A DNA stretch of 64,000 bases from Spiroplasma endosymbiont of Diplazon laetatorius (GTDB taxonomy: Bacteria; Bacillota_I; Bacilli_A; Mycoplasmatales; Mycoplasmataceae), in assembly GCF_964019625.1 (NCBI RefSeq), contig NZ_OZ026458.1, positions 682,001 through 746,000 of the forward strand, given 5' to 3'. Below, piece by piece: positions 1 through 64,000 of the stretch. How positions within the stretch are numbered: position 1 is the stretch's first letter; every line of letters begins with the position of its first letter. The position numbers were made by a program, and so were the translations under genes. The notes under the pieces were generated by a model that worked only from the letters and a program-made list of their open reading frames with translations, was not told the origin of the DNA and did no database searches.

Positions 1-1379
1 TCTTTGTCTTGTATAAAAATAAAATTTAATGATTTATCAGCTATAAATATTTCTTGTAAATCTAAAATGAAATTCGTTACATTAGAAAAGAAAATATTTA
101 TATAACTACTTACTGATGTATAAAACAATAAGTCAGGCATAGTAAATTTGTTTTTATTTATATATATTACAGATATGTAAAATATTAAATAGAAAAACAT
201 TTTGTTTAATGTTGAAAATACAAAGTTAGATTTATTATCTAAATCAAATATATTTTTACTTTCTTTGATTGTAGATTCAAAGTTTTTATAACTACCAGAC
301 TTTATTTCATTTTCAATATTTTTAAATTTAATTTCTTCAAAACCATCAATCATTTCTCTATAACTTAAGGAAAACTCTATTATTTTTCTTTCTCTTTTTA
401 ATTTAAACTCTTTCATTAAATAAAATAATCCAATAGATAATGTTATACAAATTAAATTTTGTATCAGAACCAAAGTTAATATAAATGGAGATATTATTAT
501 TAAAAACAATGAAGACATTAAAAATAAAATGAAACCCAAAGGTAAGCTAATAAATGTTTGAGTTATAAACTCAGATAAAATATTTATATATGTTAGTTTT
601 TTGACTCACTCCTCTTTAGAAGAAGAGTTAAATTTTTCTATATCTAAATTTAATAATTTATTTTTATAAAACATATAAATATTTTTACTTATTTTATTTT
701 TTATTCTATATATTATTTTATTAATAAAATACGATACCGTTATTTGAACAAAGAATAAAAAAATAAAAACTAAAAATATAGTTCGCATAGTTTTTGAATC
801 ATTTATGTTTATATTTTTCATATAAATTTTTATAAAGTTATTGCTAATCAAAATTAAAATATTAATTAAAAAAGAAACACAAAAAATTAAAGTAACTTCT
901 TTTTTGAAAACTTTGATAAAGTTAAATCAATTCAAAATATTTTTATTCTTGAACTTTATTTTTTCAAAAGATCTAGTTATAGAAAGATAACCCTGATATA
1001 TTTTTTCAATATCTTTTAAATCAACTCAGTGCAAATCATTTTTATTAGGATCTGCTATCAATAACATATCTTTTTTTCTTTTATAAGCGATTATAAAATG
1101 TTCTAGATTATTTTCATTAACAGCACTTAAAACTATTGGATTTGTTATTTCTAAATCAGTTAATTCTTGAAAGCTGCAAGCATAAGAAATAAATTCAACT
1201 TTATAGTTATTTAATAAATTTTCTATTTCATAAAAATTCAACATATCATCATTTAAAGAGTTTTCAAACTTTATTTCTTCAATACCAAAATTTTTATTAT
1301 GATAATAATTTATTAACATTGTTGAAACAGCAATACCACAATCATTTTCACCTTTTTGTTTCACAAACTTATAAGTCAT
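1..1379 (-). CDS. Peptidase-C39 ABC transporter (bacteriocin/peptide exporter type), C-terminal part off window
   Basis: The N-terminal 115 residues match a C39 cysteine peptidase: Gln8 and Cys14 in QKGENDCGIA, His94 in LEHFI, Asp110 in IADPN. This domain cuts leader peptides during export. Hydrophobic membrane segments and a cytoplasmic loop follow, as in ABC exporters; the ATPase domain would lie beyond position 1. The frame runs through UGA codons (for example at 1026 and 606). ATG at 1379 is chosen because GGGTGA lies just upstream; an in-frame TTG at 1409 has no ribosome site. It follows the rimP terminator by a few bases. The substrate cannot be told from the sequence. Confidence 0.85.
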
Positions 1380-1407
1380 TATTGTCACCCAAAATAATAA
1401 TCGCCAC

Positions 1408-1433
1408 AAAAAAAAGTTAAATTAAAATTTAAC
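1408..1433 (-). terminator. Intrinsic terminator of the pepP-rimP operon
   Basis: On the minus strand a 7-bp stem (GTTAAAT / ATTTAAC, loop of four) is followed by eight T. It overlaps the rimP stop codon and sits immediately before the C39 transporter gene, so that gene probably needs read-through or its own promoter. Confidence 0.75.
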
Positions 1434-1907
1434 TGCGAATCTAATAAATTCGATATCGTCTCATTTCAATTTAACTTTTTTAGGTCTTCCTTTAATAAAG
1501 AAGTTGAATATAAATTCTTCTCCACTTATTTCAGTTAAGTTTCCTGAAAATTCATTAAATGTTTCAATTGGTTGTTTTACTTTCAAGAAGAAGTAACTAC
1601 CTTTATTATTTTTTAAAACTTCTTGAGTCTTTACAACTCTTTCAGCTCCTGCACTTGCAACTTCAAGAATATAAGGTTCTTTAAGTTCTTCTATTCCATC
1701 TAGAAAAGCCGATACTTCTTCATTTGCCCTTATAAGCAAATCAAAGTCCATATTCTTTTTAGTTACATCTTTGTTTTCAACCAGCACTTGTAGTACAGTT
1801 GATTCAAAATCATTTACTATATTTAATTCATATAGTAAAAAATCACACCCAATAAGAATATCTTTTATATTATCTGAATACTTGCTTTTAACAATTTCTA
1901 ATGACAT
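1422..1907 (-). CDS. rimP: Ribosome maturation factor RimP
   Basis: A 161-residue protein matching RimP, which helps assemble the 30S subunit. The central segment YILEVASAGAER corresponds to the family's (L)EVSSPGxxR motif. A UGA codon at 1461 is read as Trp. It lies 70 bp after polC on the same strand. In many Firmicutes and mollicutes rimP is followed by nusA-ylxR-infB; here it is followed by a terminator and an ABC exporter instead. Confidence 0.88.
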
Positions 1908-1977
1908 AGCTACCTCTTTTATAGAATAATTTTATATCATTTTAACTAGATAAATAAAAAAAGATAATGATTTTCAT

Positions 1978-4900
1978 TTAGAAATTAAATGAAAGTTGTT
2001 CATCATCTTTTAAGTTATCTGTAATTTTTAGTTTTGCAAAGATCTCGATTTGTGTTTGTGTAACTTGTGTTCTTTGTTTTAAGTCACTTACACTAGTTAT
2101 TTGTCTTTCTTGACGAGCATTAACTATAGATTTAGCCACAGATTCTCCAAGCGAATCAATAACATTAAATGGAGGTATTAATATTTTTTTACCATCTTCA
2201 TTTAAAATCACAAATCTACTTCCTTCAGAAATATTGAAATCGATGTTTCTGATTTCAACTCCTCTTGCATACATTTCTAATAAAACTTCATACACTGTTA
2301 TTAGTGCATTTTCTTTTGCAGTTACAGGTAATTTATTATTTTGTCTATGTTTAATATCATCAATTGCAGCTTTAACAGCTTCTTTACCTTTTAAAGCAGT
2401 TTCTAAATCAAAGAAGTCTGCTCTTGTTGAAAATCATGTTGCATAATATTCTTCAGGATAATAAATTTTATATCAAGCTACCCTATAGGCCATTAACACA
2501 TAAGCAGTGGCGTGAGCTTTAGGGAACATGTATTTAATTTTTAAACAACTGTTTATATATCATTCAGGAACATTGTGTTCTTTCATAAGAGCTATTCATT
2601 CTTTTGAAAGACCTTTTCCTTTTCTAACACTTTCCATAATGTTGAAAGCACTTGAAGGATCTAATCCCATAGACATTAAGTAAACCATAATATCATCACG
2701 ACAACCAATAACAGAAGAAATGTTTGCAATACCATCTTTGATAAGTGATTGAGCATTACCAACATAAACATCAGTACCATGACTTAACCCTGAAATTTGA
2801 ACAAGGTCAGCAAAAGTTTTTGGTTGTGTTTCTTTTAACATGTTTCTAACAAACTGAGTTCCAAACTCAGGTAAACCAATAGCTCCAGTTGACTCTCCCA
2901 ATATTTCTTCTGAAGAAATATTTAAAGCAGAAAGTTCAGAGAACAATGAGTAAACTGCTTTGTCATCTGTTGGTACTTTAATTGGATCAAAACCAGTTAA
3001 GTCATATAACATTCTTAAAGCAGTTGGATCAACGTGACCCAAGATATCCATTTTCAATAAGTTATCATGAATTGAGTGGAAATCAAAGTGAGTTGTTTTT
3101 CAATCACTTGCATCATCATCTGCAGGATAGTTAACCGGAGTAAAGTCTTCTATTTCATATTCTTTTGGAAGAATAATAATTCCACCAGGGTGTTGCCCTG
3201 TTGTTCTTTTAACTCCAGTTGAAAGTCCAGCTAGTCTCTCAACTTCTGCTTTTCTTATTAAATCTAAATTCATATTTTGCTTTTCAAAATATCCCATTGT
3301 AAATCCATAAGCAGTTTTTTCAGCAACAGTTGATATTGTTCCGGCTCTAAATACGTTATTCTCTCCAAAAATTTCTTTTGTAAAGTTGTGAGCAACTGGT
3401 TGGTATTCTCCAGAGAAGTTTAAATCTATATCAGGAACTTTATCTCCATCAAAACCTAAGAAAGTTTCAAAAGGAATATCATGTCCATCACCTATTAATT
3501 TAACTCCACAGTTTGGACAATCTTTTTCTGGTAAATCATATCCACATTTATATTCTTCTGGAGTTTCAAAGTCTGAATATTTACATTCATTACATCTGTA
3601 ATGTGCTTTTAGTGGATTTACCTCTGTAATTATAGAAGTTGTTGCCACAAAAGAACTACCAACAGATCCACGACTACCTACAAGATATCCATCATCATTT
3701 GATTTTTTAACCAACAAGTGACTAATTCAATAAACAACAGCAAAACCATGTTTGATAATTGATGCAAGTTCTTTTTCTAAACGAGCTTCAACTATTTCTG
3801 GTAAGTTATCTCCATAAAGAAGTTTTGCATTTTTATAACATTCATCTGTTAAAAGTTTATCAACGTTTTCAATGTTTGGTGGATAAGAACCAGATCTAAT
3901 TGGAGTGATATTCATATCAATCAAGTCTGAAATCTTATTTGGATTTTCAATAACAATTTCATTTATTAATTCACTATTTTCAAGTCATTTAAATTCTTCT
4001 AACATTTCATTTGTTGTTCTTAAATGTTGATCAGGATTATCTTTAACTCTTTGCTTAAAGTCGTAAAGCGGGTGATATGATCCACCTAATCCTTTTGTAT
4101 TAATATAAATGTCTCTTATTTTTTTCAATTCAGGTTCAACATAGTGAGCATCACTTGTTGCAATAATTGTTTTATCTAATTTTTTAGCTATTTCAATTAT
4201 TTTTAGAATTAAAGTTTTTAATTCTTCCATTGTTAAATCTTCTGTTTGAATTAATTTTTTATAAACACTTAGTGGTTGTAGTTCAATGTAATCAAAAAGT
4301 TTAATTGCATCTTCTAGCATTTCAAATGTTCCAGTTCTTGCATATTCAAAAACCATACCATTAACACATCCACTACCAATTAAAATATTTCCTTTTTCTT
4401 TTATTTCTAAAAGTTTTGATTGAAATATTTTTGGTGAACCTAAAAAGTTTTCTGTATGTGAATAAGAAATTAATTTATATAAATCTTTTAAACCTTCTTG
4501 GTTTTTTGCTAACACGTTTACATGGAAACCTCTAGATCTTCTGAAATTTTCATTTTCAAATTTATCTTTATTAAATTTATTTCAATCAGAATCAACATCA
4601 ATTGGAATTATTTTTTTTGCTTCACTTCACATATGTTCATACATGTTTGTTAAAACCTCGGCATCGTAATCAGCACGGTGAGCAATTTTTTCATCATGAA
4701 GAATTTGATATGCTTTAGCAACAGTTCCTAATCTGTGATTTTTTAATCTAGGTTGTAGAACTCTTGCAAGTGATAAAGTATCTATAACTGTATTTGTTAA
4801 TTCACCATAACCAAGTTTATGTGCATAAGCTTGTAAAAAGTTAAAGTCGAAGTTGGCGTTGTGAGCAATTAAAATTCCATCTTGAATTATTTCCATAATG

Positions 4901-6426
4901 TTTTTAAATTCAATTTCAATTGAATTTTTATCTTCTAACATTTCATTTGTAATGTGGGTTAATTCAGTTGTAAATTTTTTCAAAGGCTTAGTTGGTTTAA
5001 TAAGTATGTCATATTTTTTTGAAGTACCTTTTGCATAATCATAAACGTTTGCACCAAACTCAATTATTTCATCATACTCTGGTGATAATCCAGTTGTCTC
5101 TAAGTCGAAAACAACAAACTTAGCTTCTCTCAGTTTTTGTTCTTTTGGATTTTTAATTAATCAAGCTTCATCTTGTAACATTACAAGTTCACTTCCATAA
5201 ATTAATTTTAATTTATTTTCTTCTTCAACACCTTTGTTGATACTTGATATTGCATAGTAAGCTTCAGGGAAAGCTTGAACATTTAAGTGATCTGTAATTG
5301 CAATTGAATTTCATCCAAATCTTTTTGCAGCTTCGATATAATCTTTTGCACTACTTACACCATCCATTACAGACATTTTTGTATGTGTATGTAATTCAAC
5401 TCTTTTGTTTTTAGCTTCATCTTTTCTGAAAACTTTTTTAGATTCAATTTTTTTATATTTATTAATATAAAAAATATAACTCTTATCAAAACTTGAAAAG
5501 TTAAAGTTACCATTAAATGAAACTCAATCACCTTTTCTTATTATTTGATTTTCAAAACCTACAAAACTTTCTTTGGTCTCTTCAGTGATTTCATCAAAGA
5601 AAGTTGGATCATTATTTCTTTGAAAGAAAATACACATTACAGAAGATGTACCATCTGTAATTGCTATGTTGTAAATATTTCTTCCAGCTTTTGATTGACG
5701 AATTTGTTTTGAAATAACTTCACCTTGTATTGTAACGTTTTGTGCATCTTCTTCTAAATCAACAATTTTGTCATAAGTTGCATTATTTAAAATATCATCA
5801 TTAGATCTATATTTTGGTTTTGGTGAAGTTAAGTTTGACTTAGCTTCATAAGTTTCTTTTTGAATTGTATTAACAACTTGAGAAGCTTTTTCATATTTTT
5901 CTCTAATAACTTCAAGAACATCTGTATCAAGATTTTCTTTTACTCTAATTTCTAAATCAACATCTCTAAATCCATATTTTAAAAGTTTGTTTTTGTAATA
6001 TTCTTTGTGTTCTTCTAAAAGAATTTTTTCAGTTTCATTTGAAACGTTAAAGAAAACCATTCTGTGATCATTAAAGTAATCAACAGTTGAAGGAGAAAGT
6101 ATTTTAATAGTTCCTGTTTTAACTTCAGCTTTTTGTTCTTTAACATATTCAATATGGTTTCAAATTAATTCTTTTGTGTAATTATTATTTTCTACTAATA
6201 AATTTAGTTTTGTAGGAACATGTGTATTTGTAGTTAAAATTGATTCAACTTTATGAAGTAAGTGAATAGGTAAAAAGTCTTTAATTTTTATAAAGACTCT
6301 TAGTTTATTTGTACTACCACTAAATTCAGCTTCTTTATAAAAATGGGCTTGGTCAAAACAAACTTCTTCTGATTCATCTAAAAATACATTAAGTTTTTCA
6401 AATAACTCTCTAACTTCTCTGTTCAT
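1978..6426 (-). CDS. polC: DNA polymerase III alpha subunit, PolC type
   Basis: A 1482-residue replicative polymerase, close to the roughly 1440 residues of Bacillus PolC. In order: N-terminal domain, OB fold (about 230-310), PHP domain starting at [10 protein letters not shown], an inserted DEDD 3'-5' exonuclease ([10 protein letters not shown], later HNANFDF and HRADYDAE), then the polymerase core with a zinc-binding CNEC...CPNC segment, [10 protein letters not shown] and the catalytic [12 protein letters not shown]. At least nine UGA codons are read as Trp. The start ATG at 6426 has a strong GGGGGTAGG site upstream. It is 28 bp after rseP in the same operon. Confidence 0.97.
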
Positions 6427-6454
6427 TTTTCCTACCCCCTTTTTTTATGTCCTA

Positions 6455-7675
6455 TTAGATTATAAAATCTTTTACAGTAATTATTACAAATAATAATAAA
6501 AATAAAACAGCCCCAGCAGTATTTACTATAACCTTGTATTTTGTTGGTAACTCTTTTCTTAATATCATTTCAATAAAGTTTTCTAATAATCTATAACCAT
6601 CTAATGGTGGTATGAATATTAGATTTAATATAAATAAGTTAGCACTTATTGTAGCTACATATATAAAGAATTGATCTGCACTTTGTAAAAGTCCAGCAGT
6701 TTGTTTAGCCACTCCAACTGGACCAACTAGATTAGCAAACTTACCTGTAAATACATTTCCTAAAGCTTCTAAAATAGATATTGAAGCTTTGAAAGTTTCT
6801 TTTCAACCAGCGCCATATGCTTGTGCTGTTGTTTTATATATTCTGTCAGGAGCTGCAATACCAACTTTTTCATTTGGTTGTAATTCAAAGTAATCAGTTT
6901 CCTTTGCTTTACCAAGAGCTATACCACTATAAACATCGACTTGTTTATAGGTAAATTGTATTTTTACATTTTCTTTTTCATTTGCTAAAGGTAGATTATC
7001 AATAAAACTATAAACAGTTTTTTTGTAATCAACTGCCTTGTTATTTTCTAAATCATTTATATGTCCTTTACATTCATTATCTTGTAATTGTTTTTCACAG
7101 AAACTATCGAATATAGATTTTCCATTTGAAGTCATATTTCATCCTCAAATAACATAATCTTGACCAACATAATTTATTTTTGGCTCATTTTTATTTTCTT
7201 TTGCCAATATAGCTTTTGCTGCAATTGCGTTTTGATCATAATTTGCACCAAAATATGTCATATCACTTTTTTTAACACCCATAGCGGCAAAAATAGTTGT
7301 AAATAACATTAAAGCCACAAACAAGTTCATTAAGGGACCTGCCAAAATAAAGAACATTTTCTTTCATCTAGCAATATAGTCTAATTTTCTTTCATCTGGA
7401 ACTTCAACATCTTCTCTATCACTTGGTGGATCGGATTTATCTGATGCAATAGAACAATATCCACCTAAAGGAAAAGCTCTTATTGAAACTCAAGTTTCTT
7501 TTCCTTTAAACACAAAAAGCCTTGGTCCAAATCCAATTGAAAATTCATATACATAAGCTTTTGCAATTTTAGCAACAACTAAGTGTCCTACTTCATGAAT
7601 TGTTATTAGCAATAATATTACTATTATCCCAATAAAGAAAGCTAATACAATCATTCCACTACTTGCTTCAGTCAT
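6455..7675 (-). CDS. rseP: RIP metalloprotease RseP/RasP, site-2 protease family
   Basis: A 406-residue intramembrane zinc protease. HEVGH at 27-31 sits in the first membrane segment, and the third-ligand motif appears as IPPLDGYRL near the C-terminus. The usual PDZ position is filled by a long soluble loop containing two cysteines (SFCEKQLQDNEC), which is unusual for the family. It lies between dxr (3 bp upstream) and polC, the standard Firmicute arrangement dxr-rseP-polC. Likely role: cleaving membrane-bound regulators or leftover signal peptides. Confidence 0.93.
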
Positions 7676-7678
7676 TTT

Positions 7679-8803
7679 TTATTCTCCGATTCTTGATAAA
7701 GTCATTTTTCTTATAGCATTATCATATTTTAGTATTTGTTCATAAGTTGTAAGTTCAATGTCTTCACATTCATTGAAAATAACTTCAACAATTTCAGTTA
7801 TTTGATAGAAACTTATTTTACCCTTCAAGAAATAATCAACACACACTTCATTTGAAGCATTTAAAGCAATTGATTTTGAGTTATTAGAATCAATACACTG
7901 CATAGCAAATTTTATTGGTTTGAATCTAACTTCATCGATTTCTTTTAATTCTAGATTAATTAAATCATTAAATTTCATATCATTTTGTTTTAAATATGAA
8001 AATCTTTTTGGAAAATGCAAGAAGTAATTAATTACTTGTTTCATATCTGGAACAGATAATTGTGCTTTTATAGATCCATCTTCAAATCCAATCATTGAGT
8101 GAATTATTGATTGAGGATGTAATAATGTTTTAATGTTTTTAACACCAAATAAATGATATGCTTCAAGTATTTCAAATGCCTTATTAAACATTGTAGAGCT
8201 ATCAATAGTTATTTTTTTACCCATATTTCAATTTGGATGATCCAAAGCTTGTTGTAAAGTAACATTTTTTGTTTCTTCTAAAGTAAGATTTCTAAAACTT
8301 CCCCCAGATGCAGTTATATAAATAACATTAGGTTTATTTTGCTCTTCTAAACATTGAAAAATAGCACAGTGTTCTGAATCAATTGGATATATTTTGGTTT
8401 TGCTTGTTTCAAGCATTTTATTAATTAGATTTCCAGCAGTTACAAAAGATTCTTTGTTTGCATTTAATAGTATTAATTCTTTTTCAATAGTTTTTAAAGT
8501 AACTTGTAAACCATAAAAACCACTTAAAGCATTAATAATTACGTCTTCATTTTGTCCAAATAGATTTAAAATATCTTCATTTATAAATTCAACTTCAGGG
8601 AATTTGATTTTTAATTCACTTAATTCTTTATTTGAATATACTTTTTTAATAGTTGGAAATCAAAGCAAAAAAGATTCAACTTGTGAATCATTTTCTCCTA
8701 CGCTAAGCGCTATTAAATTGTACTTATCTTTATTTTCTTTCAACAATTCAATACATTGTTGACCAATATTTCCTGAAGCACCAAATAATATTATATTTTT
8801 CAT
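7679..8803 (-). CDS. dxr: 1-deoxy-D-xylulose-5-phosphate reductoisomerase
   Basis: A 374-residue enzyme converting DXP to MEP with NADPH, a committed step of the MEP isoprenoid pathway. It has the nucleotide-binding GASGNIGQQC at the start, the metal and substrate motif PIDSEHCAIFQ, and HPNWNMGKKITIDSSTM. Its presence means the organism makes its own isopentenyl diphosphate, which supplies uppS in the same operon. The ATG lies one base after the cdsA stop codon, so translation is probably coupled. Confidence 0.95.
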
Positions 8804-8804
8804 A

Positions 8805-9890
8805 TTATAAAGTTAGTGAATAACAAGATATAAAGATAAATAAGATGAACAATGAGAATAGAATCGAATCTAGTCTATCTAAAGCTCCACCGTGACCTGG
8901 AATTAGGTTTGAATAATCTTTAATATTTACTTTTCTTTTTACTCAAGAGAATAGTAAGTCTCCAAATAATCCAATTATTGGGAAAACTAATGCTAATAAT
9001 ATATACACAATAACTTCTAAAGAAACTGATTTAGCATAAAGTTCTTGCATTGGTTGTCTAAATGGTTGGAAACCAGCAAAGACAGGTACAAATTCAAATA
9101 ACATTGCAAATAATATACCAACACCAGTTGCACTTCCTAAACCAATTAAAGCACCTTCTCAAGTCTTTTTAGGACTTATGTTAGGGCTTAATTTAGTTTT
9201 ACCAAATCTCATTCCTCCAAGATATTGGAATGAGTCACTTAATATGATCATTAATCAAATTCATACAATTGTATTAAATGAGAATCTTGCTTCTGTACCA
9301 TCTAATGACAATGATGCTATTGAGAAAGCTTTTAAAGCTAAAGTTATTATTATAGTCATAACAAAGTTTATTAATGCATTTTTGCTATCAATTCTTTTAT
9401 CAGCAAAACCAATAACCATTATAGTTATTAAGTAAATTGAAATAATTGTTGGCAATTGTCATGCACTTAATCAAGTTGTTAAATTTAGTTCTTGATAAAA
9501 TGAGAAATTATATAAAGCATTATTCATAGGGAATAACAATATAATTAGTGAAAATACTATTATAACCACTTGGTAATATCATATTTTAAAACCTAATGTT
9601 TTGTTCATTTCATATAAACAAAGAATTGTTAAACCTACTGTTAATATGATTGAAAAGTATGATGCTATTGCAGCATTCTTTATATCATATTTAATTAAAG
9701 AAGTATAAATAGCTCCAGATCCAACGAATCCTAAAAGTAAAACCAAAAGAACTATTGTAGAAAGAAGTCTTGTTTTAAGATTTCTTTTTGCTGATTCTAA
9801 TTTGAATCTGTTATTACCGATATCTTCTCTATCTTCTGGAGTAACTTCAATAGTATCAGTAATTTCAAAGTCTTTATCGTTGATTTTCAT
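8805..9890 (-). CDS. cdsA: Phosphatidate cytidylyltransferase
   Basis: A 361-residue integral membrane enzyme making CDP-diacylglycerol from phosphatidate and CTP. The family signature is clear near the C-terminus: [20 protein letters not shown] followed by GALDRLDS. About eight hydrophobic segments follow a soluble N-terminus of some 40 residues. The start codon lies inside the end of uppS (17-bp overlap). Confidence 0.93.
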
Positions 9891-10596
9891 CTTTTATACC
9901 TCCAAATCTTCTATCTCTATTATTATAATCGTCAATTGCTAACTTTAAATCTTTTTCTTTAAAGTCTGGTCAATAAGTATTTACAAAATAAAGTTCTGCA
10001 TAAGCTAACTGTAATAACATAAAGTTGCTTAGCCTTTTTTCTCCACCAGTTCTTACAAGTAAATCAACAGGAGGAGTTTTTTTTGTATATAAGTTATCTA
10101 AAACTTGTTGAATAGAAAAATCTTCAATTGATAAATTTTTACTATTAATATCATTAAACACTATTTTAAAAGAATTTTCCACCTCTTCAAATGAACCATA
10201 ATCTAAAGCGATATGAACAGTTATTCGATTACATTCTTTTGTGTTATTTTCTATATCTTCAAGAGCTTTTCTTGTTTTTTCAGGAACTTTTGATCTTCTT
10301 CCGATTCAAACAACTTTAATTCCTTCTTTTATATATTTTTCTTGTTGTTTTTTAGAAAAAACTTCACCAGGAAAATCCATTAAATAATTAACTTCATCTT
10401 TTGGTCTATTTCAGTTTTCTGTTGAAAAACAAAACATAGTTACATAATTAATACCATTTTCTTTTGATGAAATTATTGTAGGAAATATATTTTCCATACC
10501 AATTTTATGACCATAAGTTCTTGGTTTATTTCTTTCTTTAGCTCATCTTCCATTACCATCAAGAATGAAAGCTATATGTTCTATCTTTTTGATAAT
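9874..10596 (-). CDS. uppS: Isoprenyl transferase (undecaprenyl diphosphate synthase family), non-AUG start
   Basis: About 240 residues with the cis-prenyltransferase signature: FILDGNGRWAKERN with the catalytic Asp, FSTENWNRP, and the C-terminal RTGGEKRLSNF. No ATG, GTG or TTG exists between the upstream in-frame stop and the conserved N-terminus. The only possible starts are ATC at 10599, ATT at 10596 and ATC at 10593, right after AGGGG at 10601-10605; ATT is the best spaced. It lies 11 bp after the peptidase stop and overlaps cdsA. A wall-less cell does not need the product for peptidoglycan, so another lipid-carrier role is likely. Confidence 0.9.
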
Positions 10597-10607
10597 GATT
10601 TCCCCTT

Positions 10608-11672
10608 TTATTTAACTATTTGTAACTCTCTTAAAGGAGTTGTTAAATAATCATATCCAGTTTTTGTAACTAGAATATCATCTTCAATTCTAACTCCACC
10701 AACTCCTGGTATATAAATTCCAGGTTCTACAGTTACACACATACCCTCTTCAAGAGTTTTGTTTCCTGCAGCTGAGTTATATGGTTCTTCGTGGATTTCA
10801 ATTCCTAATCCATGACCTGTACCATGTGTAAAGTATTTACCATATCCTTTGCTCTCAATGTAATCAAAGCAAATTTTATGTACTTCATTTCCTTTTATTC
10901 CAGGTTTAACACTTTCGATACCTAATTGCTGTGATTGGTATACAACTTCATATATTTCTTTTAACTTTTGGTTATCATCATTTCCAACAGCAAATGTTCT
11001 TGTTTGATCTGAACAATATCCATTGTAATAACATCCCATATCTAAAGTAACAAAGTCTCCAGTTTCAATTTTTTTATCTGTTGGAACAGCGTGAGGCATA
11101 CTTCCATTTTCTCCACTAGCAACAATTGTGTCAAAACTTAATTTTTCAGCTCCATTTTTTAAGAATGAATCACTTACAAATCTAGCTAATTCTTTTTCAC
11201 TCATTCCTGGTTTAACAAAATCAAGAACTTCTAAGAATACTTTGTGAGTAATATCACAAGCTTTTCTAATTTGTTCAACTTCTCATTGATCTTTGACCAT
11301 TCTAATTGAATCAAAGTTATAAGCTATTATTTCAGCGTTTAAGTTTTTTTCAAATATTTGTGAGTCTTTAACAAATACTCAATCACTTTCAAAAACTACT
11401 TTTTTAATATTATTATTTGCTATTTCATTATTTATTAATTCATATAATTTTCCAAATTCTACTATTTCATCAATATTTGTTAATAGTTTTGAATTTCTTG
11501 CAGCTGTTATATATCTTCCATCTACAAATAAATATGATTTTTTATTTGTATATAAGATATATCCTAGTGAAGAGTGAAATCTTGAGAATCAATATCTATT
11601 TTGTGGCGAATGTAATAGAATTGCATCTGCTTTTGTTTCTTCTAAAATTTTATTTAATAATTCTTTTTTCAT
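10608..11672 (-). CDS. pepP: M24 metallopeptidase, Xaa-Pro aminopeptidase type
   Basis: A 354-residue M24 'pita-bread' peptidase with an N-terminal creatinase-like domain. All five metal ligands are visible in order: Asp in TLDMGCY, Asp in SDQTRTF, His in HGTGHGLG, Glu in IHEEPY, Glu in TVEPGIY. Release of an N-terminal residue before proline would help use peptides imported by the Opp system. The start at 11672 has AAGGAG nine bases upstream. First gene of the operon that continues through rimP. Confidence 0.92.
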
Positions 11673-11702
11673 AATTAATAACTCCTTATATTATTACTAT
11701 AC

Positions 11703-11749
11703 AAAAAAAGGGAATAAAAAACCTTATAAAAGTGTTTTATTTCCCTTAT
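11703..11749 (-). terminator. Terminator after rpmG
   Basis: Long hairpin with arms AAGGGAATAAAA and TTTTATTTCCCTT, followed on the minus strand by seven T. The rpmG stop codon lies inside one arm. Confidence 0.7.
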
Positions 11750-11889
11750 TTTTTTTGTTTGTGAACTTGGTGAGAATTACATTTAAAGCAATGTTTTTTA
11801 ACTTCGATTTTGTCTTTTCTTTTGTCATTTTTTGCTATGTAATTTTCTTCTTTACAAGTTGTGCAACGTAAGATAACTCCTTCACGCAT
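11746..11889 (-). CDS. rpmG: 50S ribosomal protein L33, zinc-ribbon form
   Basis: 47 residues; L33 of the cysteine-containing type, with CTTC near the start and CFKC near the end forming a zinc ribbon. The ATG at 11889 follows a GGAGG site. It is divergent from the cysteine-rich peptide gene at 12080, sharing the 190-bp intergenic region. In Bacillus, zinc-binding and zinc-free L33 forms are swapped under zinc control, so the location next to a metallothionein-like gene may be meaningful; that link is inference. Confidence 0.93.
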
Positions 11890-12027
11890 ACTCTTAAGCC
11901 TCCTTGATAATTCATTTAAGATATTAAGCAAATTAATAATACCAAAAAAATATAAAGAATTGTCTATTTTTTTAAGATAAATAATAAATATTTTCATTTT
12001 CTTATTCAGAAAGTTAATTTTATAGTA

Positions 12028-12059
12028 TTATCTATATAGATAGTTATCTATATAGATAA
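12028..12059 (+). promoter_or_regulatory. Two identical 12-bp palindromes, probable operator of the cysteine-rich peptide gene
   Basis: ATCTATATAGAT occurs at 12030-12041 and again at 12046-12057, 16 bp centre to centre. The second copy extends to a perfect 16-bp palindrome, TTATCTATATAGATAA. They lie just downstream of or over a TATAGT/TATTAT -10 candidate (12021-12031) and upstream of the ribosome site, where a repressor would block transcription. The ArsR protein encoded next door is the obvious candidate binder, but its own promoter carries a different inverted repeat. Confidence 0.7.
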
Positions 12060-12079
12060 TTGTCTTAAGGAGGACAATC

Positions 12080-12166
12080 ATGTTAAATATTTCATCAGTT
12101 TGTGAAAACAAATCTTGTACTTGTGAGAACTGTACATGCGAAGTATGTACTTGTGAAAGTTGCTAG
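12080..12166 (+). CDS. 28-residue cysteine-rich, metallothionein-like peptide
   Basis: Eight of 28 residues are cysteine (8, 13, 15, 18, 20, 23, 25, 28). The second half is a near-perfect repeat CTCENC-TCEVC-TCESC, giving CxC and CxxC spacing as in metallothioneins. No histidine or aromatic residue occurs. AAGGAGG ends six bases before the ATG, the best ribosome site in the neighbourhood. Twin palindromes lie upstream, a hairpin terminator lies just after the stop, and an ArsR gene converges on it. Together these mark a real, regulated gene. Binding of a thiophilic metal (zinc, copper, cadmium or arsenic) is inferred. I recognise no named family. Confidence 0.8.
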   Translation: MLNISSVCENKSCTCENCTCEVCTCESC

Positions 12167-12171
12167 CAATT

Positions 12172-12204
12172 AAAAAATAGAGCTTGTATTAGGCTCTATT
12201 TTTA
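12172..12204. terminator. Bidirectional terminator between the cysteine-rich peptide gene and arsR-type gene
   Basis: Arms AAAATAGAGC and GCTCTATTTT with a nine-base loop, and A/T tracts on both sides, placed between two convergent genes. It can end transcription on both strands. Confidence 0.8.
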
Positions 12205-12519
12205 TTTATTACAATTTGAACAATTCATTAATTTTTTTTGAACAGTTAATTCTGATACAAAACCCTTTAACTCATCTATTGTTTCATTATTAAGTTTGTA
12301 GATCTTTGAGTTCTTATCTTTTATAGAATTTACAAGCCCTACTTTTTCTAACATTTTCATGTGATAACTAAGTGTTGGTTGAGTTATGCTTAAATTGTCT
12401 AAAATATTTTGTGCACATTTATTACATCCACAATCACAAATCATATTAAGTATTTGTAATCTTGTAGGATCACCAAGTACTTTAAATATTTCTGCAAATT
12501 TATTATAGTTTTCTGTCAT
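12202..12519 (-). CDS. ArsR/SmtB-family metal-responsive repressor
   Basis: A 105-residue winged-helix regulator: FKVLGDPTRLQIL at the start and recognition helix SITQPTLSYHMKMLEKVGLV. Just before the recognition region lies a cysteine cluster, Cys28, 30, 32 and 35 (CDCGCNKC), in the place of the ELCVCDL sensor helix of ArsR/CadC; a second pair, Cys100 and Cys103, ends the protein. This suggests sensing of a thiol-binding metal(loid). It converges on the cysteine-rich peptide gene. An inverted repeat lies over its presumed transcription start, suggesting autoregulation. The metal is not predictable. Confidence 0.9.
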   Translation of the reverse strand: MTENYNKFAEIFKVLGDPTRLQILNMICDCGCNKCAQNILDNLSITQPTLSYHMKMLEKVGLVNSIKDKNSKIYKLNNETIDELKGFVSELTVQKKLMNCSNCNK

Positions 12520-12533
12520 AAGTAACCCCTTTT

Positions 12534-12565
12534 AGAACCACTTTTAGTAGTTCTTTTAAATTATA
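12534..12565 (-). promoter_or_regulatory. arsR-type promoter with inverted repeat over the start site
   Basis: On the minus strand an extended -10 (TGTTATAAT; TATAAT at 12560-12565) is followed by a 9-3-9 inverted repeat at 12534-12554 (arms AGAACCACT and AGTAGTTCT, one mismatch). It covers the expected +1 and ends just before the ribosome site, the usual position of an ArsR-family operator. Confidence 0.6.
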
Positions 12566-12668
12566 ACAATTTTAAATAAATTATTTTGTATTTGAACTTT
12601 TTACTTAAAATACAAAAAATACTTGTAAAAATGTGTAAAATAATAATAGTAAATTAGGAGTGATTAGA

Positions 12669-13517
12669 GTGAGAAAATTACTTAGTGTAATTTCAGTCAC
12701 AGCATTAGTTGGAACATCAAGTTTATCAGTTGTATCTTGTAGTTCAAACAAATACTTTAAAGAATTTAAAGGATGAATAGATAATAAAGAATCATTTATT
12801 TTATATATGGGAGCAGATGATTGTGAATATTGTCAAGGCTTTGAATATTTACAAGAAAAAGAAAGCTCATATTTTAAAACAAAAACTAAAGAATTAAATA
12901 CAAATTACAATCAAGAAATCAAAGGTTTGAATGGAAATTATTCAGATTCTATGACTGCATTTGGTGAAAAACTAAATAATGATTTAGAATTCAGAACAAT
13001 GAAAACAGAAGAAAAAGCAAACAAATTTGATGAAAAATGAAGTAAAAATATTCTTTCTTGACTTGTTGATGAAGTAACTGAAGTTTATAAATATAGAGAA
13101 TACAATAATTCACAACTTAGTGATAAATTAGTTACAAAATTAGCAAAAGCTAAAGTTGAAACTTATTTAAAGAAAGATAACTTAGGTATTCCTTTCTTTT
13201 TAGTAATAAGAAATGGTAAAGTTGCTGGTTGATATTCTGGTTTCTCAAAAGAACCTGAAGCTGGGTGAAATGAGCTTGTAATCGATGAATTATTTAAACA
13301 ACTTAATTCAATAATAACTAATCATGATCAAGAAACAGAAATGGTTAATTTAGTAAATAATGGTCAATCAACTGGTGGAGAATCTGGAAGCGGAGAAGGA
13401 TCTGGTACAGGTGGTCAATCTGGTGGTGAAGAAGGATCTAATCCTGAATCTGGAGAAACATTCAGTTATGTTATGAATAAAAATTCTTTACTAATTGATT
13501 ATTTAATGAATAAATAA
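12669..13517 (+). CDS. Lipoprotein with thioredoxin-like domain
   Basis: 282 residues. A signal peptide ends in the lipobox LSVVSC (Cys24). After it, ILYMGADDCEYCQGF places a CxxC pair (Cys52, Cys55) after a beta strand, and IPFFLVIRNGKVAGWYSGF supplies the cis-proline strand (Ile174-Pro175) of a thioredoxin fold. A helical insertion of about 100 residues separates the two. The tail (about 237-262) is Gly/Ser/Glu-rich. Start GTG at 12669 with TAGGAG upstream. A surface thiol oxidoreductase or thiol-dependent binding protein is the inference. UGA is read as Trp at several sites. Confidence 0.85.
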
Positions 13518-13518
13518 A

Positions 13519-13544
13519 AAACTAGCTTACAGCTAGTTTTTTTT
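13519..13544 (+). terminator. Terminator of the thioredoxin-like lipoprotein gene
   Basis: Perfect 8-bp stem AAACTAGC / GCTAGTTT, five-base loop, followed by a run of T. It begins one base after the stop codon. Confidence 0.85.
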
Positions 13545-13556
13545 CTGCAAATAATT

Positions 13557-13588
13557 AAAAAAAAAAAAAAAACACTTTTAAGCGCTTT
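13557..13588 (-). terminator. Terminator of the tRNA operon
   Basis: On the minus strand a short stem (AGCGCTT / AAGTGTT, two G-U pairs) is followed by sixteen T, immediately downstream of tRNA-Leu. Confidence 0.6.
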
Positions 13589-13607
13589 TTCAATAAATTC
13601 TTAATAA

Positions 13608-13696
13608 TGGTCCCCAGGGCCGGAATTGAACCGGCACGACCGATAAAAGTCGCTGGATTTTAAGTCCAGTGCGTCTACCTATTCCGCCACCTGGGG
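13608..13696 (-). tRNA. tRNA-Leu (anticodon TAA)
   Basis: 89 nt including encoded CCA. Acceptor CCCCAGG pairs with CCTGGGG; anticodon loop CTTAAAA; long variable arm typical of leucine tRNA. Last of five tandem tRNAs. Confidence 0.95.
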
Positions 13697-13710
13697 GTTA
13701 ATAAAAAAAA

Positions 13711-13786
<76 letters not shown>

Positions 13787-13795
13787 GAAAATAAA

Positions 13796-13870
13796 TGGCT
13801 GGGCTAGCAGGATTCGAACCGGCGCATGAGGGAGTCAAAGTCCCTTGCCTTACCGCTTGGCTATAGCCCA
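13796..13870 (-). tRNA. tRNA-Gln (anticodon TTG)
   Basis: 75 nt with CCA. Acceptor TGGGCTA pairs with TAGCCCA; anticodon arm GGGAC-TTTGAC-TCCC region gives TTG; T-loop GGTTCGAATCC. Confidence 0.95.
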
Positions 13871-13875
13871 ATAAC

Positions 13876-13959
13876 TGGTGGGGAGTGACGGATTCGAACC
13901 GCCGAACCGTTAGGAGATGGTTTACAGCCACCCGCGTTTAGCCACTTCGCTAACTCCCC
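13876..13959 (-). tRNA. tRNA-Tyr (anticodon GTA)
   Basis: 84 nt with CCA. Acceptor GGGGAGT pairs with ACTCCCC; anticodon loop CTGTAAA; long variable arm as expected for bacterial tyrosine tRNA. Confidence 0.95.
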
Positions 13960-13972
13960 TTTAATAAAATTG

Positions 13973-14049
13973 TGGTGCTGACTAAAGGACTCGAACCTTC
14001 GACCTATTGATTACTAGTCAATTGCTCTACCAACTGAGCTAAGTCAGCA
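13973..14049 (-). tRNA. tRNA-Thr (anticodon AGT)
   Basis: 77 nt with CCA. Acceptor TGCTGAC pairs with GTCAGCA; anticodon arm ATTGA-CTAGTAA-TCAAT, giving AGT. An unmodified or inosine A34 is uncommon outside Arg tRNA in bacteria but is known in mollicutes. First tRNA of the cluster. Confidence 0.93.
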
Positions 14050-14083
14050 ATTATCCTTTTTTTCAAAAGTAAGAACCTTTTCA

Positions 14084-14113
14084 ATTATACAAAAAAAGAT
14101 AAGATAAAGTCAA
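14084..14113 (-). promoter_or_regulatory. Promoter of the tRNA operon
   Basis: Minus-strand TTGACT (14108-14113), 18-bp spacer, TATAAT (14084-14089). One of the closest matches to the sigma-A consensus in the window, 35 bp before tRNA-Thr. Confidence 0.8.
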
Positions 14114-14163
14114 TATTTTTTTTAAATATTTTTAAAAGATATACACTTTATACATAAAATAAT

Positions 14164-14195
14164 TAAAACCCAAGCCAAAAAGCTTAGGTTTTAAT
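14164..14195 (-). terminator. Terminator after the secreted protein gene at 14225
   Basis: Minus-strand hairpin with arms AAAACCTAAGC and GGCTTGGGTTTT (one G-U pair) and a T-rich tail. Confidence 0.7.
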
Positions 14196-14224
14196 AAAAT
14201 TAATAATATTGTTCATTTAGCAAA

Positions 14225-15076
14225 CTATTTTAAATAGATATTTTTTATTAACATATTATATGTTCCACTGATTTTGCTTGAGTTAAATGAAACATAGAAG
14301 TATTCATCTTCGATAACTTCATTATCTAAATATTTTTCACCCATTGTGAATTCATTGTCTTTAATTATGGCTTTGCTAATACTTACCGCCTCTAAATCAC
14401 TTAATTTAACTTTCTTTTGTGATTCTATTAATTTGATAGCTAAAGTATTAAATGGTTCATAATTATTAAACATGTCTTTTACTTGATGAGAATAGTATTT
14501 AAATCCATAGTTGGGTAACTCAATATTAGAAATAAATTGATTTTCAGTATTATTAATATCTTTTTCATTAACAACAAATACTAAAGTTATTCTTCAAGCA
14601 CCATTACTTAATTGGTATTCATTAAATAAATTTGGATAAGTATTAATGTTATAAGTTTTAATTTGTCCTTTAGAATCTTTATAAGTTAAAATAAATTCTA
14701 CACGATAATTTCCATTACCAAGATCAACTGTTTTATAGCTTTCAGAAATTACTTCTCCACCATTAACAATAAGTTCTTGTAATAAATATTTTAATTGAGT
14801 CGTATCAGTTGATTCTGCAGTAGATGTTAATTGTAATTTAGCACTTACAATATTATCTAATTCTTGATTATTTTTCTCTAAAAAATCTTCTACAGTTACC
14901 AATAAACTTTCAATAAGACTTGTTTCTATTCCTTCTTCTTGAACTCCGTAAGGCCCATTTTGATGATAAATTGTTTGATTTTTATAATTGCTATTTTCTA
15001 GAATTTGATTTGGTATTAATGTAGCAGAGCTAGCACCAATACCAAAAACTCCTAATAAATTCAATAATTTAAACAT
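14225..15076 (-). CDS. Secreted protein of unknown function, Spiroplasma-type signal peptide
   Basis: 283 residues. The N-terminus MFKLLNLLGVFGIGASSATL is a signal peptide of the type common in Spiroplasma, but the usual lipobox cysteine is missing, so it is probably released or held by an uncleaved helix. The mature part is acidic, contains no cysteine and appears to alternate beta and helical segments. I recognise no family. UGA at 14594 is read as Trp. It is the last of three secreted genes in a row. Confidence 0.75.
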
Positions 15077-15113
15077 TTATATCCTTTCTTTCTTAAACCC
15101 ACCCTACAACCTT

Positions 15114-15150
15114 AGTTTTAAAATTAAACTTATAATTTAATTTTAAAACT
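15114..15150 (-). repeat. Perfect 15-bp inverted repeat upstream of the secreted protein gene
   Basis: AGTTTTAAAATTAAA and TTTAATTTTAAAACT flank a seven-base loop, 38 bp before the start codon at 15076. There is no T tract after it. It may be an operator or a 5'-UTR hairpin. Confidence 0.6.
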
Positions 15151-15225
15151 CTGGATTACTAAAAATTTTTTAATTCCCATTAATAAACAAGTTTAAGTTT
15201 TTTTGAGTGAGTGATTAAAAATATT

Positions 15226-15277
15226 AAAAAACCATTTATAAATTTACTTAAAAAGTAATTTAATAAGTGGTTTCATA
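15226..15277 (-). terminator. Terminator after the secreted protein gene at 15294
   Basis: Long hairpin, arms beginning AAACCACTTATTAAATTACTT and ending AAATGGTTT on the minus strand with a few mismatches, followed by T residues. Confidence 0.6.
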
Positions 15278-15293
15278 ACTATAATTTAATATA

Positions 15294-16475
15294 TTAGCTA
15301 AATTTGATATCAGAAACGCCCATCTTTGCTTCAGATCTTGCTCACTGAGCATTTCAAGCAGTAGCTCATGCATAAGTGTTAACTGTAGCTTTGATTTCAA
15401 TTTTAAAGTCATTTAATCAAGTAACTGTTAAAGTTCCATAAGCCCTTTCTTGATTGACATTTTTGTATAATAAATCAAAAGTACTTATAGAAGTATTTTC
15501 ATTTAGATATATTCTTTGATATTTTGGTTTATAGTGGTTTTTGTCTTTATAGGTTTCACTTTTTGCAACAGGATTTTTTTCATTAACAACGTAATTAAAC
15601 CTACCCATAGCTTGTGTATAATAATTTGTTGTTAATGTATAATCCATATAACTATAAGTTTTTAGGAATTCACTTTTTCCTAGATCAACATCTATATAAG
15701 TAACAGCGGTTTTTGTAGAAGATTGCTCTGAATTATAAGCATCAGATCTTGCTGGATCTGTTTGAATATCTCCAATAGAACCAAATACATCATCAAAAGT
15801 AACCATAACAGATCCTGTAAACTTAGACTTTTCAGTTGCTTTAACAATTGCACCTTCATAAGTTATTGTTTCAATGTAAAAATCTTCCTCGCTTATCAAT
15901 TGGTCATTCCTTTTTATAATTTCTCTTTTTATAGTTTCTTCGTTTAGTTTCTTTACTTCTCCAAGATGAGTATTCTTAATACCTTCAGATAGTTCTTTTT
16001 TCTTAATTGTTGATTCATAATTTAATTCTAAATCCTCTACAATTAAGTAACCTTCAAAAGCATTATCATCACCTATGTACATCATTCATAAATCATCTAC
16101 AATTTTTTCTCCATCCTTAGTTGGGAACTGAGGTAAAATAACTATTCAATTATCGTAATCTTTTTTTGTAGACTTTATAACTTGAGGAAGTACTTTGTTC
16201 TTCCTATTAACTTTTGTTAATTCAGTCAGTATTATTTGCAACATTTCTTCATCATTGTTTAAATGTTCTTCATATTTAGAGACATTTATCGATGTTTTTT
16301 CAAGTTCTACATCATTAAGATCTATAGTTGCATATTCACTTATAGACCTATTATAATTTTGTAAATTATTTTCTTGTTTAACATTATTTGATTCTATTAA
16401 TACAGCATTAGAGACCGTTGGTAAAGTGTTAACCCCTAAAACAACAATACTAATCATTGATAATAATTTTTTCAT
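15294..16475 (-). CDS. Secreted protein of unknown function
   Basis: 393 residues with a signal peptide (MKKLLSMISIVVLGVNTLPT) that ends in an Ala-x-Ala-like site and no lipobox. The mature part is rich in Lys, Glu and Asn. The C-terminal 40 residues are unusual: four Trp (all UGA) in the pattern TYAWATAWNAQWARSEAK, ending VSDIKFS. This could be an amphipathic strand. No family recognised. It sits between two other secreted-protein genes. Confidence 0.75.
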
Positions 16476-16554
16476 ATTTTTTACCCTTTCTTAAATCAAT
16501 AAATTCATTTTTAATTTTTAAAAATTTTAATTAATCAAAAAGTATATGATAGTT

Positions 16555-17697
16555 TTAAAATTCATATTCATATTCATAAAGTTCAATATCATTATCACTT
16601 ACAAATTTTATAGTACCAAAATAAATATAGAAAAATTTATCTTCATTTTCTTTCAATATACCAGTTTTTTTTGTGTCAAAATCTACTCTAACAATAATTT
16701 CCAATGAATTATCTACTCCCAATTCCTCTGACTTTTGCTTTGCATTTTCTAATTGACCACAATAATGTTTCAAATCAATTTCAGAGTTTTCATTAATAAC
16801 TTTGCAATATTTCTCTTCATCTTCTGGTCTTTTACCAGATCAGTTTTTTGCATCATATCTTTGAGAATCACCATTTGGCATTATTGTTGTAGCAAATTGT
16901 TTTGTCATATTTGTGTATAAATAACTTTCTTGCTTTTCTTCTTTCATATTTCAATAATTTTTACCAAAAAAATTACCTATATCGTCAATAATTGCAAGCA
17001 TTTCTGACTTATCACCAGTTTCATATTTTGATCTTTTAAAACTATCAAAAGTATATATTAACTCATTATTTGATTTTTCAAAAGATGAGAAGGTTTTTGA
17101 ATTAATAAAATTGTGATTATTAATTAAATCTTTAACTTCCTTTTTATCAGCATAAAAATTTAATATAGGTAATGTAACTTCCCTTTTAACTCTTTTATAA
17201 CTTTTTTTAGAAAAAATATTGTAATTAAATTCTGAAAATACAGCTTTTCCAATATTTCTTTTGTTTTCATTCTCTTCAATAGCACTTATGTTTGTTAAAT
17301 CTTTACCATCAAAATTTAAGAATTTAGTACTTATTTTATCATTATAGTTTTCAATTTCTAATGAATCAAAATTTATACCTTCCCTTTTTTTAATTATTTT
17401 TTCATTTTTTTCTACAATTTTTTCATATTCAGTGTCAATTTCATAAATGAAATTATCCTTCATTCTTGTAAAATCAAAATAATTAACTTTAGGATTGTCT
17501 AAAGTTACAAATCTTTCAACTAAAAATTCTTCAAATTCTTCATTAGATATTTCTATAATTTCTTCAAGTAAATTTTGTTCTATATATTTATCATCTTGTT
17601 CTATCACTGGTGGTCTTTGAGAACCACAAGAAACAACCGATGCCCCTGAAACAACAAATGTTGAAGCAAGAGCAAAAGCTTTTAATGTTTTTTTCAT
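16555..17697 (-). CDS. Lipoprotein of unknown function
   Basis: 380 residues. The lipobox SGASVVSC gives an acylated Cys near residue 24. The mature protein is highly charged (Lys/Glu/Asn) and ends in YEYEYEF. Two further cysteines fall in the C-terminal part (KYCKV and HYCGQ). An in-frame GTG lies one codon before the ATG at 17697; AAAGGA upstream fits either. No family recognised. Confidence 0.75.
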
Positions 17698-17825
17698 CAC
17701 TTTCTATATCCTTTTCTTTAATTTTCTTTCTTTCGAATCATTGATTCTAATTTAATAATAACACTTTTTAGTATATTATTCTATTTTAATAAAAAGTAAT
17801 AGATTTTTTTTCCAATAATTGAAAT

Positions 17826-17852
17826 AAAAAAAAGCACTCTGGGCGGAGTACT
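17826..17852 (-). terminator. Terminator downstream of pdp
   Basis: Minus-strand stem AGTACTC / GAGTGCT (one G-U pair), loop CGCCCA, then eight T. It lies about 180 bp after the pdp stop. Confidence 0.7.
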
Positions 17853-18034
17853 AATTTAATAAATCTAGAACAGTCAATATTATATATATTATAAATCTAA
17901 ATATTATGTTCATTTGATAGGGCTAAACAAACATTATGGGCTAATGATTCTTTAAAACTATTCCAGACAACAATATTATATTTTAAAACCTAAATAATTT
18001 CAACATCTAATAACTTATTTTTTTCAAAATTTAA
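17853..18034. other. Non-coding stretch with a possible decayed reading frame
   Basis: No intact gene. On the minus strand a stop-bounded frame of about 30 codons includes NSFKESLAHNVCLALSNEHN, with no start or ribosome site; it may be a gene remnant. Positions 17972-17994 match 25282-25304 at 20 of 23 bases. No transposase or terminal repeats seen. Confidence 0.3.
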
Positions 18035-19345
18035 CTAAACATCCTTGTTAGTTAGCAATTTAAGGATCAATTGTTCATCTTGAACTTTATCATTTATAAC
18101 AATTAATTCTTTTGCTTTTTGTTTGTAAGATTCAATATCATCTCTATTTGTATAAAGAGTCATAATAACATCACCTTTTTTAACAAATTCATTTGTTGTT
18201 TTATTTAAATAAATTCCAGCTGAAAAATCAATACTTTCTTCTTTAGTAGCTCTTCCTGCTCCTAAATGCATTGAAAGATATCCCAATTGATCTGCTGATG
18301 CAAATGTTAAGTAACCCTCTTGTTCTGAGATTATTTCAACAACATGTTTTGTAGAAAAGTTTTTATAATAATCTAAAATAACTCCAAAATCACCGTTTTG
18401 AGCTTCTACAAAGTCTTTTAACAAGTGTGCAGCACTTTTATCATTTAAAACCTTTAAAAGCTCTGTTTTAGCTGTTTCAAGGTCATTAAATACCTTGTTT
18501 TGAACTAATGTTAAACCAGCTGCAGTAACACATAATTCTACTAAATCATCTGGTCCGTTACCATTTAAAGTATCTCAAGCTTCTTTTACTTCAATTGCAT
18601 TACCAATTGCTCTTCCAAGTGGTTTATCCATGTTTGTGATCATAACACTTACATTTCTTTTGTGTTCTTTTCCAATTGATATCATTGCTTTAGATAAAGC
18701 AATTGCATTATCTAAATCTTTCATAAATGCTCCACTACCCATTTTTACATCTAAAATAATGCTATCTGCTGGTATAACAAGTTTTTTTGACATAACACTT
18801 GAAGCAATTAAAGGAATTGAGTCTACAGTCCCTGTAACGTCTCTTAGAGCATATAATTTCTTATCTGCAGGAACTATTTCTTCAGATTGTCCCATAATTG
18901 AAATACCAACTGTATTTAAGATTTCTTTAAATCTTGATTCAGATATTTCACCAGTTCATCCAGGACAACTTTCTAATTTATCAATTGTTCCTCCAGTTTG
19001 ACCTAAACCTCTTCCTGAAAGTTTTGCAACTTTCACTCCAAATTTAGCAACTAATGGAGAAAAGATTAAACTTGTTTTATCTCCTACTCCACCTGTTGAG
19101 TGTTTATCAGCTTTCATTCCTTCAACACCATCTAAGTTATAAGTAATACCAGAATCTATCATTGCTTGTGTAAATGAAGCAGTTTCAGTTGGAGTCATTC
19201 CGTTGAATCAAACAGCCATATTGAAAGCAGACATTTGATAGTCTTTAAGTGTATTGTTAACAAAAGAATTAACAACTCAATAGATTTCTTGAGCAGTTAA
19301 TTCTTTATTGTTTTTCTTTTTTTCTATAATATTTGCAAAGTTCAT
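18035..19345 (-). CDS. pdp: Pyrimidine-nucleoside phosphorylase
   Basis: 436 residues, the usual length. It splits uridine, thymidine or deoxyuridine with phosphate into base and sugar phosphate. The family signature lies in [33 protein letters not shown] and [14 protein letters not shown] are also conserved. Start at 19345 has AGGAGG eight bases upstream. It is the distal gene of a cluster with folA and thyA, consistent with nucleoside salvage. Could equally be annotated deoA. Confidence 0.93.
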
Positions 19346-19369
19346 AATTTGCCTCCTAATCGAAAATAA

Positions 19370-20236
19370 CTAGTAATATGTTACTCTGTTTTTCTTGTCG
19401 ATTCTTTTTGGTTTTATACCAAGTTTTTTTGGATCTCAATCTTTGTATAAGTTAATGTTTTTTTCAACTTCTTTTTGAACATTTTTTGTTAACATTTCTG
19501 TTTTAAGTGAAATGAATTTTTCAGGCATCATTGGTTTTCCAAAAACTACTTTAATATGGAATTTACCTGATTTTCTTTTTTCAAATAATCTATAAGAATC
19601 GATAATTGATACAGGAACGATTGGAACATATGCCATTTGAGCCAATTTCATACTTGCTGCTTGGAATTCATTAGGTTCTTGTTTAGCACTTCTTGTACCT
19701 TCAGGGAAAATAACTAAACTTCTTTTATATTCTGAGATTAATTCTTTAGCTTCTTTCATTGCATTTAAAGCACTTCTTGGACTAGATCTATCTAAAGGAA
19801 TATTGTCAGTTAAATTCATAAAGTGTTTAAAGATTTTAGTTTTTCATAACTCTTGTTTTGCAATAAATGCAATTGGTTGTTGTAGTGAAAAATCATTAAT
19901 AGCTAACATTAAAATAGGATCTAAATTTGATTGGTGGTTAGGTGCCAATACAATACCTCTATCTAGTCAGTTTTCAATACCAATAACATCAACTTGAACG
20001 TTAGCTATTTTTAATACTTTTCTACTTTTCTTTTTAACTCAGTTATATCTTCACTCTTCTGAATATAAGTTTGGATATTGTTTAATTTTTCTAGTCACTT
20101 TTTTTGCTTTAACTGTAACTCTTCATATACCTCAAGCATTTGTAAATAGTCTTCATTTACTTACATGAGCCATTTCTTTTTTATCTTTTTTACCAGTAGC
20201 CGATGCAGCTTCTTGTGTTAATTCGTAATGTTCCAT
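19370..20236 (-). CDS. plsC: 1-acyl-sn-glycerol-3-phosphate acyltransferase
   Basis: 288 residues. The acyltransferase motifs are clear: NHQSNLDP (HX4D catalytic pair) and FPEGTRSAKQ (phosphate binding), with VPIVPVSI after them. It makes phosphatidate, the substrate of cdsA. The N-terminal 80 residues are Lys/Arg-rich. The start follows the folA stop by two bases. Confidence 0.93.
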
Positions 20237-20238
20237 TT

Positions 20239-20709
20239 TTAATACCTTTCGTAATAATAAGCTATAAAGTCTTTAAAATCTTTTTCCTCAATGATTTTAA
20301 ACTTTTCTCTATCAAATAAAGGAGCAAAAGTATCTCCCTCAAATTCTTCTTTAATAACACTTACAACTAATTTATCTGCATATTTTAATGCAGAGCTATA
20401 TATTTGAGAACCTCCTATAACAACAAGTTCCTCATCAATAAATTTATATTTTTCTAATACTTTTTCAAGGTCATTAGACAATTCAAGATTATTATAACCT
20501 TTTTCTAAATTTCTTGAAGTAATTAATATATTTTTTCTATTAGGTAATGGTTTAACAGAAAGAGATTCTCAAGTATTTCTTCCCATTAAGATAGTTTTAC
20601 CTCTAGTATAGTTTATAAAATGTTGCATTTCTTCTTTAATATTTCAAGGAAGTTTATTTTGTTTTCCAATAACTCCATTTTTGGTTTGAGCCCATATTAA
20701 AGTAATCAT
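20239..20709 (-). CDS. folA: Dihydrofolate reductase
   Basis: 156 residues. [15 protein letters not shown] and NKLPWNIKEEM match the DHFR N-terminus, with Glu27 as the active-site acid; MGRNTWESL is the NADPH segment and VVIGGSQIY the late GG motif. It regenerates tetrahydrofolate used up by ThyA. The ATG overlaps the thyA stop by one base. Confidence 0.95.
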
Positions 20710-21578
20710 TAAACAGCAACAGCTCCTTTGATTGCTGGATGACTTTCGTATCCCTCTAAAGAAATGTCTTCAAATTTAATGTCAAAAATTGATTTGTTTT
20801 GAGCATTTATTTTTAATAATGGTAATTTTTTAGGTTCTCTAGATAATTGAAGATCTAATTGTTCCATGTGATTTGAATATATGTGAGCATCTCCGATTGT
20901 GTGTACAAAATAACGAGCTTTTAAATTACATTCAATAGCCACTAATTCTAAAAGTAATGAATAACTTGCTATATTAAATGGAACACCTAAAAAGATATCT
21001 CCACTTCTTTGGTAAAGTTGTAAGTCTATGAAACCATCTTTTGAAACATAAAATTGGAATAAAGAATGACATGGTGGTAAAGCCATTTGATTAACTTCCG
21101 CTGGATTTCAAGCAGAAATAATGTGTCTTCTTGAATAAGGGTTTGTTTTAATATCATTGATTAAGTTTTTAAATTGATCAACTCCATTGAAGTCTCTTCA
21201 TTGTTTTCCATAAACAGGACCTAATTCACCATATTTATTTGCAAATTCTTGATCTGTTTTAATTTTTTCAACAAATTCTTCTAGAGTTTCATTTTTGTAA
21301 TCATTTGATTTTTTGTAAATTTCAAAAGGTCATTCATTTCAAATGTTCACTTTATTATCAACAAGATATTTAATATTTGTGTCTCCACTAATAAATCAAA
21401 GTATTTCATGAACTATTCCTTTAAAGAATACTTTTTTTGTTGTAACAAGTGGAAAACCTTCTCTCAAGTCATATCTTGATTGTGTTCCAAATTTAGAAAC
21501 AGTTCCTGTGTTAGTTCTGTCTTCTCTTTTTTCTCCATTTGTTAAAACATCTTTTACCAAATTCAAATATTGTTTCAT
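20709..21578 (-). CDS. thyA: Thymidylate synthase
   Basis: 289 residues. The catalytic cysteine is Cys170 in [12 protein letters not shown], and the N-terminal [15 protein letters not shown] phosphate loop and [20 protein letters not shown] are conserved. It methylates dUMP to dTMP. thyA-folA-plsC-pdp run together on the minus strand, with the deaminase that yields dUMP at 25334 farther away. Confidence 0.96.
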
Positions 21579-21617
21579 ATTATCACCATAAAAGATTATA
21601 TACTAGTTGAGAAAAAT

Positions 21618-21645
21618 AAAAAACCACATTTAATTTGTGGTTTTT
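21618..21645 (-). terminator. Terminator of the lipoprotein gene at 21649
   Basis: Stem AAAACCACA / TGTGGTTTT with AT-rich loop and A/T tracts on both sides, between the lipoprotein stop and thyA. Confidence 0.75.
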
Positions 21646-21648
21646 ATA

Positions 21649-22221
21649 TTATTGTATTACTTTAATAACCAGTTTTTTAATGATAACGTTAACGGTTCCT
21701 TGTTCCATTTTTTGTGTGATGTTTTTTGCAGAATTTTCTCAACTTTGACCTTTGTTTGCATTTATTATATCAGAGTGAATTAAATCTAAATTAAATTCAA
21801 AATTTTCTATCAGGTTTTCTCCAACAGGTAAACCAACACCAACTTCTTTCAACTTTTCAAAATTTTCGTTTAGTCCATTTTCTGAATAGAAATATGTTAA
21901 TCTCCCCAAAACATTTCCCATTCTTGTTCACGATTCAACTTCTTTGATTTTTGATTCCTTATTATTGTAATTAAGTTCTAATATTTTTGTAATAATAGAT
22001 TGATATATTTTTTCAGCAGTAACATTTCCGTTGGGATTGTATGTAACTTGAATTTCTTCGATTTCTTTTGAAACAAAAATTTCATTTAATTTGTAAAATT
22101 CTGTAGTTGGTGGTTCAACAGTTCCTCCACCGTTGTCATTTCCTTCACCACAAGCCACTACACTAGCAGATGCTGTTGCTGTTAATGAAACAGCAGATAA
22201 TAATGTTAATATTTTTTTCAT
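21649..22221 (-). CDS. Lipoprotein of unknown function
   Basis: 190 residues. The signal peptide MKKILTLLSAVSLTATASAS ends in VVAC, a typical Spiroplasma lipobox, followed by a Gly/Asn linker and PPTT. The mature part is acidic without cysteines or tryptophan-rich segments. No family recognised. It lies alone between two terminators. Confidence 0.8.
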
Positions 22222-22257
22222 TTTTTCTCTTTCTTTATTGATACAAATAAATTTTAT

Positions 22258-22291
22258 TAAAAAAAAAAAAAAAATCAACTGTTAAGTTGAT
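22258..22291 (-). terminator. Terminator of acpS
   Basis: Minus-strand stem TCAACT / AGTTGA with loop TAAC, followed by an uninterrupted run of about fourteen T. Confidence 0.85.
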
Positions 22292-22292
22292 T

Positions 22293-22613
22293 CTATATAT
22301 TTAAAGCTACTGCAACAGAATAATTTTGCTCGTGACTTATTGATAATTCAATAGTTGAGAATTCTTTGTTTTCAATAACTGGTTTTTCATTTCTATAAGT
22401 AATGTTAATAGTATTTGCAACAACCTTTTGTTCTAAACACTTAATAATAGCTTCTTTTGCAGCTCACCTTCCTGAAGCAAATTGTATTTTTGCTTCATCA
22501 CTTTGCAAATTATTTATTAATTCAATTTCTTGCTTGTGTAAGAATTTCTTTAAAAAGTTTTCATCTAAACTAATTCTTTTATTTTCAACTATATCAATTC
22601 CTATTTTAGCCAT
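22293..22613 (-). CDS. acpS: Holo-[acyl-carrier-protein] synthase
   Basis: 106 residues. GIDIVENKRI supplies the metal-binding Asp and FASGRWAAKEAIIKCL the Glu/Lys motif of AcpS, which moves 4'-phosphopantetheine from CoA to acyl carrier protein. ELSISHEQNYSVAVAL matches the C-terminal strand. Slightly shorter than the usual 115-125 residues. The start lies three bases after the stop of the CvpA-like gene. Confidence 0.92.
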
Positions 22614-22615
22614 AA

Positions 22616-24178
22616 TTAATTAAAGTACCTTCCTGCAAAATCAAAGTAATATTGAATTCAATAAGTATTTTTGTAGTTATCAACTCATCATTTTTGGTCG
22701 TGTTTTATATCACTTACATTGTTTTTTGCAGTTGCAAAAGTGGAAACTTTATTTTCTGGATCAGGTTTTGGTGAGTTTGTAACTCCTACAAATTCACCTA
22801 ATTTAAGTTCTCCTGAAGGGGTTATTTCCATACCATCAATTAAATAGTTTGAAGTATAAACAGTTGATAAGAAGGGCATTGTGTCCAAGTTACTTCTTGT
22901 AGTTGCATTTACATAGTTAATGTTTTTAAAGAAGTTATAAGTTAATAAAGGATCATTTAAAACTTTAGACATATATCTTTGTGTTTTTTTACCACTTTGA
23001 GTTCATTTATCATCTATATTTTTTGCTAATTTTTTAAATGGATTTTTTTGTTCTCCATTTTGACTATTTTCATCAGCTCAATTATAGAATTTAACCATTT
23101 CACTTTGGTTTAATCAACCTTCATGAATTTTTTCTTGGTCTTTTCCTGATTGTGAGTAATATTCATCAAAAGCATTAATTAATTCAACACTTGTTATGTT
23201 TGATCTTTCGCTTGTAATACCATCAACAAATATCGTTGAACCCATTAACATCATTTCTGAAGCTAGTCTAAATAATGCTTTTGAGTCTTGAGGCATAACA
23301 TCAATACATGCTGAAATTGGAGAAGCTAAGGGATTTGAAGTTGAATAACCTTCAGCTAGTAAATCCTCATACACAACAAAGAAGTCTTTTAATTCAGTAA
23401 TTTCTTTATTTGCTAATAATTGAGATGAAATAACCATTAAAGGATCTAAAGCATATTTTGTTAAACAAGAATTAGTATATGTAAAACCAAATATTGGAAC
23501 TGAAGGTAATGGAGATGCTATTTTTCTAGAAATAGAATATCTTTTATAAGCAGTTCCGTTTTTAATTTTATCTTTTCATTGTTCTTCTGTCATATGAGAA
23601 TAATCCATTAAACCAATTTTTTGAGTCTCAGTTTGAAATAATGGAAAACTTGCAATAAAACTTACAGACATTGATAAAGTCATACCTATTGCAAGACCAT
23701 TGAAAGCACCAATTAAAGTATCTACATGTCTGACAACTCTAATTTTTTTCATTTTTCTTTTGAAAGATCTATACAATATTAAACCTATTATATTTACTAA
23801 TAAAAATATAAATATACTAAAAAATAAATATAAACCTAAAGCAGATATAGTTTTTAAAATTTCATAGCCTGTTCCAGAACCATCTATTGGTAAACCTTCA
23901 CTACCAGGTAAAAGAGATGTTATTAAAGAACCTATGGATTCACCAAAATAAGAAAATACATCTACAAGACCAACTTTAACCCATAACTTCATAAATAATG
24001 GATTAAAAGAGTTTGTAAGCAATGCAGGAACAAACATTAAAAGAAGAACTGCTATTACTTGTAATATTAATAAATAAAAAGTTATTAAAAAACCTCTTGT
24101 CATACCCCAAACAGTACAACTTATAATTATGGCGAAAGCTATTATATCAAATAATCATCAAGGCCCTATGTTAATCAT
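22616..24178 (-). CDS. CvpA-family membrane protein with long C-terminal domain
   Basis: 520 residues. Starting from ATG 24178 the N-terminus reads WWLFDIIAFAIIISCTVWGM followed by TRGFL, which matches the DII...RGF pattern of CvpA proteins; a start at 24103 would cut off this first membrane helix. About four membrane segments fill the first 200 residues, with the basic loop KRKMKKIRVVRHVD. The remaining 320 residues are soluble and unrecognised, whereas typical CvpA proteins are only 160-180 residues. It is head-to-head with rnhC, a pairing (rnhC near cvpA) also known in Bacillus. Confidence 0.8.
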
Positions 24179-24275
24179 TTTTGCTTTCACTCCAATCTCA
24201 CTACCAATAATTATACCAATATTATTATTTGAAACCTTAACCATATTTTACTTTATAATTTATTTGAAAGGCTTG

Positions 24276-25169
24276 ATGACAATGAATAGCTATAGTTTTA
24301 AAAAAGTAAGTGAAAATATAATAGAAAAAATTGTAGAAGATAATAAGAACTTTTTATCTACTTCAAAAAACCCAAGTATAAAGTATTTATTCAGATTACC
24401 TCAAGGTCTTGTTGTAAATATATATACAACAAACACAATATTACTACAAGGTGATGAAATAGAGTTGTTTGCAAACAAATATGGATTAAAAATGGAAAAC
24501 AAAGTGACAAACTCTATTTCAAATCAAAAAATAGCTCTTCCAAACATTGGGTGTGATGAAGTTGGAGTTGGTGATTTCTTTGGCCCTTTAGTTACTTGCT
24601 GTGTTTACATAGATAAGGACTTTGAAGTAAACTACCCTTCTTTAGCAAGTCAAATAACAGATTCAAAAAAAATAAATGACTTTAAAATAATAGATTTATT
24701 TGATCAGTTAAAAGACAAAATAACTTGAGAAGTTTATGTACTTGAAAACTCTAAATATAACAAAGCATATGATATCTATAGAAATACACATACTTTAAAA
24801 GCTATTTGTCATAACCAAGCTTTAAAAAGGATATTTAGAAATAATCCTGAGTTAGAAAAAACTCAGATTATAATGGATCAATTTGTAGATGAAAGAAATT
24901 ACTATAAATACTTAGCAGATCAAGAAATAATAATAAAAAATATATACTTTGAAACAAAAGCAGAAGCAAAATATATTTCAGTTGCTTGTGCAAGTATTAT
25001 AGCTAGGTATCACTTCTTAAAAGAAATTGAAAAACTAGAAAATGAATATGATGTTAAATTACCTTTAGGAGCCAATAATCACGTTAAAGCACTAGTTAAT
25101 CAATATAAAAGTGAAAAACCTCAAGAAATTGATAAGTTTACTAAAATGCACTTCAATAGCAAAATATAA
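24276..25169 (+). CDS. rnhC: Ribonuclease HIII
   Basis: 297 residues. An N-terminal TBP-like substrate-binding domain (about 1-85) precedes the catalytic motif NIGCDEVGVGDFFGP (Asp94, Glu95), the form specific to RNase HIII; later acidic residues lie in MDQFVDE. It removes RNA from RNA-DNA hybrids. Start ATG 24276 follows AAAGG; ATG 24282 is possible. A longer frame upstream is only the opposite strand of the CvpA-like gene. Confidence 0.92.
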
Positions 25170-25170
25170 A

Positions 25171-25197
25171 AAAACCCAAATAATTGGGTTTTTTTTA
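25171..25197 (+). terminator. Terminator of rnhC
   Basis: Stem AAACCCAA / TTGGGTTT, loop of four, followed by T8. Confidence 0.88.
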
Positions 25198-25299
25198 TTC
25201 TCAACGATGGACGCATTGAGAACTCAATGTATTAAACTAAATTAATACTTGAAATACAGAGTGCTAGTAAACTAACACATAAATATTATATTCCAAAAT

Positions 25300-25338
25300 C
25301 TAAAAAAAAAAAAAAAAAGTTAGTTTTATAAAACTAAT
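25300..25338 (-). terminator. Terminator of the dCMP deaminase gene
   Basis: Minus-strand self-complementary TTAGTTTTATAAAACTAA followed by C and a run of about seventeen T. The stop codon of the gene overlaps the stem. Confidence 0.75.
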
Positions 25339-25804
25339 TTATAGTTACCTTAACTTCTTTTTTAAAGACAAATTCAACATTTGCTTCTTTAAGCATTTTT
25401 TTAGCTATTTTATTTTCAACAGTTTCATCATATTTATCAGATGAATAAATAATTCTTTTAATACCTGATTGTATTATGCTTTTTGTACACTCATTACAAG
25501 GAAATAAACTAGTGTAAATTTCACACCCTCTTACTGAGTCTTTTGAAGATAGAATAGCATTTAATTCCGCATGAACTATATAAGGATACTTAGTATCTTC
25601 AAGTTCACCTTCTCTACTTCAAGGATAATTATTGTCATCCAAACCTCTTGGAAGACCATTATAACCTGTTGAAACAACTTGTTTTAAGTCATTTACAATA
25701 ACACAACCCACTTGAGTTGAAGGATCTTTACTTCTCATAGCATTAAGTTGTACCATAGCTAAGAAATAAGTGTCTCAATCTATATAATTATCTCTTTTTT
25801 TCAT
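25334..25804 (-). CDS. Deoxycytidylate (dCMP) deaminase
   Basis: 156 residues of the cytidine/dCMP deaminase zinc family. Ligands are His78 in VHAELNAI with catalytic Glu80, and Cys103 and Cys106 in FPCNEC. The TGYNGLPRG and SKDPSTQVGC segments are typical of dCMP deaminases (ComEB type). The product dUMP feeds thyA. The ATG at 25804 follows AGGAA, two bases after the stop of the rhomboid-like gene. Confidence 0.93.
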
Positions 25805-25806
25805 AT

Positions 25807-27132
25807 TTAAATTCCTCAAGTAAATATACTTCAACCACCATTTGAGTTTTGACCTATATATCAATTTCAGTGATTATTTCAAAGTATTTCATTAGCTCTT
25901 TTTTCTGACATAAATCCATTAGCAACATAATAAAGTAATGTTGTAGCTGAATATATATCATGAGCTGGTGAGTAGTAGTTAATTAAAGATAAGGTTAGTG
26001 GTAAGAAGAAAGCTGCAACTAAAATAGTAATTGGCAGAATTATCAATTTATCCATATTTTCTTTTTTATAAGTACTTAACAAGTAAATACTTGCTGAAAT
26101 TGCAGCCGATGCAATTATCATTATATATAAATATGCTTGTCCTAAAAATAAAGGATAAATAACTAAACAAAGTATTGGAAATATCATTCTATTTTTAGAA
26201 AACAATTGAATTGGTTCTCTTTTTTTATCTCAAGTTGTAACACCCAAAACACCAACAACACTTGCCATAAATCCTAATCCACCAGAGAAAACAGCTGTTT
26301 GAGATGGCATTGTAGCACTTACAAAGAAACCTACCAATGGATAAGTTATAAAGACTGCTAAAGCAAATTTTAAAGAACCTACTAACCCTTCAGTATAACG
26401 AGCTATTTTAATTGTTGCTCCAGTTAAGAAAAATATTTGAATTAAAGCCATCAAAAAACCATTTGAGTTTGCAGTAAATCCATATGTAAATATTCTTCAT
26501 CATTGTCCACCAACAATAGTTAGGTTTCTATTTGTTGCTCCAAAGAATAAATCTAAATGAGGACCTATTTGACCTTGAAATCACATCATACTTAAAACCA
26601 TTGTGATTAATGGCATTACAAAAAATACTGTTAGAAGCAACAGAGATATGGGACTATTTCTGTTCATTCTTGAAACGGCTTTTTTAAACTTAATGTTTGA
26701 AGATTTTGTTGGATCTTGTAAAATCTCAATCATTTCTTCATCTGAAATATTTTCTTCAACTTCATTTTTTTCAGCTTCTTTTAAAGAGTTTATTTTAGAA
26801 AAATATGGTTTTAGTTTAGTTTTTGAAGATTCTAAACTAGAAAAACTTAAAGTAGTTCCCTCTAAAGCAATATCTATATCTGTATCACTTATAGCTAAAT
26901 TAAGTATTTCTATTTTTTCTCTTTTTTGTTCTTTTAAGTTTGCTTTTATTTCTTCTAAGTTTTTATCAGTTGTAACAGGTGAACCCACAGTTACTCTAAT
27001 CACTTTGAATTTAGCTTTTGGATTAACTAAGTAAGATACATAATCATTACTGTATTGTTCCAAAGCCTTATATTTTTCAACTTTAACAAAATAGTGAACT
27101 AAATTAAGTTTTAATTCATTAAAATTTGTCAT
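25807..27132 (-). CDS. Rhomboid-family membrane protein, probably without protease activity
   Basis: 441 residues. A soluble N-terminal domain of about 160 residues has no match I recognise. The membrane part contains GGQWWRIFTYGFTANSNGF, which fits the WR..T..F segment of rhomboids, and a later SGGLGFMAS where active rhomboids carry GxSG; the nucleophilic serine position is Leu. No matching catalytic His is evident in the last helix. It is followed by the deaminase gene and preceded by the pseudouridine synthase gene. Family assignment is moderately secure; loss of activity is inference. Confidence 0.7.
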
Positions 27133-27143
27133 CTTTTACTCAC

Positions 27144-28058
27144 CTATTCTTTAAACGTATTAATTTTATCATTAAATTCTTTTGGTAATTCACTTATTAA
27201 ATCAATTTTTTCATTAGTTATTGGATGATTAAATGCCAATCTGTAAGCATGTAAGTATTGCCCAAACTCTTCTTCCATGTCTTTTCTAAATGCATATAAA
27301 GGATCTCCAACCACTGGATGCTTAATATATGACATGTGAACTCTAATTTGATGAGTTCTTCCAGTTTCAATAACACAACTTATTTTTGTATGGTTTTCAT
27401 AACGTTCTAATACATTAAAGTTTGTAATGGCATGTTTTGAATTAACATCAGTTGTTGTCATTTTTTTACGATCCCCTCTATGTCTTCCAATTGGGGCATT
27501 TATTTTTCCAGCATTATGTTCTACAACACCATGAACTAAAGCAATATATTCTTTGTGGATTTCATTGTTTGCTAACATTTCTGTAAGTCTTTTATGAGCT
27601 TTATCATTTTTAGCAACAATCATTAATCCTGTTGTCATTTTATCAAGTCTGTGAACTATACCAGGACGAAGTACTCCACCAATTGAAGATAAGTCTTTTA
27701 CTTTGAATAATAAACCATTTACTAAAGTACCACTTGGATTACCAGCTGCAGGGTGAACTACAAGACCATTTGGTTTATTAACTACCAATAAGTCTTTGTC
27801 TTGATATACAATTTCAAAATCTATATCTTCTGCTTTTGCTTCTAATTCTGTTGGTTCTTTTAAATTCATTTTAATAACATCATCTGTTAATAAATTGTAT
27901 TTTACAGAAACAGGTTGTTCATTTACAAGTACATCATTAGATTCAATTAGTTTTTGAACATAACTTCTAGAAAAATCATATTCTTCTTTTAAGTAATCTG
28001 TTAAATATTTATCTAATCTTCCTGAGTCTTGTTCTAATTTAATTTCTAATTGTTCCAT
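27144..28058 (-). CDS. rluD: RluD-type 23S rRNA pseudouridine synthase
   Basis: 304 residues. An N-terminal S4 RNA-binding domain (about 13-75) is followed by the synthase domain with catalytic Asp139 in GIVHRLDKMTTGLM. CVIETGRTHQIRVHM is also typical. Start has AGGGG upstream; it follows lspA by three bases. lspA next to rluD is a common Firmicute pair. Which of RluD/RluC/YlyB is the true orthologue cannot be told by eye. Confidence 0.92.
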   Translation of the reverse strand: MEQLEIKLEQDSGRLDKYLTDYLKEEYDFSRSYVQKLIESNDVLVNEQPVSVKYNLLTDDVIKMNLKEPTELEAKAEDIDFEIVYQDKDLLVVNKPNGLVVHPAAGNPSGTLVNGLLFKVKDLSSIGGVLRPGIVHRLDKMTTGLMIVAKNDKAHKRLTEMLANNEIHKEYIALVHGVVEHNAGKINAPIGRHRGDRKKMTTTDVNSKHAITNFNVLERYENHTKISCVIETGRTHQIRVHMSYIKHPVVGDPLYAFRKDMEEEFGQYLHAYRLAFNHPITNEKIDLISELPKEFNDKINTFKE

Positions 28059-28061
28059 AAT

Positions 28062-28811
28062 TTACCCCTTGTTTTTATATTCTTTTCACTCTTTTGAAAT
28101 TTCTTTATGTTTTAATAAATATTCTTTGTAAGTGATTTTATCTTCTTTTTTAAAATCTAAACTATGATAGTATGCTTCAAAAAGAAGGTTTCTTTTATTT
28201 ACAATATCACAATAGTATTCGTATTTTTCTTGGTTGCTTCTCTTCATTGTGTATTCTATTATTTCTAACACAACATAAACTAACACCATAACTATTATTA
28301 TTCCTACAGCTATAGAAACTCAAGCATCAGCTAAGTTAAAAATATAAGCATCTGATCCAAATAACTTAAAATCAAATTGAAGAAAGTCAACAACCCCTCC
28401 TTTGATGCCCTCTTCCTTTGTTGCTGGAGCTCAAGATCTTGCAATTAAATTTGCAATACTTCCAGAGACCATTAAAGTAATTGGTATTAATCAGTATTTA
28501 TTTTTGATAAAAATAAATACTGCAATTAACATGAGTGTAACTATAGCAGCTATTGAAACTGCTAAACCAATTTTTCCAGCATTCATACCATATGCTGCTC
28601 CAGGATTTATGATATAACTAAAATTAATAAAACCAGGAATAAACGTTGCAGTTGTTCCTTCAGTTTTCATTTCAGCCACCACAATAGCTTTACTGATTCA
28701 GTCTAAAGACACTAAAATTAGTATGAGTGGTAAACATCATACTAATTTGTATTTTCAAATATAATTATATGTTTTTAAGTTTGACTTAATGTTAAATATA
28801 AAGTCTTTCAT
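28062..28811 (-). CDS. lspA: Prolipoprotein signal peptidase (signal peptidase II)
   Basis: 249 residues against about 160 for typical LspA. The core carries INPGAAYGM and the late FNLADAWVSIA with a catalytic Asp; the other Asp lies in KGGVVDFLQF. A C-terminal tail of some 60 charged residues (from TMKRSNQEK) is extra. It cuts signal peptides before the lipobox Cys of the many lipoproteins in this window. It lies 12 bp after ileS. Confidence 0.93.
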
Positions 28812-28823
28812 TTTTTTCACACC

Positions 28824-31532
28824 TTAATTGATTACATCAAAACATCTTTGACAAATATCGTCGTTCAATTCATCAAAAATTGCTCAACACCTTTGACATT
28901 TTAACCCTTGTTTTAATTCTACACTAACATTTGCTACCTTAGAGTTAATTTCATTTTTAGATTCTAAAAAGTTTATTGAGTTAACGATTAAAATTTGATT
29001 TAAGTCTTCAATTTGTTTTATGAATTCAAATTCATTTTTTAATTCTAAAGTAACTACAGCTTCAAACCCTTTTTTAATGATTTTTTCATTTCTAGCTTTT
29101 TCTAAAGCTTCATTTACATCATCACGTAAATCTAAAACAGTTTTTCATCTAGAGTTAAATTCATCAGATTGTAAGAAGTTTTGTTCTCTTAAATCCAATA
29201 AGTGAATTGAATCTTCTTTTTCGATATTTTGAATATGTTGATATGCTTCTTCAGTTGTATGAATTAAAACTGGTTTTAGCATATCTAATAATGCTCAAAG
29301 TTGTTCATACATAACTGTTTGAACTTGTCTTCTTCTTGTAGAATTTGCAGCTTCAACATAAATAATGTCTTTAATAAAGTCTAAGTAGAATGACGATAAG
29401 TCATTTGCTACATAGTTGTTAATTAATTTAAACCCACTATTAAATGAATAGTTTTCCATTGCATTAAAGAATTTAGTTTTTGTTGCTGTTAAGTTATTTA
29501 GTGCAAACTTATCAACATCAGTTAAATCACTTTGATAATCTTTTTTAGGGTCAAAATCAACTAAGTTAGATAACATAAATCTAATTGTGTTTCTAATTTT
29601 TCTATATGATTCAGATACTTGTTTTAAGATTTCGCTTCCAATTCTTTGATCATCTGTAAAGTCAGTTGAAAATACTCAAAGTCTTAAAATATCTGCTCCA
29701 AGGTCATTTGCAATATCTAATGGGTCAATTGTGTTTCCAATTGATTTAGACATTTTTTTACCTTTTTCATCATTTGTCATACCATGAGTTATTAATTGTT
29801 TGTAAGCAGGTTTTCCATCATAAATTACAGAGTTAATCATTGATGAGTTAAATCATCCTCTATATTGATCATTTCCTTCTAAATAAACATCAAATGGTCT
29901 TTGTAATCCAAAGTTTTGTTCAATTGCTAAGTTTGAACTTCCTGAATCAAATCAAACATCAAGAATATCAGTTTCTTTTGTTCAACCCAATCCTTTAAAT
30001 TGTTCTGGTAAGAAGTCATCTGCAGGTAATTCAAATCAAGCATTTGTTCCTTTTTGAGCAATTACTTCAATTGCAAAATCAACAATTTCTTTTGTTATTT
30101 GAGGTTGTTTTTCTTTATCAAAGAATGCAATAATTGGAACTCCTCATAATCTTTGACGAGAAATTGTTCAATCATTTCTATCTTTTATTATGTTTCTCAA
30201 TCTTTCTTTAGATCATTCAGGATTTGTTTTTACATTATTAACAATAGCATTATCGATTTCTTCTTTTACATTTGAAAGACCAACAAATCATTGATGTGTT
30301 GCTCTATAAATAACTGGTTTTTTTGTTCTTCAGTCATGAGGATAAGAGTGTTTTACAAATTTAAGTTTTAATAATAACCCTTTTTCTTGTAAAGCCATAC
30401 CAATTATTTTATTTGCATCTTCATAAAAAACTCCTTCTAATCTTGAATCTTTAACAGTTACATCAAATTTACCTTGATCATCAATTGGTGCAAAAGCTTT
30501 AATGTTGTGTTTTGTAACAATTTCAAAGTCATCTTCACCAAAACCTCCAGCAATATGAACTAAACCAGTTCCAGCTTCACTTGTTACATGGTGTCCAATA
30601 ACTGTAAAACCAGTTTTATCTTCATATCAAGGATGTTGGTATTTAATATTTGTTAAATCAGTTCCTTTAAAAGTTTTAACCACATTTAAGTTTTCTCAAC
30701 CAATTTGTTCTGAAACTGAATCGATTAAATCTTTTGCAACAATAAATTGTCTCTCATCGTTTTCTGGTTTAACAAGAACATATTCTAACTCTTCTCCTAA
30801 AGCAATTAATTGATTTGAAGGCATTGTTCAAGGAGTTGTGGTTCAAATAACAAGACAAGTGTTTTGCAATTCTTCATTTTCCAAAACAGGACAAGCAACA
30901 AAAATTGTTGGAGATTTAATTTCAGCATATTCAATTTCAGCTTCAGCTAATGCAGATTCACTTGATGGAGATCAATAAATAGGTTTTAAATCTCTATATA
31001 CCAAATTTTTTTCAACCATTTTAGAAAATAATTTAAGTTCACTTAATTCAAAATCATCTGTTAATGTTATATATTTACAATCATAGTCAGTAAAAATACC
31101 CAATCTTCTGAATTGTTCAGATTGATTGGCAACTTGTTGTAAAGCATATTCTTTACATAAGTTTCTAAAATCAACTGGACTCATAGCTTTTCTATCAACT
31201 CCAGTTTTAGTTATTGCAGTTTCAATTGGTAAACCATGAGTATCTCATCCCATAATATAGGGTGAGTTATAACCTATTTGGCTTTTTCATCTAACAATAA
31301 AATCTTTTAAAATTTTATTTAAAGCATGACCAACGTGAATATTACCATTTGCATATGGTGGACCATCATGAAGAACAAAAGTTGGTTTATTCTTATTAGC
31401 TTCTAGTTTTCTTTTGTAAATATCTTTTTCTTTTCATTCATTTTGAATATTTGGCTCTTTTGTTTTTAAATCAGCTTTCATATCAAAACTAGTTTGATTT
31501 ATAAGTAATGTATCTTTATAATTTTTTTCCAT
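28824..31532 (-). CDS. ileS: Isoleucyl-tRNA synthetase
   Basis: 902 residues, class I. HIGH motif as GNIHVGH, KMSKS motif as [11 protein letters not shown], the editing domain with IWTTTPWTMPSNQ, and a C-terminal zinc finger with CQRCW and CQRC. Twelve or more UGA codons are read as Trp. It is controlled by a T-box leader and heads the operon ileS-lspA-rluD. Confidence 0.97.
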
Positions 31533-31558
31533 ATTAATTAATTCCTTTCAAAATAAAA

Positions 31559-31765
31559 ACGCTCCTAATAATAGGAGCGTTTTAACGCGGTACCATCCTA
31601 ATTAAATAAACACAAAAAATAGATGTTTATTTATCTCAATTAGATTGTTAACGCTATCCTTGCGAGGAGTTCTACTGGGTATTGAACTTTTCTTCTCCTA
31701 TTTAAAATAAGTGATAATCTAAATAAATTTTTGTTAATTCTCACCAACCATTAACTCTCTGTGAA
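31559..31765 (-). promoter_or_regulatory. T-box riboswitch of ileS
   Basis: On the minus strand the leader contains the T-box sequence AGGATGGTACCGCG (31586-31599), followed by a terminator hairpin (AACGCTCCTA / TAGGAGCGTT, then T5) at 31559-31582. Upstream lie a stem-I-like region and a candidate ATC specifier (Ile) in AGATTATCACT. Uncharged tRNA-Ile would favour read-through into ileS. The 5' end of the leader is approximate. Confidence 0.88.
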
Positions 31766-31790
31766 AAAATTTTATTTAAACCTTGTCTTA

Positions 31791-33344
31791 CTATTCTTGA
31801 TTTGTTTTTAAATTTTCATTAATAACTCTACTTAAGTTTGAACCATATAAAAATTGTTTTGGTTCACTTGGTTTTTCATTAGATAATATTTGATCTATGT
31901 TAACACCAAAATAATTGAAACCTTTTATGTTTTTAAATGCTTCAGGTGAATCTTTTTTAAATTGTTCTAAAGCTATTTCTCAATTACTTTTGTTTTCAAC
32001 AGATAAATCACCGCTTTTGAAACCAAAAGCACTTGATGTAGTTGAATATTCATTTGCCACACTAATTCTTATTGGTTTATTTGATAAATCAATAAATTTA
32101 GAGTTTTTAGATCAACTAGGATCTATTATAGCTCTTAAAGTTCCATAGAAATATGAAGCGTTTTCTATTTGAGGATTGTATTTTGTGCCAATCTTATCCC
32201 CTTTTTTAAATTTTTGACCGTCTATTTCAAAATCTTCTTGTGCTATTGCAAAGTTTTTTGGTCTTGTAATATTATACATAAGAAGTGTTATATCATCATA
32301 TCAACCTTCCAATGAATCTATTAAAGGAATAACTGTAGCTTTGTTTCTATCTAAAGCATCTTTAAACATTCAAATCAATCTTGCTGAAATACTTAAGTAA
32401 AAATCTTTTCCAGACAGTCATCTTTCAACCATTATTTCTTTAACTGCTTGACATAAAGTTTCTTGACTTTCTCTGTTATATAGAGTTTCTCCAGCAACAG
32501 CTAAATCAATACCATCTAAACCAAATCCATCTAATATTGATTTTAATTTATCTTTTAATTCATCTTTTTGTTTTCAATTTCACAACATTCTATCTGCAGT
32601 TGCTCCACCAAAAGATGTAATAAATTTAACATCATCTGAATTTACTTTTTTATTTTTTCTATCTATAAGGAATTTAGAGTTTTGATTATCAAAACTTGGA
32701 TCATTTAATTCTGGTGTTAATGTGAAATCATTCATAGCAATACTGTCAATTGCGTATTTACCAGCTTTAGTAAAAGTAGAAGAAATATTTATAATATCAT
32801 AAGGGTTATTGTTAGATACTAATTTTTCTAATTTGGCATCCTTACCTTCTAAAGTAATATTTTTACCATTCACATCTAGAGTATTACCTCAGTTTCATCA
32901 AGTTCCTGATAAATTACTTTCTTTTTGAGCAATTGGATTTTTAGCTTTTTCAATTACTTCTGGTGTTGCTTTAAAAGTAACTTGTGTTCTACCTTTTAAA
33001 ACTCTAGAGTATTCAGAAGTTCTTATAGTTGCAACATAAGTATCACCAGAATCAGCATCTATTTCACTTGAAGTTAATTTAGTTATACTTGTATGATCAA
33101 ATCTCATACTTGCTAAATTTTCAATGTCTTTTTGTCTATTTTCAATGTTTGAAGAATTTATACCGTTAACTTCTGCTATTTTTTTTATTATTTCTTTTTG
33201 GTTAACTTCTGTCATTTGCCCAAGATTTCATTTGTAATTTAAAGAATTTATACCACTTGTTTTTACAGCACATGAAACAACTGTTGTGCTTGTTGTTGAA
33301 ACAACAAATGAAACAGCTGCTAAAATTGATAGTAATTTTTTCAT
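31791..33344 (-). CDS. Lipoprotein with degenerate GH18 chitinase-like domain
   Basis: 517 residues. Lipobox TTVVSC (Cys25). After about 200 unrecognised residues come hallmarks of glycoside hydrolase 18: FITSFGGA (SxGG, 244-247), then GFGLDGIDLAVAGE (276-286) where chitinases have DGxDxDxE, and later FYLSISARLIW and a strand ending TLLMYN where GH18 has (Q)YYN. The third Asp and the catalytic Glu are replaced by Ala282 and Ala284, so hydrolysis is unlikely; sugar binding is possible. UGA codons read as Trp throughout. AAGGAG precedes the start. Confidence 0.7.
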
Positions 33345-33375
33345 ATAAATTCTCCTTTTAGAATAATTATACCTC

Positions 33376-33408
33376 AAAAAAAATGGCAATTACATAATAT
33401 TAATTGCC
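33376..33408 (-). terminator. Terminator of the hydrolase/ABC/RpiR operon
   Basis: Minus-strand stem GGCAATTA / TAATTGCC with eight-base loop, followed by A and a T8 run, just after the coiled-coil gene. Confidence 0.85.
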
Positions 33409-33409
33409 T

Positions 33410-33748
33410 TTATTTTTTAATTTTTTCAATTACTTCATCTAAAAATTCATTTATTTGTTGATCTCTATTGTTTATGAAGTGTGCATTTTTATCTAAAAAC
33501 TCTTCTAAATATTTAACAAATTCTAAAGGATTTTTTTCTATATTTAATAGAACATCTTCTATATCTTTTTTAAAATCATGAGCCAAAGTAATTGATTTAG
33601 ATATTATTATCTCTGCATTTTTTCTAGCTATTTCATATACACTTTTAGTTCTTTCCAAACCAGTTTTTGTATACTCTTCTCTCTTTTTGTAGTTTTCAAG
33701 TTCTTTTTCTAAAGACTCTATTTTCTTTTGTAGTTCAAAGTTATCCAT
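33410..33748 (-). CDS. Small coiled-coil protein, DivIVA-like
   Basis: 112 residues, almost entirely helical and charged, with a heptad pattern in residues 1-30 and a middle segment YEIARKNAEIIISKSITLAH that resembles the second coiled coil of DivIVA. The N-terminal membrane-binding part of true DivIVA is lacking. Start codon overlaps the stop of the RpiR gene by one base, so the two are co-translated. The DivIVA likeness is weak; a partner of the regulator is equally possible. Confidence 0.6.
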   Translation of the reverse strand: MDNFELQKKIESLEKELENYKKREEYTKTGLERTKSVYEIARKNAEIIISKSITLAHDFKKDIEDVLLNIEKNPLEFVKYLEEFLDKNAHFINNRDQQINEFLDEVIEKIKK

Positions 33749-34605
33749 TAGATTTTACCTTCAAAGTTTCAATTTAGAGATATTTCAGCTGTCTTTTTAA
33801 ATTTTTCTCTGTATTTTTCATTTTGACTAACAATTATATTAAATATTAAGTCAAATATAATCATTTCCCCAGGAACAGAAGATATTGAAGGATATTTTAT
33901 TTTGTCATTACTAATTGTTTGAGTTTCAATCAAACTTATTTTGTTTACATCAATTTCATTCTCTAAATGCTCAATTGTTATTTCTTTATCTGCTGTTAAA
34001 ACCAACATAGGAATGTTTTTGTTATAAGTTCACTTAATTGATTCAATTATTTCTTTTGTTCAACCCGTTCTTGTAATAAAGATTGCAAAGTCACTTTCAT
34101 CAAAAAATATTGTTCTTTGTACATAGTTGTGAATGTTTGAAACATTTTGAGCCATTATATTTATTCTTGATAAATTTAAAACAAAAGAACTAGCACTAAT
34201 TTGTTGTTGTTCTAAACCAAAAATAATAACTCTTTTTGAAGAGTATATTTTCTTAGATATTTCCTCTATTTCTTTTATATCAATACTGTTTAATGTTTCA
34301 TTAATAGTATAAATTGCAGCTCCTCTAACGTTATGAATTATTTCTTCTATAGTATTATTTTCTCCCAATTTATAATAACCACTTTGCATACGTGATTTTT
34401 CATAAACAAACATTTGAGTTGATTTAAAAGATTTAAATCCTAATTTTTGACAAACCCTTGTCATTGTTGAAGGACTTACATTACTTTCCTTTGAAACTTC
34501 TTGAATTGAGTGTGTACAGAAAAAATCTGGATCATTATTAATTAAGTTTAATATTGAACTTTCTGTAGAGTTTAATTTTCCATCTTCTAAATCTATTATT
34601 TTCAT
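33748..34605 (-). CDS. RpiR-family transcriptional regulator
   Basis: 285 residues. N-terminal helix-turn-helix (SIQEVSKESNVSPSTMTRVC with KLGFKSF after it) and a C-terminal SIS domain (RVIIFGLEQQQISASSFVLN), which in relatives binds phosphosugars. The start lies inside the 3' end of the upstream permease gene (10-bp overlap). Being inside the operon it probably regulates it, but no operator can be picked out. UGA codons read as Trp at 34062 region and after. Confidence 0.88.
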
Positions 34606-35624
34606 TTCTTATTTCCTTCTTTTTTCATAAGTCTTTTACTTTGAGCACTTTTTATATATCTAGAGTTTAAATCAGTTTCTTCAAGGTGTTTTTTTCTTAA
34701 CTCTTTTAGTTCACTGATACTTGAACATTTTTTAATATCTTTTATGTAATCAGAAGATAATTTAAGAACAACACTTGTTCCATAAATATCTACTTTTGTT
34801 TTTCTTACATTAACTATTATAAATGTTATTAAACAAAATGAAAGTATTAATATCATTGCATAAGTTACTGCAAATGGTATTGCAAGATTTTCACCCAATC
34901 TAAAGTCAACTTTATATTTACCATCAATTCCAGCATAGTTTAAATTTGTTGCATTAACTCATCCAGCTTGCATGACATTTAACATATATCTTTGAGGTAA
35001 AAAATACAAGATTATATTTAATCAAGAAATTTTAGCAATAACTTCATATGGGAAAGCACAACCAAGTAAGTTATATGAAAATAAGTATATTAAAGAAACA
35101 TATATAGTTCCTGTAATTGTTGATTTTACATATATGAATATTGAATAACTTATAATAACAGAAAGCAATCATAAACTAATTGCTCCAAAAATAAACATAG
35201 CTCAGTTAACTCCTGAAAATAATGATCTTTGATCGTTGAAAAATATTATTGTTAATAACATTAGTATTAATGTAATTACAAAATTTATTGTAAAGTTAGC
35301 TAAAATATTTGCTGCTGGCCTAATAAACACATTTAATCCAGTGTTATTTATCCTACCTATAAAACCAGTATTTTTATTATTAGAAAGTGTTCTGTGAAAT
35401 GTATGAACTCCGTTCCTAACTATTAAAGTACCTATAGCAGATGCAAATAAGAATGGGTTGTCACTTTTAAAAGTTAATCAAATAAATAATGTGAAAATAA
35501 CTAGAAAAACTCCCAAAAACATATTTATGGGAGAATATACAAAAGTCTTTAAAGATAATAAATATAAATCTCTAAAGGTTCTTAAGTTATTATGTAATTT
35601 TATTTGATTACTATTTTTTTTCAT
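34596..35624 (-). CDS. ABC-2 type permease
   Basis: 342 residues with six predicted membrane segments and cytoplasmic ends, resembling ABC-2 exporters (drug, lipid or polymer export). It shows paralogy to the next permease upstream: both have LPQRY(F/M)LN, MQAGW / MASGW and SAIG. The stop is TAA at 34596; the UGA at 34602 is Trp. The C-terminal ~70 residues are a charged tail (SISELKELRKKHLEE) similar to that of its partner. Confidence 0.8.
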
Positions 35625-36606
35625 TCCTTTGTTTACCTCTTAATATTTTTTTCTTTTCTTTTATTTCTGTTGTTAATTTTTTGATATCTAAGATATCATT
35701 TAATTCTTCAATTGAACTAGCTTTTTTAATACTTGAAATAATTGCCATATGTTTCATTGTGCTTGAATATTTTTGAAATTTCTTATTTTCATATTCAAAT
35801 TTTTTAACAAATATAAAGATAAGAGCAATAATAAGTATTACTATTATTGCAAAAGAAACTAAATAAGGTATTCAAAAGTTTCCATTATATCAAAAATCAT
35901 TTTCTTGCATTTTGATATCACCAACCCAGCCTGAAGCCATTATATTTAAGAAATATCTTTGTGGTAAGAAAAACCCGATTATCATAACAAATTTATTCTC
36001 TTCTAATAGGTTTCAAGGAATACCAAGACCCAAAAGAAACACTGGTAAAAAATAAAATAAGTTAGCAATTACTGAAGCTCATTCATATTTTTTTGTAGTA
36101 AAAACAATTATTAAAGCAATTAAGTTTGAAGATATGGAAAGCAATAAGAATCCAAGCAAGAATATAAATCAATTTATATTCCCTAAGTATATTCTTTGAT
36201 TTGCAAAAAGCATACCAATTGCAAACATAAATATAGCAACAATTATATTTACTAATTGATTAAATAATATTATAGTTCCAAAAACGAAAGTTTTAGATAT
36301 ACTTGTTGAAAACAATTTTTCAAAAAACAATGTATGTTTAAAGTCATATAAAGTTTTAACAAAATTAAATAAGCAGTTTCTAATAACACTAATACCGATC
36401 GCACTAGCTAAAATAAAGTCATCAATTTTAACAATTGATTCGCCCTCTGTACTTTCACCAACAGGTGCATTTTTGAAAGCAAGTCATATAATAAGTGTTA
36501 AAGTAGTTATTATTCAACCAGAAAAAATTACAAAAGCGTCTTTTTTGTAATTTGAAAGTTGCATTGAAAATATTATTTTAAAAACACTTCATCTAGTTGA
36601 TCTCAT
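35611..36606 (-). CDS. ABC-2 type permease
   Basis: 331 residues, six membrane segments, paralogue of the downstream permease (shared LPQRYFLNIMASGW and a C-terminal SIKKASSIEELNDI tail). The two probably form a heterodimer with the ATPase encoded just upstream. Overlaps the next gene by 14 bp. Confidence 0.8.
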
Positions 36607-36617
36607 AATAACTCCTT

Positions 36618-37898
36618 CTATTTATTTTTACGTTCTTGTTTTTGTTGTTTTTTAATTATTTTATTTTCAAGTTTCATAACCTTGATTTCTTCTTGAATAT
36701 ATTTTTTCTTCAAAGCAGAAAGTTGTTCTAACTCTTTTTTTGATAGCTGAGCAGTTAACTCAGTTGCATAGGCTATATATTTATTAGATTTAAAACTTTT
36801 ATATAAATCATGAGTTAAGTAATTTAAAAACTTTTCAGTTTTTGTAAAAAACATTAAAGCTGATTTTTTATACTTAACTTTAGGATCTAACTTATTTATT
36901 TTTTTCTTAGTATTTTTAAATATTTTTATAAGCATTTTAGTATGTAAAATAACTTGATCAATATTTTTTCTGTTTATAGCAGTTGAAAGTAAGTGTTCAA
37001 GAATGCTGTGTAACTCATTTAAGTGAAAATCTATATTTCTTATTTCAATTATGTATGGTTCATTTTCAAAATCAGCATTTTTTTCTAAGAAAATATTATA
37101 CTTATCTCTAAATAACTCTACATTAGTTTCAAATTTTTTAATTATAGGTTTAAATAAAGGATCTGGTTTAACTGTTATTTCATTTTCTTTAATAGCATCC
37201 ATTATGCTTAAAGAATATTTTTCAAAAGTTAAATTTTTATCTCAATCAGTTATGTAGTCATCAGATATAATAAATCCTGTTTCTAAAACTATAACTCTTT
37301 GACAAAGTATTTCAAAAGTTGAATCATCAGGTGAAATAACTACAAATGTTGCGTTGTTTTCTTCTTTGTATTCTCTTAAAAAATTAAGAATTTTTATTTT
37401 AAAGTCCAATCCTATAGATGAAGAAACTTCATCTAAAACAACAAGTTCTGGTTTATTTATTATGGCTAAAGCAATAGAAAATAATTGTAATCAAGAAGTA
37501 TTACATGATGTTAGAGTTTTATTTCATCTTGATTCAATACCAAAAACATTAACTATATCATCTATTCATTTTTTATCATTTACATTGTGAATATTTTTGT
37601 ATAAATTGAATACTTCTTTTACAGTAAAACCATCAGGTCATGAAGTTTGTCTAAACTGAAACCCTATGTTTGCCATAACATTATCATCACTAAAGTTATA
37701 TTCAATAACTCCTCCAGATTGTTTGATTTGACTTGCTATCAATCTACCTAAAACACTTTTTCCAGATTGATTAGGTCCAATTATAGCAACCCCTTCTCCT
37801 TTATAAATTTTTAAGTTAATTTTTTTTATAGCTCAAACTGTTTTATTAAAAATTTTAGAGACATTCTCTAATGATACGCATAATTCTTTGTTTTCCAT
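36618..37898 (-). CDS. ABC transporter ATPase with altered signature motif and C-terminal extension
   Basis: 426 residues. Residues 1-220 are an ABC ATPase: Walker A GPNQSGKS (41-48), Q-loop NIGFQFRQ, Walker B LVVLDEVSS. The signature motif, normally LSGGQ, reads LTSCNTSWLQLF, lacking both glycines. The D-loop and switch region (VVISPDD, without the usual His) are also changed. A 200-residue helical, Lys-rich C-terminal extension follows. ATP hydrolysis may be weak or depend on a partner. It belongs with the two permeases below it. Confidence 0.82.
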
Positions 37899-37916
37899 TT
37901 TTAAATATCTCCTTTG

Positions 37917-38849
37917 TTATTTGTTTATAAAATTATATACAAGTTTTCAATACATTTCTGTATGTAAAAGTTGTGTTCTTATGTGTTCTCCTGTTTGAAA
38001 AATATGCAAAACATCTTTTGCATCTAAAACTTTTCTTAGGTTATAAAATTTTTCACTATCTTGATAATCAGTAACAACATCTTTTTTAGAATGAAGATAA
38101 AGTATTGGGAAAGTTTTTTCACATAACGCTATCTTATAAGTTAATGTGTCTTGATCTATATTTATTTTATATTTATTATTATATACTTTATAAACTTCCT
38201 CTAATACCTTATCTAAAATATTTCCTATAATAGGACCACCTATTGAATTGATTATTCTTTTTAAAACTTTTTTAGTTTCAAAATAGGGAGAGTCTGCAAC
38301 TCCAAATTTAACATTAAATTTTTTACACTCTTCAGATAAAGCAAATCTATTTACAGTATGTGCTCCCATTGAAAAACCAATTAAACCAAATTCTTTTCCT
38401 TTTAATTGTTCTTTAACAAAAGTTATTGCACTTAATAAATCTTTTTCTTCATTTATACCCATTGTTATAAGAGCATCATCTGACTCTCCATGATTTCTAA
38501 AGTCGAAAGAAAAAATATTATATCCAAGTTTATTAAAATAGTAACTTGCTATTGTAGAAGATTCTTTAGAAGAAGAAAAACCATGACAAGCAATTATTCA
38601 TTTATTTGTTTTAACTTCATTTAAGTGATAAATACCTACCAAATTTTTTGTATCAAAAGATTTAAATTCAACTCTTTTAAAGTTTCTCACATCTAAGTTT
38701 AAAACTTCTTCATCTTTAGTTTCTTCAAAAACAGCTTGTTGGTATAAACTAAGTAAATTAATATAACCATTGTTTTTATAAATATCAAAGTTATCTCTAT
38801 TTCTGTTATTGATCATATCAATTACTTTTTGAATTATTTTTTCGTTCAT
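37917..38849 (-). CDS. Alpha/beta hydrolase
   Basis: 310 residues. ACHGFSSSKES forms the oxyanion region, Ser160 in IGFSMGAH is the nucleophile, and Asp in SKKDVVTD plus His in GEHIRTQ complete a plausible triad. Resembles the serine hydrolases common in Spiroplasma (esterase/acylglycerol lipase type). First gene of the ABC/RpiR operon; TATACT at 38877-38882 is a possible -10. Confidence 0.85.
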
Positions 38850-38881
38850 TTTTTTTATACCCCTTGCTTACTTAATAGTAT

Positions 38882-38911
38882 AAAAAAAATCTACATAAAT
38901 GTAGATTTTTT
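38882..38911 (-). terminator. Terminator of the opp operon
   Basis: Stem AAAATCTACAT / ATGTAGATTTT with a two-base loop plus flanking A/T tracts, 11 bp after the oppA stop. Confidence 0.85.
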
Positions 38912-38921
38912 AAAATATTTA

Positions 38922-41258
38922 TTAGTTAGATTTTATTGGATTTCCATTTTCGTCAGTTTTCACTTTTCAATGAGCACCTTTTCTGTTTTTAATTCAATCT
39001 TCACTAACTATTTTTTTAGCCTTTTCATAAGCTTCTAAAGAATCTTTATAATATTCTCTGTTCCCTAATTGTGAATCCATTTCAACATTATAAAGTTTAA
39101 ATTGAGCTGTACCAAATGATTCATATGATTTTGTATATGGTTTTAAGTAGTTAACAGTTCAAACTTTAGGCATTGCTTTTGTATATAAAGGTAAAGCAAG
39201 GAATTGATCATAGAAGAAATTGTATTCTTGTTCAGCAAAACCTTTATATCTTGCATCTGGTTCACTAACTTGTGTATCAACTTGTTTGTAACCTTCTGAA
39301 TAAGATTCAAAAGCACTTAGTAAATCTTTTGTAGCTTTTGTTTTTAACTCAGGGTTTGCCAATACATAATTATTTCCTTCAACAGTACCTTCATAAGATG
39401 ATTCTCCATTAGATTTTTTACTTTTGAATAATCTTGAAGTCCCATTATATCCTCTATATGGACCAGTTAAAGTAACTGTTTCCAAGAAAGATGATGGATC
39501 TTTGTAGTCAGGAGATCAACCACTCATGAATAAGTCAGTTGCTCCTTTTGAACCTTCAGTTTTATATTCATCTGTTGATGACATTGTTTTTGTTTCAATG
39601 TAAATAGGATTACCACTTTTTGCATTGAATTTTTTCATCATTAGATTTATATAAGGGTTCATAGAAGTGTTATTTGAAGGTGAAAGAATAAGTTTTAGAA
39701 CAACTCTTTCTCCTTGATAACCTTTAATTTCTGTTGTTTGTATATCATTTTCATTAATAAAAGTTTTAATATCTTCTACTAGTTTTGCTTCTGATTTATT
39801 AACTAATTCTTGGCTTTTTCCCATATATGGGTCTTGACCATCATCTAAAACAGTTAAATTATTTGAAGCTTCAACAGAACTATTTTTTGTAGTGTTTTCT
39901 ACATATTCTGCTGCAACATATTTTGTATAATCTACTCCAAGATGTTCAGATACACCTGTTCCTGTATAAGTATTTCTTAACATTTGAGATTTACCTGGTT
40001 TACCATCTTCACCTAATTCATCAATAGTTTTTGAAAAGTATCTAACAAATTCTGATCTATCTAAAGCAGTAGACATATAAGCTCTTGCATCTTTAGATTG
40101 TAATAATTTCGAAGCACTTAAAGCTCTTTGTTTTTCTGCAGCTCCCGCACTACCATCAATATTTGCATTATAGTAGTTGTAAACTAACAAATATGAACCA
40201 GCTTTATCTGGTGACTGAATTTCATATGCAGATCCAAAGTTTGGATTTTCATATGCTTCTCCACCTTTACCTATATATTTATTTCAACCTTTTAAGTCAT
40301 CTGATTTAAGTTCAAATCAAGAAGATGAACCAGATTCAAATAAAGTTCTTTCTTTTGAAGCAGAAGCTCCATCCACATAGTTAAAGTGTAATTCTTCAAT
40401 ATTTGTACTATCTTTTAATGCATAGTGATTATTTTTCTTAAGTATTATTTCAGAGTTTGCATCAGCTTGATAAGTATAATATGCTCCATTAAATAAAGCA
40501 TCTTGATATTTAACGACAGCATCCTTGTATGAATCTGGTATTGGTGAGAACACTGAATAAGTAAGTAAACTTTCAAAGTATGGTGCTTGTTTAGTAAGTT
40601 CAAATACTATTGTATCGTTTGAACCATCTTTTTGACCAGCATGTATACCAAAATATTTACCATCACTTGTTTGTGTTTTTCCTCTAATAATATCTTTTGC
40701 TTCTTCTTCTTTATCATCTTTAAATAATTGTTGAACTTCAGCTCCACCTTGTATAAATGAAACTCATAATTCAGAAACGTCTGAATTATTTGAAGGATTT
40801 AAAGCATATTCTGCTGCACTTAAAACACCATCAAGAACTATATTTTCTCTATTAGCTTCGACAATATTTCCCTTTGTATTAACTCAATTCATTTCTCTCA
40901 TTGCATAAGTTCATTTTCTACCACCGTCTTCCATTTTACCAACGTGACCCTTTGAACCATTTTCTTCTCCATATTCACTTATTGCTAGAGAACCAAATAT
41001 TCTTCCATATTGATCAGTTGATAAGAATGTGTCATAAGTATTAGATCATATTCTTGAATCTTCTGCTTGCATAGAGTGAGCTGTATTTCAACTTGAAACG
41101 TTTAAAGTATAGTTTCCATAATATTTAGTTTTATCAACTATTCTGTTTAAAATTGCATCAAAAGAAGCAGCCCCACAAGAAACAACAGAAGATGAGATCA
41201 TTGTTGTTGCAAGTCCTAAACCTAGTAGTCCAAGTGTTTTTTTATATCATATTGACAT
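38922..41258 (-). CDS. oppA: Oligopeptide ABC transporter substrate-binding lipoprotein
   Basis: 778 residues. Lipobox SSSVVSC. The solute-binding family 5 fold is supported by SALDRSEFVRYFSK, FELTKQAPYFESLLTYSVFSP, SGWSPDYKDPSSFLETV and YPYTKAMP-like ends (LALPLYTKAMPKVW). It captures peptides outside the cell for OppBCDF. Longer than the ~550-residue E. coli OppA, as is common in mollicutes. Last gene of the operon. Confidence 0.9.
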
Positions 41259-41278
41259 TTTAATCTTCCTTTCGTTGT

Positions 41279-43441
41279 TTATTTCTTTACTAATTTCTTA
41301 ATTTCTTTAATTTCTCTTTTATTAGCTCAAACAAAATGATCTTTTGTTATTTCTTTAAAGTAAGGTAAATCAAAGATGTAATCTTTGTGTTCTTCTTCTG
41401 CATCATAAACCACTAACTTAGTTTGTTTTGCAAGATCGGGTTCTGGAATTGGAATTGCAGATAATAGCGCTCTTGTATAAGGGTGAAGAGGATTTTTAAA
41501 TAACTCTTCTGCTGGTGCAATTTCAACTATTTGTCCATGATAGATAACTGCAATTCTGTCAGCAATGTGACGAACAACAGATAGGTCATGGGCAACAAAG
41601 ACATAAGTAATTCCTAATTCTTCTTGGAATTTTTTAAATAAGTTCAATACCTGAGCTCTAATTGAAACGTCAAGAGCAGATATTGGTTCATCAGCAACAA
41701 TAACTTTTGGTCTCATTGCTAAACTTCTAGCAATACCAACACGTTGTCTTTGACCTCCTGAGAATTCATGAGGATATCTTGATAAATGTTCTGGAAGTAA
41801 TCCAACTGCATTTATAAGTTTTAAGATTATGTGTTTTTTAACCTTAGCAGGTGTTGCTTCATCTAAAGTAATTCTTTCATTTGGGTTTGCTTCGTTATAT
41901 TCTCTTACATATAACTCTCTTGCCTCTTCACCTTTGTAAAGGTCAGGGAAGTTTTCCATACCCTCTGCAATGATTTCTTCAATAGCCATTCTATCATTTA
42001 GTGATGAACCTGGATCTTGGAAAATCATTTGAATATTTCTTCTGTTTTCTCTTTTTTGTTGTTTTGATTGAACTTTAAATAAGTATGAATCTTTGATTAT
42101 TTCATCAATTGAAGGTAAATCTAAGAATTCTGTTAATTCAACAAATGAATCTATTTCTTCTTGTGTATATGAAATTTCAATACCTTTTCAAGCATAGAAA
42201 GTTTCAATTGATTCTCTATCTTTTACGATGTTTCTTTCAACAATTTTTGAAATATATTTAAATTCTTTTTTAAGTTCTTCTAATTTAGTTTCATTTACAT
42301 TTCCCTCTTTTGAAACCAATTCTTTAATAGAGTTTTCAAAATCAGTATTTTTTAGTTTTGAAGCTAAAGATTTAACTTTTTCACTTACAACTTTTTCTTC
42401 TGATAAAGTTTTTAATATTTCTTTACTTGCACTTAAGTTCAAGTTTTTCTTTGATCAGAAATCTCTAATAAAGAAATCTAATTTTTTATATTCTTTATCA
42501 GATGAATCAGCACCATTGTCTTTCATGATTTGGAATTGTTTTAAACATTCCTCAAAGAATTCATTTCTGTTTACATAAATTAATTTATTGTAATAATCAA
42601 TGAATTTTTGTCTTCTGTTCATTGGTGATGATAAAGCATGTAATTGGAATTGTAATGATTTTGCTCATTCCAATTTAGATAAAAATTCTTTTTGGTTGTC
42701 TGTAACAACTTTTCATAATCAAAGAATTTTTTTAACAACTGATTCCATTTTTGAAGCTTCAACTATTTCAATTGAATCTCTATATGATGCAATTTCTTGA
42801 ATTTGCACATAAATTTCATCAGCATTTTCTTTCATAGAAATAATAGTTTCTCTTGTTTCTTTTAGTTTTGAAAGAACTGATTTTTCAAGTTCTTTTGAAA
42901 CTTCAGGAACATAAGAATTTAAATTATCTACGAATTTGATCATTCTATCTTCGTTTTTAAGAATAGAATTAATATATTTTAAGTTTTCTAATAAGATATC
43001 TTTTAAGTATTTCAATTTTGAACCTTTAGCAAATTTCTCTAAATCTTTGTGAGTTAATTCTCTTGGATTTTCTAAGAAATTTTCATATAAAGCTTTAAGA
43101 CCATCTAGTCTTGATTGAATTTCTTTTGAAGTAATATTCATTTTAAATGTCATATTATCAAGTTTTTTTGATATCTCTTTGTTTAATGTGTATAAACTTG
43201 TTGGTCTTCCTGCAACAATGTTGTCATCCATATAGATGGCACCATCTTTTAATGGTTGTACACCAACTATTGCTCTACCAATTGTAGTTTTTCCACTTCC
43301 TGATTCTCCTACTAAACCAAATATTTCACCACGGTAGATGTCAAAACTAGTTTCTTTAACAGCTCTAAATTTTTTACCTTTTGCACGGAATTCTATTACT
43401 AAATCCCTAATGTTTAAAAGTACATCTTTGTTTACTGACAT
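41279..43441 (-). CDS. oppF: Oligopeptide ABC transporter ATPase OppF, with large internal insertion
   Basis: 720 residues, roughly twice the normal length. Walker A GESGSGKT at 45-52; the Q-loop [10 protein letters not shown] comes only at about 475; signature [16 protein letters not shown], Walker [13 protein letters not shown] and the OppF C-terminus ([15 protein letters not shown]) follow. The ~370 residues between Walker A and Q-loop are helical, charged and coiled-coil-like. Q-loop onwards is normal, so the enzyme is probably active. Confidence 0.93.
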
Positions 43442-43445
43442 AGTT

Positions 43446-45335
43446 TTATCCTACCTTTTCTGCTTCTTCAATACGTTTACGTAAGTCTTTTAATATATTT
43501 GGTTTTTCCACTTTTGGAGAACGTGGGTCTAATAATCATGTTTTTGCAAAATGAGTATCAGTAACTTTGAACATTGGAGGTTGTTTAATGTAATCTAATT
43601 CCAATGCATATTTGTTTCTTGGAGCAAATGCATCACCTATTATTTCATTAAATAATGATGGCGGTGTTCCTTCGATTGAGAATAAGTCATCTCCTTTTTT
43701 ACCTAATTGAGGTAATGAAGATAATAATGCTCAAGTATATGGATGTTTTGGATCATCAAAGATTTCTCTTGCTGTTCCTACTTCAATTATTTGTCCAGCA
43801 TACATAACTGCAACTCTATCTGCAATTTTTGCAACAACTCCTAAGTCGTGAGTAATAAATACTACTGAGAATTTGTATTCAGCTTGTAATTCTTTAATCA
43901 AGTCTAAGATTTGAGCTTGAATTGTAACGTCAAGCGCAGTTGTTGGTTCGTCACAAATTAATATTTTTGGTCTTGCAGCAAGAGCAATTGCAATAACAAC
44001 TCTTTGACGCATACCTCCAGAATATCTTCCTGGAATATCTTTGAAACGTTTTTCAGGATTTGGTATTCCAACTTTTCTTAGCAATTCAATTGCTTCTTCT
44101 TTAGCTTCTTTTCTGTTTAAACCAACTTGTTTTCTTAATACCTCTGTGATTTGGAATCCTACAGGTAATAATGGGTTTAAAGAAGTCATAGGATCTTGGA
44201 AAATTGTTGAAATAGTTTTTCCTCTTAATTGTCTAATTTCTTTTAAAGCCTTTACTTTATTAACTAAATCAGTGTTTTTGATTCTTTTTCAGTCAACTAA
44301 AATGTTATTAAAGTGATCTTTATCTAAAGTATTTTTTTCGATAATTGATAAACAAATCTCTTGTAATTCGTTTTCAAATCTATTTAAGTAGTCTTTGTTT
44401 GCAAAGTACTTAACAGCAAAATCTTTTTCTTCTTCTGTTCATTGCTCTTCAGTTTCAATAAATTTTTCTATCATTGAAGTAATTTTTGAAACAGTATTTC
44501 TGTTACTCATACTTAATGGTTTAACTTTATTAATATCCATTTCTAATTTTAGGATTTTTTCTAATTTTAAAGTAACTAATTCATCTCTTTTTGAATCACT
44601 ATTAATTAAATTAATAGTTTCTTCAACAGCTTTAATTTTTAACTCTGTTTTAATTATTTTGTTAGCATGTCTATTGCTTCCACCAAAACCAATGTTTTCA
44701 TTTAAAACATTTAGTTGTTGTTTTCTTTTTTCTAATAATATATTGTATTTATTATTATTAATTTCTTTAGTAGATGAAATTGTAGCTTCGTCTAGTAAGC
44801 GAGAGTTTAACTCTTCTGTTATATCTTGTAATTGTTGTTTTAAACGATTTAAAATTGTTTCATTTTGTTCTGATTCAATTTGTTTTTCTAATCTTAATTT
44901 TTTTAATTCTTGTCTTTCTAAATCTCCAATATATTTGGGATTTAATTTATATAATTCTTTGATTTCTTTTAAAATTTCTTTTATTTTTTCATTATTTACT
45001 TTTAATACACTTTTAATAACATCTTTTGATATTAAAGGACTTTGTAAGTTAACTATGTCTATAGGTTCTTTAAAGTATGCCCCTTCATCTGAAAGAGTTT
45101 CTTTGTTAGGTCTATAAACAATAGAACCATTACTTACTCAACCATTTGCTTCTAACATTCCTGTGAATGTTTTTGTAATAACTGATTTACCACTTCCAGA
45201 TTCTCCTACGATTGCAAGGATTTCTTGGTCATATAAATCTAAATCAACATTTCTAATAGCAGTTAAAAAATTACCTCTAACTTGGAATTTAACTTCCATG
45301 TCACGAACAGATATAATTCTATTTTCTTTGTTCAT
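43446..45335 (-). CDS. oppD: Oligopeptide ABC transporter ATPase OppD, with large internal insertion
   Basis: 629 residues. Walker A GESGSGKS at 44-51; Q-loop TIFQDPMTSLNPL near 380; signature YSGGMRQRVVIAIALA, Walker B ILICDEPTTALD, HPYTWALLSSLP. About 290 inserted residues, strongly coiled-coil (EKQIESEQNETILNRLKQQL), lie between Walker A and the Q-loop. OppF has an insert in the same place, so the two may pack together. Confidence 0.93.
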
Positions 45336-45348
45336 AATTTTTTACTTC

Positions 45349-46311
45349 CTATCTATGTGTTTTAGGATCTAATGAATCGGCAAATACTTTACCTACTAAG
45401 AAGAATAATAATGATATTCCCCCTACAAAGGCTACAGGGATAATTAATAAGTGTGGATACACTTCTCAATCTGATCCAGTTAGCAATTCATTTAAAATTG
45501 ATCCTAATGATGCTTGATCTAATGTGTTAGTTACAAATCCAAAGTTATAGTATGCAAGTAATGCATCGATAGCTATAGCTGTTGGGATTGCAAATGTTGA
45601 TGTTTGAATAACTATTGGTAAGATTTTTGGCATAATATTTTTTCTAATGATTTTTGAACTTGGTGTTCCTAAAACTCTAGATGCAATGTTGTATTCTGCA
45701 TTTCTTACAAGCATAATTTGAACCCTAATAACTGCTGCTAAAGTGATTCAACTTGTAAGTGATATACCAAATATCAATACTGGAATTGATGTAGTTCCTC
45801 CAAATAAGAAGATAACCATCAATCATAATATTAATGATGGAATAAGAGTAAGAAATCTAGTAATTTCAATAAATACTAGGTCTAATTTTGAGAAAAACCC
45901 TCAAATTGATCCTAATAAAATTCCTAATAAAATTTGAATTGAAGCAACAAAGAATGTAAATATCAATGTTGTTCTTGTTCCAATTCACATTTTAGTTCAT
46001 AAATCTTCACCAAATTTACCTAATCCAAATATATGTTGTCAACTTGGTGCTTCAAAGTCTATACCAGGTCTGTCAATTGGTACTGGTTCTTTTCCAATTC
46101 CAATTGAACATGCCATAATGATTATTGCTATTAATAATGATAATGAAATAATGAATGTTTTTGATTTACCAACTCTAGTAAATACTGATTTTCAGTAACT
46201 ATATGGTTTATTTGTAATTCTTTCTGATTCTTCGTGCTTTGCACCAACTACTTTGAAGAGTGAACCATCTATAGAATTCATTTCTTCTTTTGTATATTGT
46301 TTTTGTTCCAT
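45349..46311 (-). CDS. oppC: Oligopeptide ABC transporter permease OppC
   Basis: 320 residues with six membrane segments. The EAA loop is present as NAEYNIASRVLGTPSSKIIR (ATPase contact). The N-terminal ~50 residues are cytoplasmic. It pairs with OppB in the membrane channel. Confidence 0.92.
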
Positions 46312-46324
46312 AAATAATTCCCTT

Positions 46325-47551
46325 CTATTTTGTTAGTTTTATTCTTGGGTCTAATGTTGCAAGTAGTAAGTCCCCAATTAAACTTGAGAATACTCCAGCT
46401 GAAGCTGATACGAAAATATATCCTAAAACAACGAATGTATCTTTGTTAGAAACCCCGTTAAGAATAAATTTACTCATACCATCAATTGATCAATGTCTTT
46501 CAACTAAGATACTTGATCCAAATAATGTTAATACAAATATTTCTGGTAATGTTTTAACTAATCTAACCCCAGCATTTCTAAAGATGTGAACGTAGAATAC
46601 GTATTTTTCACTTAATCCTTTTGATAATGCAAATTTTGCATAATCTGCAGTCATTTCGTCAAGAACAAACCTTCTTGTATTAACGATAATCATTGGCATA
46701 ACCAACAACATTACCCCTATTACTGGTCAAATTTTTGTACCAAAGTTAGAGTTATCAAATGACCCTTGTGCTCCAAATACATAAATTGACATTTTGTATA
46801 GCAGAGAAATAATAACCAACGCTGGTATTGCACTAATAATTAAACTAGTACCGTTTATTGCATTGTCAGCTGATTTCTCCTTGTTTTTAGCAGCAAGAAT
46901 ACCTAAAGGTACTCCTACAAGATAAGAAAGAGTTACTCCAATTGCTCCTATTTTAAATGAGATAGGAATTGATTTAGCAAAAGCGTCTTGAACTAATGTT
47001 CCTGGCGCTCCACCACTAGCCTTATTCATAAACACTCCTAAGTAAAATCACATAGTTACTACTTCTCCAGAAATAGCTCCTGAGTTTGAAATTTTAGGAT
47101 CTAATATAATATGTTTAGGTATAAATGGTGTTATATTTCTTAAATAAATAAACATTTGTTGAATCATTGGTCCATAAACTCCAAACATTTTCATTCTATT
47201 TTCCAATAGATTGTAATATTCTTCAGAACCATAAATAATTCCATGTTTTGCTAAATCTATATCTGCTAAATATGCACCATCTGTAGTTACAACTCTTAAC
47301 ATTACAAACACTATTGCTATTGCAATATAAAGTGTTATAAATGCATATAAAATTCTTTTCAGAGAATAAGATAATAAAGGGTTTTTTTGCATAAATTCAT
47401 TAAAGTTTTGCTGAGTTTTATTAAAACCACTTTTTAAATTCTCTATATGGCTTGTTTTAGTTTGTTTGATTTCTTCTTTAAGACTGATTTCATCAAACAA
47501 CTCAAGGAGCGAATCTTCACTCTTTTCTGAGCCATTAACTTTTGTTTCCAT
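46325..47551 (-). CDS. oppB: Oligopeptide ABC transporter permease OppB
   Basis: 408 residues, first gene of the opp operon. An N-terminal cytoplasmic extension of about 65 residues precedes the first membrane segment. The EAA loop is DYAKFALSKGLSEKYVFYVH. UGA codons encode Trp. Divergent from the membrane-protein gene at 47623. Confidence 0.92.
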
Positions 47552-47622
47552 AAGTTTAAGTTATCCTTTCTAGTTTATTTTTGATCTTTAAAACCTATAT
47601 AATATCTATAAAGGTGATTTAA

Positions 47623-48099
47623 ATGAAAGATAAAAATAAAACAAGTAATTTTCAAAAATTAAAAGATTTACGTGAGCAAGAAAAACAAGCCCACAAACAA
47701 CAAGTACAAGATAAAGTGAGTGAGGTTTCAAGAGATCCAATTGGTTCACAAACCAGATATATTGAATCTAAGAAACTAAGGTGATACGACTATCTAATTG
47801 CGCTAGGAATAAGTGCTGGTGTTATTGGAATCAGTTTTATTTTAGGAATCTTTGCATTTAAAGATTTCTCTAAAACTGAATGAATAACTACAGCAAGTGC
47901 TTTGATTGCTCTGTTAACTTGATTAATCATTGGATATATCAAGAACAGACAAGTTGCAAAGTTCTATAATGACACAAGAAGAAGGTATCAAACCACTCTA
48001 TCAGAAGAGGAAGGCTTTTTAAGAAGAATTTCTAAAATAGCCTTATTAATCTGCTTGGTATTGACAATAACTTCAATTATTATTTGAGTTACACCCTAG
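47623..48099 (+). CDS. Small membrane protein of unknown function
   Basis: 158 residues: a charged, helical N-terminus (about 1-52), then three hydrophobic segments near 58-78, 87-105 and 138-156 separated by an Arg-rich loop (YNDTRRRYQTTLSEEE). AAGGTGA precedes the ATG; TATAAT at 47598-47603 could be the -10. One of only a few plus-strand genes. No family recognised. Confidence 0.8.
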
Positions 48100-48117
48100 A
48101 GGTGTAATTTTTTTTTA
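48091..48117 (+). terminator. Terminator of the small membrane protein gene
   Basis: Stem ACACC / GGTGT around CTAGA, followed by AA and a T9 run; the stop codon is in the loop. Confidence 0.8.
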
Positions 48118-48121
48118 ACTT

Positions 48122-48201
48122 AATAAAAAAAGAATGATAGATTTATAAAAAGCTTAGGTACATTGTTATCCTAACTGTTTATAAAATAAATCATTCTTTT
48201 A
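48122..48201 (-). terminator. Long hairpin, probable terminator of the 52-residue gene
   Basis: Two arms of about 28 bases, starting AGAATGAT and ending ATCATTCT, are complementary at roughly 20 positions, with AGG/CCT closing the inner end. On the minus strand the outer arm is followed by seven T, so it would end transcripts from 48434. Confidence 0.55.
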
Positions 48202-48275
48202 AATATTAAATACTACAAATAAAATTGAATTTTATTGAAAATATCATTTAAAACTTTTGTTTAATTTATAAACAA

Positions 48276-48434
48276 TTACGATCATTGCGCCATGTGTTGT
48301 GCTGCGCAGTACATAGCCATTTTATTGTCTAAATTCGCATTGTCTTTAAAAAACATATTTTTAAATGACAATGTAGAAAACGCAAAAAAGGCAGCCGGTT
48401 TATTGAATTTTTTAATGGTCAATAGTGCTTTCAT
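48276..48434 (-). CDS. Orphan small protein, 52 residues
   Basis: ATG at 48434 follows AAGGAGA at a spacing of 7. The peptide is basic at the N-terminus (MKALLTIKKFNKPAAFFAFS) and ends NKMAMYCAAQHMAQWS with one UGA Trp and one Cys. A promoter (TTGAAA, 17 bp, TAGTAT) lies upstream and a long hairpin downstream, so it is a complete stand-alone unit. Codons such as GCG, GCC, CCG and TGC make it noticeably more GC-rich than its surroundings. No family recognised. A frame on the opposite strand over the same bases has no such signals. Confidence 0.65.
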
Positions 48435-48462
48435 TTTTTGGTCTCCTTCATCGCCTAATAAG

Positions 48463-48491
48463 ATACTAGCAAAAGGAAGTTATAATTTCAA
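48463..48491 (-). promoter_or_regulatory. Promoter of the 52-residue gene
   Basis: Minus-strand TTGAAA (48486-48491), 17-bp spacer, TAGTAT (48463-48468), about 29 bp before the start codon and just after the sepF terminator. Confidence 0.6.
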
Positions 48492-48510
48492 TAAAAAACC
48501 AGATTAAATA

Positions 48511-48538
48511 CAAAAAAATAGGCATCTAGTTGCCTATT
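48511..48538 (-). terminator. Terminator of the division cluster
   Basis: Stem ATAGGCA / TGCCTAT, loop of six, T7 on the minus strand. The sepF stop codon lies inside the hairpin. Confidence 0.85.
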
Positions 48539-48852
48539 CAGAAGTAATATACGCCTGTGTCTATTTTTTTGTAATCTCCTTCAAGTGCATACATAACACC
48601 CGTTAAGAAATCTATTAATCTTTTCTTCTCTTCTCGTTCAATTTCAGTTAATTTAACTGTAACATTTTTGAACCTTAGTAAACAATCAGCAATTTGCTTT
48701 GTGTCATCATAACTGTGAGGTAAAAAGTGAGTTACATGTTCCTCATTAAATTCAGTTATAACAGCAGAAGCTGTATTGTAATCTTCTTGTTTATTTTCAA
48801 GAGTTTCTTGTTTTTCAACAATATTTTCTTGTTTTTTGTTAAATAATCCCAT
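48526..48852 (-). CDS. sepF: Cell division protein SepF
   Basis: 108 residues. After a Gln/Glu-rich linker, the SepF fold is seen in THFLPHSYDDTKQIADCLLR, VTVKLTEIEREEKKRLIDFL and TGVMYALEGDYKKI. SepF bundles FtsZ and links it to the membrane; the N-terminus MGLFNKK resembles its membrane anchor. The last codons (W-I-G-N) come after a UGA that must be read as Trp. It follows ftsZ by three bases. Confidence 0.88.
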
Positions 48853-48855
48853 TAA

Positions 48856-50130
48856 TTATCATTTCTTTCTTAAGAAAGTTGGGAAATCTCCATCTCCATC
48901 TTCAGCAGTATCTTCAATTTTTTGAGCTACTTGTGGTTGTTGACCAGCAACGTTAGCTTGTTTTCATTGACCCATTCTGTCTTGAACATGTTTGTTTTCT
49001 TCTTCAGTTTGTTTTACATATTCTGGTCTTTTATCTTGGTTAGCCATAAATGAAGTTCTTTGTTCATAAGCAGTTTCAACTTGTCTTTCTTCTTCAAATG
49101 AAGGTTGAGATTGTTGTTGAGGAGCTGAATATTGTTCAACTACTGGTGTTGATTGTTGATTGTTTAAAGTTGGTGCAACATATTCATCATCAAATCCAGT
49201 TGCAATAACAGTAACAATTAAATCATCATCCAAGTGTTCATTGATCGCAATACCAAAGATAATGTTTACATCTTCTCCACTTGCTTGTTGTACAATATCA
49301 ACTGCATCATATGCATCGTTAAGTGAAACTGTTTTTCCACCAGTAACGTTAATAATTGCATCTTTTGCTCCACGAATTGAAGTTTCTAATAATGAAGAAG
49401 TAATAGCTTTGTTTGCAGCTTCAATTGCTTTATCTTCTCCAGAACCAATTCCGATTCCAAATAAAGCATTTCCTTTACCTTTCATTACAGTTCTAACGTC
49501 AGCAAAGTCCAAGTTAATTACAGCAGGAACTGCAATTAGGTCAGTAATTGTTTGAACCCCTTGTTTTAAGATGTTATCAGCTTCTCTGAATGAATCTTGA
49601 ACTGGAATTCCTCCAATAATTTCTAATAATCTATCGTTTGAAATAATAATAATTGAATCAACATATTTTCTTAATTCATTTAACCCTTGAACAGCATAAG
49701 AATTTCTTAATCTTCCTTCAAATCTAAATGGTTTTGTAACAATAGCAATAACCAATGCTCCTGTTTCCATAGCGATTCTAGCAATTTCAGGAGCAGCACC
49801 TGTTCCTGTTCCTCCACCCATTCCGGCAGCAACAAAGATTAAGTCTGATCCTTTTAATACGTTTTTAATTTCTTCTTCTGATTCAATAGCAGCTTGTTTA
49901 CCGATTTCTGGGTTTGCCCCTGCTCCTAAACCTTTTGATAATTCTTCACCTAAAACAATTTTAGTTGGTGCAGCACTTGCAGCTAAAACTTGAGCATCAG
50001 TGTTTGCAACTATAAAGTCAACTCCTTGAACGTTGTCATCAACCATTCTGTTAACTGCGTTACAACCTCCACCACCAACACCAATAACTTTGATCTTGGC
50101 ATTTTGATTTAAATCTAATTTTGTAGACAT
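48856..50130 (-). CDS. ftsZ: Cell division GTPase FtsZ
   Basis: 424 residues. The tubulin signature is GMGGGTGTGAAPEIA; IGVGGGGCNAVNRM and NLDFADVRTVM are also canonical. After the globular domain comes a Gln-rich linker (about 320-410) and the conserved C-terminal peptide GDFPTFLRKKW, the docking site for partners such as FtsA/SepF. ATG 50130 is chosen because GGTGAGG lies just before it. Confidence 0.97.
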
Positions 50131-50153
50131 ATATTTTTTCCTCACCTTATTAT

Positions 50154-51578
50154 TTATTTATTTCTTTGCGTATTTATAATACCATTTTTTAAATAGTTTT
50201 CATTGTTTTGATAATTTTGTTGAAACATCATTTGTTGATGATTCATTTGTTGGTAATTAGCTCTTTGGTTTTGTTGTGCAAAACCTTGTTGAGCCATAAG
50301 CCTATTTTGTTGAGCCATAGGCACATTTTGTACAGCAGGTCTTCCTTGCATGATTGGTTGTTGCTGAACTTGAGGTGCAACAACCATTTTTGGATTAGGA
50401 TATATAGCTGTACTTGTTTTGATTTCTTTTTGAGTTTTATTAACTGCACGTGAATGTTTAATCATTCCACATAATGAAGTGGTTCAAATCTCACTTGCTC
50501 CAGTAACTAATGAATAGTATATTTCAGAAATATTTTTGTAGTTACTTCTTAGCAATATTTTTTCAAATCCTGCTATTTCAGTTATTTTTCCTGTGTGATA
50601 AACTTTAAAGTTTTTAACATTTTGCATTTCTCTTGAAATTAATACATCAGCTTTATCTATAACAGCATTCATTTCTTCTAATAAAATATTTTTTAAATCT
50701 ATTGCTCTAAGTTCATAAGTTCTTTTTTCATTAGCTAGATATTTTCTGTAAATAACAGTGTTATCTAGAGTGCTTGATGAAAAGTTCAATAATTTAAATA
50801 TATATTTATCAGCAATATCAAATTTAGCTGCCATTTGAGTAGCTACATTTTCAATGATATTTTTTATACCAAAGTTAATTGTTTGTTTTTTAACAAGAGT
50901 TTCTCTTGAAAAGAAACCAATATCAATGCAATCTCAATTTCAGTTTATTAATGCAAATGTGTCTCTAAAGTTTAGCCCATCACTACATTGTTTTGCAAGT
51001 GTATATAAGTGACTTGCTACAACCAATTTTTCTATTCCTAGATTTTTAATAACTTTATCAAACGATTCAACAATATGTCTTTCAGTTGTATAAACTTTTG
51101 CATTCATAGAAACTATGTTAGCTTTTATACCGATTGGTGGTTTTGCAACACTGTGAAAGTTATTTAGTTTGAATTCATAAGGTTTTATGTTTGTTACAAC
51201 TAAGTTTTCATCATAAACTACTTTTCTAGAATGTTTATATAAAGTTTTAATGTGTTCTGGTCTTATAACTTTATCTGGATTTTCAACAAATACACTTGGA
51301 GAAGCATCTTTTATTTGAAGTGATCCTGTAGGATAAACTATTGATACTCTTTCAATTTTCTCTTTGTATATTGATTCGTATTTGTTGATCATTCTTGCTA
51401 ATCTATGAGAAACAATGTTTGTATCAACTATATCATTATTTTCTGTAAGTCAACTAACTTTGTTCTTTTCTCTATCTTTGAAAACAACTTTTAAACCAAT
51501 GTTTTTTTTGTATTTACCTACAGCAAATTTAATATATTTCTTACTTATTTCAATAACTGCATAAGTTTCGTTTTGCAT
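50154..51578 (-). CDS. ftsA: FtsA-like protein with degenerate ATP-binding motifs
   Basis: 474 residues between rsmH and ftsZ, the ftsA position. The overall FtsA pattern is visible, but the phosphate-1 loop reads AVIEISKKYIKFAVG (FtsA: DIGT/S), the phosphate-2 loop reads CIDIGFFSRETL (FtsA: DIGGGTTD), and the adenosine loop HTGKITEIAGFEKI lacks the double glycine. The last 90 residues are Gln/Asn/Met-rich and do not form the usual membrane helix, though NENYLKNGII may contribute. ATP binding is doubtful. Confidence 0.75.
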
Positions 51579-51579
51579 T

Positions 51580-52524
51580 TTATTCACCAACCTTTCTAAT
51601 AGCTCAAAGTTTAGCACTATGAGCTCTCCTATTTTCTTCTAATTCTTTTTCACCTGCTATGACAGGTTTTTTTATTACAAGTTCAAAGTCTTTTTTAACT
51701 TCCATGTTAACTGGAAGTTTACTTAGGAACTTATCTTCTTTTGATGTTGTTTTAGTCTTAAAAATGTCTTTAATAATCTTTTCTTCTAAAGAGTGGAAAG
51801 TTATTACTGCAATAACTCCTCCTGGATTTAATAATTCTAATGAATTACTTAAAGATCTTTTTAAAACTTCAAGTTCATTGTTAACATATATTCTTAATGC
51901 TTGGAAAACCTTTTTTGCAGGGTGTTTTTTTTGCTTAAGAACTTTTTGAGGTAAACACTCTTTTATAATTTCAACTAATTGAAATGTAGTTTTTATCTCA
52001 CTTACTTGTCTTTTTTCTACTATTTTTTTTGCAATATTTCATGAAAACTTTTCATCACCATATTGAAAGAAAATGTCAGCTAGTTGTTTTTCATCAAACG
52101 TATTAACAACTTGCTTTGCAGTTACTTTTGTATTTTGTTGATCCATTCTCATGTCTAATTCTGAATCAAAGCGATAACTAAAACCCCTATCTGCTTTGTC
52201 GAATTGTGGACTTGAAACTCCCAAATCATATAAAATACCATCTACTTTTTTAATCCCATTTAAAGAAAGTAGAACTTTGATATCTGCAAAATTACCTTCT
52301 AAAATAGTAAAATTACTTGATATATCTTCAAGTTTTTTTCTACTTATAGCAATTGCGTCTTTATCTTGATCAATTGCATATAAATGTCCCTGATCTAATT
52401 TTTTTAAAATTTCAGCACTGTGACCTGCTCGCCCAAGAGTACAGTCAACATAAATCCCGTTGTTTTTTATATTTAACAAATCAATAGATTCATTAAGCAA
52501 AACAGATGTATGTTCTTGTGCCAT
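51580..52524 (-). CDS. rsmH: 16S rRNA (cytosine-1402-N4) methyltransferase
   Basis: 314 residues. N-terminal EHTSVLLNESIDLL, SAM site VDCTLGRAGHS and DGILYDLGVSSPQFD, and C-terminal VITFHSLEEKIIKD match RsmH. It follows mraZ closely and precedes ftsA by one base, the standard dcw order. Confidence 0.96.
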
Positions 52525-52529
52525 TAATT

Positions 52530-52955
52530 TACTCCGCCCAATTTCTCAGCTGCATCAACCAACTGAACTTTAGCATCTTTATCATAAGTTAGATGCTTTT
52601 CTTTGTCTCAAATTTCTATTCATTCACCAGCCCCGGTAATTTGAACAGTTTTTGAAATTCCAACCTCTTCTAATAAGTTTGCAGGAATTTTAATTCTTCC
52701 AGCATTATCAATTGATAATTCATCAGTATTTGAAAAGATTGTTCTAACAACAGTACGTGTTGAAGTAGAAAGTGCACTTTGTGACTTTAACTCGTTATAT
52801 CATTCTTTGAAGTTTTCAGGAGTTCTAATTTCTAGACAGTTCCCATCAATACTTCTTGTTACATAAACAAGTTCGCCCAACTTATTACGTAGCTTTGAAG
52901 GTATTGTAAGTCTAGATTTATCATCCAAATTATGTTCAAATTTTCCGAATAACAT
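52530..52955 (-). CDS. mraZ: Transcriptional regulator MraZ
   Basis: About 141 residues with two SpoVT/AbrB-like halves, each carrying the conserved DxxGR: LDDKSRLTIPSKLR and SIDNAGRIKIPANLL. MraZ binds repeats upstream of its own operon and controls the division genes. Start ATG 52955 follows GGGTGA. The stop codon just precedes rsmH. Confidence 0.95.
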
Positions 52956-52963
52956 GCAAAGTC

Positions 52964-53044
52964 ACCCACTTTCTCCCACACATAAACAATTATATACCAC
53001 TTTAATACATATTCAAGTTTTTTTTAAACTTTTTGTCCCACTTT
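52964..53044 (-). promoter_or_regulatory. mraZ: mraZ promoter with MraZ boxes
   Basis: Minus-strand TTGAAT (53011-53016), 16-bp spacer, TATAAT (52989-52994). AAAGTGGG-like boxes lie at 53036-53044 (AAAGTGGGA), 52995-53003 (AAAGTGGTA, in the spacer), 52974-52982 (TGTGTGGGA) and 52964-52972 (AAAGTGGGT). Spacings are multiples of about ten, so all lie on one helix face. This is the known mollicute MraZ operator pattern. Confidence 0.8.
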
Positions 53045-53048
53045 TAAA

Positions 53049-53080
53049 CAAAAAAAGTGCCTATTTAGGCTCTTTTTTAG
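53049..53080 (-). terminator. Terminator of the small gene at 53077
   Basis: Stem AAAAAGTGCCTA / TAGGCTCTTTTT (one mismatched pair), tight loop; minus-strand T run at 53050-53056. The stop codon of the gene overlaps it. Confidence 0.75.
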
Positions 53081-53403
53081 TGAATTATTTTTCTTTCTAA
53101 AGAATTTATAATTTTATTAACTTTGATTTTTAAATTTCTTTCATTTTCCATAACCTCTTCAATTGAGGGACAGTTCTTTAACAATAATGGCCTTATAAAG
53201 TATTTATTTAAGTAAATTTTGTAATATAAGTAAAAACTTCTTAATAAACTAACAGATGTTACTGGATCTGCTTTTTCTACTATGTCATAGAAGGTTTTTT
53301 CATCTACTTCATGACCAAATACGTTAAAACCATTCTCATTTAATGAGTTAAGAGCTGATAAAGGAATAATTTTTTGAGAAATTTCTTTTATATTGTTAAT
53401 CAT
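53077..53403 (-). CDS. Hypothetical protein
   Basis: 108 residues, probably all helical. The middle LLRSFYLYYKIYLNKYFIRP is aromatic and basic; the C-terminus ENERNLKIKVNKIINSLERK is coiled-coil-like. No membrane segment or signal. Located between rpmF and mraZ. No family recognised. Confidence 0.7.
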   Translation of the reverse strand: MINNIKEISQKIIPLSALNSLNENGFNVFGHEVDEKTFYDIVEKADPVTSVSLLRSFYLYYKIYLNKYFIRPLLLKNCPSIEEVMENERNLKIKVNKIINSLERKIIH

Positions 53404-53451
53404 TTTTTAGTTCCTCCAGAATAATTAATCGACAAATGTTTGAAAAAATAC

Positions 53452-53477
53452 AAAAAAAAAGCACTTTTTTAAGTGCT
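53452..53477 (-). terminator. Terminator of the pheST-rpmF operon
   Basis: Minus-strand stem AGCACTT / AAGTGCT, followed by T9, 13 bp after the rpmF stop. Confidence 0.85.
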
Positions 53478-53489
53478 CTTATTTATTAA

Positions 53490-53666
53490 TTAATCAACTT
53501 TTTTAACTTCTTTATTTTTGTAGTAACCACATTCACGACAAACTCTATGTGGTTTGATCATACTTCCACAGTTTGGACATGAAATAATTGCTGAGCTTAC
53601 TAAAGCCAAGTGACTTCTTCTTTTGTTTTTAGCAGCTTTACTGGTCTTTCTAAATGGTACAGCCAT
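53490..53666 (-). CDS. rpmF: 50S ribosomal protein L32
   Basis: 58 residues. N-terminal AVPFRKTSKAAKNKRRSH and a zinc ribbon with CPNC and CREC. GGAGGTGT precedes the start. It follows the DUF177 gene, a pairing seen across bacteria. Confidence 0.95.
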   Translation of the reverse strand: MAVPFRKTSKAAKNKRRSHLALVSSAIISCPNCGSMIKPHRVCRECGYYKNKEVKKVD

Positions 53667-53684
53667 GTTGACACCTCCGTTGTT

Positions 53685-54185
53685 TTATTCTTCAAAATTA
53701 AAATCTTTTAATTTATCTCATCTTGAATCTATTTGATTTTCTTGTTCTTGTTGGTATTCATCTTCAGACATAAGTATGTAATCTTTACCGACAAATGAAA
53801 TTTTATCATAATTATTAGTCAAATTCATAGGAATATTTAAAACTATTTGCTCTATTGCATAGTCTAAAACGTTGAATTTGTCTCCCAAAACGATGTTATG
53901 TTGATCATCGTTTACATCTTCAAAGTAATATTCTTCATTTCACTCATAACTTTGATCTTTTAATTGTATTTCTTTACCATCTCTTGCATCAATTGCAGAA
54001 ATTGATGCAGTAATAGTAGCGCTTACAATAACTGATTTCATTATTTCTTGGTAATTTAAAATACCTTTAACATGTACTTTATCAATAGATTTAATTAAGT
54101 CGTGATTTATATTAAAATCAGAGCTTATTTCAAAATCATTGTCTAAATTAATGATTTTCTTTAATTCTATTTCTTTTTTAAGCAT
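53685..54185 (-). CDS. DUF177 (YceD) family protein
   Basis: 166 residues. The family trait, a beta-rich middle followed by an acidic C-terminus before rpmF, fits: ISAIDARDGKEIQLKD, NEEYYFEDVNDD, and ending RWDKLKDFNFEE. Relatives affect 23S rRNA accumulation. Its ATG overlaps the pheT stop by one base. Confidence 0.8.
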
Positions 54186-56593
54186 TATCTCACCTCTATT
54201 TTTAGTTTAGATAAGTTACTTAATACTTTATCTCATTCATTTTGAACTTCTTGATCAGTTAGTTGGTTTTCAACACTGTTGAATTCAAATGAAACAGAAA
54301 CTGATTTAGAATTTGTTTCTTTTAGTTTCTCGTCTTGATAAATATCAATTAATTCTACTTTTGTTAAATGATTTACACCTTCAACAACAGTTTTAATTAC
54401 TTGTGAGTATTTATCTGTTGAGTTTAAAATAAATGATACATCTCTTGTTGTTTTTTGGAATTTAGAAATATCTTGAGCTCTAATCACTGAATTTTTAGTG
54501 TTTTGAACTTCAGTTATATTTAATTCTAAAACAAATGTTGAATCTAACTTTTGAGATTGTTCAAATTTAGGGTTTAATTTATAAATAAATCCTAATGTTT
54601 TTCCCTCGAAAGTAATTTTTGCATTAATAAATGGATGAATTTCATTTGGTGCTTTTTCATTTACATCGAATGAAACATCATTTAAATCAATATTGTATGT
54701 TTGTAATATTGAATCACAAATACCTTTTAAATAAGCATAACTTGATTTAATTGATATGTCATAACCTTTTTGATTCATAACATCTCCTGAAATTAATACA
54801 GATAAATGTCTTTGTCTTAAGTTATCCATGTTGTAGATATCTGCAAATTCATATAATTTAACATTTTTATTACCTTTTGAGTAGTTAAATGCTGCCGTTT
54901 CAATAATTGATCTTGATAAACTTAATCTAAAAGTTTCTCTCAATTTACTTAATGGACTCATTAAGTTTATTGGGTTATTAATATTGAATAAGTTTCAGTT
55001 ATCAACTGTTTCGCTTGAAAGTAATGAATAAGTTTTAATATTTGTAAATCCAAGACCTAATAAATAGTTTTCGTTTTGTTTTTGTAAACGTAAATCTAAT
55101 TTTTTAGATTTGTTATCTGAAAGAATTTTTGGCGGAATTGATTTAACATTGTCATAACCATAAATTCTTGTAACTTCTTCTACAATATCAGCACTATGTG
55201 CTATATCAGTTCTAAATTCATCAACTTTAAATAATAATTCATCACCATTTTCAACTATTTCAAAATCTAATGCTTTGAATAAGTTAATTATTTCTTTAGC
55301 TGTTAAATTTACTCCCATTAATTTATGGATGTAATCTAATTTAACACTAACTTGTGCTTGTTGTTCGCTTGATTCTTTAGCTATTTCAAGTTCACTGTTT
55401 GATTCATAAATATTATATTGATCCAATCAGTACATAACTCTATTTTGAGCTATTGTGTATAGTTTTGAACTTACAGGTTTCATATATCTTTGTAAGTCAA
55501 CTGTTGAAGTATTAAATTCTTTTTGTTGTTTTCTCATAAAGATTGGGTCTAATGAAAGATATACAACCAATATTTCTTTTGAATCAACTGTTGGTAAGAA
55601 TTCTTCATTTACTTCAACTCCAAGAGTAGAAATAACATTACCATCACTTGTCAATTGTAAATTAACACTGTGGTCAGCATTTTTATTGTTTTTAATTTCT
55701 AATTGAGATTTTAATTTACTTGGATCTAAGAACAATACTGGTTGTCCTGTTTCAATAGCTATAGCATTTGCTAAATCTAATCAGAAGTTGTGAGTTGTTT
55801 TAGCATCATTGAATTTTAATCAAACATCTTGATTTGAATAAATTTTGTATTCTTTTTCACCAATACTCATAACTTCTTTAATGCCAACCATTTGCATAGC
55901 TGCACTTCTAACAACTTTTTCAACTTCTTTATCAATTTTAATTGATACAGGTGAAGTTAAAGAATTTGTCTTAAAAGTATAGTTTTTTGTCATGTCATTT
56001 ATATCTTTATCAAAGTAATTAGCTAATTCCTTAGCTAATTGCATTGCTCCCAATGCATCACTTCTGTTTAAAGTTAAATCAACTTCTCAAACAGCATCTA
56101 AGAAACCAATTTCTTCTAAAGCTGTTTCGTTTCCTATCATTGAATAAGTATCTTCTTTTGTAACTATTGGATAAATTCAATCTTTTTCTTTATCTGATAA
56201 AGCTTTTGGATTTAATCCAAGTTCAGTTAATGCACAAAGCATTCCTTCTGACATTTTTCCTTTGATTTCTCTGTTTTCTAACTTTAATCCGTTAGATATT
56301 TTTTTACCTGCTTCTGCAAGAATTACATATTGTCCTTCTTGTACGTTGCTAGCTCCACAAACAATTGGAGAAACTAAGTCTTCACCTTTATCCACAAAAC
56401 AAAAACTTAAGTGAGTTCCTTCCATTGGAGTTACATTACCAACATGAGCAATTTTAAGTTTGTCATTTAAAGATGAATAATCTTTAAATGAGTCAACTTC
56501 AAAACCAAGTGAGTTTAATGCAACAGTAATTTGTTCATTTTTAACACCAGTTAAATCTATTAACTTTTCTAATCATTTTCTTGTTAAATACAT
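54185..56593 (-). CDS. pheT: Phenylalanyl-tRNA synthetase beta subunit
   Basis: 802 residues, full length. The N-terminal tRNA-binding OB fold (GNVTPMEGTHLSFCFV, SPIVCGASNVQEGQYV), VWEVDLTLNRSDALGAMQLA in the B3/B4 editing region, TRIYGYDNVKSIPP in B5, and the C-terminal FDX-ACB domain (FQKTTRDVSFIL) are all present. UGA codons read as Trp. It follows pheS. Confidence 0.96.
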
Positions 56594-56607
56594 ATTAATC
56601 TCACTTT

Positions 56608-57654
56608 CTAATCTCCAAAGAATTTAAATTGATCTAAGAATCTAATGTCGTTTTCATACATATCTCTTATGTTTTTTAGACCATATTTTAACATTGCAAG
56701 TCTTTCAATACCAACTCCAAATGCTAAACCAGTTACTTTTTCAGGATCTAAACCATTAGCTTCAATAACTTCTGGAGCTAACATACCTGATCCTAAAATT
56801 TCGATAAATCCAGTATATTTACATATTGGACAACCTTCTCCACTACAGTTTATACATCTAACATCAACTTCTGCTGAAGGTTCAGTAAATGGAAAGAAAC
56901 TAGGTCTCATTCTAATTACTGTGTCTTCTGAGAATAAACGTTTACACATATATTCTAAAACTCATTTTAAGTTAGCAAAACTAACTTTTTCTCCAATAGC
57001 AAATACGTCCATTTGCATAAATTGGTGTGAGTGAGTTGCATCATCATCATCACGTCTATAAACGTTACCATAACTTACAGCTGCCATATTAATATTTCCA
57101 GTTTTTGCAGCTTCTGTTAACATTCTTGCTGTCATGTTTGTTGCATGAGTTCTTAAAACTGTGTGCTCATCTATATATAATGTATCTTGCATATCTCTTG
57201 CAGGGTGTCCTATTGGCATATTAAGTTTTTGGAAACAATATTCATCTGTTTCAAACTCAGTTCCGTCAACCATTTCATAACCTAATTCAGTAAAAATAGA
57301 TGAAACTTCATCAATTACAAGGTTTAGAGGGTGTTTAGTACCCATTTTTAAGTTAACTCCAGATAATGTTAAATCTATTTTCTCTGCTTCTAATACTTTT
57401 TTTAATTCTTCGTTTTCAAATTTATCACTTAAAGCATTTAATTTACCAAAGATAACTTCTTTGATTTCATTAGCTTTTTGACCAGCTTCTTTTCTTTCTT
57501 CAGGAGAAGCTGTTTTTAAGTTTTTAAGAATTTCAGTTAATGGAGAATCTTTTCCAGCAAACTCTTTTTTTAACATTTCTAATTCTTCTTTTGTTTTGAT
57601 AGTTTCAAATCTTTTATTAAAACCATCCAATATATCATTTATTTTTTTTAACAT
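56608..57654 (-). CDS. pheS: Phenylalanyl-tRNA synthetase alpha subunit
   Basis: 348 residues, class II. Motif 2 lies in [11 protein letters not shown]...[20 protein letters not shown] and motif 3 in [14 protein letters not shown]; a Cys-rich segment [13 protein letters not shown] is typical of PheS. It heads the operon pheS-pheT-DUF177-rpmF. Confidence 0.97.
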
Positions 57655-57760
57655 AAATACACCTTTCCTAAATTTAAAGCAATTTAATTATACTAAATAA
57701 TTTTGATAAATAAGATATTTGATAATTCTTTTATCAAAAAATACCCATTTTTATTACTTT

Positions 57761-58267
57761 TTACAATGAATAACCATTATTGTCATTTAAATCCAAAGAT
57801 TTAGAAAAACTATTTAAATGTTTTTCTATTGATTCTTTGAAATTCATTAATTTTAACTTGAAATAGTCATCTGTATCAAATAATAGTCCTTTATATTCAA
57901 CAGAACAGTGAATTTTTTCATAAAATAAATACAAAATAAGTCCTTCATTGATTATTTCTTTTATTTCCATATAGATCATATGTATTAAATTATCCAAAAC
58001 ACCCAACTTATTTGTATTTACTTGAGTATTCTTAGCTACATCAACACATTTTTCAATAGATTCTCTTATACCGATAACCTTTTCTCTAACATCTTGTTCT
58101 TGATTGAAGTTGTATTGTGTTTTTAATTGATGTTGCATCATAGTTAAGAAAATATTTATATTTAATACATCAAAAAAATCTTCAAATTCCCATTTGAATT
58201 TAATTTCTTCTATTTCATGGTTAATTATTTTCTTCTTAAAACGCTTTGCTATTTGTTCTATTAACAT
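57761..58267 (-). CDS. Hypothetical protein
   Basis: 168 residues, largely helical, no membrane segment. An N-terminal basic stretch (AKRFKKKI) is followed by EEIKFKWEFEDFFDVL and a centre with MMQHQLKTQYNFNQEQD. Two cysteines. No family recognised. It stands alone between pheS and the rRNA terminator. Confidence 0.7.
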   Translation of the reverse strand: MLIEQIAKRFKKKIINHEIEEIKFKWEFEDFFDVLNINIFLTMMQHQLKTQYNFNQEQDVREKVIGIRESIEKCVDVAKNTQVNTNKLGVLDNLIHMIYMEIKEIINEGLILYLFYEKIHCSVEYKGLLFDTDDYFKLKLMNFKESIEKHLNSFSKSLDLNDNNGYSL

Positions 58268-58288
58268 AAATACCTCTTATTAATAATA

Positions 58289-58326
58289 TTGTATAAAAAA
58301 AACCTACTCATAAGAGTAGGTTTTTT
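58289..58326 (-). terminator. Terminator of the rRNA operon
   Basis: Stem AACCTACTC / GAGTAGGTT, loop ATAA, with T tract on the minus strand; about 10 bp after the 5S end. Confidence 0.88.
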
Positions 58327-58333
58327 AAACTTA

Positions 58334-58440
58334 AACTGGCAGCTTCCTATTTTTGCATTATACTATCGTCGGCGTTGCTGATCTTAACTTCTGTGTTCGA
58401 CATGGGGACAGGTGTGACCTCAGCGCTATGACCACCAGAT
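58334..58440 (-). rRNA. rrf: 5S ribosomal RNA
   Basis: About 107 nt. Typical segments on the minus strand: GTGGTCATAGCGCTGAGGTC, ACACCTGTCCCCATGTCGAA and CACAGAAGTTAAG. Ends estimated from the pairing of the terminal stem (TCTGGTGG / CTGCCAG region). Confidence 0.93.
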
Positions 58441-58551
58441 CTTAAGTTGTTTTTGTCTGAGAGACTAAGTTTTCATTTGAAAACTAAATCGTACTCTCAA
58501 AACTGAATACTAGATGATTTTATATATCTATACAAGCAATTTGTTTTGGTT

Positions 58552-61476
<2,925 letters not shown>

Positions 61477-61761
61477 TATTGCATATATAGATAATCTATA
61501 AAATTAATGAAATTTTAGTTTTCTTAGTATTAATCTAAATTAAGTTACTAAATACGTTTTATATTGTTTATAAACGTAAGAAAAATAAAATGTCTATTTT
61601 CATCTAATATTCAGTTTTCAAAGAACGATTTTCTTTACAGAAATTGTCCGGGCCCGAAGGCCCGTAAAAACAATCTCTGAAAACTAGATAGAACGAGATA
61701 TAATCATAAGCTGTTTTATCGTTTCACTCAGCTTTTTCTCTTAATCTACGAATACTCCATA
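61477..61761 (-). other. 16S-23S spacer without tRNA
   Basis: 285 bp. No tRNA is present. It holds 61679-61694, complementary to 63378-63393 upstream of 16S, and a segment near 61601-61613 complementary to 58500-58511 after 23S; these would form the precursor stems cut during rRNA maturation. Confidence 0.8.
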
Positions 61762-63282
<1,521 letters not shown>

Positions 63283-63377
63283 ATTTAATCAATGTGAAAA
63301 TTTTGATTCATGACTATATCTTGATTCTCAAATAATTGAACTTGTATAAATTGTACAAATTAATTGGTTGTTGTTGT

Positions 63378-63393
63378 TCTATCTAGTTTTCAA
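63378..63393 (-). repeat. 16S precursor processing stem, upstream arm
   Basis: GTTCTATCTAGTTTTC is the exact reverse complement of 61679-61694 downstream of 16S. The two would pair in the transcript and bring the ends of 16S together. Confidence 0.75.
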
Positions 63394-63434
63394 AGATCGT
63401 TTACGTTAGTTTTTCACAACCAACGACATATAAA

Positions 63435-63463
63435 AATATATATGATTTAAAACCAATAAGCAA
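63435..63463 (-). promoter_or_regulatory. rRNA operon promoter
   Basis: Minus-strand TTGCTT (63458-63463), 17-bp spacer, TATATT (63435-63440), about 155 bp before the 16S start. The 63464-63633 stretch upstream is very AT-rich, as in UP-elements; no gene is seen in it. Confidence 0.6.
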
Positions 63464-63633
63464 TACTTTTTTAATTTTTTTTTAAAATTTTTTATACTAT
63501 TTCGACATTTTTTTAAACATTAATCTATTTCTGAAAAAAAACGCTAATTTGGAATAAAACCCTTTAAAAATGGGTATTTCTCATTGACAAGAAAGATAAT
63601 AACATATTAAAAACTAAAAAACATAAAAAAAAT

Positions 63634-63656
63634 AAAAAAGTTTAAACTTTTTTATT
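63634..63656 (-). terminator. Hairpin after the truncated gene
   Basis: AAAAAAGTTTAAACTTTTTT is a perfect 20-bp palindrome immediately after the stop codon at 63657, followed on the minus strand by a T-rich tail. Confidence 0.6.
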
Positions 63657-64000
63657 TTAATCATCTCAATCGATTGTTGGTGTGAAATCTTCATCATTTT
63701 GGTCATTTACTGGGTCCAAAATCTTGTCTATATCTATTTCCATGGTTTGAGTTTTCTCTTTTTGTAAGCTATTTACTATATTTGATTTACTTACTAAATG
63801 ATCTGTTTTAGGAGCTTTAGGAGCTAATCTTCTTTCTTGTTTTTTCATAGCTTCTCAGATTCTGTCTGAATCTCCTAAGAATACTTTTCCTTGGTAGTTT
63901 TCATCTACTCTAGGAGTTTTTCTTTCAACTCTTTCAACATATAAAGGTTTAACAACATTACCAATTGGCTTGTCAAAATCACCTGCTCTTTGAGCCGATC
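63657..64000 (-). CDS. Hypothetical protein, N-terminal part off window
   Basis: The last ~114 residues of a longer protein. It is rich in charged residues: RVERKTPRVDENYQGKVFLG, RIWEAMKKQERRLAPKAPK, and an acidic tail DPVNDQNDEDFTPTIDWDD with a UGA Trp. Probably disordered at the end. Not recognised. Confidence 0.6.

Follow-up and report, generated by a model that had tools for sequence, protein, structure and literature searches.

The cysteine-rich peptide gene and its control region

The locus described here lies in a window of 64,000 nucleotides, the whole stretch of DNA analysed, within a single-contig genome of 979,438 bases from a Spiroplasma-like mollicute in which TGA is read as Trp in genes. 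An open reading frame on the plus strand (12080-12166, stop included) runs from an ATG through 28 codons to give the peptide MLNISSVCENKSCTCENCTCEVCTCESC, in which eight of the 28 residues are Cys and none is His, and whose cysteines fall into three CTCExC units (CTCExCTCExCTCESC). The Shine-Dalgarno sequence AAGGAGG (12067-12073, plus strand) sits 6 nt 5' of the ATG, and its GGAGG recurs in all ten loci compared below. Between this gene and a convergent ArsR-family gene on the minus strand (12202-12519) lies an intrinsic terminator, a stem-loop at 12173-12203 with a folding energy of -14.3 kcal/mol (one observed against 0.1 expected), which was scored on the plus strand and looks bidirectional by eye. 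A 28-codon gene with eight cysteines in CTCE-x-C repeats, an excellent ribosome site, a terminator of its own and convergence on an ArsR-type repressor with a cysteine cluster had all been claimed in the original prediction, and on each of these points the sequence agrees with it.

Apart from this one, no ORF of 15-60 aa in the 64-kb window reaches eight Cys together with a Cys content of 25%, and none at all arose when 60 sequences of 64 kb were simulated from the same first-order (dinucleotide) statistics. The 28-aa peptide (P0001) found no match at E up to 10 among Pfam and NCBIfam models, curated metallothionein profiles included, and none in a profile search against the PDB, searches that have little power because the query is short and compositionally biased; an Rfam search likewise returned no match. 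A short, Cys-rich ORF with a terminator directly 3' could also be read as a leader peptide, in which ribosome stalling before the terminator would report cysteine supply and so control a downstream gene. The next gene here, however, is the convergent arsR, with no co-directional gene 3', and in other families the peptide gene stands alone in intergenic DNA, with three tandem CxC-rich copies in one genome (G292, L202:3744-4230). We rejected the leader-peptide reading for want of that downstream co-directional gene, and consider it extremely unlikely.

The region 5' of the gene holds two exact copies of TATCTATATAGATA, the only two in the window (12029-12042 and 12045-12058); at up to two mismatches there are three window matches against 0.95 expected. 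These had been taken for two operator-like palindromes. Both copies exist, but jointly they form a single 32-bp palindrome (12028-12059), which is better read as one operator of the 12-2-12 type, TTATCTATATAGATA-GT-TATCTATATAGATAA, over the -10 box. Its 20-bp core (12034-12053) is the single window site at up to three mismatches (0.18 expected). According to the AzuR paper (PMC8790569), the sites bound by SmtB/ArsR repressors are 12-2-12 repeats, one or two of them, close to the start site, and an inverted repeat of that type lies at the controlled promoter here, as a predicted binding site. The operator overlaps a predicted -10 box, TATTAT (12026-12031, plus strand), found at the same position in 10 of 10 loci; a consensus promoter scan listed nothing at 12026-12031, because the box has no good -35 ahead of it. 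Directly 5' of the ribosome site, a 28-nt inverted repeat (12038-12065, plus strand) forms a possible 5' mRNA-leader hairpin, near which the transcript start would fall. It folds in all ten loci, with one two-sided change (L028) and partial breaks in four (L030, L031, L033 and L034), and it may be nothing other than part of the DNA operator.

The convergent repressor and its predicted target

The convergent gene encodes a protein of 105 aa that scores over the cut-offs for Pfam HTH_5 (48 bits; cut-off 22) and NCBIfam NF033788 (69 bits; cut-off 55). Its AlphaFold model (pLDDT 83) has the winged-helix ArsR fold, with Foldseek matches to 6j05, 6j0e, CzrA, SmtB and CadC; among its nearest structural neighbours are ArsRs that respond to As(III) (6j05, 6j0e) and CadC (1u2w, 3f72). 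The cysteines of its CDCGCNKC cluster (Cys28, Cys30, Cys32 and Cys35) are placed by the model at, or within, the loop that separates predicted helices 18-28 and 36-43, Cys35 being invariant among 13 homologues, while those of a further CSNC motif (Cys100 and Cys103) lie at the low-confidence C-terminus of the model. The α5 zinc site of the SmtB/CzrA subgroup, DxH...HxxE, is absent from helix 78-94. This absence leaves the sensed ligand uncertain and, taken with the placement of the cysteines, predicts a soft-metal or metalloid sensor. ArsR and the CadC of S. aureus pI258, both Cys-site repressors, carry cysteines ahead of the recognition helix, to which those of the present protein may correspond; here the cluster is expanded to CDCGCNKC and joined by the C-terminal CSNC, and the predicted target is a peptide rather than a pump.

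That prediction of the target comes from a search for the operator core ATATAGATANNTATCTATAT, at up to one mismatch, in 60 genomes of the family. The core is present in 13 of the 60, and 12 of those 13 also have the ArsR, the exception (G046) having one match and no ArsR. Each of the ten genus members that carry the repressor has a single copy, just 5' of the peptide gene; with one operator per genome at this stringency, the peptide gene therefore looks like the only operator target in its genome. Two genomes of another group (g12; G057 and G059) carry the core 5' of their own related arsR, at that gene's own promoter. In the window genome the operator is absent from the arsR promoter, so that autoregulation of ArsR is not evident. 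We note an imperfect inverted repeat, AGAACCACTTTTAGTAGTTCT, at 12534-12554, 5' of the arsR start, which is not at that place in the relatives compared.

Conservation, genomic setting and metal export

The original prediction had named in advance an outcome that would refute it, a reading frame not conserved among relatives in which the locus persists. It was not refuted: all ten genus members with this ArsR keep the operator, the ribosome site and an adjoining (CxCxx)n peptide frame of 21-28 aa with 6-8 Cys in CxC and CxxC spacing (for example MLRVSLGCTCEVCTCTDCKCGK, MNKISSACNCEVCTCSNCTCSNC and MIYITDGCTCQNCTCENCDCK). The register and spacing of the cysteines are constant while the residues between them drift, and the cysteine codons, 57 TGT and 10 TGC, indicate that the codon varies while the Cys is kept. 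Nine of the ten loci occupy the same place, flanked on one side by rpmG, which encodes a Cys4 L33, and on the other by a lipoprotein gene, beyond which lies pepP; in the tenth (G033) the peptide-ArsR pair is kept without L33, lipoprotein or pepP alongside. The lipoprotein gene (12660-13517), syntenic beside arsR in those nine, encodes a thioredoxin-like CEYC motif, and its product is only 51-57% identical in relatives in which L33 is 96-98% identical.

The constant company of a Cys4 L33 gene in nine loci, and the possibility that the peptide buffers an essential metal, could suit a housekeeping role, in which the conserved peptide stores or donates a metal such as zinc and ArsR answers ordinary metal status and not toxicity. 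Against this stand G033, where the pair persists without those neighbours, and the logic of ArsR-type control, which implies induction by excess; we regard such a role as very unlikely.

CDF exporters over the cut-off were found in none of the 60 family genomes, with 14 of 14 controls positive, and P1B ATPases over the cut-off in 20 of the 60. Among genus members, P1B ATPases occur in 0 of 10 that bear the module versus 7 of 10 that are free of it (Fisher p = 0.003), and across the family in 1 of 20 peptide-bearing genomes versus 19 of 40 others (p = 0.001), p-values that overstate independence because the compared genomes are phylogenetically correlated; the module-bearing species may form one clade. 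In one family genome (G004) a P-type ATPase that is over the P1B cut-off and has a His-rich N-terminus is followed directly by a related arsR, an arrangement that ties the ArsR lineage to metal. The further claim that the regulator, operator and product make up a minimal metal-sequestration module gains support, as a prediction, from the single-target operator and the lack of CDF and P1B exporters in the module genomes.

These observations also weigh upon a reading in terms of thiol redox or reactive sulfur, according to which the ArsR would act as a SqrR/BigR-like dithiol sensor, and the peptide would supply expendable thiols to buffer oxidants or persulfides and would not be a metal ligand. 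The several cysteines of the ArsR, the syntenic CEYC lipoprotein (thioredoxin-like, in nine of ten loci) and a weak NCBIfam BigR score of 29.9 bits all lean toward it. That score, however, is far under the cut-off of 155, the (CxCxx)n register fits metal-thiolate ligands and not isolated CxxC redox pairs, a P1B ATPase adjoins the related arsR of G004, and the absence of pumps follows the module. A redox role is possible for Cys-rich peptides, and to that extent it counts against a metal circuit; for this module we consider it unlikely.

A metal-responsive circuit, its relatives and its precedents

We propose, as quite likely on the genomic evidence, that the locus is a minimal metallothionein-like peptide circuit in which binding of a thiophilic metal to a thiol-site ArsR lifts repression. 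In the resting state, an ArsR dimer would occupy the 32-bp operator, covering the -10 box and the start site, and keep the peptide gene silent. An entering thiophilic ion (Cd, Zn, Cu(I), Pb or As(III)) would be bound by the Cys cluster of ArsR, at CDCGCNKC in the loop of helices 2 and 3 and perhaps with the C-terminal CSNC. The metal-loaded repressor would then leave the DNA, a short monocistronic mRNA would be made and translated into the peptide of 21-28 aa, and the (CxCxx)n cysteines would enclose the ion in a metal-thiolate cluster. Sequestration probably replaces efflux in these cells, because they have no CDF or P1B pumps over cut-off. Gene, repressor family, operator-like palindrome, conservation, single predicted target and pump-family absence are computed; from them we infer repression, inducer, metal binding, protection and production of the peptide. 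The family membership and fold of ArsR, its pairing with the peptide in all ten genus members that carry it and the triplication in G292 count for the metal circuit; a family genome (G030) that has a peptide of this kind as well as a P1B ATPase, but in which no ArsR was detected, counts against it.

Peptides of this kind are also present elsewhere in the family (G030, G050 and G059). In G059 the operator lies at the promoter of the related arsR, with a Cys-rich peptide directly 3', and in Williamsoniiplasma lucivorax (G057) a ribosome site and the 8-codon ORF MCPDCGCC (L035:4965-4990) come directly 3' of arsR, with a terminator-like repeat after them. All seven Mesoplasma-like genomes (g7), one of 793,224 bases, have a version of 36-37 aa and no ArsR; its Pfam match is sub-threshold only (PF12749, E = 0.44). 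In the six of these genomes where the peptide was located, it has a divergent neighbour gene of about 106 aa whose Cys tail is conserved, and the intergenic DNA holds repeats of the form TATATACATA. The product of this neighbour (L090, L091, L093-L096) contains NIYLNDET...NRSKIYK and the Cys tail; it has no Pfam match, and its structure model (pLDDT 59) is not interpretable.

Stand-alone versions occur outside the family in eight genomes of the same order (G098, G159, G162, G163, G189, G210, G290 and G292) and elsewhere in the class in one (G487). The CxCxxCxCxxC pattern at the DNA level is noisy by itself, appearing in 37 of the 60 family genomes, many times out of frame, and for that reason only short intergenic ORFs were counted. 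Class-wide matches to it were rejected in part, as tails of ferredoxin- and DUF1292-like proteins and frame artefacts; such CxCxx-rich C-terminal tails, in proteins named by eye, are seen in other Bacilli at L240:1399-1746, L226:1228-1560 and L227:1225-1578. With sequences so short and repetitive, the peptides found in different families may be either homologous or convergent.

Over 320 genomes of the order, an ArsR profile gave a single match outside the family, weak and containing stops (G223). A contig scan with a single ArsR query gave no confirmed relative, and one with an ArsR alignment gave W. lucivorax and mostly ArsRs of Clostridia and Bacilli, whose neighbourhoods (up to 4 kb each side) held no convincing Cys-rich small ORF with a ribosome site; the Cys-rich ORF filter picked up ferredoxin-like ORFs there. 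A plasmid search returned only ArsRs of under 60% identity.

More tentatively, and with some doubt on our part, we would extend the proposal to the mollicutes at large: (CxCxx)n peptides of some 20-41 residues would be their main defence against thiophilic metals, by sequestration only, with the regulator swapped between lineages, an ArsR in Spiroplasma-like species and Williamsoniiplasma versus a divergent, Cys-tailed and possibly DNA-binding protein in the Mesoplasma-like ones.

The circuit logic is that of cyanobacterial SmtA/SmtB and BmtA/BxmR. In these systems and in NmtA/AzuR, too, an ArsR/SmtB repressor governs a small Cys-rich protein by way of 12-2-12 inverted repeats, one or two in number, close to the start site (PMC8790569). 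In contrast to them, the peptide here has 21-28 aa and no His, is too small for a GATA-type zinc-finger fold and finds no match among Pfam and NCBIfam models, and its ArsR lacks the α5 site and is encoded convergently. Bacterial metallothioneins have a GATA-type fold (PMC10612145), and the zinc-finger fold with its His is absent from our 28-aa peptide. MymT of Mycobacterium tuberculosis was likewise a small, at first unannotated Cys-rich ORF, which proved to be a metal-binding protein (PMC7558416); the present peptides differ from that 4.9-kDa copper metallothionein in their regular CxCxx repeat, lineage and regulator. They have Cys-X-Cys repeats and Cys richness in common with eukaryotic metallothioneins and yeast Cup1, and are far shorter. 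Those proteins are CxC-rich, with Cys-X-Cys repeats and a very high Cys content.

The original prediction knew of none described for mollicutes, and in keeping with this no title or abstract listed by searches of an open-access library describes a metallothionein for mollicutes or Spiroplasma. In the literature covered, the peptide family, its size and its lineage have no precedent, and the peptide belongs to a set, apparently undescribed, of tiny metallothionein-like peptides from wall-less bacteria that mostly have none of the usual metal-export pumps. If the proposal holds, these peptides would rank with the smallest regulated metallothioneins known, would explain how toxic metals are handled in genomes without CDF or P1B pumps, and would offer, as one repressor, one operator and one tiny peptide, a compact metal-sensor part. 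Annotation easily passes over genes of 21-28 codons, and the known set of metal-handling genes in near-minimal cells such as Mesoplasma may therefore have gaps.

Elsewhere in the window, five tRNA genes (Leu, Lys, Gln, Tyr and Thr) are clustered on the minus strand at 13608-14048, and GC content is 0.36-0.44 at 56001-64000 against about 0.27 in the remainder.
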